From: a virus
IMG/VR virus record: IMGVR_UViG_3300017781_000035
Span: 1 to 39,935 of that record
DNA length: 39,935 nucleotides
Reading direction: 5' to 3' (one strand)
Positions 1 through 39,935 of the stretch are shown here, piece after piece (the first letter of the stretch is position 1; each line of letters begins with the position of its first letter). The notes under the pieces are model-generated. The model had not been told where the DNA came from. It saw only the letters and a program-made list of their open reading frames with translations, and searched no databases. The position numbers and the translations under genes are program-made.

Positions 1-29
1 GATATTTGTATAAACCTTGATGATTCCAT
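1..29 (-). CDS. Start of a further gene, cut by the left end of the window
   Basis: An ATG at 29-27 opens a reading frame of nine codons (MESSRFIQI) that runs off the left edge. It begins 14 bases after the stop codon of the preceding gene, in the same direction, with an A-rich leader like those of its neighbours. That spacing is typical of this operon, so a real gene start is likely. Too little is visible to say anything about function. Confidence 0.45.
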
Positions 30-43
30 TCTATTCTATTTAT

Positions 44-829
44 TTACCATTGCAAAAGCTTTGGATTCCATGAAACTCCAATTCCAATATAAGGGCCTAC
101 ATCACCACTCCCATTAACGCCCATACCTAAATTTAAACCTAAACCAAATGATTTTCTATTTTGCATCTGTAAGCTTTTAAATGCAGAACTTTTAGTATCA
201 ATCATTATTCCTTGCGCACTGTTAAATGTAGTACCTGGATAATCAGAAGTTAATTGAATAAAAACTTCTTTAGTTTTTTGGTCTTGTGATAGTGTAGCAT
301 TTAACCATATATTTTGAGAAAGATCTATCGACGCATTTCCAAAAGTTAAACTATCTGTAATTACATAAGGAACAGAAACACCTAAACTTCTTGAACTCCT
401 TTCCCATGAACTGTCAGAATTAAAAGAAAGAACAGAATTAAATTCTTTATTGCCTTGTTTAATTAAAGTATCTGTTGAGGTAACAGGAACTTCAACTATC
501 TTTTCTTTAATAATAGTTTTATATTTTACAATAGTTATTGGAGGTTTCATTCTTTCTACCTCTAAGCTATCTTTAAGTTCATCAAGAGTTAATGTTAAAC
601 CTCTTATCTCTCCAACTGATTCACCCTTTTCATTAACATAGTTTTTAATAGTATCATTAGCAGCTATCAGATTATTTTGAATTCGTGTAACTTCTCCTTT
701 TGCATTTTCGGTTTCATTACACTGTCTCATTAATAAAAAGAATAGCACCGCGATACCACCCAGTAAAAACATCCTAGTGTTCTTTGGGTCTGTCAGAATA
801 CCAAGAATATTTTTAACTATAACTATCAT
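44..829 (-). CDS. Membrane-anchored coiled-coil protein with outer-membrane-like C-terminus (possible spanin-like lysis protein)
   Basis: 261 residues. A hydrophobic segment at about residues 20-34, preceded by basic residues and followed by RQC, looks like an inner-membrane anchor and not a lipoprotein signal (no lipobox before Cys37). Residues about 40-95 are charged and heptad-like. The last 34 residues alternate glycine and hydrophobic residues (SFGLGLNLGMGV, then GPYIGIGVSW) and the protein ends in Trp, which resembles the closing beta-strands and terminal aromatic residue of outer-membrane barrels. Its start overlaps the stop of the upstream coiled-coil gene (ATGA). An inner-membrane anchor, a periplasm-spanning coil and an outer-membrane-seeking end would suit a one-protein spanin, the last step of lysis in a Gram-negative host. 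This role is inferred from architecture and position after the tail genes. A virion membrane protein is an alternative. Confidence 0.75.
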   Translation of the reverse strand: MIVIVKNILGILTDPKNTRMFLLGGIAVLFFLLMRQCNETENAKGEVTRIQNNLIAANDTIKNYVNEKGESVGEIRGLTLTLDELKDSLEVERMKPPITIVKYKTIIKEKIVEVPVTSTDTLIKQGNKEFNSVLSFNSDSSWERSSRSLGVSVPYVITDSLTFGNASIDLSQNIWLNATLSQDQKTKEVFIQLTSDYPGTTFNSAQGIMIDTKSSAFKSLQMQNRKSFGLGLNLGMGVNGSGDVGPYIGIGVSWNPKLLQW

Positions 830-1062
830 TCCTTTATATACTGAAGCAATTTATTAGGAGTAACTTCTGATGCTCCATATTTTTTTACTATTTTATCCAT
901 AAACTTTTTTTCTTTAAGTTTCATGGAGTCTACTTCTTCAAACAGACCATCTCTTTTCTTTGCTAAACTTTCAATACTTTTTTGCATAAGATCTAAAGAA
1001 AGTTGAATTTCTCTATATCTACTTACATATTCATTTAGTTCTTTTATTTCTTTTTTTGTCAT
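826..1062 (-). CDS. Small coiled-coil protein
   Basis: 78 residues, highly charged and predicted almost wholly helical. Residues about 8-60 carry heptad-spaced Leu/Ile/Met, with a short C-terminal segment (TPNKLLQYIKE). There is no signal peptide or membrane segment. The start is three bases beyond the stop of the large fibre gene, and its TGA stop overlaps the ATG of the next gene, so the two are probably translationally coupled. That coupling suggests it works with the membrane-anchored protein downstream, for example as a soluble lysis or assembly partner. I do not recognise a family. Confidence 0.7.
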   Translation of the reverse strand: MTKKEIKELNEYVSRYREIQLSLDLMQKSIESLAKKRDGLFEEVDSMKLKEKKFMDKIVKKYGASEVTPNKLLQYIKE

Positions 1063-1064
1063 TT

Positions 1065-3740
1065 TTAAAAAGCGTTTACATTTAATTCATTTCTATCTAA
1101 GCTGCTACCATTAGCGATCATCCACCCACTTTGGTTATAGATTTTACTTCCGTTTGGATTACCCATAGATTGATACCTTGCAAATGAGTTAGTGATATTA
1201 CCGTTCCATATCAATTCAACAACCTTTCTTCTCATTCTACTACCATTAGCATCAACACTATTAGTTCCTAGTGTTACTTGTTTATATCCTCTTGTACCAT
1301 CTGGTGTATAAAGTCCATTTGTTGCAGCCGAGCCATTTTCATACCAATCACTCCAATTTCCTCCAGATGGAAACCATTTTCGGTTCTGTGGGAAATTAAT
1401 TCTTACTGTACCATAATTCCTAAAGGTCAAAGTTCCTCCTCCTAGAGCTGGTGCGTTCATATACTGTCCTTGTGTAGAATAATTTTCTATAACTACTACT
1501 ATTTTTTGTCCTGGGTATGCACCAAGTGGAAATTTAAAACTATTATCATAAGCATCAACAAATATTTGTCCTCCAACTGCTGGCCTAGCTACACTTGTCG
1601 ACCTCTGTCCTACACCGAAACCAAATCTTAAAAATATCAATGGGGCTTTTGCAAGATCAGCAGTAGTCGGCATACCGGATGTTAATTGAGCAGTAGAAGC
1701 ATAACTTATATTACTCATAAAATCAAAACCAAAAGATGAATAATTACCTTGTCCACCATAAGGAGGTCCCTGTGTTACTTCATTTAGATAGTCCGGAGAA
1801 TCATAAATAGGTGTCTTATTACCATTGGCATTTCTGTCTTGACTTCTCTTAAAAACTAAAGGTGCGGCTATTGATATTTTCTGTGCATTAGCATTAAAGA
1901 ATTGTCTAACTCCACCTGGTAGACCATCACTAGTTCTAACCTCTATACCTAAACTAGAATCAAAAGATGGATCATAAGCTCCAACGTTTCCACTTGAACC
2001 TGTAGATGGGCTATATGTTGTTGGTACTGGATTAGTTGAGCTTTCGTCACCAACACTAATAGAAATCTGATTTCCTGTAACCTGTGAGAGTGTACCTTTT
2101 CCTAACATCCATTGTTCAAGAGATCCTCCTGGTAAAAAATCAATAGTATCTTTACTACCAACTCTTCTAAAAGATTCACCTAAAGCTTGTGTTAATACAT
2201 CATCCACATTATTAAATTGATATATTGAACCACCACCTGCGCTTAAAATAGGACCCTGACCAGTTCCGAGAGGGTCTGTCTTTGCCCAAGTGTTAATTCC
2301 TCTAAATCTTGTATGTGATGCAGTTGCATTAGTATAATTTAATACAATACTTGGTGCTTGTTGAGCGTTAAGGGCTGCGTTTCTTAATGAAATATCTTTA
2401 TGAGTCAATATGAAAACCTGTCCAGTAGCATTATTAGCTCCAGTATATTCATTAAGAATAGTTACCAAACCAGGATTCGCAGCACCTTTATGTACTAACG
2501 ATACGTTTCCAGTTGAATTTAATTGTAACCCACCAACAGCAGCATTTAAATCAATATTTCCTGTACCATTATTTCCGTTTGATAAACTAATACCTCCACC
2601 AGCAATACCAAGAATTTTACCTGTAACATCAGTAGTAAGCATAATATTACTAGCCTGTAAAACAGAATTAGCGGTAACTGTACTACCGGCGACCGGTAAA
2701 GTCAGTGAAGGTAATGTAACACTATTACCTAATTCAAAAATACCTGAACCTTGAGTACCATTTCCAACCAATCTAAACTTATTTCCGGTAGCAGGAGATC
2801 CTGTTGCACCGGTTCCTATGTTTATTTCAATATTTTGATTTTCTCCTGCAAAAGAATATGGTGCTGAATTATTTCCACTTGAGATTGTTACTTGACCACC
2901 AGAGAAAATATCTACACCTCTACCTCCTACACCAGTATCTACTTGAAAACCTATAACATCGGTATTAGATGAAGGGTTAGTAGCAGGCTTAGGAATTTCA
3001 ATAACCATTCTATCATCTATTCCTAATTTAATAGCACTTAAATTACCTAAATTATTTTGCTCCATTAATTCACTATTAGTAGCATCAGCACCACCATGAA
3101 GAACTATTGCTCTACTTGAAGTATTTTTTTGATGAACCATTAATGAAACAACATCAGATGCCATAGAAAGAGCAAGCGTATCAGTTAATTGATACTCAGA
3201 TGTTAAAGCCTGTCCTGAGTCAGCTGTAGAAGTATTGCTTGCTGCACCACCTACTAAAACTGTAAGTATACCTTGGTTAATTCCAGTTGCACCGGTACCA
3301 CCTATACCTTTAGGTGTAGCTAATGTTGTATTAAAATTATTTAAAGACCCTTGCCCAAAATAAGATCCAAATCCACCAGATAAACCTGCGGCGCCAGTAG
3401 GACCTTGTAAATCTACTTGAGTTACAACCCAGGTAGTGCCATTATATTCCCATACTTGACCATTAGCCTGTAAATAATAATCTCCTTCTAAAGGATTAGG
3501 AGTAGGTGGGCTAACATTAGGGCTAACACCAACAGGAGGAGTAGCAAATGGAGTAGTATCTTCATACCAAGTACTACCTTTTGGTCCTCTTCCACCAGCA
3601 GGCCCAATCGGACCAGCAGGACCTTTAGGACCAGCAGGCCCACCACCGTTCAGTAATAGTTGATCAAAATTAAAATTTGTTTTATCAACTAACTGTGAAA
3701 TAGTATCCGATGCTATAATTTCTTGTATAGTAATTGGCAT
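1065..3740 (-). CDS. Large tail-fibre or whisker-like structural protein with a short collagen-like segment
   Basis: 891 residues. The first 30 residues (motif ITIQEIIASDTIS, then NFNFDQLL) resemble the N-terminus of the 215-residue protein at 14883-15530, suggesting a shared docking module. A short Gly-X-Y stretch follows at about residues 32-56 (PAGPKGPAGPIGPAG), with a further collagen-like patch near residue 113. The rest is rich in Gly, Asn, Thr and Ser with short beta-strand patterns, as in trimeric phage fibres. The C-terminal 150 residues are richer in Trp, Tyr and Arg and could be a globular tip that contacts the host. It follows the 1678-residue gene with a 9-bp gap. The leader has AAAAAG but no good Shine-Dalgarno site. 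Fibre identity is inferred from composition and context; receptor specificity cannot be read. Confidence 0.8.
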   Translation of the reverse strand: MPITIQEIIASDTISQLVDKTNFNFDQLLLNGGGPAGPKGPAGPIGPAGGRGPKGSTWYEDTTPFATPPVGVSPNVSPPTPNPLEGDYYLQANGQVWEYNGTTWVVTQVDLQGPTGAAGLSGGFGSYFGQGSLNNFNTTLATPKGIGGTGATGINQGILTVLVGGAASNTSTADSGQALTSEYQLTDTLALSMASDVVSLMVHQKNTSSRAIVLHGGADATNSELMEQNNLGNLSAIKLGIDDRMVIEIPKPATNPSSNTDVIGFQVDTGVGGRGVDIFSGGQVTISSGNNSAPYSFAGENQNIEINIGTGATGSPATGNKFRLVGNGTQGSGIFELGNSVTLPSLTLPVAGSTVTANSVLQASNIMLTTDVTGKILGIAGGGISLSNGNNGTGNIDLNAAVGGLQLNSTGNVSLVHKGAANPGLVTILNEYTGANNATGQVFILTHKDISLRNAALNAQQAPSIVLNYTNATASHTRFRGINTWAKTDPLGTGQGPILSAGGGSIYQFNNVDDVLTQALGESFRRVGSKDTIDFLPGGSLEQWMLGKGTLSQVTGNQISISVGDESSTNPVPTTYSPSTGSSGNVGAYDPSFDSSLGIEVRTSDGLPGGVRQFFNANAQKISIAAPLVFKRSQDRNANGNKTPIYDSPDYLNEVTQGPPYGGQGNYSSFGFDFMSNISYASTAQLTSGMPTTADLAKAPLIFLRFGFGVGQRSTSVARPAVGGQIFVDAYDNSFKFPLGAYPGQKIVVVIENYSTQGQYMNAPALGGGTLTFRNYGTVRINFPQNRKWFPSGGNWSDWYENGSAATNGLYTPDGTRGYKQVTLGTNSVDANGSRMRRKVVELIWNGNITNSFARYQSMGNPNGSKIYNQSGWMIANGSSLDRNELNVNAF

Positions 3741-3749
3741 TTCTTTTTG

Positions 3750-6700
3750 TTATTTTTTAACTATAGTTACACTGAACCCATACGATTCAGAGAAACCTGT
3801 TCTTTTATTATATATTAGCCTTAAATCAAATGGATTAGTATTTAATGTTTTTGACGATACATTCTCATTAATAGTTAACCCAGATGTAATTTTTGCTTCA
3901 TTTGTTAATTGTGCAGTACTGTAAGTATCAGGTTGATCATCCCTAGATGCTAAAGTATAAAAATCAATTCTTTCAATTTTATAAAGCTTTAATATATTTT
4001 CTTCAATGTATCTATTCACATCATCATCTAAAGTTTCCAAATTACCCCAACCATATAAGTCTTTTACGTACTTTTCAAATTGTTCTTTAATCGGAGGAAA
4101 GAGATATTCTATTAATCTTTTTTGATTAAAAAGATAAAATGATACAGTAGGTGCTGATTGTCTTTTCTTAATAGCTTGAATACTTCTTCCATTAACAGTA
4201 TTTACTTGTCTCTGATTAAATGTTACTGAAGGAGTATCTTGATACATAAAGGTACCGTCAATTAAACTCGGTTGTTTTATAGCAGCCTTAACAAAAGGAT
4301 CAGGTGTAAATGTTTCTAAAATTATTTTCTCTGGTACCTTTAAAGACTTAGATCCAAAAAATGATTTCTTTTCTTTCATTGATCTTGTACCAATTACATC
4401 TTCAATTAAAGTCTTGTCAATAGTTTTAATAAAATATGAAGGTTCCCAGTTAGAAGAAAATGCATAAAAATCTTTATAGTCAATAGCCCACTCATTAATT
4501 AAAGGATACAAACTTGGAAATGCACTTTCTGCTGATAGCTCCAATATAGTTGATGGATCTTGTTCATTTACTTTATGGTAAAAGAAATTCTTTAATTGTC
4601 CAAAATTAGAATCAGAACTAAAGAATTGAGTATTTTTATATTTACATAATTCTAATACCTTAAGTTTATAAGCTTCATCATTAATTATACTACCTCCAGT
4701 AGAACTACCGGTAGAACTACCAGTAGAAGATCCTGTACTTCCTCCACCATTAAAATCTATATTCATATAAGGATCCCTAAATGATAATATAGATAAAGCA
4801 GTAGGTTGATAATATCCTGCATGCCTACCTATAGGAGTAAGCCTAGGTGCTTTTTGTAATGAAAGATCATAACCAATAACATCAGTTAAATTAAATGCTG
4901 TTGGTTTATTAGGATCAGGTAAAACTCCTACATATACAGCTTTAAGTATATCTTCTTGAGCTCTAAGTTCAATTGAAAAAGTTTGAGATAAACTACCATC
5001 ACTGTTTAAAACTTGATTACCATCTTTGTCTATTGTTTGGTATACTATGTTAGGATTACCCATGTTCACAGCTTCAAATATTTCAGCAAAACCAACTTGG
5101 TTTAATCTATTTTGGTATGCATTAAACCCTCCTTGTAAAATTTTATAATTGGATCTTATTAAATTAAAAGTACTTGGGGTAATATTAGGTAATAACCAAT
5201 TTGCACCATTACGAGTTACTGTTGCTGCTATTAATGAAGATTGTGAAACTATTTCTTGTATATTACTAATTTGATAAGTGGCTCCACCATCCTCAAATTC
5301 AATTGTAGGAAAGGATCCATCTAAACCAATGGTTAAATCATCAAGGAATCTAGTAGGATTTCCATTTACATCAGGTACACCATTAATTTGATAGAATGAT
5401 CCTACAACTTGAGCATTATCAAATCTAATAGCCCCTTGTAATGTACTATCTAAATATTGAATTGGAGTTACTGGTGCACAATTAGAATCCACTTTATATT
5501 TACTTTCCATTGAATATAAAGAAGTTCTATCAATTATTTCAGCACCACCATTTAAACAAGGATCATCAAATTTTAAAGAAATTAACATAACAACAGTTTT
5601 CCATTTATCATTCTTAATAAACTTAATTTCTGTTTCAGGCTTATCCGGTAAATTAGGTACTAATATAGCTGAGAACCTATATTCATTAAATTCCCCATTA
5701 GTAACATAAGATAGTGATGCATTATCAAAATCAGGTTTTTGTGTTCCTATTGCTTTAGGTTTAGCTATAATTCTAACACCTCTCAAAAAAGTTTCTGCAA
5801 AATTCTTATCATCACCACCATTAAATCTACCATATCTTAATTGCCTATCTATTTCAGCAATACCTCCTGTAGTAAATCTTTCAACAATAAAATAATCATT
5901 AAAATAATTTTTATCTACTCTTTGGAATGTACCTGGAATCAATGGTGTCCCAGCTATAGGATCAGCTGGTATATCATCAGTAGGTGCTTTATCAATATAA
6001 CTCCATGAGCTCTTTATTGCATCTTGTGTAAAGTAAGTTGGAAATTCCGATAAGTAATACCATTCATGAGTATATCCACTAGCTACTTGGCCTCTATCCC
6101 ATTTAGATGGCGCAAAATTATTTAATCCAAAGGCTTCACTTAAATCTAATCTATAAGGATGATTCCTAACATCTTTACCATCATTAACCCAAGACCATTT
6201 ATTTATATAAGGTATGACTCTTGATATAGCAGCCTGTGAAGTTAAAAAGTTTTCTTCTAATCTAATATATTCAGATGCTATATAATCTTGTACTACATCC
6301 TCAGGAGAAGATGGTTTTAATAGTCCCACTAAATTAAAAAATCCACCAGTATCATAAAATTTTCTAATTTCTGGAGTAGAACTTATTCCTATATAATCTG
6401 GCCCGTTAAGACCTGGTACTGACTGATTATATTGAGCTTTTTCAAAAACCAATTCACCTTCTTCGCTGTAAAGAGTACTATAAAAATCTACATCAAAATC
6501 TCTAACATCAAAAAATGAAAATCTACCAAAAGATGGTTTATAGTCAGAATAGAGTGCAACTTGGTTAGAGCGACTTACTTCTATTTGATTATCATTACAT
6601 GTAATTATAACATAAGTATCAATATTTTCATAACCTATTTGATTATTAAAGTTATCATATATAGGCTCATCAGTATAAGGAACCCAGTCTCCTATTTCAG

Positions 6701-8786
6701 CATAACCTCCAGTTGTCTGTACAAAGTTACCTTTTACGAATCTTTTTTGGCCTCCATTTTTAACTTTTAATAAGGCATTCTTTGTATCATTGCCACCAAT
6801 AAAGTTTTGTTTAGGTGAGGTTAGTGTGGCTAAAGGGTGTGACTGTAAAGAATCAAATTGTGTAGGATATGCAACATCTAATTTAAAACTTAATTGATTA
6901 AACCTAGACCCACCATTTCTACATATGACATAAACAGTATCATCATTATATGAAGCTTCAAAAAATCTATCATTTTCATTAATACCTTTATTTATTGCAG
7001 TTGTTATTGCTTGTGCAACTTCCTGAACAGTACCAGTAGGATTAAAAAAGTTTTGAGTAGATTTTCCAGGTGTAGGAGCCAAAGCAGTATTTGCTGTAAT
7101 AAAACCAGTCAAATATACACCGTCATAAAAATATATTGTTGATCCATTAGGTATATGTTCTACTACTGGAGTAGGTGAAGTAAATTGAATATTACTGTTG
7201 TTATCTAAAGTAACATCATTATTTAATGTGATGTTTAAAATAACAGGATAGCTTGGGGAGGCAGTTAAGCCAGAATAATCATAAGAAACACTTTCTATAA
7301 AAGTATCAACAGGTATAATATTAGAAGATGAAAGAGAAGTTACTCTTGCACCAATTAAAACATTTCCTGATGGGGAATATAATTGAACAGTATTACCTGC
7401 ACTAACAGACTGTTGTCCTGCTGATATTGGCCAAGGGCCTACTCCTGCCAATGCAGCACCAGGTGCTGCTGGAGTTTCTGTAGGATTTCCAATAACTTTC
7501 ATTGACATTTGTGCCAAACCTTGTCTACTTATTATATTAGCATTGGCATAAGTGTCTGGTTCCTTATATCCAGTTAGTAAAGAAATATCAATTTTTTTAT
7601 CAAATAATCTTAATTGATCTGTTCCCCATTTTGATCCTTTTTTAATAGTATGAAAATCATCTTCTTTATCCTTAACATAAAAAATTGATTCAACTTCATT
7701 TACTCTATTAGGTGTAGGTAAACCTGTTATGGTTGTAGTTTTAGCAGGATCTAAGAAAAGTAAAATACCTTCTTCATTAGTTATTTCAAATGGGGTATTT
7801 AAAAACTGTGATACTTCGGTAATAGTTTTTATTTTTGGTAATTGTGTTTTTTCTGTATTTTTAAAAAATCCTATACCTGATAAATCAAATGAACCTTCTT
7901 CAACTTCATTTACATACATACCAAAGTAACGATTAAGAGAATAATCTGGTGCTTTTGGATCATCAAATAAAAATTCTAAATTTAAAAGATTAGCTAAGAG
8001 AATACCATTATTTTGAAACCCTTGTGTAAAGAAATATTCATTTTCCATTATTGTAGCATCTTTACCTACTAAGTCATTATAAGAATAACTACCGCTACTT
8101 GTAAAACCTCCACTATTATAAGATATACCATTCCATAAAATAGGTTCATCTTTTCTCCAACTAATATTTAGAGGTACTTCGGGAAATTCTTCTTGATTTC
8201 TATAATTCCTAATATAAGATCCTAGTTTGGTACCTTCAGATAAATCAAAAGTTTTAATTGCCGTACAATTTTCTAAAACTTGTTTAGAAAAATTTACTGA
8301 AGTTTGTGCATTAGTTGCACCAGCATTTTCTGTCGCTGCATTAACATTATTAACCGCTGCAGGATTATCTAATCTAAAAATTACAAAATAATTAGGTATT
8401 TGTTCATTTAACCATAGCGGTGCCAATGTACCTAAGCTTTGGCTATAGCTTTCAGATGCTACAGATCTAGTACCTGCACTATAAAACATTTCATATTGAT
8501 TTCCATAAGAACTTAAAACTGAAGTATTTTCAAATTCTTGGAATACTTCATATGCTGCTTCCTTAGGAAATTTACCTGAATTAAAAAATCTAAAAACATC
8601 CTCATCATAAGTATTTGTACCATCAACTTTAAATGCTTTATATCTCTGAGAAGATAAACGAGTATTGGCACTAAACGATTCTAAGTAAATATCTGTACCA
8701 TCAGATACAACCTTTACATTACCTGTTAATTTAGGATTAGTTCGAATTAAACTATATGATGCTTTGTCAAATAGGTTTTCAGCCAT
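3750..8786 (-). CDS. Giant virion structural protein, probably baseplate periphery or tail fibre
   Basis: 1678 residues, the largest gene here. There is no signal peptide or membrane segment, and I do not recognise a catalytic motif. The N-terminal part (about residues 1-130) is compact and aromatic-rich; the middle has long beta-rich stretches typical of phage appendage proteins. A Ser/Thr/Gly linker made of GSST repeats at about residues 1349-1367 separates a C-terminal region of about 310 residues that is richer in charged and aromatic residues (FLFPPIKEQF-like segments). It lies between the 1293-residue structural gene and the 891-residue fibre gene in the same orientation. The start codon is part of a 9-bp inverted repeat (see 8786-8824). 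The structural assignment is from size, composition and context only. Confidence 0.75.
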   Translation of the reverse strand: MAENLFDKASYSLIRTNPKLTGNVKVVSDGTDIYLESFSANTRLSSQRYKAFKVDGTNTYDEDVFRFFNSGKFPKEAAYEVFQEFENTSVLSSYGNQYEMFYSAGTRSVASESYSQSLGTLAPLWLNEQIPNYFVIFRLDNPAAVNNVNAATENAGATNAQTSVNFSKQVLENCTAIKTFDLSEGTKLGSYIRNYRNQEEFPEVPLNISWRKDEPILWNGISYNSGGFTSSGSYSYNDLVGKDATIMENEYFFTQGFQNNGILLANLLNLEFLFDDPKAPDYSLNRYFGMYVNEVEEGSFDLSGIGFFKNTEKTQLPKIKTITEVSQFLNTPFEITNEEGILLFLDPAKTTTITGLPTPNRVNEVESIFYVKDKEDDFHTIKKGSKWGTDQLRLFDKKIDISLLTGYKEPDTYANANIISRQGLAQMSMKVIGNPTETPAAPGAALAGVGPWPISAGQQSVSAGNTVQLYSPSGNVLIGARVTSLSSSNIIPVDTFIESVSYDYSGLTASPSYPVILNITLNNDVTLDNNSNIQFTSPTPVVEHIPNGSTIYFYDGVYLTGFITANTALAPTPGKSTQNFFNPTGTVQEVAQAITTAINKGINENDRFFEASYNDDTVYVICRNGGSRFNQLSFKLDVAYPTQFDSLQSHPLATLTSPKQNFIGGNDTKNALLKVKNGGQKRFVKGNFVQTTGGYAEIGDWVPYTDEPIYDNFNNQIGYENIDTYVIITCNDNQIEVSRSNQVALYSDYKPSFGRFSFFDVRDFDVDFYSTLYSEEGELVFEKAQYNQSVPGLNGPDYIGISSTPEIRKFYDTGGFFNLVGLLKPSSPEDVVQDYIASEYIRLEENFLTSQAAISRVIPYINKWSWVNDGKDVRNHPYRLDLSEAFGLNNFAPSKWDRGQVASGYTHEWYYLSEFPTYFTQDAIKSSWSYIDKAPTDDIPADPIAGTPLIPGTFQRVDKNYFNDYFIVERFTTGGIAEIDRQLRYGRFNGGDDKNFAETFLRGVRIIAKPKAIGTQKPDFDNASLSYVTNGEFNEYRFSAILVPNLPDKPETEIKFIKNDKWKTVVMLISLKFDDPCLNGGAEIIDRTSLYSMESKYKVDSNCAPVTPIQYLDSTLQGAIRFDNAQVVGSFYQINGVPDVNGNPTRFLDDLTIGLDGSFPTIEFEDGGATYQISNIQEIVSQSSLIAATVTRNGANWLLPNITPSTFNLIRSNYKILQGGFNAYQNRLNQVGFAEIFEAVNMGNPNIVYQTIDKDGNQVLNSDGSLSQTFSIELRAQEDILKAVYVGVLPDPNKPTAFNLTDVIGYDLSLQKAPRLTPIGRHAGYYQPTALSILSFRDPYMNIDFNGGGSTGSSTGSSTGSSTGGSIINDEAYKLKVLELCKYKNTQFFSSDSNFGQLKNFFYHKVNEQDPSTILELSAESAFPSLYPLINEWAIDYKDFYAFSSNWEPSYFIKTIDKTLIEDVIGTRSMKEKKSFFGSKSLKVPEKIILETFTPDPFVKAAIKQPSLIDGTFMYQDTPSVTFNQRQVNTVNGRSIQAIKKRQSAPTVSFYLFNQKRLIEYLFPPIKEQFEKYVKDLYGWGNLETLDDDVNRYIEENILKLYKIERIDFYTLASRDDQPDTYSTAQLTNEAKITSGLTINENVSSKTLNTNPFDLRLIYNKRTGFSESYGFSVTIVKK
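4689..4742 (-). repeat. In-gene 12-base repeat encoding a GSST linker
   Basis: About four copies of a 12-base unit encode Gly-Ser-Ser-Thr within the 1678-residue gene. Synonymous codons differ between copies, so the protein repeat seems to be maintained while the DNA drifts. It probably forms a flexible hinge before the C-terminal domain. Confidence 0.8.
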
Positions 8787-8824
8787 TTATCTTTCACTTT
8801 TTTTATTTATTCACTAAAGATAAA
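8786..8824 (-). promoter_or_regulatory. 9-bp inverted repeat enclosing an AT-rich promoter-like core at a start codon
   Basis: On the coding strand, TTTATCTTT (8824-8816) and AAAGATAAA (8794-8786) are perfect reverse complements separated by 21 bases. The last base of the downstream arm is the A of the start codon of the 1678-residue gene. The spacer contains GAATAAATAAAAA, similar to the TATAAATA box of T4 late promoters. In a read-through transcript the hairpin would bury the start region. A transcript starting within the spacer would lack the upstream arm. The repeat is seen directly; the regulatory role is inferred. Confidence 0.5.
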
Positions 8825-8841
8825 GTTAAAATAAATTGGAC

Positions 8842-11800
8842 TTACAGAGTTAGTGGTCCTTGTCCACCGTCAACATTGGTAAGTTGAGTAAATCTATCTA
8901 CCGCTACTTGATTCAATGAAGGTCTTAATCCAGCCACTACTTTTTCCAAATCATTTAATCCTTTAGTTACTGTTGCTTTAGGGAAATTATCAATACTTAA
9001 CCTATCAGAACGATATTTAGCAAATACTTCAATATCAAATTGTACGACATCAGAATTATTAGGATAAATATCAAATCCTATTTTTTTGGAATAAGTTAGA
9101 TTAACCGTTGATCCTGAATCATCACCAGCAACATTACCTAAACCACTACCTGTAGTTAAACCAAAATAATCAGTCATTCTATATTGAAATACTAATGGAA
9201 TGTTTAATGAATTTTGTTGACCAAATTGAACAAATTCATATGATTGCGTTGAATCACCTTCTACTTGAATATTTTCATGATCATCAGCAGAAACAAATAA
9301 ATATGAACCACAAGACTGTTCACCTAATAGATATTGGTCAAAACTATCAAAAGACGTTTTAGCATTTCGGCTATAATTAACATAACCTGCTTGTGTAGTA
9401 TCCCAAAGAACAGCTAAGTTAGCTCCACTTAAAGATGGACTAGCTTGTAATGTTTGACCACTATCAAAAGTAGGATTTAATGTTCCACCTCCTGCGGGTG
9501 TTAATGCAAATAAATCAGTAATGTTTTCATTTAAATATATTCCTTGGCTTTCACCATAAGTATCATCAACCTTTAAAGGTGAAAATTTAGAATTCCTAAA
9601 TAAGACAGCAGCTGTACCATTTCCTGTACCTGCACCAATAGCCGTTGTACAATCAACCGCACCAGTGCCTGGGGCTGGTAATGTTGTAGTATCTCCAGTT
9701 AAAGATTCATATACAGATTTATAAGCAGCATAATTTTTTAAATATGGGTGTGCAATAGAAACTTCAATCAAATCATCACTACCACCAAAGAAGCCTGCTG
9801 CTGTAGTAGGTGCGCCACCTGCTGTAAATCCACCACTCCAAATAAATTGAGTAGTTGGAGTTGCAACACCAGAATCGGTAGTTCTTGTATAAAAATTTTC
9901 TAAGGTATCTAAATTAAATGTATAATCTCCAGCTGGATTAACATAACTATAAAAATTATTATCAGAGCTAACATCAGAAAATCTACTATAAATAAATTGA
10001 TTTTTATTTTGTGTTGATTGATATGGTGCTAAAGAAACAGTCTGTCCATATCTAGTAGTACTTGTAACTGTAGGGTTAGTTAAAAGTAAAGGTGTTAAGT
10101 CATATTTTCTTATAGTATTATAATCAACATCGTCCCCTCTAAATGTTGCTCTACTATTACTTTGGTTAGCAGCACTGTTATCTAACCATGAATAAGTAGC
10201 TGGAAGAATAGTAGTACCATTATTTAAATTAGGAGTACCTGGAACAGCAACATCAGCAGGATTTTCTGATTGCCTAACCATTCTTTTTCTATTACCAGTA
10301 ATTCTTGCAACTAATTGTAATGTAGTTTGAGATTTATTTCCTATGTTTATAAAATAAGTTTTAGTAATTACTGCTCCTCTTGGATCATCCAAACCATCAA
10401 CTTCTTGAGAATAGAATCCAGCAAATATCTTTGTTGTAGAATTTCTAGCCAACCTCGTGGTATTACCTTGGTCATCAATTAATGTAGTTACCATTTCACC
10501 TTGTGCATTACTTAATATCTCAGCAAATAAATCTAGCTGATTTTGCATTTCGGTTAATTTAGTAAATAAATCAATTGGTGTTTGGTTTTCGGATAAAAAC
10601 CCAGATGCAATTACTGGTGTTGAATGAGCAAAATAAGTTTCATTAGCAGTAAAAGAACTACTTAAATGAGTATATAATCCAATACCTTCTAATTCTTCTT
10701 GTAAAGTTACTTTAGCCAAGTCTTCTTGGTTCTGTGCTAATATTGATTCAACTGCATTATCAGAACTAAGATCTGCTGGAAATTCAACTCTTATAGCATC
10801 ACTCCACTCACTCTCTAATGGATTAGATGGCCAGCCTGCTTCTGATATAGACTTTACTTGTATTTCAACTTGCTCCCCCTTTCTAATAGGAATATCTAAT
10901 TGATTAATATTTATAGAATCGGCATTATCATCATCAATAGGAGCCCATTCATATAAGCCTGTAAGTGGATTTCTAACCCTAGGTCTTAATACACTATCTA
11001 CTTGAGCATAGTTTGAAAAAGCACCTTGGCTTGTTCCATTACCATCTACAAAAGTAAATTGATCTACGGGGTTAGCTGCACCATCAGCAGAAAGATATCT
11101 ATAACGATATTTAAATTTAACAATATCCTGTACACCTGTAGATGGAGCAGACTTTTCTTGCGGCATAGCCCAGAATCCTCTTACTCTATATTTAGGTGTT
11201 ATACTATTAATTGAATTATCTTGAGCCGATGCATCTATTTCTGTTACTACAGATGCATACAACTTAGAAGTTGATGCTCTCTCAGTTATAAGTCCTTGTA
11301 ACGCATTCTTATCTGCATCTCTTTCAACCTCTGTGCTGTAATTAGTAGTTTGTATTTTAGTTCTACTTTGAGATATAGCAGTATCTAATTCAGTTAATTG
11401 CGCCTGGTTAGTATTCTTCTGGTTATTTAAATCTTTAAGTTGTACAATAGCATCAGAATTACTAACTTGCCCATTAATTAAAGAAACAGAAAAGTTATCA
11501 GCAGAAAGCGTTGGTGCATTAGGAATTAAACCTTCTCTGCTTGTTGGTATTTTATCTTGAGCAAATGAAAGTAAATATCTTCCAAAATCAATAGCACTCT
11601 GTTGATAATAATCAGCCAATGTTTGTTGATTACCAGCTGCATCAATAGTATTTAAATCATTAGTATAAAAACCACTACCTGGAGACCAGTTAACTGCTGG
11701 TATTTTAGAATTTGGATCAATAGGCTTAATAAAAGTTACACACCTTTCTCCAAAACCTACAGTAACATCTACATTTAATTCATCATTTAAAGAAGATCCT

Positions 11801-12723
11801 ATTTTTAAAACATCAGCACCAATACTTATAGTTTTAGAACCTTCTTGTAATTTTACAATAATAGAATTTGTGCTACTATCAATCCTAGATACAGTATATC
11901 TAGTATCAATCGGAGATGAGACTACTTCTAAGCTATCACCAACTTTAAGTTGAACAGTATCATCAAAATCCGCTTCAGAATCTGTATAAAATATTTTATT
12001 TAATTTGTACACCTTTTGTGTAGTTGTTTGATTTACACCATTTACAGTTTCAGTTACGCTTTCTTCAGAAATTCTAGTAACACTAAACATTCCAGAATAT
12101 CTCAATTCTCTTGGTGGTAAATCAACTACAGCTTCATCTAATACATAAGATATATTTTTCTCTACAATCTGCTGTAAGAAAGTATCATAATTAATATCAG
12201 CTGCCCCGTTATAACTAGAGTCAAAGAAATTGGTTTTACTTTGTGTATTAGTATCTAATATAAATCTTTTAACAATACATCTTTCAGTATCAATAGGTGC
12301 TTGGCCTGTTATATCAAATGAAACAAATAATAATGGATTAATTAGTTCTTCAAAAAACCAATTAGGCTTTACATTAAATTCATTAACAGATGTCATAGCA
12401 GTTAAATCAGCGGCCTCAGTAGGAAGCTTAGCTAAAACCAATTTTCTAAATGTACCATCAGGTAATCTTATAGAACTATCAGAACCATTAAAATTAGTAA
12501 TAGTATTGATATTACTCTGTAACCTGTCAACTGAATTTTTAAGAAAACCAAAACTAGGAATAGTTACGCGAGAATTTGTTCCATTTTGATTCTGTATATT
12601 TACAGTAACGGACTCTCGGCTTGATGTAATCGCTTGGTTAACTTTCTCAAAGCTCTCCAATGAATTGTTAAAAAGTCTTAACAACTCCGGTAACATTGTT
12701 TGTATTGAATTATTCTCAGCCAT
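8842..12723 (-). CDS. Large structural protein with coiled coil and fibronectin-III-like segment
   Basis: 1293 residues. An N-terminal helical segment (LLRLFNNSLESFEKVNQAI) precedes a beta-rich region. Residues about 423-493 form a charged, heptad-rich coiled coil. Residues about 505-655 look like a fibronectin type III or Ig-like region, with a strand-turn-strand pattern ending in KGEQVEIQVKSISEAGW and SEWSDAIRVEFP. A further Gly/Thr/Asn-rich beta region fills the C-terminal half. The order coil, FN3-like domain, beta tail occurs in phage baseplate-periphery and central-tail-fibre proteins. It follows the 706-residue gene by 21 bases; its leader carries TAAATAAATAATAAAA. The function is inferred from architecture and position between wedge and fibre genes. 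Confidence 0.75.
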   Translation of the reverse strand: MAENNSIQTMLPELLRLFNNSLESFEKVNQAITSSRESVTVNIQNQNGTNSRVTIPSFGFLKNSVDRLQSNINTITNFNGSDSSIRLPDGTFRKLVLAKLPTEAADLTAMTSVNEFNVKPNWFFEELINPLLFVSFDITGQAPIDTERCIVKRFILDTNTQSKTNFFDSSYNGAADINYDTFLQQIVEKNISYVLDEAVVDLPPRELRYSGMFSVTRISEESVTETVNGVNQTTTQKVYKLNKIFYTDSEADFDDTVQLKVGDSLEVVSSPIDTRYTVSRIDSSTNSIIVKLQEGSKTISIGADVLKIGSSLNDELNVDVTVGFGERCVTFIKPIDPNSKIPAVNWSPGSGFYTNDLNTIDAAGNQQTLADYYQQSAIDFGRYLLSFAQDKIPTSREGLIPNAPTLSADNFSVSLINGQVSNSDAIVQLKDLNNQKNTNQAQLTELDTAISQSRTKIQTTNYSTEVERDADKNALQGLITERASTSKLYASVVTEIDASAQDNSINSITPKYRVRGFWAMPQEKSAPSTGVQDIVKFKYRYRYLSADGAANPVDQFTFVDGNGTSQGAFSNYAQVDSVLRPRVRNPLTGLYEWAPIDDDNADSININQLDIPIRKGEQVEIQVKSISEAGWPSNPLESEWSDAIRVEFPADLSSDNAVESILAQNQEDLAKVTLQEELEGIGLYTHLSSSFTANETYFAHSTPVIASGFLSENQTPIDLFTKLTEMQNQLDLFAEILSNAQGEMVTTLIDDQGNTTRLARNSTTKIFAGFYSQEVDGLDDPRGAVITKTYFINIGNKSQTTLQLVARITGNRKRMVRQSENPADVAVPGTPNLNNGTTILPATYSWLDNSAANQSNSRATFRGDDVDYNTIRKYDLTPLLLTNPTVTSTTRYGQTVSLAPYQSTQNKNQFIYSRFSDVSSDNNFYSYVNPAGDYTFNLDTLENFYTRTTDSGVATPTTQFIWSGGFTAGGAPTTAAGFFGGSDDLIEVSIAHPYLKNYAAYKSVYESLTGDTTTLPAPGTGAVDCTTAIGAGTGNGTAAVLFRNSKFSPLKVDDTYGESQGIYLNENITDLFALTPAGGGTLNPTFDSGQTLQASPSLSGANLAVLWDTTQAGYVNYSRNAKTSFDSFDQYLLGEQSCGSYLFVSADDHENIQVEGDSTQSYEFVQFGQQNSLNIPLVFQYRMTDYFGLTTGSGLGNVAGDDSGSTVNLTYSKKIGFDIYPNNSDVVQFDIEVFAKYRSDRLSIDNFPKATVTKGLNDLEKVVAGLRPSLNQVAVDRFTQLTNVDGGQGPLTL

Positions 12724-12744
12724 TCTCTAGTTTACTTTTATTAT

Positions 12745-14865
12745 TTATTTAACTATATCAAATACAAAGTTTAACACACCTTGTTCAGTACAGATTAAAT
12801 CAATAATCGGTAATGTACTAATATCTGCATTAGGTATAGTTGCTGCTAATTTACCAAATGTTCCATTGTTCAGTCTACTAGGTGCATCAGTATATATGTT
12901 AATATTTCTTGATCCTACTAAAGGAACATTATTAAATGTTATTCTTGCAGTCTGACCAGTTCTCCATTGTATATCTGTATCATCTATATAAATGTTTATA
13001 TCACCACCAGCAGTATTAATTGTATCTAATCTTAACATATTAGTGTATGTTAATAAATCTGCAAATACTTGAGGGGCTACTACATTTAAATTAAGAGGAG
13101 CTGCTTTTGTTATTTGAACATCTCCGCTATCAACAGGAACCATTAAATTGTATGCCTGTACATTATTTGAAACTTGTATTTGATTAGGTGTATTAGTATT
13201 TATAGTTATACCAGTACCTTGTCTAACTACATCAGTATTATATTGTAATGTCTTTGAAACATCTCCATTAGCCAATGCTTGTATTTCATCTGCATTCTTT
13301 GCAATCAAATCTAATAATGTAGTACTGCTCGCAAAAGCTAACGAAGCATTATCAATCTGAGTTTGCATATTATCAATTTGTGCTTGTAAAAATGCTGAAG
13401 TAGATACAGAGTTTAATGTATTTTGTACAGCCGTTAATCTTTTTTCCATATCAGCAATCTCTAATTGCTGTCTTTGGAATATTTGTGATGATGCTTGTAA
13501 TTGTGCAGATGCATCTGAAAATAATCCCATTGAAAAGGTATTATAATCATTTACAATTGTATCAATACCTGCAGTTCCAGGAGAAGCATCAAACCTTAAA
13601 TTAATTTTAAATCCATAACTATTACCATTTTGGCCAGTAGTAGGATTAGGTTTATATTTAGGATATCTTTGAATATATCCACCATCTGTAGTTGGAGTAA
13701 TATTATCTAATAATAAAATTCCATATAAATTAGTTTTAGTCTTAGAAGAATCGCTTAAGTCTACCATATCATAATAAACTAACACAGCATTAAATTCAAA
13801 AGACTCAGCTAAATCAGTTCCATTAAATTGTGGAATAGTTGATATATTTTGGTCTGTTGCAATTTGTTGATAATCATTAGGATTAAAATCAATACTAATT
13901 CCATCTAATTCACTTCTTACATATGCAGATCCTGAAAATCCTGGTGGGTTATTATAATCTGCTGGATATTTTTGTATGTTAGCATTAAGAACACTTTCAA
14001 AGGTTGTAGGTTCTGTAAAATAAGCATCGGCAACGGATACAGTTGTACCTGGTCCTAACCCCATCCAATCAGCATCTGGATCTGTATAACCAGCAGGACC
14101 TATACCTTGTAATTGTTGATCATAATCATACCAAGCTAAAATATCTAATCCTTGTGGGTGAACGGTTGCAGAATTTCTTCCCATAATATATTCACTAGTT
14201 CCTTGAATCTTTAGTGAAGGGCTATAGTTGACATCTGAAATTGAATCAAAGAGGATAGTAGGCGTTCTACCCACTTCCGTTGGTACATTAATATATAATT
14301 CTGTATATGATTCACCGGCCTTATCTACATTATTTACAATGTCAATTTCACCTATATACTTTACTACTCTTCTGTATTGTCGAGGACCACTTGTTATTTC
14401 ATCTTCTTCACAAAATCTTTTATCGGTAAGGCTTGAGATTTTTTCTGCTGAAGTAGCTTCTCTGAATCTCATTGCACCAGTTTCCTTTAACCATTTAAAG
14501 AATACTCTCTCAGTTACAGTTAGATTTGTAGTGTTATCATAACTGGCATCACTTATAATTAATTCTTCTAAATTTAGCGCATAATTTTGAAGACTCTCTG
14601 TAAAATTAACATTAGGATCACCTTTTAAACCACCTGACCAAATAGCACCATCAATTGTATCAAACTGCATATAGTTTTGATAATTACTAAATGTGTTTGG
14701 ATCTAATCTATCAAAATCTGGTAGATTAAGAAGCACAAACTTAGAAAAGACCAACTTTAGATCATCATTATTGATGGTCCTAGATAAGTCTTTAGCTGAT
14801 GACGAGAACGTGTAAAATGTTCCACCGTCTGCTTGGGGTGTTCTAATTAAGGGCGTCGTTGCCAT
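12745..14865 (-). CDS. Tail-fibre or baseplate structural protein with central coiled coil
   Basis: 706 residues. About residues 1-440 are mixed alpha/beta with many aromatic residues (for example LKETGAMRFREA and ILAWYDYDQQLQG). Residues about 450-530 form a long helix rich in Gln, Leu and Ala (QLEIADMEKRLTAVQNTL) that is probably a trimeric coiled coil. The C-terminal 170 residues are beta-rich with repeated Asn-Thr and Asn-Ile pairs, as in fibre shafts. It is followed by the 1293-residue gene and preceded by the 215-residue protein, all in one direction. I do not recognise a named family. A role in attaching or extending tail fibres is the best guess. Confidence 0.7.
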   Translation of the reverse strand: MATTPLIRTPQADGGTFYTFSSSAKDLSRTINNDDLKLVFSKFVLLNLPDFDRLDPNTFSNYQNYMQFDTIDGAIWSGGLKGDPNVNFTESLQNYALNLEELIISDASYDNTTNLTVTERVFFKWLKETGAMRFREATSAEKISSLTDKRFCEEDEITSGPRQYRRVVKYIGEIDIVNNVDKAGESYTELYINVPTEVGRTPTILFDSISDVNYSPSLKIQGTSEYIMGRNSATVHPQGLDILAWYDYDQQLQGIGPAGYTDPDADWMGLGPGTTVSVADAYFTEPTTFESVLNANIQKYPADYNNPPGFSGSAYVRSELDGISIDFNPNDYQQIATDQNISTIPQFNGTDLAESFEFNAVLVYYDMVDLSDSSKTKTNLYGILLLDNITPTTDGGYIQRYPKYKPNPTTGQNGNSYGFKINLRFDASPGTAGIDTIVNDYNTFSMGLFSDASAQLQASSQIFQRQQLEIADMEKRLTAVQNTLNSVSTSAFLQAQIDNMQTQIDNASLAFASSTTLLDLIAKNADEIQALANGDVSKTLQYNTDVVRQGTGITINTNTPNQIQVSNNVQAYNLMVPVDSGDVQITKAAPLNLNVVAPQVFADLLTYTNMLRLDTINTAGGDINIYIDDTDIQWRTGQTARITFNNVPLVGSRNINIYTDAPSRLNNGTFGKLAATIPNADISTLPIIDLICTEQGVLNFVFDIVK

Positions 14866-14882
14866 GTGTTAATTCTTTATTG

Positions 14883-15530
14883 TTATGATACTGTATATCC
14901 TGTTCCACCAACAACATACCAAACTCCTACGCCTGATCCATTGTCAATACATAATAAGTGTACACTCTGTCCTAATGCAGTTAAATCTAAATTAGATCCT
15001 GCACCAGTTAATACCAAGTTATTTGATACACCATTAAATCTTACAGTACCTGTATTTGATTCTGCATAGATAAGGAATAATTCCTGACCAATACTTCCAT
15101 TAAATATATCTATTTGTAGATTATTGGTAGTATCTGAATTACCTACTCTATAAATTGAATACGGTGGAATTGCTCCAGTCGCTCCAATATCTAATGTCAT
15201 ACCTGGTCCTGCTAATGTATCATTTTGGGTAGTAGGATTAGTATCATTTCTGAATAAACCTCCACCTGTCAAATTTAAATTACCAGTCATCTTAACATTA
15301 GTAAGAATATCAAATGTACTTGCATTAATATCTAATAGTACGGTACTTAAACCTACCCTTAATGCTTCGGTAGATACATTATTTAAATTAGTAATTGTAC
15401 CGGCTGATGGTGCAAAATACACCTCCATAGAATTAATCTCACTAGCAAGAACATTGAAGTTATCATTAATAACTAACCTTGATCCTGATAATGAATCCGT
15501 TCCTAGAATTTCTGTTACGCTAATTGCCAT
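14883..15530 (-). CDS. Small fibre-like structural protein sharing an N-terminal module with the 891-residue fibre
   Basis: 215 residues. The N-terminus (ISVTEILGTDSLS, then INDNFNVLASEI) matches the pattern at the start of the 891-residue protein: M-x-I-x-x-x-E-I-x-x-x-D-x-[IL]-S, then N-x-N-F-x-x-L. The rest is Gly/Asn/Thr-rich beta structure ending in WYVVGGTGYTVS, as in trimeric tail-spike or whisker tips. It starts 9 bases after the giant gp7/gpI-like gene. The shared N-terminus suggests both proteins dock at the same kind of baseplate site. The structural role is likely; the exact component is unknown. Confidence 0.7.
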   Translation of the reverse strand: MAISVTEILGTDSLSGSRLVINDNFNVLASEINSMEVYFAPSAGTITNLNNVSTEALRVGLSTVLLDINASTFDILTNVKMTGNLNLTGGGLFRNDTNPTTQNDTLAGPGMTLDIGATGAIPPYSIYRVGNSDTTNNLQIDIFNGSIGQELFLIYAESNTGTVRFNGVSNNLVLTGAGSNLDLTALGQSVHLLCIDNGSGVGVWYVVGGTGYTVS

Positions 15531-15538
15531 TTTCTTTG

Positions 15539-18500
15539 TTATTTTATATTTAAGATATTTCTATCCTTTTTATATTTATTCCCATTGTTATCAGTAAGTT
15601 CTAACGTGATCACATATCTTCCTGGGTTCTTAAAAAGATAGGTTAAATACTTACTATTGAAATATATATCCGCTACCGATGAGTCAGTAGTATTAGATAT
15701 AGTCCATCTCGGTTGTTCCTTACCAACTATTCTACATTTATCATAAACAAACATTGCCCATGTCATAGGAGGTAATACTTTACCATCATTAATAAATTTA
15801 GCAGTATTCCATGTTGCATTACCGGATCTGCTTTGCCCTTCTTTATAAATTCTACTTAAACAATCTACATTTCCACTTATTGGAGTATTTTCAAAAGGAA
15901 CATATCCAGATAATCCTCCAACAGCAAACATTGAATCCAAAATAACAGTAGAAGGTTTAGCTAATACTTTACTTATATAATCAGTATATAGTGCATGACC
16001 TAAAGGGTTTTGTGAAGCTACTAGAGCTGGGGTAGTAGCCGTCCATTCAGGTGCTAAAGAACCTCCGCTTACATAAGTAGTAATAAAATTCCATTCTGCA
16101 TAAATTAATAAGTATAAATATTCTCTCATCAATAAAGCATTAAATTCATCTAAAGTCTGGCCAGGCTGTTGTGTATAAGCTGAAGTATCAAATGTTCCAT
16201 TATTAATTGCTTCAGACATAGCTAAAAATGTAGGACCAAAAGATGAAGTCTGATTAAAAACAGTAGGATATGCACCTGGTAAACCAAATGTAGTTAGGGT
16301 ATGTAAAGTATGTTCTAATACTTCTGTTATCTGATCATTAGGAGAACCTGAACTCAATTCCCAAATAAAGTCAACATTAGCATTATTATCATTTGTGTTA
16401 TCCCAACCAGGATAGGTTTCTAAAGAAGGAGTATAATCTCCCATTCCATTATATCCTATTCTTTGAATAGTCTTTTTAGTTTGTAAAGATTGTAGAATCG
16501 CCGCCTGTTTATTATATGTAATTCCTGTTGCATCTGGTTCTAAGATCATTTCATATACTCTTGCAACTTTTTTAACAAATTCATCTGTAACTGGATTAGT
16601 TCCACCTAATGATGGTAATGCTACCAAAGTAGATCCATTAATTGCTAATGATCTGTCAAAGGGTGGATATAGTGTTGAAGTTTGTAAAGGCCCTCCAACA
16701 TAATCAGTTCCTGTTCCTGTTGATGCTGCACAGATTCTAACTCCATTTACATCAACTATATCAACAGAAGTAAAATCTCCAAATACTCCATAATATCTAG
16801 AGACTGCCTGTACAAAAACCTGATTATATGATGAATCTAAAACAAGATTATAAACATACTTATTTATGATAGGATCTGAACTTAAGTTAAGTTGATTAAC
16901 AGCCTCACTTAAAGTATTAGTAGCAAAATCAAAATAATGTTGTCCTGTTTGTCCATTTTTATCTACGATCTTTAAATATGAATTAGGTTTAATTTCACTA
17001 AATTGAAAAAATGCAGGAGTATCTCCAGTACATTGAGTCATATCCCACCATAAGTGATATGCATTATTCCAAGTACTGCTTGTTGTATTTAAATTCTTCC
17101 ATTGGTATGGTCCTGTAAAACTAGCCTTTCCATTATCTTGAAAATTAAGAATTTGAAAATCAGCATTTGTACCAATTCCAAAATTATTTAGAATAGCATT
17201 AACACGATCAAGAGATTCATATAAGCTAGGAGTTTCATCATCCCATGTTATTGTAGGAGATTGTGGTAAGTTCCATAATGCACCATAATTTTTCCATGTA
17301 TATTTACCTTCACTACTCCATGTATAATTTAACTTCCTTGCTTGGTACCAGCCAGAATATTCAACTTCTCTAGAATCAACACATATTGTAGATTCTTTAA
17401 CCAAATTAGAAACATTATTATACATATCATATAATCTCATTTCAACTGTATACTCACCTACATAAGGTAATGTGACTGGTAAACTATTGTAAATTCCAAT
17501 AGCTCCTCTTATATTAAAATAATAAGCAGGAGAAATATCAGTTTCGTCTTTAAAGATAGTCCACTCAATTTCAGCCATGTTAGCATATTTTAAACCATCC
17601 CATGTAAATAAAGTTTCTCCTGGTAATTGAATATCAGTAAATTGACCACCTGTTCCTGCCGTTGCTAATTGAACTTCAGCTACAAATCTATTAACATCAT
17701 TTCCATAAGCTCTGATACATGGGCCAATATCATTTGTAACCTGAGACCAATCAAACCATAACCAAGGTTCCGTTTGAAGATTCTTAAGTGCTACTATTTG
17801 ATTAAATAAAGAAGTAGTAATTATTTGAATAGTATCTCCAAAAACAACAGTATGACTAACTGAGGTTGATGTTGCAGGATCACTAATACTATATACATCC
17901 CCAACTAGGGCTCCTTGTACATTAAAGTCAAATGTAAAGAAATCATTAGCATTAGTTAATTGATCCCATGTACTATTTATAGTGTCCCAAGTTATATTAG
18001 AAAAAGTATCATTTTCTAAAGTAACTAAAGCACCACTAGGAGTGCCGGGTTGATCTGGTAAACTTAATGATGATTCTCCTGGAACATAATCAGCTAATGT
18101 TCTATCCAAATCAGGAGCATATCTAGAAAAGTAAGCAGCATATACTCCAGCCACTGATTGAATAGATACATTTCCTCCATCTTGTAATGTTCCTAATACA
18201 CTATTAACATCAGGTCCTATCGGTGGAGCAGGTAAAGCTTGGCCTGGTGTATATGAAGCTACCATATTTGCACCAACAGCAGCACCACCTGCGCCTAATG
18301 GTGCAATGTAAGCATTACAATAATTTATTATTGCTTTACCAACTATTGCAGCTTCTTTTAAACAAAAAGATTGAAAATCTCTTAAATCTTCTAAATATAA
18401 ACATTCATTAGGTAGTGTTTTAAAAGATGCCTTTACTCCTGCTTGTATAGTATTGGTATCATTTCTACTAATTGTATTTGTAACTTCTAATAAACCAAAA

Positions 18501-19663
18501 AAATCAGCCTCTGCTGTTATTCCTTTTATATGAGCATTAAGTGGTAAATATTCATTCTCTAATTTTCTTTTTAAACCAAATAATTTAATAAGCGTTTCTT
18601 CTATAGTAAATTCTTGTACCTCCTTAGTAATAGGCAAGTCTTCATCTGTAAACTTATTAGGTACAATTTTATTAATTCTATAGATAAGTTCAAACATACT
18701 AGTTTTCCTAAAGTTCTTATTAGGTAAAGTTATCTTCCTATCATCAAATTGAGCAGTAGGAGAAAATAAATCTATAGCACTACTTTGAATATACTTTCCA
18801 AATGTTGGTGAATTTGCATTTACATTTTTCCAGAATTCTTTAACTTTTAGAGTATCATATCCAAAAAATTTGATTGCATTTATTAAACCTTTATATGCAC
18901 CAATAAAAGGATATATGTTAGACCCTTCTAACATTATCTCTTTACGCTTAAGATTTATTTCTACATAATCAGGTAAAACTTCTTTTATATTAGTATCTTT
19001 AAAAACAGTACTATCTGAAGCAATAACATTATAACCTAGATTCTGGGTCATAACTCTTAATCTTTCATCTTCTTCAATACTTTCTGCATAAACAGTAAAT
19101 TCTGCAATTATAGTATTAGTACATTCATCTGTTATAGTTAAAGTTCTTTTATAGGTATTTTCTATTGGAGACGAGAATGCAATATTAACTTGCATTGCAA
19201 TAGATCTTATTTCATCAGTAATAATATACCCTTCTCCATCTACCTTTTGATTTATATCAAAATCTAAAGGTACATTTACTTTAGCTAACTTTATTAAATT
19301 AGGACCATCAGGTTCTTGTACCAAAGCAGATTGTGTACCAGTGATAAAATCCATATCAAATTTAAATAGAAAAATTTGAGATGGATCATCTGTCTTCCAA
19401 TCTACAACCCAATCACAAGCAGCTTGCCCAGTAGGTTCACCAGTAGGTGCATCAGTATAGCCATGTGGATATCCCCACTCAAAAGCACTTGTAGTGGAGT
19501 TAATCATTTTTTGTAAAATAAATAATTGACCTACTTCAAATAAATCAATAGAAACTTGAGAAATAAAAATATCACCCGTCCACTTATCAGCAGACTTGTC
19601 ATATTCCATATTGTAATTCTTCCCATTTTTATCAAAGAAGTATAAGTGTTCCCAGTTCGCCAC
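15539..19663 (-). CDS. Giant gp7/tail-protein-I-like baseplate wedge protein with PKD-like C-terminus
   Basis: 1374 residues, starting at GTG (GTG GCG AAC TGG); the next in-frame Met is at residue 19, inside an evidently conserved region, so GTG is preferred. Residues about 250-285 (PFIGAYKGLINAIKFFGYDT, then VKEFWKN) match the pattern of phage tail protein I/gp7-type wedge proteins: a helix, 'fGy', then a Glu-aromatic motif. Further on are Trp-rich segments and beta-sandwich-like stretches. The last 55 residues (NPGRYVITLELTDNNGN) look like a PKD fold, and a second PKD-like region lies near residue 730. It follows gp25 and gp6 as in contractile-tail operons. This gene is much longer than T4 or P2 counterparts, so the extra domains probably decorate the baseplate rim. 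The wedge assignment is moderately secure. Confidence 0.7.
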   Translation of the reverse strand: MANWEHLYFFDKNGKNYNMEYDKSADKWTGDIFISQVSIDLFEVGQLFILQKMINSTTSAFEWGYPHGYTDAPTGEPTGQAACDWVVDWKTDDPSQIFLFKFDMDFITGTQSALVQEPDGPNLIKLAKVNVPLDFDINQKVDGEGYIITDEIRSIAMQVNIAFSSPIENTYKRTLTITDECTNTIIAEFTVYAESIEEDERLRVMTQNLGYNVIASDSTVFKDTNIKEVLPDYVEINLKRKEIMLEGSNIYPFIGAYKGLINAIKFFGYDTLKVKEFWKNVNANSPTFGKYIQSSAIDLFSPTAQFDDRKITLPNKNFRKTSMFELIYRINKIVPNKFTDEDLPITKEVQEFTIEETLIKLFGLKRKLENEYLPLNAHIKGITAEADFFGLLEVTNTISRNDTNTIQAGVKASFKTLPNECLYLEDLRDFQSFCLKEAAIVGKAIINYCNAYIAPLGAGGAAVGANMVASYTPGQALPAPPIGPDVNSVLGTLQDGGNVSIQSVAGVYAAYFSRYAPDLDRTLADYVPGESSLSLPDQPGTPSGALVTLENDTFSNITWDTINSTWDQLTNANDFFTFDFNVQGALVGDVYSISDPATSTSVSHTVVFGDTIQIITTSLFNQIVALKNLQTEPWLWFDWSQVTNDIGPCIRAYGNDVNRFVAEVQLATAGTGGQFTDIQLPGETLFTWDGLKYANMAEIEWTIFKDETDISPAYYFNIRGAIGIYNSLPVTLPYVGEYTVEMRLYDMYNNVSNLVKESTICVDSREVEYSGWYQARKLNYTWSSEGKYTWKNYGALWNLPQSPTITWDDETPSLYESLDRVNAILNNFGIGTNADFQILNFQDNGKASFTGPYQWKNLNTTSSTWNNAYHLWWDMTQCTGDTPAFFQFSEIKPNSYLKIVDKNGQTGQHYFDFATNTLSEAVNQLNLSSDPIINKYVYNLVLDSSYNQVFVQAVSRYYGVFGDFTSVDIVDVNGVRICAASTGTGTDYVGGPLQTSTLYPPFDRSLAINGSTLVALPSLGGTNPVTDEFVKKVARVYEMILEPDATGITYNKQAAILQSLQTKKTIQRIGYNGMGDYTPSLETYPGWDNTNDNNANVDFIWELSSGSPNDQITEVLEHTLHTLTTFGLPGAYPTVFNQTSSFGPTFLAMSEAINNGTFDTSAYTQQPGQTLDEFNALLMREYLYLLIYAEWNFITTYVSGGSLAPEWTATTPALVASQNPLGHALYTDYISKVLAKPSTVILDSMFAVGGLSGYVPFENTPISGNVDCLSRIYKEGQSRSGNATWNTAKFINDGKVLPPMTWAMFVYDKCRIVGKEQPRWTISNTTDSSVADIYFNSKYLTYLFKNPGRYVITLELTDNNGNKYKKDRNILNIK

Positions 19664-19669
19664 TACGTC

Positions 19670-19939
19670 TTAATTTATTTTTTGGTACCACTTAGGTACA
19701 GCAAAGTTATAATAGATTCTTAGGTACTTAACTTTATTAACCCAAAATACCATAATAGGATTAAGATAATCTTCTAAGAATTTTTTAAGATGTGGATTCT
19801 TAAACATATATTTTGACATACTTATGTTTAATAAAGTTTTGGAATAATCATATCCTGTATTTTTTAAATTCCAACCTTCTTCATAAGTAGCTCTATATAA
19901 GCTAGGGAATCCTGTTCTATCATTTTTTACTGTAGCCAT
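19670..19939 (-). CDS. Small protein between gp6 and the gp7-like gene, function unknown
   Basis: 89 residues, basic and aromatic (C-terminal YLRIYYNFAVPKWYQKIN). There is no signal peptide or coiled coil. Segment NPIMVFWVNKVKYLRIYY is hydrophobic but interrupted by charges and is unlikely to cross a membrane. The ATG follows the gp6 stop by one base, and the next gene starts 6 bases after its stop. This tight placement between two wedge genes implies a baseplate or assembly role. I do not recognise a family. Confidence 0.65.
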   Translation of the reverse strand: MATVKNDRTGFPSLYRATYEEGWNLKNTGYDYSKTLLNISMSKYMFKNPHLKKFLEDYLNPIMVFWVNKVKYLRIYYNFAVPKWYQKIN

Positions 19940-19940
19940 A

Positions 19941-21797
19941 TTAATTTCCTTTAAGTGCTTTTAACGTTGGTGAATCTTGTAACCTACCTGTATTTAAACC
20001 TCTTGCATTATTTCCAGTAGCAATAGTAGTTCCCCTATTACGTTGAGCTTTATTATATTTTTCTTGCTGTATTTTATTATAAAGATTATTTGGAATAGCT
20101 TCTTTATAGAATACATTTAAAGAACTAATTTTATTAGCTTCAGGTATAGGCTCATAGAAGGTACCATTTCTGTCTTTCCACCCTCCTCTTATAATAGCTA
20201 ATTCATCATTCCCAATAAGAACATCACCAAAACTATCTAATCCTAATTGAGGATCTTCGCCTTCTTTTAGTACAATCTTTTTGTTTTCAATTAAAACTCT
20301 TTGGTCAGTTACAGGATCTGTGCCATACACTTTTACAAAATAAAAACCATTTCTAATTGCTTCTTCATTCTGTTCTGAAATAAAGAATACATTTACAGAA
20401 TCTACACCTTCTACATTTTCAATAATAGAAATAATATCCGATCTTGGAATTCTATCTCTTCTATTAACATTTAAGAAATAATCATCTAGGTTCTTTCTAA
20501 TTTCTACTCTTATGGCATCTTTATCAAAATTTTCAAAATATCTTATTACAACATTCAGAGCATACTTTCTAATAATAGGATCCTTGATTCTAACCTCAGC
20601 AGTAACAACCTGTCTTCCACTTTTATTTAAAATTTCATAAGTCATTTCCTTTTCAGCATCAGTCATAGTAAATTCTACTTCTGGTACATTAAAGTAATCT
20701 AAATCGCTAGTTAATTTTTTCTTTACATCAGGAATTAAAAATAAGTAAATAATATTATCATCATCTAAGTATTGATCATTCTTTGTATTGTAAGCATCTA
20801 TAAAAGACCAAAAATCATACTTGCTTAAATAGTAAATATAATTATTAGGATTAGCTAATACAAATGAATTACTTGCATACGGTGCAATTAACCTAGTAAA
20901 TGCAGGATCTTCAGAATTAGAACCAAACATAGGATTTCTTGTAATGTTTAATGCAAGAACTTCATTTAAATCTACTTGCTCACCAGATGAATCTGTACCT
21001 GGTTCAGAAAATTTAATATCCAATTGTTTTCCTCCAATGTTTCCAGCACTTCCTCTTGTCTTAACATAAGTTACTCGTATTCTTGATCCTAATGCTGGAG
21101 GTTGTCCAAATTGATTATTTCCAAAGAATACACTTAATCCTCCATTAACACTAGTTTTAACCATAGCGCATTCCTCGCCATTATTCATATCATAAATAGA
21201 TTCTTCTAACTTCCATCTTTTACCATCTACAAAAACTTCAACTAAATATTGATCGGTAGGCTCCTTTGTAGTTAGGTTATAACTTTGTAAAGCTAAGCCA
21301 GTACCAGTAAATGATTGATCTTCCTTTTCTCCTTGTATAACCTCAACATTTATAAATGCCGAGTTTGTTTTTTCTAATCTTATAAAATCACTATTAAATC
21401 TTAAGAAATAAGTTAATCCATTATTACCTATTTCAAAACTCGAACCATTCATAATTTGTACATAGTCACCATTCACAAGGCTAGATGCACTTGTATTTAA
21501 TCTTAATCCAATAATACCTCTTGCAGATATTCCTCTTGTAGGATCATGTCCAGTAAGTCTGGATAAACCATATATGGATTCTATATTTCTTGCTCTTGAT
21601 ATATTAAGTTCTGTTGCAACGGCTTCAATATAAAAGAAAATCATTTCACCTAGATTTGCTACAACAGTTAATACTTGCCCAAACGGTGAAGCAGGTGTAA
21701 AAGTTTCTCTTGCTTGGTCGTAAGTACGTTGCAGGTATTCAAATGAATCTTGAAATAACTCAGTGGCTCTTAATCGTGTTTTACTAAAGAATGACAT
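19941..21797 (-). CDS. gp6-like baseplate wedge protein (baseplate J family)
   Basis: 618 residues, close to the usual length of T4 gp6. The N-terminus is helical (LFQDSFEYLQRTYDQA), followed by the J-family pattern: ELNISRARNIESIYGLSRL, a Gly-rich beta segment (GIIGLRLNTSASSLVNGD), VTYVKTRGSAGNIGG near residue 245, then the alpha/beta region with TAEVRIKDPIIRKYALNVVI and the helical dimerisation part around VEIRKNLDDYFLNVNRRDRI. gp6 forms the inner iris of the baseplate and, with gp7 and gp53, the wedge core. It follows gp25 by 13 bases, the standard order in contractile-tail gene clusters. This is one of the most secure assignments here. Confidence 0.88.
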   Translation of the reverse strand: MSFFSKTRLRATELFQDSFEYLQRTYDQARETFTPASPFGQVLTVVANLGEMIFFYIEAVATELNISRARNIESIYGLSRLTGHDPTRGISARGIIGLRLNTSASSLVNGDYVQIMNGSSFEIGNNGLTYFLRFNSDFIRLEKTNSAFINVEVIQGEKEDQSFTGTGLALQSYNLTTKEPTDQYLVEVFVDGKRWKLEESIYDMNNGEECAMVKTSVNGGLSVFFGNNQFGQPPALGSRIRVTYVKTRGSAGNIGGKQLDIKFSEPGTDSSGEQVDLNEVLALNITRNPMFGSNSEDPAFTRLIAPYASNSFVLANPNNYIYYLSKYDFWSFIDAYNTKNDQYLDDDNIIYLFLIPDVKKKLTSDLDYFNVPEVEFTMTDAEKEMTYEILNKSGRQVVTAEVRIKDPIIRKYALNVVIRYFENFDKDAIRVEIRKNLDDYFLNVNRRDRIPRSDIISIIENVEGVDSVNVFFISEQNEEAIRNGFYFVKVYGTDPVTDQRVLIENKKIVLKEGEDPQLGLDSFGDVLIGNDELAIIRGGWKDRNGTFYEPIPEANKISSLNVFYKEAIPNNLYNKIQQEKYNKAQRNRGTTIATGNNARGLNTGRLQDSPTLKALKGN

Positions 21798-21810
21798 TCA
21801 ATTTTTTATT

Positions 21811-22173
21811 TTAAAAAAGAGCTCCTATGACTCTTATTTCATTAACAAAAATATCAACTAAACAACCGTCAACTTCAGCAGTGGAATAAAATGATACTAC
21901 TGTTTCAACATTAAATCCACCTTGTTCAGGTAAACAATAAGCCGATATTTGGCTAGTGATATTGTTTGCTATAACTGTTTCACTTAAGACTAAAGAAAAT
22001 ATTAAATCTTCTAAATTAGCACCCATACCTGGTGCCCCTAATACATCGCCTCGTCTTGTAAAAAGACAATTTTCAATCTTAAGAATTAGTTGAGATAGTT
22101 CATCACTGACTTCTAAAGTATTCTCATTATACTTAGGAGCCGTTATATCTCTACTATAAATATCTTTAATCAT
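21811..22173 (-). CDS. gp25-like baseplate wedge protein (GPW/gp25 family)
   Basis: 120 residues, the usual length for gp25. The central motif LFTRRGDVLGAPGMGANLED at residues 37-56 matches the family pattern: strand, 'T..G', Gly-rich turn, helix LEDLIF. The C-terminal half is a strand-helix-strand segment (VETVVSFYSTAE, then CLVDIFVNEI). gp25 nucleates sheath polymerisation at the baseplate and resembles the sheath fold. It is followed directly by gp6. A 60-bp gap before it holds a copy of the 14-base promoter-like motif flanked by a short inverted repeat, so transcription of the wedge block may be boosted here. Confidence 0.85.
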   Translation of the reverse strand: MIKDIYSRDITAPKYNENTLEVSDELSQLILKIENCLFTRRGDVLGAPGMGANLEDLIFSLVLSETVIANNITSQISAYCLPEQGGFNVETVVSFYSTAEVDGCLVDIFVNEIRVIGALF

Positions 22174-22175
22174 GG

Positions 22176-22203
22176 GAGAACAATTATTTTATTATATATT
22201 CTC
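22176..22203 (-). promoter_or_regulatory. Promoter-like AT core within a short inverted repeat upstream of gp25
   Basis: The coding strand holds AATATATAATAAAA (22200-22187), identical to two other leaders. It is flanked by GAGAA (22203-22199) and TTCTC (22180-22176), which end two bases before the ATG; a G-U pair and one more pair could extend the RNA stem to seven. A 5-bp arm alone is not significant in this AT-rich DNA. The shared motif is the stronger evidence. Confidence 0.45.
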
Positions 22204-22233
22204 TTTAAATTTAATAGCTTTCAGATTATAAAA

Positions 22234-23097
22234 TTATCCAGTAAAAAAGTAGTCAACCCCTTCATCACCTTTAATTTCTTCAACTACTCTATCTACTTCA
22301 TCTCTTCCTTCTGTTGAAATTAAATCATAATTAATAGTAATGTTACCAGGCAGGTTAAACGAGAATGTACCTAAGATTCTTGCTAACTGTATTTTAGCCT
22401 GTCCAATACAATATCTAACAAATGCTTCATCTTGAAATAACGCACAATCAGGAATCGTTGAAAATATTTCAAAGATAACCGCTCTTTTTGGTAATTGCCC
22501 TTGGAATCTAAACTTTTTAGTTAATCTATTATATGTATAAGATATCTGTGGTAAGAGTACTTGTCTTGTATTATCTAAGAATAAAGAATTAACTACATAG
22601 TACATTAAATTTTCACTACCTATACCTGCACCATACACATCACTATAAATAAATTTGTCAATGGAAAAATCTACATCTCCTGCATTAAAACTATAATCAC
22701 CAAAGCCACCATCTTCACCACTAAAACCGCCTATTTCAAATACATCATTAACTGAATAAACTCTAGATGGCATTGGTACAATTCCTCTAGGATTATTAAT
22801 GTTTGCTTTATTAGTAATAGTTTCTTTATCTTTACCAGATCCAAATGGGACTCCTTGTTTAAACTCCTTTGTATGTAATGCTCCAGCAGGTAAAGCAATA
22901 TACATCTGTTCTACACTGTCTTCATATATTTTATAAAAATAACCTTTTGCTCTTTGTATAATATGAGCCAATTCCTTTTTAGGAACTGTAAACGGTATTT
23001 GGCAAGCAATAGTTAGATCATCATTAATTTCTTTTATTAATGCATCTAAACATGCTGCTTCTTCCGGATCATTACAATAAGTATTTTTGTTAGCCAT
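22234..23097 (-). CDS. Virion structural protein (baseplate or neck associated)
   Basis: 287 residues. An N-terminal helical domain (KKELAHIIQRAKGYFYKIYE, residues about 40-59) is followed by a Gly/Phe/Asp-rich loop (about residues 120-150). The C-terminal domain has a helix-strand pattern: FVRYCIGQAKIQLARILGTF, LPGNITINYDLISTEG, then a Glu-rich helix and DYFFTG. Proteins with this layout occur in large contractile-tailed phages as uncharacterised virion components, as far as I can recall. Its position, after the amidoligase and before gp25, favours a baseplate or neck role. It has no catalytic motif. Its upstream gap is 6 bases, so it probably shares the amidoligase transcript. Confidence 0.65.
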   Translation of the reverse strand: MANKNTYCNDPEEAACLDALIKEINDDLTIACQIPFTVPKKELAHIIQRAKGYFYKIYEDSVEQMYIALPAGALHTKEFKQGVPFGSGKDKETITNKANINNPRGIVPMPSRVYSVNDVFEIGGFSGEDGGFGDYSFNAGDVDFSIDKFIYSDVYGAGIGSENLMYYVVNSLFLDNTRQVLLPQISYTYNRLTKKFRFQGQLPKRAVIFEIFSTIPDCALFQDEAFVRYCIGQAKIQLARILGTFSFNLPGNITINYDLISTEGRDEVDRVVEEIKGDEGVDYFFTG

Positions 23098-23103
23098 ACT
23101 ATT

Positions 23104-24396
23104 TTATATTTTTTCTATTTCAATTACTTCAGTATTTTCAAATCTAGCTAATTTAGTAGCTCTACCTTTTCTAAATATACCTCCGTCCATTTCTCCACTA
23201 AAAACACCTCTCATTCCAAAAACATATGAATCTTTGCACATTACATTTTTACTAACATATGAATCTTCAATTTTACAATCACTAGCATCTGTAGCTCCAA
23301 AAAGATTACATTCAGTTACTGAAGTATTTAGTAATTCACAGTTAAAGATATCACATTTAATAAGGTTACCTTGTATCTTACTATCTACTATATCAATACC
23401 AGCTAATTCATAACATCTTAATAATTCAGTATCTTTAATCTGCATTCTACCTGTATCCGCATCATAGTTAATTAAACCTCTTTTCATATCTGCTTTTGTT
23501 AAAAGTTCAAATATTTTTTCTCTCATCTTAGGATAGAATGTTTCTACAATTTGATCACTTGTATTTAAGTCTACCATTAATCTTATATCTGGAAACTTTT
23601 TCTTAAATGAAGAATAATCTCTATATGATTGAATAACTCCTCTATGCTTTTCAAGAAGAGAATCTAATTTCTGCAAATCTTTTTCTGTATAAGTTGGATT
23701 CATTAATGATTCATATAAAGATATAACAAAATGCTCAGTAAGATTCATAATAGTATTGTACTTCTTTTCATAATCTTTACCACCAAGATATCTAAATTCA
23801 ATATAATTTTTAGGAAGCTTTGAAAAGTTTACCCCATAATACTTTTCTGTAACAAACATATAATTTTTCCATAACCTTTTTTCAGGAGACGGTTGAGTCA
23901 TACCACTAAGAGGAACGATAAATTTTATAGATTTTGCATAAACTGAATCTTTTCTATTAGGAAAAGCTTCATAAACTTTTTCTTCATTAAAGTTTAAAAC
24001 AAATTTACCAATATCTAATTTTGAAATATTAACAGGAGTACCTAGTTTACTTCCATCAAAAGCTACATTAATATGAATAGAACATCTTTCATTAGTAGAT
24101 CCATTTTCTCTAATCCACTTTAATGTTTTTGCAATAATAAGTTTTGATTCTACAAACGGCATAGGACCTGTAACCAACTCAATCATTCCAGTTCCACCAG
24201 AATTATCAGGCTCTAATTTAAAAATTTCATCAGTAGGAGTAAATTCACTATGAGCCTTTTCTTCTATTCGGATCTGTTTATTTAAAACATTAGATAGGTT
24301 ATGTTTAACCTCTTCTAATCCTTCATTTGAAAAGAATTCAAATTCTAATCCAATCCTGGAAGAGTATATTGCATTTAATTGTTCGTTAGAGTACAT
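23104..24396 (-). CDS. Amidoligase-family enzyme with pentapeptide-repeat-like C-terminus
   Basis: 430 residues. Residues 1-210 show the order of motifs of the putative amidoligase family (COOH-NH2 ligases of the glutamine-synthetase/GCS-like fold): RIGLEFEF at 14-21; D64-N65-S66 and ELVTGPM at 73-79; CSIHINV with H108; PNRKD at 146-150; YIEFR at 198-202. The acidic, Asp/Ser, His and Glu-x-Arg residues would form the ATP/metal and substrate sites. Such enzymes are thought to join a carboxylate to an amine in peptides or cell-wall material. A helical linker leads to residues about 335-408, a Cys-rich series of five-residue steps (for example CDIFNCELLNTSVTECNLFG) resembling a pentapeptide beta-helix. 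The gene sits between S1-like and structural genes. An AGGAA site 4 bases before ATG is unusual here and lies in an inverted-repeat arm. The substrate is unknown; the family call is fairly confident. Confidence 0.78.
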   Translation of the reverse strand: MYSNEQLNAIYSSRIGLEFEFFSNEGLEEVKHNLSNVLNKQIRIEEKAHSEFTPTDEIFKLEPDNSGGTGMIELVTGPMPFVESKLIIAKTLKWIRENGSTNERCSIHINVAFDGSKLGTPVNISKLDIGKFVLNFNEEKVYEAFPNRKDSVYAKSIKFIVPLSGMTQPSPEKRLWKNYMFVTEKYYGVNFSKLPKNYIEFRYLGGKDYEKKYNTIMNLTEHFVISLYESLMNPTYTEKDLQKLDSLLEKHRGVIQSYRDYSSFKKKFPDIRLMVDLNTSDQIVETFYPKMREKIFELLTKADMKRGLINYDADTGRMQIKDTELLRCYELAGIDIVDSKIQGNLIKCDIFNCELLNTSVTECNLFGATDASDCKIEDSYVSKNVMCKDSYVFGMRGVFSGEMDGGIFRKGRATKLARFENTEVIEIEKI

Positions 24397-24400
24397 GTAG

Positions 24401-24433
24401 TTCCTGATTTGTTTATATATTTACAATCAGGAA
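24401..24433 (-). promoter_or_regulatory. Perfect 9-bp inverted repeat enclosing a TATATAAA core and ending in the amidoligase ribosome-binding site
   Basis: On the coding strand, TTCCTGATT (24433-24425) and AATCAGGAA (24409-24401) are exact reverse complements with a 15-base spacer GTAAATATATAAACA. The downstream arm contains AGGAA, a Shine-Dalgarno-like site four bases before the amidoligase ATG. A transcript read through from the S1-like gene would fold and hide that site. A transcript started from the TATATAAA box would begin near or in the downstream arm and leave it free. T4 genes e and soc use this logic to restrict translation to late transcripts. The sequence is direct; the mechanism is inferred. 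Confidence 0.6.
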
Positions 24434-24438
24434 TGCAG

Positions 24439-25578
24439 TTATACAATGTTCATTGTAATTTTTCTATCATTAACATTCACACTACCAATCTTAACATTAA
24501 TAATATCCCCTTTTGCAATTTCTCGGTTCTTTAGTTTTGATTTATGAACTAAACCACTTATACCTTTTTCTAATTCTACAAAGGCACCATAAGAAGTTAA
24601 TTTAGTTACTTTTCCTTCAGTAACCATCATAGGTTTATATTTCTCATCTGCACCATCCCATAAATCAATTTTAGGACCTAACTGACTTAATATGATTTTC
24701 CTATCAGTAATAATTTCTTTAGTCCAAAATTTAATTTCATCGCCAGGTTTAATACTTTTATCATTTAAAGCATTTTGATATTCTTCACTTAATTCAGCCT
24801 TAGGAATTAACCCAGTTAAACATTCGTCAAATTCAGCAAATACCCCAAACTTAGTAGTACCTGTAACAAAACCAACTTTTTCTTCTTTAATATTTTCCTT
24901 AAGATTTTCAATAGTAGTAGGAATCATTGTTCTTAAATATTCTCTATGAGAAACTACAACAGTGTCTTTTTCTTTAGAGAATGTAATTGGCATAACAATT
25001 AAATCCTTTCCTACAATAGCATTGAAGTCATGTAATTTATTTAAACCTCCTAATGATCCTGGCATAAAACATTTAATACCTGCAACATCTACCCAATAAC
25101 CACCATGAATTAATTCTTTAACTTTCCCAGTAAAACCTATAGAACTGTTTCCAATAGCATCTTTTATTTCTTTTAACTTAACTTCCATTAAAGCATCAGA
25201 AATTGAAGCGATAACATCACCAGTTTTACTAGTTTTAATTTTTACATCAATTTCCATACCTACCTTTAATTGTTCTACAATATAATCAGGTTCTTTGGTT
25301 AATACACAATAAGCGGTATGTTTTGATTGAATATCAATTAATGCCCTAGTCCTATCTTCTGATATAAAGGATATTTCACCTCTTGTAGTATAGTCAACTT
25401 TATCTTCTGTTAGTTGTGCTTTCTTTAGAGTGGCATCAGTTACACCATACATAGATAATACATCAGGTGCATATGATTCGTTACACATAAGTTTGACTCC
25501 ATGCGGTACTTGTACCTTTACTGTTTTTGTATCAAATGGATCATCACTTAATTGTACGGTAATTTCTTGTTCAATCAT
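24439..25578 (-). CDS. Ribosomal protein S1-like RNA-binding protein with four S1 domains
   Basis: 379 residues. After about 60 residues of N-terminal extension, four OB-fold S1 domains are visible: about 64-128 (GEISFISEDRTRALIDIQS), 148-214 (GKVKELIHGGYWVDVAGIKC, ending VVVSHREYL), 234-300 (GFVTGTTKFGVFAEFDECLT, then GDEIKFWTKEI) and 319-379 (GKVTKLTSYGAFVELEKGIS, then DRKITMNIV). VVVSHREYL matches the VVSRR signature at the end of domain 2 of bacterial bS1, so the protein corresponds to a short bS1 and not to a single-domain factor. Bacterial S1 binds the 30S subunit and mRNA and promotes initiation on structured or SD-poor messages. It lies in a baseplate operon after an 89-bp gap with promoter-like DNA and two palindromes. 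A role in favouring phage mRNA is inferred; RNA-chaperone or packaging roles are possible. Confidence 0.88.
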   Translation of the reverse strand: MIEQEITVQLSDDPFDTKTVKVQVPHGVKLMCNESYAPDVLSMYGVTDATLKKAQLTEDKVDYTTRGEISFISEDRTRALIDIQSKHTAYCVLTKEPDYIVEQLKVGMEIDVKIKTSKTGDVIASISDALMEVKLKEIKDAIGNSSIGFTGKVKELIHGGYWVDVAGIKCFMPGSLGGLNKLHDFNAIVGKDLIVMPITFSKEKDTVVVSHREYLRTMIPTTIENLKENIKEEKVGFVTGTTKFGVFAEFDECLTGLIPKAELSEEYQNALNDKSIKPGDEIKFWTKEIITDRKIILSQLGPKIDLWDGADEKYKPMMVTEGKVTKLTSYGAFVELEKGISGLVHKSKLKNREIAKGDIINVKIGSVNVNDRKITMNIV

Positions 25579-25602
25579 TTTTTTATTTTTAGAAGTTATT
25601 AT

Positions 25603-25617
25603 AGATTATATATTACT
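25603..25617 (-). promoter_or_regulatory. Promoter-like AT box upstream of the S1-like gene
   Basis: The coding strand reads AGTAATATATAATCT about 25-40 bases before the ATG. It shares AATATATAAT with the boxes upstream of the genes starting at 22173, 32278 and 33965. Flanking TAGAT/ATCTA arms are only 5 bp and may be chance. Confidence 0.45.
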
Positions 25618-25627
25618 CTTTAGGTAT

Positions 25628-25651
25628 CTAATATTAGTTATACTTATAAGT
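25628..25651. promoter_or_regulatory. Two tandem 10-bp palindromes upstream of the S1-like gene
   Basis: CTAATATTAG (25628-25637) and ACTTATAAGT (25642-25651) are each perfect palindromes, 4 bp apart, directly upstream of the promoter-like box in the longest intergenic gap of the window. They could be a dimeric operator. AT-rich palindromes also arise by chance. Confidence 0.35.
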
Positions 25652-25667
25652 TAGTTGATTGTTTAAG

Positions 25668-25961
25668 TTATACAGGAATAATTGGTGGAGATGGTGCTGT
25701 GGTTGCTCCAGTACCTGCCGGTGGCGGTGCCACTACAAGTTGTCCTGGTGGTACAATCAAAGTTTGTGATCTTATGTATGCATCGATAGCAGGGCCCGCT
25801 ATAGCAGCAAAGGCCGCTCCTCCTGCTGCTTTAATTTGAGTTTCAGAAACTATTTCCTTTGAATTGTCTATGTTAGTCTGAGCAGCTTCCTCCATTGCAG
25901 TGATTCCTGCAACAAATGCTGAGTCCATAGCTGCTAATATTATTGATGGTACTAATGGCAT
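25668..25961 (-). CDS. Small Ala/Pro-rich protein next to the spike gene
   Basis: 97 residues. The N-terminal 65 residues are helical and Ala-rich (IILAAMDSAFVAGITAMEEA, then AAGGAAFAAIAGPAIDAYIR). The C-terminal 30 residues are a Pro/Gly/Ala/Thr tail (VPPGQLVVAPPP to PPIIPV). There is no PAAR-type metal-binding pattern, so it is not an obvious spike tip. Its position right after the gp5-like spike, 30 bases downstream, with an AT-rich promoter-like leader, suggests a spike- or hub-associated virion protein. The helices are too polar and short to call a holin with confidence. I do not recognise a family. Confidence 0.65.
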   Translation of the reverse strand: MPLVPSIILAAMDSAFVAGITAMEEAAQTNIDNSKEIVSETQIKAAGGAAFAAIAGPAIDAYIRSQTLIVPPGQLVVAPPPAGTGATTAPSPPIIPV

Positions 25962-25980
25962 AATTTAATTATTTAATTTA

Positions 25981-25994
25981 TAGTTTATATATTA
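25981..25994 (-). promoter_or_regulatory. Promoter-like AT box after the spike gene
   Basis: The coding strand reads TAATATATAAACTA, overlapping the spike stop codon (TAA). It shares TAAATATATAAAC-like sequence with the box inside the amidoligase inverted repeat. It may start transcription of the accessory block (97-residue protein, S1-like, amidoligase). Confidence 0.35.
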
Positions 25995-26909
25995 GTCAGT
26001 TGTATTCTTTGTACTTAATGCAGGATTTCCTGGTGCCATTGGAGGACTGGTTGGTGAACCATGATTTCCAATATGTGTATGATTATTATAAAGATCATTA
26101 ATAAACTGAGTACCTTTAAGTACAGCATCGGTGCCTTGTTCTCCTAATGTAATCTTTGGAGAATTTAAATGAGTAGATCCTGTAGCGGTAATCACAGCAT
26201 CAACACAGTTAACAAGACAATTAGCATCAGCATTAATTACAGTATCAGCTCCACTATTAATTGTAAATTGAGCAGAATGTGTAAATGTTATATTTCCATC
26301 ATTAAGCATTACAATAGAATCTCCGTTTGCATTTATTATTTCAACAGAGTTATCAGGTTTTACATTTACTGTGGTTGGACCTTCTGTTGTAGTATAGTCC
26401 ATCATTAATCCTTTTTCCTCTGTAAAGAAAACTTTAATATGTTCACCTTCTCTTTCGTTGGTTACTTCTGAGACACCATCCTGTAATTCTCCAGTTAAAC
26501 CAAATGCTGTATCATAAATTAATACATGAGAATTCTGGTAGGATGGTTCTACTTCAGCTTTTGTTTCATCTGAAGGATAAATGTTTTCATGATAAACTGG
26601 TTGATAATAATTACCATTGTCAAATGTAATTCTAACAATAGAACCTAATTTAGGAATTTCAAATTTACCGCTTCCACTATTACTACCACCATACATTAAT
26701 TGATGAGGTCTTGCCCAAGGTAAAGCAACGGTTGGAATCTTAAATGCACTTTGTGGATCCTCAGGATCTACACGATCATCCATTTTACCGTATACCCTAA
26801 TCTTGCATCTACCTTCAAAGATATCATCATTAGTATCTTCAACGATTCCTACCCATTGAGTAGTTCGCAAATCGTCGGCATTAAAATTTGCTGGATTAAC
26901 TTTTCCCAT
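25992..26909 (-). CDS. gp5-like baseplate central spike protein without lysozyme domain
   Basis: 305 residues. Residues about 17-115 form the OB-fold of gp5/VgrG spikes: WVGIVEDTNDDIFEGRCKIR, VALPWARPHQ and FEIPKLGSIVRITFDNGNYY. The C-terminal half (about 165-255) has short strands with Asp/Asn turns (VEIINANGDSIVMLNDGNIT), consistent with the trimeric beta-helix needle. The end carries HTHIGNHGSPTSPPM, a motif often seen at the end of gp5-like and Mu gp45-like spikes. T4 gp5 has a lysozyme domain between OB-fold and helix; here there is no room for one. It starts where the preceding gene stops (TAATG overlap). The spike punctures the outer membrane at contraction. The assignment is secure. 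Confidence 0.88.
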   Translation of the reverse strand: MGKVNPANFNADDLRTTQWVGIVEDTNDDIFEGRCKIRVYGKMDDRVDPEDPQSAFKIPTVALPWARPHQLMYGGSNSGSGKFEIPKLGSIVRITFDNGNYYQPVYHENIYPSDETKAEVEPSYQNSHVLIYDTAFGLTGELQDGVSEVTNEREGEHIKVFFTEEKGLMMDYTTTEGPTTVNVKPDNSVEIINANGDSIVMLNDGNITFTHSAQFTINSGADTVINADANCLVNCVDAVITATGSTHLNSPKITLGEQGTDAVLKGTQFINDLYNNHTHIGNHGSPTSPPMAPGNPALSTKNTTD

Positions 26910-28423
26910 TAACTAAAAATATTTTCCCCGCTTATATCGGAATTATTACCTGGAGGAGTATCACCAAACACATTAGTAGATTCTAAAGACGGACCGCCTG
27001 CCCCTGCTGCAAATATATTTCCTCCTAAGTCTGGTCCAGATACAGGCCCATCAGGTGGATTAGTTGCATCAGCAAAAATATTATCTCCAACTGTTTGTGA
27101 AATTATACTTCCGGCTGCTGTAGGTTGATCAAATGCATTACCTATTTTATCAACACCGTCTCTAAATAAGTTTATTAATGATTCACCTAAACCTTCACCT
27201 GCCTGAACAGCTGCACCTACAGCAGCATTTGCTAAAGCTTGTGGATTTTGTATAGCAGCAAATATTTCATTTCGTGCACCAAAAACATTACCTAAAGTAA
27301 TTCCTTGTATTGCACTTGATACAGTTCTTTGAGCTTGATTAACTGCACCAGCTGCTATATTATTTACTTGATCTTTAGCAAACTTTTTAACTCTTGATCC
27401 TAGCTTTGCACTGGATTGCTGTAGAGTCCAATCTTTAAGAGCACCATCAAAACCGGAAAACTGAGATTGTTGTTCTATATTAGAATAACCAAACTTTATG
27501 CTTGTTGTAGCTATAGTTCCCCCAGAATTTGTTACAGTTTCAAAAACTTTACCAGTAGCAGCCATATCCCAAGTACAGTCTGTAAATTTAAAACCTACTT
27601 GAGAAGTATTTTCATTTGTAAAGTTTGCAGTATCTTCTCCATTTTTACTAGGATTAAATGTAGTTAACCAATTTCTTACTGTCTTAAATTTTCTTATTTC
27701 TTGAATATAAACATATACATCAAACTTCATTAAGTTAGGTGGTAAAATACACCTCTTATATTGAACATCATAAACAGCCATTTTATATAAACTAAATAAT
27801 GCAGTTAATTTTAAATCTATTGCTTCTAAACAACCAATAGTTATACCTGCACCAGGTGCACTACCTGTATAAGGGTCCAATTTAAAATCTGTAGCCTTTC
27901 CCCAGGCTTCATCTAAACCTTCAATAGTTTGCCAATAATATGGACGAGTTCTATTGATTTCTTGTATTCCTTGAACAAAGGCTTGCAAATACTTAGCTCG
28001 TGTACCTTCTCCAATCTTATTTAAATAACCTATAGCATTAGCCGACTTATCATAACCTACACCAGCAGTTTCATCCCCTGGATTAGGAATACCAAACTGA
28101 GAAGCTAAACTTCCTAAATTACCACTACCACCAGAACCTGGTAAAGCATCGTTACCTATACCTGGGCTACCAATCCCAGCCCCAGCAAATAATGGGCTAA
28201 ATGGATCAAACATTAATTGGAATCCTAAATAAGTAGGATCATCTAAAGCAGTAACACCATTACCACCACTACCTTCAGCAGTTGTAGAATTATTAACAAA
28301 TCGTTTAGCATAATCATAACTTGCAGGAAATGAAGCACCCGGCCCTAATAAAGAACCGAAAGGGCCAGCTAATTGCTGTAGTCCTTGACTTCCTGCTGGA
28401 TTTGCATAATCTATTAATGGCAT
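26909..28423 (-). CDS. Tail-tube/baseplate junction structural protein (tube-like fold suspected)
   Basis: 504 residues. A Gly/Ser/Asn-rich N-terminus (about 1-130) leads to a compact domain (GTRAKYLQAFVQGIQEINRT; RPYYWQTIEGLDEAW; LTALFSLYKMAVYDVQYKR; LPPNLMKFDVYVYIQEIRKF). A beta segment follows (VGFKFTDCTWDMAATGKVFE). The strand-rich pattern KFDVYVYIQEIR ... FKFTDCTWDM recalls phage tail-tube and tube-initiator proteins, but I cannot confirm a family. The last 130 residues are low-complexity Gly/Asn/Pro/Ala. It lies between the hub and the spike, which fits a tube cap or initiator such as gp48/gp54. The structural role is likely, the specific homology tentative. Confidence 0.65.
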   Translation of the reverse strand: MPLIDYANPAGSQGLQQLAGPFGSLLGPGASFPASYDYAKRFVNNSTTAEGSGGNGVTALDDPTYLGFQLMFDPFSPLFAGAGIGSPGIGNDALPGSGGSGNLGSLASQFGIPNPGDETAGVGYDKSANAIGYLNKIGEGTRAKYLQAFVQGIQEINRTRPYYWQTIEGLDEAWGKATDFKLDPYTGSAPGAGITIGCLEAIDLKLTALFSLYKMAVYDVQYKRCILPPNLMKFDVYVYIQEIRKFKTVRNWLTTFNPSKNGEDTANFTNENTSQVGFKFTDCTWDMAATGKVFETVTNSGGTIATTSIKFGYSNIEQQSQFSGFDGALKDWTLQQSSAKLGSRVKKFAKDQVNNIAAGAVNQAQRTVSSAIQGITLGNVFGARNEIFAAIQNPQALANAAVGAAVQAGEGLGESLINLFRDGVDKIGNAFDQPTAAGSIISQTVGDNIFADATNPPDGPVSGPDLGGNIFAAGAGGPSLESTNVFGDTPPGNNSDISGENIFS

Positions 28424-28448
28424 AATTTAGTTTTCTTTTTATATTTAT

Positions 28449-29942
28449 TTAAGTAGATGGAGTAAACTCTCGGCGCTGTAATTTAAGTCTCATTCTTAAT
28501 ACACCTGGCTTGGTTAATATCCACTCTACTCCAGCTATTACATAAAACCCAGTAAGATATTCATTTACTACTCCATTCTGATTACCTGATGTTTGTGCAT
28601 CATTTCCTGTTTCGTCGGATGATCTTGTTTGTGGAGTTTGTTCACCTTCAATTTCTCTATTACTTGGATTTAATAAAGTATTTTGTACTGGGCTTCCATA
28701 TTCTAAAATTTGAACATAAATTCTACTATATCTTACAAGAGCAGGATTAACTGTATCTAAGTCAATAACCATTCCTATTTTATTAATCTCAGTAATATTT
28801 TGATAATTAAGAACTGTACTATACTGAAATTCAGGATGAACATTATCGCCTTGAGTACCTAAGTACTTATATTTAACTTGATCATTTCTTGGTCCTTCTA
28901 CTTCACCATCAATTATTCTACCTTTTGTTGCTGGTATCATTCCTGGTGTATTGTTTGTTAAAGGATCAACAAATTCACTTACCCATTCTTTAGCATTAAG
29001 ATCCCAATATTGAGTATATCTTTTATAACCGTTTGCTTTACTTATTTCTCCGCTCTTATTAACCATTTGATGTTTGGAAATATATCTAGCACCACCTTGC
29101 ATCTGAATCATATTACTTAAATAATTAGGAAAATTATCTTCTTGCCCATCGGCACCTTCAGCACTAAAATTATCTCCAGCATTTTGGCTAAATGTTTGGC
29201 TAGCTTCAATAGCTCCTTCTTGGCTAAAGAATCTATTTACATCAACTAAAGTTAAATAATAGTAAGGATCTATATAAGCAGTAAAAAATGTTTCATCATT
29301 TAAATAACTATTTGCTACAATATCCTGTATCCACGTTTCTGTTGTATCATTAGGATTTGTCCAAGTCATTTGATCAGCAGTTTCTTCAATATTAGAAGCA
29401 TATCCTAATTTTAATTTTTCTGCAATATTTAATAAGGCATCAAAACTAGTAACATCTTCTTCATATTCTACATTTTCTGTAAATAAGTTAGGAACAAACA
29501 TTCTACCTAATACCATATACTTATTAGCTTCTTGTCCACCCCCACCACCAATAGGCTTAATATCTACTATTGTAAAATCTATTCTTATAGGCTTAAATGT
29601 AGTTTCATCACCCTGTGATCTAATATTAACTTGAATAATATCACCATCTTTAGGATAGAATCTAGCAGTAAAGAATCCATCAACGTCTTCAAATATTATT
29701 TTACATGTTGGATAGAACCCATCATTTTTTAAAGAAAAGAAATTTAATCTATCACCCTGAAGTTCATAATTATTAACTCTTACTAATGGAATATAAGAAC
29801 TTACCTTTGAAGGTTTTTCTTTCATCTCTGCTCCCATAGAATTATCCGAACCACTTTCAACATCAAAAATTTCTAATGGATCTAATTCTATGGCTGGCTC
29901 TATAATTGTTAATATGTTTCTTTCAACTATACTCTCAGACAT
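28449..29942 (-). CDS. gp27-like baseplate hub protein
   Basis: 497 residues. After an acidic N-terminal segment, a beta-rich domain (SYIPLVRVNNYELQGDRLNF; TCKIIFEDVDGFF; FYPKDGDIIQVNIR) resembles the first tube-like domain of hub proteins. Residues about 200-240 (TWIQDIVANSYLNDETFFTA, then YYYLTLVDVNRFF) match the gp27/gpD/VgrG pattern in which the second domain opens with a helix and 'y.d....l..vd'. The C-terminus (GFYVIAGVEWILTKPGVLRM) closes with a beta segment. Hubs adapt the hexameric tail tube to the trimeric spike, and the spike gene follows two genes later. Two Gln/Asn/Gly-rich loops (about 245-270, 425-455) are probably disordered. Moderately confident. Confidence 0.72.
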   Translation of the reverse strand: MSESIVERNILTIIEPAIELDPLEIFDVESGSDNSMGAEMKEKPSKVSSYIPLVRVNNYELQGDRLNFFSLKNDGFYPTCKIIFEDVDGFFTARFYPKDGDIIQVNIRSQGDETTFKPIRIDFTIVDIKPIGGGGGQEANKYMVLGRMFVPNLFTENVEYEEDVTSFDALLNIAEKLKLGYASNIEETADQMTWTNPNDTTETWIQDIVANSYLNDETFFTAYIDPYYYLTLVDVNRFFSQEGAIEASQTFSQNAGDNFSAEGADGQEDNFPNYLSNMIQMQGGARYISKHQMVNKSGEISKANGYKRYTQYWDLNAKEWVSEFVDPLTNNTPGMIPATKGRIIDGEVEGPRNDQVKYKYLGTQGDNVHPEFQYSTVLNYQNITEINKIGMVIDLDTVNPALVRYSRIYVQILEYGSPVQNTLLNPSNREIEGEQTPQTRSSDETGNDAQTSGNQNGVVNEYLTGFYVIAGVEWILTKPGVLRMRLKLQRREFTPST

Positions 29943-29949
29943 AACTTAA

Positions 29950-30477
29950 CTATTTTCGTGTTTTTAGATTAGCACCTAGTAATATTTTACCACCTTCGTA
30001 TATCTTAGCATCTTGACCTTGTTGTAACATATTAGGTGGGATAGGAGCTTTAACACCATCTTTTTTAGTTTTAGCTTTTTGTATTAATCTTTGAACTCTG
30101 CTTTGATCAATTTCACTTTGTACATCTGTATTAACATATTGTGCTAATACTGCATTTGGTCTAGATGCTGGATTAGGTCTTCTATATAACAGATCTAAAT
30201 TATTAAGATTAGGAATTACTAATATATCACCTTCATTTAAACTAAAAGGATTAAAGATATTATTAACTATACATATAGCATCAATATATTCTCCAGTACC
30301 AAAATAAATTTCGGATATTTTATCTACTCTACCTACTTGATCTTGCATAACATAATGCAATGCCTTAATACCTTGGTCAGTTATATAAGTAAAAGAAGGA
30401 GCCGTTAAATCAAAATACTGTTCTCCAGTATCTTCAATAGTCAATTTATTTTTTAATGTTAAAGATCTTATATCCAT
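29950..30477 (-). CDS. gp53-like baseplate wedge protein with LysM-like segment
   Basis: 175 residues, near the T4 gp53 length. Residues 58-90 (YFGTGEYIDAICIVNNIFNP, then SLNEGDILVIPN) match the gp53/LysM pattern: 'YYG...yw..I...N.i.nP..l..G..l.IP'. The N-terminal 55 residues are a short strand-helix segment, and the C-terminal third is basic and probably extended (QRLIQKAKTKKDGVKAPIPP). In T4, gp53 clamps neighbouring wedges together in the baseplate. It precedes the hub gene by 7 bases, in keeping with a compact baseplate operon. The LysM-like segment here is structural and not evidence of peptidoglycan binding. Confidence 0.78.
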   Translation of the reverse strand: MDIRSLTLKNKLTIEDTGEQYFDLTAPSFTYITDQGIKALHYVMQDQVGRVDKISEIYFGTGEYIDAICIVNNIFNPFSLNEGDILVIPNLNNLDLLYRRPNPASRPNAVLAQYVNTDVQSEIDQSRVQRLIQKAKTKKDGVKAPIPPNMLQQGQDAKIYEGGKILLGANLKTRK

Positions 30478-30490
30478 ATTCGTTTATCTT

Positions 30491-32278
30491 TTAAGAATCA
30501 ATCATCATACTCGTTAAGTTAGAAACATATGCTGCATTTGCACTCATATTAGATCCATCACCACTTCCACCAACATTACCAATACTTTCATTATTTGCAC
30601 TACCTGTAGCTAAACCTTCATTCGAGCTTTTTTGTATAGAAGATGTACCAACATCTGGTTTAGATCCATAAGTTTGAACTTCTAATCCTTTTAAATTTAA
30701 TATATCATCAACATTTTGAGCAGAAGCATATATTCTACCACGACCTGCATTAAACATATTTTCAATATCACCTTTATCTCTAGGCTTACCATGTTTAATA
30801 TCTAACTCAAAAGATACCTCCATAGGAAAATCATCATAACCTAAACCTGCCCCTAGTGTCATTGTAGCATTATCACATATCATATTACCCATCATAACAA
30901 TAGGATTTAATGGATTACCTACAGTCACATGCCAATTACCAGTAGGCTCCCCGCTAATAAAAGTTTTTGTAGCTTGTGTACCACTAACAGCACCTACATT
31001 TCCACTTAAGAATCCACCTAATACATTTCCTAACATAGTAGTTCCAACTTTCTTTAATCCATCTACTATACTATTAGCATCAAATCCACCATCACCTGTT
31101 CCAAATAAATTACTAAAACCTGTCTCAACATCTTGAACTACACTCCCCATATATCCTGAGAAATCTCCACCTTTTAATTTATTAATATCTCCAAATTGAT
31201 TTGCAACAGCACCAGCAGATCCATAATACCTATGGCCTCCACCAAAGAATTGAGCATTATTAGTTGTCATAGTTAACATGTTACTCATAATATCAATCAT
31301 AGCAACTTTAGGATTAACATAACTTAATGATTTAAGTTCATATTCAAATTTAAGCTTCATATCATTTTGAAACTTTAATCCTCTATCTCTAATATTAGTT
31401 TTGTTTACTACATTCACTGGCCCTAATACAAAATTAGCATAAGTAGTACCTAATTTATCATCTGTTGAATTTATTCCTTTTCTAAATTTTTCACCAGACG
31501 TAACTCCTGCTAAAGCATCTGTCGTTGCTCTACCAATTCCACCTATCTTACTGTAAAACGGCTGTGAAGTATATCCACCATCATTAGAAGCTATGGCTTC
31601 CATTTCAGATTCAATTTCTTTCCAATTAGTACCAAAAGACATTGTTAATATATCTTCTAATGTATTACCAGCAGTTTCTCCTAAATAAGTAACAGCAGTA
31701 ACACCTGCAGTATAAATAGTCTCACCTATCTTTTTTGGTTTTTCACCTTCTTTCTTAGCTGCTTGTGCTTCTTTTAAATCATAAATGTTATCTGGAATAG
31801 GAGTTGGAAATCTTCTTAAAGTAACTAAATGATTAACTGGAATTTTTTTGTAATATTTAGAATATAAAAAATCTGCAGGTTTATAATTTATTTTTTTATA
31901 GTGAGTATCAAAGAAATTTATAATTTTTGGTATTGAAACACTATGTGCATCTTTACCTCCCATAAGAGGATTTCCATCGCTATCAATATAATTAGCAGAA
32001 GCTGTATTTTCTAACCCGCCACTAAAACCTTGAAAGTTAAATAATGCATATGAGTTACCAATAGATTTAGGTAAATCTTTACCAGCCATAGCTGTAGGGA
32101 CAGTAAATGCATCAGCAGGGGCTGTGTTTTGATAAAACCCAGAAGAATATTGTTCTGCAACTCCTCTAGCAAATCCAACAGATTCTCCACCAAACGCCCC
32201 TATTACATTAGGATTGTTTTTATCAATAGTTGGAAACATTGCATCATTGAGATCTCGTATTCTATCACTGAATTTCAT
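30491..32278 (-). CDS. Large tail-tube/baseplate structural protein (gp48/gp54-like suspected)
   Basis: 595 residues. The N-terminus (FSDRIRDLNDAMFP) and Gly/Ser-rich loops suggest an extended virion protein. Residues about 445-515 form the most distinctive part: WHVTVGNPLNPIVMMGNMIC, LGYDDFPMEVSFELDIKHGK, then PRDKGDIENMFNAGRGRIY. A beta sandwich with 'GNP..PI...GN' and 'PRD...IE.MFN.G.GRIY' is a pattern I associate with tube-cap and tube-initiator proteins of large myophages, but this is memory-based. It heads the baseplate operon and is preceded by a copy of the shared 14-base promoter-like motif. The C-terminal 80 residues are low-complexity. The structural assignment is solid, the precise component uncertain. 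Confidence 0.68.
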   Translation of the reverse strand: MKFSDRIRDLNDAMFPTIDKNNPNVIGAFGGESVGFARGVAEQYSSGFYQNTAPADAFTVPTAMAGKDLPKSIGNSYALFNFQGFSGGLENTASANYIDSDGNPLMGGKDAHSVSIPKIINFFDTHYKKINYKPADFLYSKYYKKIPVNHLVTLRRFPTPIPDNIYDLKEAQAAKKEGEKPKKIGETIYTAGVTAVTYLGETAGNTLEDILTMSFGTNWKEIESEMEAIASNDGGYTSQPFYSKIGGIGRATTDALAGVTSGEKFRKGINSTDDKLGTTYANFVLGPVNVVNKTNIRDRGLKFQNDMKLKFEYELKSLSYVNPKVAMIDIMSNMLTMTTNNAQFFGGGHRYYGSAGAVANQFGDINKLKGGDFSGYMGSVVQDVETGFSNLFGTGDGGFDANSIVDGLKKVGTTMLGNVLGGFLSGNVGAVSGTQATKTFISGEPTGNWHVTVGNPLNPIVMMGNMICDNATMTLGAGLGYDDFPMEVSFELDIKHGKPRDKGDIENMFNAGRGRIYASAQNVDDILNLKGLEVQTYGSKPDVGTSSIQKSSNEGLATGSANNESIGNVGGSGDGSNMSANAAYVSNLTSMMIDS

Positions 32279-32294
32279 ATTCTAAAAAAGAGTA

Positions 32295-32309
32295 TTTTTA
32301 TTATATATT
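32295..32309 (-). promoter_or_regulatory. Promoter-like 14-base AT motif upstream of the baseplate operon
   Basis: The coding strand carries AATATATAATAAAA(A), identical over 14 bases to motifs at 22186-22200 and 33973-33987. It overlaps the stop of the previous gene and lies 17 bases before the ATG of the 595-residue protein. It is probably a phage late promoter, though no -35 element is evident. Confidence 0.5.
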
Positions 32310-32872
32310 TAACTTAAGCTATTTAGATATTTGTCAATGTCAATATCACTCATCATAAACTTATCATAAAATCCTTTCTTAAATCTAGCATCAAATTCTT
32401 TAACACTATCTAAAGAGAGTGGACCTTTAAAAAATGGTCTTGCAGAAATTTCTTTTATTTCTTTTAGGTTTTTAGAAATCATGTAAAACTGAACCTTTTC
32501 AAAAAGCTTAGATAAACTAACTTTAGTTTTAGTACACATAACTGATTCTACTACAACATAAAATCTTTCTCTATCTTTTTCATTTAGTCTTTCTTCTAAT
32601 GATCTAACGGTTTTATAATCCTTTGCTTTAAGAATCATTTTTCTAGCTCGGTTTTCAAACACATGCCTAAAATTCATATCAAAAAAATGTTGCTTTATGA
32701 ATTTCATATTATCATAAAACTTAATAATCCTAATTTGATATAAAGGATTAACTGGATCCCACTTGGAATCTAAGATCTTACCTTTAACTGGTAATAAAAT
32801 GTTTGGGTTAGTATGTGATGCTAATAAACAATATACTATTTGTCCTTTGTCGAATATTCTATGGGCTTTCAT
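32309..32872 (-). CDS. Basic protein of unknown function
   Basis: 187 residues, strongly basic and aromatic. An N-terminal beta region (GQIVYCLLASHTNPNILLPV, then YQIRIIKFYDNMKFIKQHFF) is followed by helices rich in Lys and Arg (NRARKMILKAKDYKTVRSLE) and a C-terminal helix with DIDIDKYLNSL. There is no signal peptide or membrane segment. Its ATG overlaps the TGA of the upstream gene (ATGA), so translation is probably coupled. The charge suggests nucleic-acid or acidic-partner binding, but I recognise no family. It is the last of five small unknown genes ahead of the baseplate operon. Confidence 0.7.
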   Translation of the reverse strand: MKAHRIFDKGQIVYCLLASHTNPNILLPVKGKILDSKWDPVNPLYQIRIIKFYDNMKFIKQHFFDMNFRHVFENRARKMILKAKDYKTVRSLEERLNEKDRERFYVVVESVMCTKTKVSLSKLFEKVQFYMISKNLKEIKEISARPFFKGPLSLDSVKEFDARFKKGFYDKFMMSDIDIDKYLNSLS

Positions 32873-33258
32873 TCAAACTCTATTATGTCATCGAATAACT
32901 CAGCAGTACCGTTGACTATAATATCAGGTGAATGATAAATTTTATATGTAATAGGTTTGTTTGATAATGTGGATACGTATTCTTTTATCCCACCAACAGT
33001 CTCAGTTGTCAAACTACCTAAAACATAAAAGATAGTAGTTGAGGTATTACGACCTATTGCATTTTGTAACTGTCTCATTAAATATGAAGAGACTACTGCA
33101 TCAGATGGTTCGTATTGATAAAAATCATTCTTGGTGAGTTTATTGAAAATATCCATATAATTTATACACTCAATACTTCTAGGAACATTTCCTAAAAATG
33201 TTTTAACACGTAATGCATCATTGGAGTATATAAAGTTAAATTCTATATGTTCTTCCAT
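32869..33258 (-). CDS. Small protein of unknown function
   Basis: 129 residues, acidic at both ends (MEEHIEFNF; ELFDDIIEFE). The centre has an alpha/beta look (SSYLMRQLQNAIGRNTSTTI, then FYVLGSLTTETVGGIKEYVS) with alternating strands and helices; the segment TTIFYVLGSL could be a buried strand. No catalytic motif is clear. It overlaps both neighbours: its start lies within the end of the 109-residue gene, and its TGA overlaps the next ATG. This coupling suggests a common function in the five-gene block. No family recognised. Confidence 0.7.
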   Translation of the reverse strand: MEEHIEFNFIYSNDALRVKTFLGNVPRSIECINYMDIFNKLTKNDFYQYEPSDAVVSSYLMRQLQNAIGRNTSTTIFYVLGSLTTETVGGIKEYVSTLSNKPITYKIYHSPDIIVNGTAELFDDIIEFE

Positions 33259-33572
33259 TCTTCTAATAACTCAAGCTCACTCTTAAGTTTCTTTATTTTT
33301 TGATCAATGTCTTTTTTAGTAGGTTCATAGTGAGTACCCCAATCTGTTTTAATATTTAAAACTTCGGAATTAAATTTACTACCAACATCTAAACCTAAAT
33401 CATCACATAAATCAAAAAAGAATCTTTTTATATAATTAAGTTTATTTTTATCACCTTCTGCCGATTCATAAACATCTGTTGAGGTAAAATGCTCTCTACC
33501 TCCGCCATGATTATCATCAACGACTTTTTTAATTACACCATTTCTGGCAGGTTCTAAAATTATCTTAATCAT
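33243..33572 (-). CDS. Small protein with C-terminal coiled coil, function unknown
   Basis: 109 residues. A strand-like start (MIKIILEPARNGVIKKVVDD) is followed by NHGGGREH, a short Gly/His-rich loop, then a helix with FFFDLCDDLGLDVG. The last 25 residues (TKKDIDQKIKKLKSELELLE) form a short coiled coil. It ends in TAG inside the start of the next gene, so the two are probably coupled. The gene starts immediately after the previous stop. I do not recognise a family. The Gly/His loop is not a known metal site. Confidence 0.68.
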   Translation of the reverse strand: MIKIILEPARNGVIKKVVDDNHGGGREHFTSTDVYESAEGDKNKLNYIKRFFFDLCDDLGLDVGSKFNSEVLNIKTDWGTHYEPTKKDIDQKIKKLKSELELLEEWKNI

Positions 33573-33965
33573 TTAGGATTTTCTTTTATATAATTTTGTT
33601 CTTAGGTCTTTAATAGTTTTTCTGGCTACCTTTTTATCTTTATGCCAGTTTTCTTTATCTTTAATCATAATGGAAGCATAGGCTTCTCTTAATTTTTCAA
33701 TTTCACTTTTAGTATAACCTTCTTCTTTCCACTCTGCTATTTTGCTATTTTCTATTTCTTCATACTTAGCATAGATTGCCTTATCAGCAGCTTCTACATT
33801 TGCTTGGTGAATTTCCTGGCCTTTTTCTCGAGTCTGTTTACATATTTCTAACCATTCTTTAAATGGAAGTTTATTTTTCATTTTAAGAATTCCTTGGTAT
33901 TTCATTGCCCCTCTTCTCTGTTGACGATTAGGCATTGTTGAAGTTTGGTTTGCAGTTTCGCTCAT
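33573..33965 (-). CDS. Highly charged helical protein, function unknown
   Basis: 130 residues, lysine- and glutamate-rich, almost entirely helical. The N-terminus has NRQQRRG, a motif common near the start of small phage proteins, including some tail-assembly and nucleic-acid-binding ones. The remaining sequence (for example KIAEWKEEGYTKSEIEKLRE) suggests helical hairpins, and the C-terminal segment (RKTIKDLRTKLYKRKS) is strongly basic. The leader holds a copy of the 14-base promoter-like motif. A scaffold, chaperone or RNA-binding role fits the composition, but nothing decides between them. Confidence 0.65.
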   Translation of the reverse strand: MSETANQTSTMPNRQQRRGAMKYQGILKMKNKLPFKEWLEICKQTREKGQEIHQANVEAADKAIYAKYEEIENSKIAEWKEEGYTKSEIEKLREAYASIMIKDKENWHKDKKVARKTIKDLRTKLYKRKS

Positions 33966-33972
33966 ATGATTA

Positions 33973-33987
33973 ATTTTATTATATATT
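33973..33987 (-). promoter_or_regulatory. Promoter-like 14-base AT motif before the charged helical gene
   Basis: The coding strand reads AATATATAATAAAAT, matching 22186-22200 exactly and 32295-32309 over 14 bases. It ends 7 bases before the ATG of the 130-residue protein, so a transcript from it would have a very short leader. Confidence 0.45.
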
Positions 33988-34004
33988 ACTAGTTATAAAG
34001 TGTG

Positions 34005-34553
34005 CTATTCTCCTTTGTACTTGCTCTCAATTAATGATTGTACACTGTTATGTAAACAGCTTAATATTTCATCTTCAGATAATTGATCTAAAATAAATGA
34101 CTGTAATACATCATTAACTTCATTCTTATCAAAAGAAGTACTCATTAATTCATAAACATCTTTTTGAGGAATGTTTATTGGAAATTCTAAAAGAAGCTTT
34201 ACTTTATTATTTTTCTTTTGTTTATTAAATAAAACTCTAATAGGAGATGGTGTATCTATCTGAGGAATGTTAACATTTTCATTTTTACTTTTCGGAGTTG
34301 CGCTAACATTTAAAGGATCTATACCTGATGATTCGGTTTTTACAAATTCACCAGCAATATCTGAATCTAATTGTTGTATGTATTCGGATTTTAAATCTTT
34401 AGATAATCTACCACCTTCGTTAAAATGAATCCATTGATCATCCTCTTCTTTAATAGTAACAACCAATCCTGAATCGTCTCCTTTAATCCATTGATAATAA
34501 GTCTTTTCTATAACCTCGGTTTTCGAAAGATCTTCTGTTTTATTTTTTTGCAT
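34005..34553 (-). CDS. Acidic protein of unknown function
   Basis: 182 residues. The N-terminal 65 residues (YYQWIKGDDSGLVVTIKEED, then WIHFNEGGRLSKDL) form a small beta-rich domain with conserved-looking Trp residues. The middle, about residues 75-105, is a Ser/Pro/Asn-rich linker. The C-terminal 75 residues (VKLLLEFPINIPQKDVYELM, then FILDQLSEDEILSCLHNSVQ) form a helical domain. The layout of two folded parts joined by a linker suggests an adaptor or chaperone. It begins the five-gene unknown block, just after the second fibre cassette, and has an inverted repeat in its leader. I recognise no family. Confidence 0.68.
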   Translation of the reverse strand: MQKNKTEDLSKTEVIEKTYYQWIKGDDSGLVVTIKEEDDQWIHFNEGGRLSKDLKSEYIQQLDSDIAGEFVKTESSGIDPLNVSATPKSKNENVNIPQIDTPSPIRVLFNKQKKNNKVKLLLEFPINIPQKDVYELMSTSFDKNEVNDVLQSFILDQLSEDEILSCLHNSVQSLIESKYKGE

Positions 34554-34559
34554 TATTGT

Positions 34560-34592
34560 CTATTTATTATTATACCTGAAAAAAGTAAATAG
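34560..34592 (-). promoter_or_regulatory. 7-bp inverted repeat enclosing a TATAATAA box
   Basis: On the coding strand, CTATTTA (34592-34586) and TAAATAG (34566-34560) are perfect reverse complements around a 19-base spacer with TATAATAA, six bases before the ATG. The arms are AT-rich and only 7 bp, so chance is a reasonable explanation. The layout matches the repeats at 8786-8824 and 24401-24433. Confidence 0.35.
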
Positions 34593-34593
34593 T

Positions 34594-34887
34594 TTAAAAG
34601 TTAGATTCTTCATTCCCATCATCATCTGTACTTACAGTAGAATTATAACTACTTATAAGAAAAGGATCATTTGTTAGCGTTCCAACTTTAAGAGTAGATA
34701 GTTCATTATTAAATGCTGCAAAAGATGTGTAAGTATTTATTAATGCGGCATTAACATTTATTTCAAGAGTTCTTGTACTTAAGCCCCCGCCCATAGGTCC
34801 TGCACAAACATAATTACTAAATGTATTTTTAACATCATTTGTGTATATAATATAATATGAATTTACTGAAGGTTCAAATGTTGCCAT
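34594..34887 (-). CDS. Small partner protein of the second BspA-like fibre cassette
   Basis: 97 residues. It resembles the 79-residue protein at 36278-36517: a Tyr-rich start with YYIIYTNDVKNTF (there DYIVVYTDSKKATY), then TYTSFAAFNNELSTL (there SYATLETYNAEMVSL), then LTNDPF (there LAVDPF). Each lies directly after a BspA-like fibre gene. It is mostly beta in character with an acidic C-terminal tail (STDDDGNEESNF). Pairing with a fibre gene twice points to a fibre chaperone, cap or small fibre subunit. The family is not recognised; the paralogy is read by eye. Confidence 0.68.
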   Translation of the reverse strand: MATFEPSVNSYYIIYTNDVKNTFSNYVCAGPMGGGLSTRTLEINVNAALINTYTSFAAFNNELSTLKVGTLTNDPFLISSYNSTVSTDDDGNEESNF

Positions 34888-34901
34888 TACTATTTTTTAT
34901 T

Positions 34902-36266
34902 TTATACGCCGCCTCCGTCATTGATGGCGCCCCATTTAGTTATTAATGAATTACGAGCATTGATTACCGAATTACCTGGTGATGTTAAAGAATATTGACT
35001 ATCCCCAAAATCTACAACCCTAACACCTGGCCAACTAGGGTAAGTGTAATTATCCCATGCAATTAATAAAGCATCGTAATTGGCCGTAGATAGTTTAAAG
35101 TTACCTGTTGATTGTGTTAATGGTGGAAATCCAAAACTACCTTGAGACCATGCACTTACATCCCAATTACTTAAATTTTGATCAAATGAATCAGCAGCAG
35201 TAAACATTCCTCTCATATCAATTACACTTGAGGTATCCCATGCTCCAATAGGTTGATTAAATATCGTAGGTTGAACTGCTACAGTTGCAGAAAACATTTG
35301 ACTCATGTTTGTTACGTTTGATGTATCCCACCCACTAATGTCTCTATTAAAAAGTCTAGCTCCTTTAAACATACTATTACAATTTGTAACTTTACCAAAA
35401 TCTGAACCCCAATTATCAATGGTTGAGGAAGATGCATTATTAAAATTAGCAGCTCCATCAAACATAGCAAAACAATTAACTGAAAGAACTGTTGCTGCTG
35501 TACCAAAACTACTCCACATTTTAAAATTAGCCTTTGTCACATTTCGAAACATTGTGTAAAATGTATTAACTCTACTCACATCCCAATTCTGAAAGTCCAT
35601 TCCACCGGTGGCCATATCACCATACAATAAATTATTGCAACCATTAAAGAAACCATGTAAGCTTTTTGTCATACCTACATTCCAATCAGCAAGCTTACTT
35701 ATTCTTACTAAGTTAGTAGCTTCCGTTAAAAATCCATAAGTACCATATATTACTTGTCCAAAACTATTAGGCCCAAACCCTGGTAAAAAATTAAAGGTTG
35801 GTGTATCAGTAGCTTCTATAGCTGATAAATTGGTACAGCCTCTAAATACTTGACCACGACCAATAACACCACTTACATTAGCACCACCAGTAATATTTAA
35901 ATCACCCCACTGAAGAATTTTTATAACCTTTGCAGCATCACCTCTACCTGCAACACCACCACTATAAGAAAGGCCCCAAAAATTAAATCCTGCTATATTA
36001 CCTTCAGCAGATACAGTATAAACACCAGATGAAGAATAAGTATGAGTACATGCAGTAAGGTAATTAGTAGAATCAACATCAGATGTAGTACCGTCTCCCC
36101 AACTAATTTGAAAATTTATAACATATCAAAAATAATCTGTACCATTATAAATAGGAAAAACAAATTGATTATTTGCTGAAGTTTTAGGACCAGTTTTTGT
36201 AGTATCAATTTCCATCTTAAATGGGCCTCTACCACTAGGTCTTCTACCTGAAATTATTTTTCTCAT
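34902..36266 (-). CDS. BspA-like leucine-rich fibre protein, interrupted by one in-frame TGA
   Basis: From ATG at 36266 the frame runs 455 codons to TAA with a single TGA at codon 47 (36126-36128). The N-terminus MRKIISGRRPSG is nearly identical to the paralogue at 36528-37790 (MRKIISGRRPTG), and after the TGA the WGDG motif of a PKD-like domain continues in frame. A first domain with SWGDGTTS is followed by DUF285/BspA-type repeats (for example FNRDISGWDTSNVTNMSQMF; FNQPIGAWDTSSVIDMRGMF; FDQNLSNWDVSAWSQG). These LRRs form curved binding surfaces and suit a receptor-binding fibre. The next in-frame ATG is only at codon 199, so the annotated part from 35672 alone would lose the tail-docking end. 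The TGA may be a sequencing error, nonsense mutation or readthrough site. The apparent 256-residue product is a fragment. Confidence 0.78.
36126..36128 (-). other. In-frame TGA at codon 47 of the second BspA-like gene
   Basis: The codon reads TTT TGA TAT on the coding strand. In an ungapped alignment with the paralogue it falls opposite a Gly codon just before the WGDG motif. A single substitution from TGG (Trp) or GGA (Gly) would create it. TGA is a true stop elsewhere in the window: the genes at 826-1062 and 32869-33258 end in TGA within ATGA overlaps. Confidence 0.9.
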
Positions 36267-36277
36267 CCTTTTTATTT

Positions 36278-36517
36278 TTATTCTCCTGACTCTGGCTGGA
36301 ATCCAAATGGATCAACAGCCAACGTAGGCTGCCCTAAGCTAACCATCTCTGCATTATAAGTTTCTAAAGTAGCATAACTATTAAAAGCTAAACCATCGTT
36401 TATAGTTATATATGATTTTGGATTTCCAAATGCTGAAAATAAATATGTAGCTTTTTTAGAATCAGTATAAACTACTATATAATCATCTCTTAATGGTATA
36501 ATATCTGTTGCTGCCAT
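36278..36517 (-). CDS. Small partner protein of the first BspA-like fibre cassette
   Basis: 79 residues, related by eye to the 97-residue protein at 34594-34887 (DYIVVYTDSKKATY; SYATLETYNAEMVSL; LAVDPF). It starts 10 bases after the BspA-like gene, with ATATAAATAATAAAA, containing a T4-late-like TATAAATA, between the genes. No membrane segment or catalytic motif is seen. The repeated pairing with a fibre gene suggests a dedicated chaperone or capping subunit. It lacks the acidic tail of its paralogue and has a Gly-rich insert missing. Confidence 0.68.
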   Translation of the reverse strand: MAATDIIPLRDDYIVVYTDSKKATYLFSAFGNPKSYITINDGLAFNSYATLETYNAEMVSLGQPTLAVDPFGFQPESGE

Positions 36518-36527
36518 ATTTTATTAT

Positions 36528-37790
36528 TTATATTGGTCCTCCATCTTCTATACCACCAAACTTAGTTACTAAAGATGCTCTTGCTGTAGCGGCTGCTGAT
36601 GGTGAAGCCGAATATTTACTTAAACCAAATCCTATAGTTGAAGTTGGCAAAGAAGGGTATGTAACTGTATCTAAGGCAATAAGTAATGCATCATAATTAG
36701 CTGTACTTAATACCATAGGAAATGTAAAGCTATTTGATATAGAGGTACATAGTGGTACTTGACTTCCACCTTGATTAGTATTTACAGCAGTTAAATCCCA
36801 GTTACTTAAATCTTGATCCAAGTTATTACAATTTCTCATTATTCCATTCATATTAGTTACATTCGATGTATCCCAACTACCAATCGGTTGATTAAATGCC
36901 ATTGGATCATTCATTCCATTAAACAGACTACTCATATTAGTTACACTTGATGTATCCCAAGAACTAATGTCTCTATCAAATTTATAAGCCCTACTAAAAG
37001 TTTGAAGCATTGTAGTTACATTAGATGTATCCCAGCTTTCTATACTAAAAGTTCCTCCATTATTAAACTCATCACAACCCAAAAACATAGCCTCAATACT
37101 ATTAGTGGAATTAGTTAATGTAAACATTTTTGCATTCAATTGCTGGCAATTAAAAAACATATAAGCCGTGCTAATAAAGTTACTTACATCCCAACTAGAA
37201 AGATTAATTGCCCCAGTAGACAAATCTCCATATTGCAATTTCTGGCAATTAAAAAACATTGAATAACCTGTATTAAGGGTCGTAACATTCCACTCAGCTA
37301 TTCTATTAATTCTTTCTAATGCTACGCAACCAGTAAACGTATTAAAGCCTGCGTCATTCAATTCAAAATAAGGTAAATCTGGACAAATTATTTGTACAAG
37401 TTCACTACAACCTGAAAATGCTCTGTTTTCACTGAATATAAAATCTCCCCATTCTTCAATAGATATAACTTTTACAGCATCATCACTACCTGAGCTCATT
37501 ACACCAAATTCCCAACCTCTAATAGCTCCTCTAATTTGTATTAAATAAGTACCTGTACTTGAATAAATATGAAGTCTTGCTATATTAAAATTCGCACTAT
37601 TTAATTCTGTAGTACTACCATCACCCCAATCTATAGACATGGACATCGCTCCACCACTTGCTGGAGAACTTGTATTAAAAGGCAATATCATTCTTGTATT
37701 ACTACTACTTCCTGATGATGACTTAGAAAGGTCAACCCTAAATTTAAAGGCTGCACCAGTTGGTCTTCTACCTGAAATTATCTTTCTCAT
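36528..37790 (-). CDS. BspA-like (DUF285-type) leucine-rich tail-fibre protein
   Basis: 420 residues. The N-terminus MRKIISGRRPTGAAFKFRVD is shared with the downstream paralogue and probably docks to the tail or baseplate. Residues about 50-60 carry IDWGDGSTTEL, the WGDG turn of PKD-like domains. From about residue 175 come BspA/DUF285 repeats with the signature FNQPIGSWDTSNVTNMNGIM, FDRDISSWDTSSVTNMSSLF and LDQDLSNWD. The C-terminal part (LSTANYDALLIALDTVTYPS, then RASLVTKFGGIEDGGPI) is also seen in the paralogue (LSTANYDALLIAWDNYTYPS). BspA-type LRRs are known in host-binding proteins of Bacteroidota and mycoplasmas. In a phage tail cluster a receptor-binding role is likely. It starts 15 bases after the collagen-like gene. 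Confident in the fold, less in the role. Confidence 0.85.
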   Translation of the reverse strand: MRKIISGRRPTGAAFKFRVDLSKSSSGSSSNTRMILPFNTSSPASGGAMSMSIDWGDGSTTELNSANFNIARLHIYSSTGTYLIQIRGAIRGWEFGVMSSGSDDAVKVISIEEWGDFIFSENRAFSGCSELVQIICPDLPYFELNDAGFNTFTGCVALERINRIAEWNVTTLNTGYSMFFNCQKLQYGDLSTGAINLSSWDVSNFISTAYMFFNCQQLNAKMFTLTNSTNSIEAMFLGCDEFNNGGTFSIESWDTSNVTTMLQTFSRAYKFDRDISSWDTSSVTNMSSLFNGMNDPMAFNQPIGSWDTSNVTNMNGIMRNCNNLDQDLSNWDLTAVNTNQGGSQVPLCTSISNSFTFPMVLSTANYDALLIALDTVTYPSLPTSTIGFGLSKYSASPSAAATARASLVTKFGGIEDGGPI

Positions 37791-37805
37791 AGAAAATAAT
37801 TATTA

Positions 37806-39935
37806 TTAAGGTGCTATTTGTTCAAACCAATATTGAGTTGCATTACCATTAAATTGAATAGTCATATACATATCAGTATTTAGTAACCATGTATCACCTT
37901 TAATTAAAGTTGCACCAGTAACAGATGGTTGAGATGCAGTATTGATAAGTATTCTTCCAAATCCTCCAACTATTGCTGTACCGGCAGCATTATTAGTAAA
38001 TGCATATGTTGTAGTAGCATTCGCACCAGCCATATTACAATAATTACCTAAAGGATAACCAATTTCCACTGTGGCTCCTGTATTAACTGTAGTGTTACCC
38101 ATTAGATCTTGTAGAAGTATTTTAGTACCATCACTAAAATACGCTTGCGGATATATGTTAGCTGCAACACCGCCTCCACCACTTGTTGTTACTTTACTCG
38201 TAGAAGTAAAAGTTATATCATCACCAGCAGAAACTGCTATATTAGTTCCACCTGTAGTATTACCTATTAATAAGGTTGCATCTAAAGCATTATTTGGTCC
38301 TTGAGGTCCTTGTGGTCCTTGTGGTCCCTGTTGTCCAGTTGGTCCTTGTGGTCCTTGTGGTCCTGTGTTACCCTGACTACCTTGTGGTCCTTGTGGTCCT
38401 TGTGGTCCAGTATTTCCTTGTCCACCTTGTGGTCCTTGTGGTCCTTGTGGTCCTGTGTTACCCTGACTACCTTGTGGACCCTGTGGTCCTTGTTGACCTG
38501 TCGGTCCTTGTGGTCCTTGTTGGCCTGTTGCACCTTGTGGTCCTTGTGGCCCCTGTGCTCCAGTTATACCTTGTGGTCCTTGTGGTCCTTGTTGGCCAGT
38601 ACTACCTTGTGGTCCTTGTGGTCCTTGTTGACCTGTTGAACCCTGTGGTCCTTGTGGGCCTTGTTGACCTGTTGGACCTTGAGGTCCTTGTTGCCCTACA
38701 GCACCCTGAGGTCCTTGTGGACCTTGTGCTCCAGTTATACCTTGTGGCCCTTGTGGTCCTTGTGGTCCTTGAGCCCCTGTACCTTGAGGTCCTTGTGGAC
38801 CTTGTTGACCAGTACTACCTTGTGGTCCTTGTGGTCCTTGTGCTCCTGCACCTTGTGGTCCTTGTTGACCTGTTGCACCTTGTGGTCCTTGTGGTCCTTG
38901 TGGTCCTTGTGCTCCTGCACCTTGAGGTCCTTGTGGTCCTTGTTGACCAGTACTACCTTGCGGTCCTTGAGGTCCTTGTTGCCCAGTACTACCTTGTGGA
39001 CCTTGTGGACCTTGTGGTCCTTGTTGACCAGTACTACCTTGTGGACCTTGTGGTCCTTGTTGACCAGTACTACCTTGTGGACCTTGTGGACCTTGTGGTC
39101 CTTGTTGCCCAGTACTACCTTGTGGTCCTTGTGGCCCTTGAGCCCCAGCTCCTTGTGGTCCTTGGGCACCGGTAGCTCCTTGTGGACCTTGTGGTCCTTG
39201 TTGACCAGTACTACCTTGTGGACCTTGTGGTCCTTGTGGTCCTTGTTGACCGGTACCACCTTGTGGACCTTGTGGTCCTTGTGCACCTGTACCTTGTGGA
39301 CCTTGTGGTCCTTGCGGGCCTTGTTGTCCAGTACTACCTTGTGGTCCCTGTGGACCTTGTGCACCTGTACCTTGTGGACCTTGTGGTCCCTGTGGGCCTT
39401 GTTGTCCAGTACTACCTTGTGGTCCCTGTGGACCTTGTGCTCCAGTTCCTTGTGGTCCCTGAGGTCCTTGTGGACCTTGTTGACCTTGTGGACCTTGTGG
39501 CCCTTGAGCCCCAGTACCTTGTGGTCCTTGTGGTCCTTGTGGACCTTGCTGACCTTGTGGTCCTTGTGGCCCTTGTGCACCTGCACCTTGTGGTCCCTGT
39601 GGACCTTGAACTCCTTGTGGTCCTTGTGGACCTTGGGCTCCAGCTCCTTGTGGTCCCTGAGGTCCTTGAGGTCCCTGTTGACCAGTATCTCCTTGTGGAC
39701 CTTGTGGACCTTGGGCTCCAGCTCCTTGTGGTCCTTGCGGTCCTTGTGGACCTTGTTGACCAGTATCTCCTTGTGGACCTTGTGGTCCTTGTGCACCTGC
39801 ACCCTGTGGTCCTTGCGGTCCTTGGACTCCTTGTGGACCTTGTGGTCCTTGGGCTCCAGCTCCTTGTGGTCCTTGTGGTCCTTGTGGTCCTTGTTGACCA
39901 GTATCTCCTTGTGGACCTTGCGGTCCTTGGGCTCC
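37806..39935 (-). CDS. Collagen-like fibre protein, 5' end outside the window
   Basis: The Gly-X-Y frame (mostly GPQ) is open from 39935 to a TAA at 37806, giving 709 visible residues with no start codon. About 548 residues are collagen-like, then a 160-residue C-terminal domain ([20 protein letters not shown] ... [20 protein letters not shown], ending WFEQIAP) probably forms a trimeric beta tip. A start at 38102 would give a 98-residue fragment, but it is in frame with the collagen part and is not a separate gene. Triple helices of this kind form stalks in phage fibres. The stalk is nearly uncharged. Long repeats make its length in an assembly uncertain. The gene heads the fibre cluster in the transcription direction. 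The frame is certain, and the fibre role is well supported by context. Confidence 0.9.
38295..39935 (-). repeat. Collagen-like Gly-X-Y DNA repeat with recurring Gly-X-Gly breaks
   Basis: Nine-base units encode Gly-Pro-Gln, with GQQ, GST, GDT and GAQ variants, running past the right edge of the window. I count 13 places where the pattern shortens to G-[A/T]-G-A-Q, most 50-80 bases apart. They shift the glycine register as expected, so the reading frame itself stays open. Synonymous third positions vary. Other frames are also open but are artefacts of the repeat. Confidence 0.9.

Follow-up and report, generated by a model that had tools for sequence, protein, structure and literature searches.

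Our analysis argues that a large phage of Bacteroidota type carries two receptor-binding-type adhesin genes, one of which was most likely inactivated by a real and recent nonsense substitution. The interrupted frame lies in the 39,935-nucleotide stretch of IMG/VR record IMGVR_UViG_3300017781_000035 analysed here as a whole (hereafter 'the window'). Its minus strand translates from position 36266 to position 34902 as 455 codons that begin with ATG, end with TAA and contain one internal stop, a TGA at codon 47 (36128-36126), which is the single internal stop among the genes listed across the window. The features of the locus, all encoded on the minus strand, are the following.

34005..34553, minus strand: conserved downstream gene g182 (182 aa), bounding the variable adhesin locus on its far side
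34594..34887, minus strand: cassette 2 small protein, 97 aa, intact; a distant relative of the small protein that follows the fibre in relatives
34902..36266, minus strand: cassette 2 putative adhesin/fibre gene, 455-codon frame with TGA at codon 47; WGDG/PKD-like domain followed by DUF285 repeats
34902..35672, minus strand: longest post-stop open frame initiated by ATG, GTG or TTG, 256 aa, from the ATG at codon 199; without the N-terminal motif and domain
36126..36128, minus strand: in-frame TGA (codon 47) at the end of a run of five T's, with T as the downstream base; the aligned column of intact homologues is glycine
36129..36266, minus strand: all that would be translated with an effective stop: 46 residues, comprising the MRKIISGRRP motif plus the initial strands of the N-terminal beta domain
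36278..36517, minus strand: cassette 1 small protein, 79 aa, nearest to that of relative L032 (47%)
36528..37790, minus strand: cassette 1 putative adhesin/fibre gene, intact, 420 aa, nearest to that of L032
37806..39935, minus strand: collagen-like repeat gene, running off the window end; its tail precedes the adhesin cassette in relatives as well

The TGA-split frame is real in the given sequence, since shuffling of the 407 post-stop codons yields a mean of 31 stops and never fewer than 19, and since only frame 0 scores as coding (+0.43 bits per codon, with -1.3 and -2.0 for the other frames; the intact paralogue behaves similarly). An open post-stop frame arising by chance is excluded. The first-pass annotation had described 455 codons intact save for the TGA, with both flanks of the stop aligning with the paralogue, and both statements are borne out by the translation and by the alignment with the intact gene at 36528-37790 (39-43% identity). 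Internal re-initiation offers no rescue of the complete protein: the first ATG, GTG or TTG after the stop is codon 199, and a start there would drop the N-terminal domain.

The alignment of homologues indicates what the codon may have been. The TGA column is occupied by glycine in all six homologues having a residue there, the seventh, L032, having a gap, and TGA is one substitution away from the glycine codon used by L025 and L026; of the two sense codons proposed earlier for the site, TGG and GGA, it is thus glycine that is seen in homologues, while tryptophan never is. No homologue shares the stop, and none of 101 homologous viral loci has an internal stop in the matched stretch, a test that could miss a stop close to the N-terminus. 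Moreover, the part of the broken gene behind the stop appears free of decay, as judged from invariant alignment columns: 74 of 80 are kept (92.5%), compared with 80 of 89 (90%) in the intact paralogue and 83% in L027 and L032, so that the stop must be either recent or a consensus error. Of 3663 single-base changes, 153 would create a stop, which amounts to an expectation of 51 stops for each neutral substitution per site; the probability of finding no second stop thus drops under 5% once about 0.06 substitutions per site are exceeded. Provided that the gene has been neutral since, the age of the break would be less than about 0.06 neutral substitutions per site at the 95% level.

It is then of importance for the interpretation of the break that the gene has a neighbour of its own kind. 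Relatives were gathered by a scan with the flanking gene at 32309-32872, which gave 37 contigs. In the six relatives that were read across the locus and have such an adhesin (L003, L004, L025, L026, L027 and L032), a single cassette is found, in the order collagen-like gene tail, adhesin, small protein and conserved gene g182, whereas the window alone has two adhesin-plus-small-protein cassettes (34594-37790). A maximum-likelihood tree places the broken adhesin with L003, L004, L025 and L026 (99/95) and the intact adhesin with L032 (100/99); judged by their sequences, the two adhesins are of different descent and not recent duplicates. When aligned with the window at the DNA level, L032 matches in one 1.9-kb block that extends from the collagen tail over adhesin 1 to the small protein of cassette 1, and the alignment then jumps to just before g182. 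Since cassette 2 is skipped, it is extra relative to L032, the closest single-cassette relative. The tandem arrangement of cassettes of different lineages suggests that the second adhesin was gained by recombination.

Most other relatives carry a different long fibre at this locus instead of the PKD/DUF285 adhesin, and the locus between its conserved flanks thus has the appearance of a hypervariable host-binding site. Upstream of the g182 orthologue, many of the relatives L033-L057 have a long fibre of up to about 2100 aa replacing the adhesin cassette, and several of these fibres begin with MATSFN..LQEYILFRTE and contain collagen-like repeats. Long GPQGPQG repeats are likewise seen in the collagen-like gene of the window (38300-39935). 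Over their first 36 bases (36231-36266 and 37755-37790), which encode MRKIISGRRP, the two adhesin genes are 92% identical, far above the remainder of the genes, and this stretch may perhaps represent a virion-anchoring motif or a recombination joint.

A host-binding role of the gene product, as adhesin or fibre, is suggested by its predicted domain content and by its position beside the collagen-like gene. The Pfam family DUF285 (BspA-type leucine-rich repeat, PF03382) matches the post-stop part with 109 bits and the paralogue with 116 bits (gathering cut-off 25), and no Pfam PKD match to the adhesin was obtained, although WGDG is present in the sequence. An AlphaFold2 model built on the read-through protein (mean pLDDT 77; pTM 0.78) predicts an N-terminal beta domain at about residues 16-91, which contains WGDG and is followed by the repeat region; codon 47 is placed between strands 34-36 and 51-55. 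In a fold search of viral models, the matches are PKD-domain proteins and BspA-type leucine-rich repeat proteins of phages (best named match, E 9e-11). PKD domains are also among the matches of the fold search of the PDB, but at E > 1 only, so that none is significant. A PDB sequence search with the adhesin, a DNA search against annotated phages and a literature search on leucine-rich repeat adhesins in huge phages returned, respectively, nothing, nothing and no paper. On the basis of the sequence and fold-search matches, the Synechococcus phage S-SKS1 PKD protein, Sphingomonas phage PAU gp103 and Vibrio phage pir03 share the WGDG/PKD-like domain and/or DUF285 with the adhesin; sequence identity to named phages is, however, only about 23-35%, and the MRKIISGRR motif and the tandem cassettes are particular to the present group.

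The window is probably one piece of a large Bacteroidota phage genome, as indicated by conserved neighbouring genes in common with LR756500, other uncultured huge phages, Prevotella Lak phages, Flavobacterium phage MaF61 and Chryseobacterium phages. Conserved structural proteins are shared with Lak phages, LR756500 and Flavobacterium phage MaF61, and LR756500 also has the flanking gene g187 (46%) and an adhesin homologue. Among the structural genes of the window, the one at 24439-25578 encodes S1 RNA-binding domains (PF00575, 79 bits) and resembles ribosomal protein S1.

We thus suggest the following course of events for a nonsense substitution at codon 47. At a variable adhesin site holding two cassettes of different lineages, a glycine codon of the second adhesin would have been converted to TGA by one substitution. 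Translation would then end inside the first beta domain, with 46 residues completed, and no functional adhesin 2 would be made. This loss would be tolerated because the locus carries two adhesin cassettes where relatives carry one, with the intact adhesin 1 presumably still binding the host; the broken copy may be heading for loss, or may be kept as a recombination reservoir. The break does sit in a redundant gene, and the two adhesins together make up 6.7% of the coding bases. It weighs against a nonsense substitution that the event is unreplicated among the 101 homologous loci and that the contig is a metagenome consensus.

The latter point leads to the most serious competing explanation, a consensus or assembly error in a genome that in truth has a sense codon and makes both adhesins. 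We consider this rather unlikely, yet it deserves careful weighing: a single base adjoining the run of five T's is involved, the source contig stems from a metagenome, the post-stop frame is free of decay, and the stop is common to no homologue. An independent sequence over the site was also not found when a second same-species sequence was sought in IMG/VR with exact 36-mers and peptide patterns, in the L031 record and in GTDB genomes; the best that the IMG/VR and GTDB scans provided for the site are relatives of about 50% identity or less. Contig L031 (IMGVR_UViG_3300017757_000025) is the one contig of the same species that was found, being 99.88% identical over 8640 bp, and stops at window position 32951, 3.2 kb short of the TGA and just before the variable adhesin locus, so that its record is without an adhesin. 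What L031 does offer is an independent measure of accuracy, and it speaks against an error: over the 8640 bp there are 8 differing sites, 5 of them synonymous, and a further difference of two A's in an intergenic A run, from which consensus errors appear to be few. Consistently, no other interrupted gene is found in the 39 kb, and the chance that a random error falls in either of the two redundant adhesin genes is only about 7%.

Far less probable is programmed or leaky UGA readthrough, which would provide a minor full-length adhesin in the manner of the Qbeta coat-A1 pair. The likeness to Qbeta is that a virion protein gene contains an in-frame UGA and stays open behind it, and the intact frame beyond the stop was indeed until recently subject to codon constraint. 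However, the UGA is not conserved, as is evident from the glycine in relatives and the 0 of 101 loci with an internal stop, and the region downstream is devoid of a stem, RNA folding being weaker than in shuffled sequences (z +0.9 and +1.4). Neither an Rfam element nor, within the 40-kb window, a tRNA of any kind, suppressors included, was detected. The Qbeta coat protein is functional by itself; the 46-residue stopped product considered here, in contrast, ends within a domain and is thus a domain fragment. A selenocysteine insertion or readthrough element was rejected on the lack of a stem and of an Rfam match and on the aligned residue being glycine. One may still imagine that low-level readthrough by the host makes the UGA tolerable, with the tandem cassettes serving as a host-range reservoir and a minority of virions displaying adhesin 2 as a form of bet-hedging in receptor choice, to which we would assign only a slim chance.

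Switching is common at fibre loci, and the present locus is highly variable among relatives; nonetheless, a phase-variable switch turning the broken adhesin on and off is most improbable, as inverted repeats are absent from 34300-38200, and a substitution provides no fast reversible switch. One-step slippage in the run of five T's can be discarded as a means of opening the frame: with one T gained or lost, a stop remains within 8 codons, at codon 50 or 55.

That TGA has been reassigned (to Trp, as in code 4, or to Gly, as in code 25), or is suppressed by a phage tRNA in late genes, has next to no credibility, even if related Lak megaphages use a recoded TAG (PMC11210395, PMC8346664) and TGA rarely serves as a stop here, because (i) the genes of the window contain one in-frame TGA as against 132 TGG and 358 GGA codons, (ii) the TGA terminating g129 is conserved in the orthologues of 33 of 39 relatives, and the conserved genes that were checked in relatives are free of in-frame TGA, (iii) extension of the two TGA-ended genes past their stops gives nothing coherent, and (iv) the window is without tRNA. 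Recoding of TGA is hence ruled out by codon counts, by the window's own TGA stops and by stop usage in about 40 relatives, and the group, unlike the TAG-recoding Lak phages, appears to use the standard code. The first-pass annotation had likewise taken TGA to be a stop, used in ATGA overlaps, and reassignment to be unlikely; the former agrees with the 2 of 30 window genes that end in TGA, both in such overlaps, and the latter is well supported by the codon counts, the g129 stop and the missing tRNA. Of the three origins that it had proposed for the break, a recent nonsense mutation emerges as the best, a consensus error retains some probability, and readthrough is unsupported.

A recent nonsense mutation in a fibre gene is not without precedent. 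In the closest parallel that was found, premature stops occur in the ORF133 tail fibre gene of the T5-like phages saus132, poul149 and chee158, and no effect on host specificity was seen (PMC5816814). As in those phages, which are viable, a natural premature stop would affect one of several fibre genes; in contrast to them, being cultured T5-like phages, the phage considered here is an uncultivated one of Bacteroidota type, and its adhesin is of another family. The finding is thus an ordinary one, natural premature stops in fibre genes being already known, while its setting of two differently descended cassettes is mildly interesting.

The split frame also calls for some caution in annotation, as the entry would be divided or misread as a 256-aa gene, and it illustrates that recoding need not be behind a lone in-frame TGA, even when the phage is related to recoded huge ones. 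Finally, the locus would represent a small, clear case of the turnover of phage host-binding genes, in which an adhesin of a second lineage came to adjoin the first and one of the two was then silenced.
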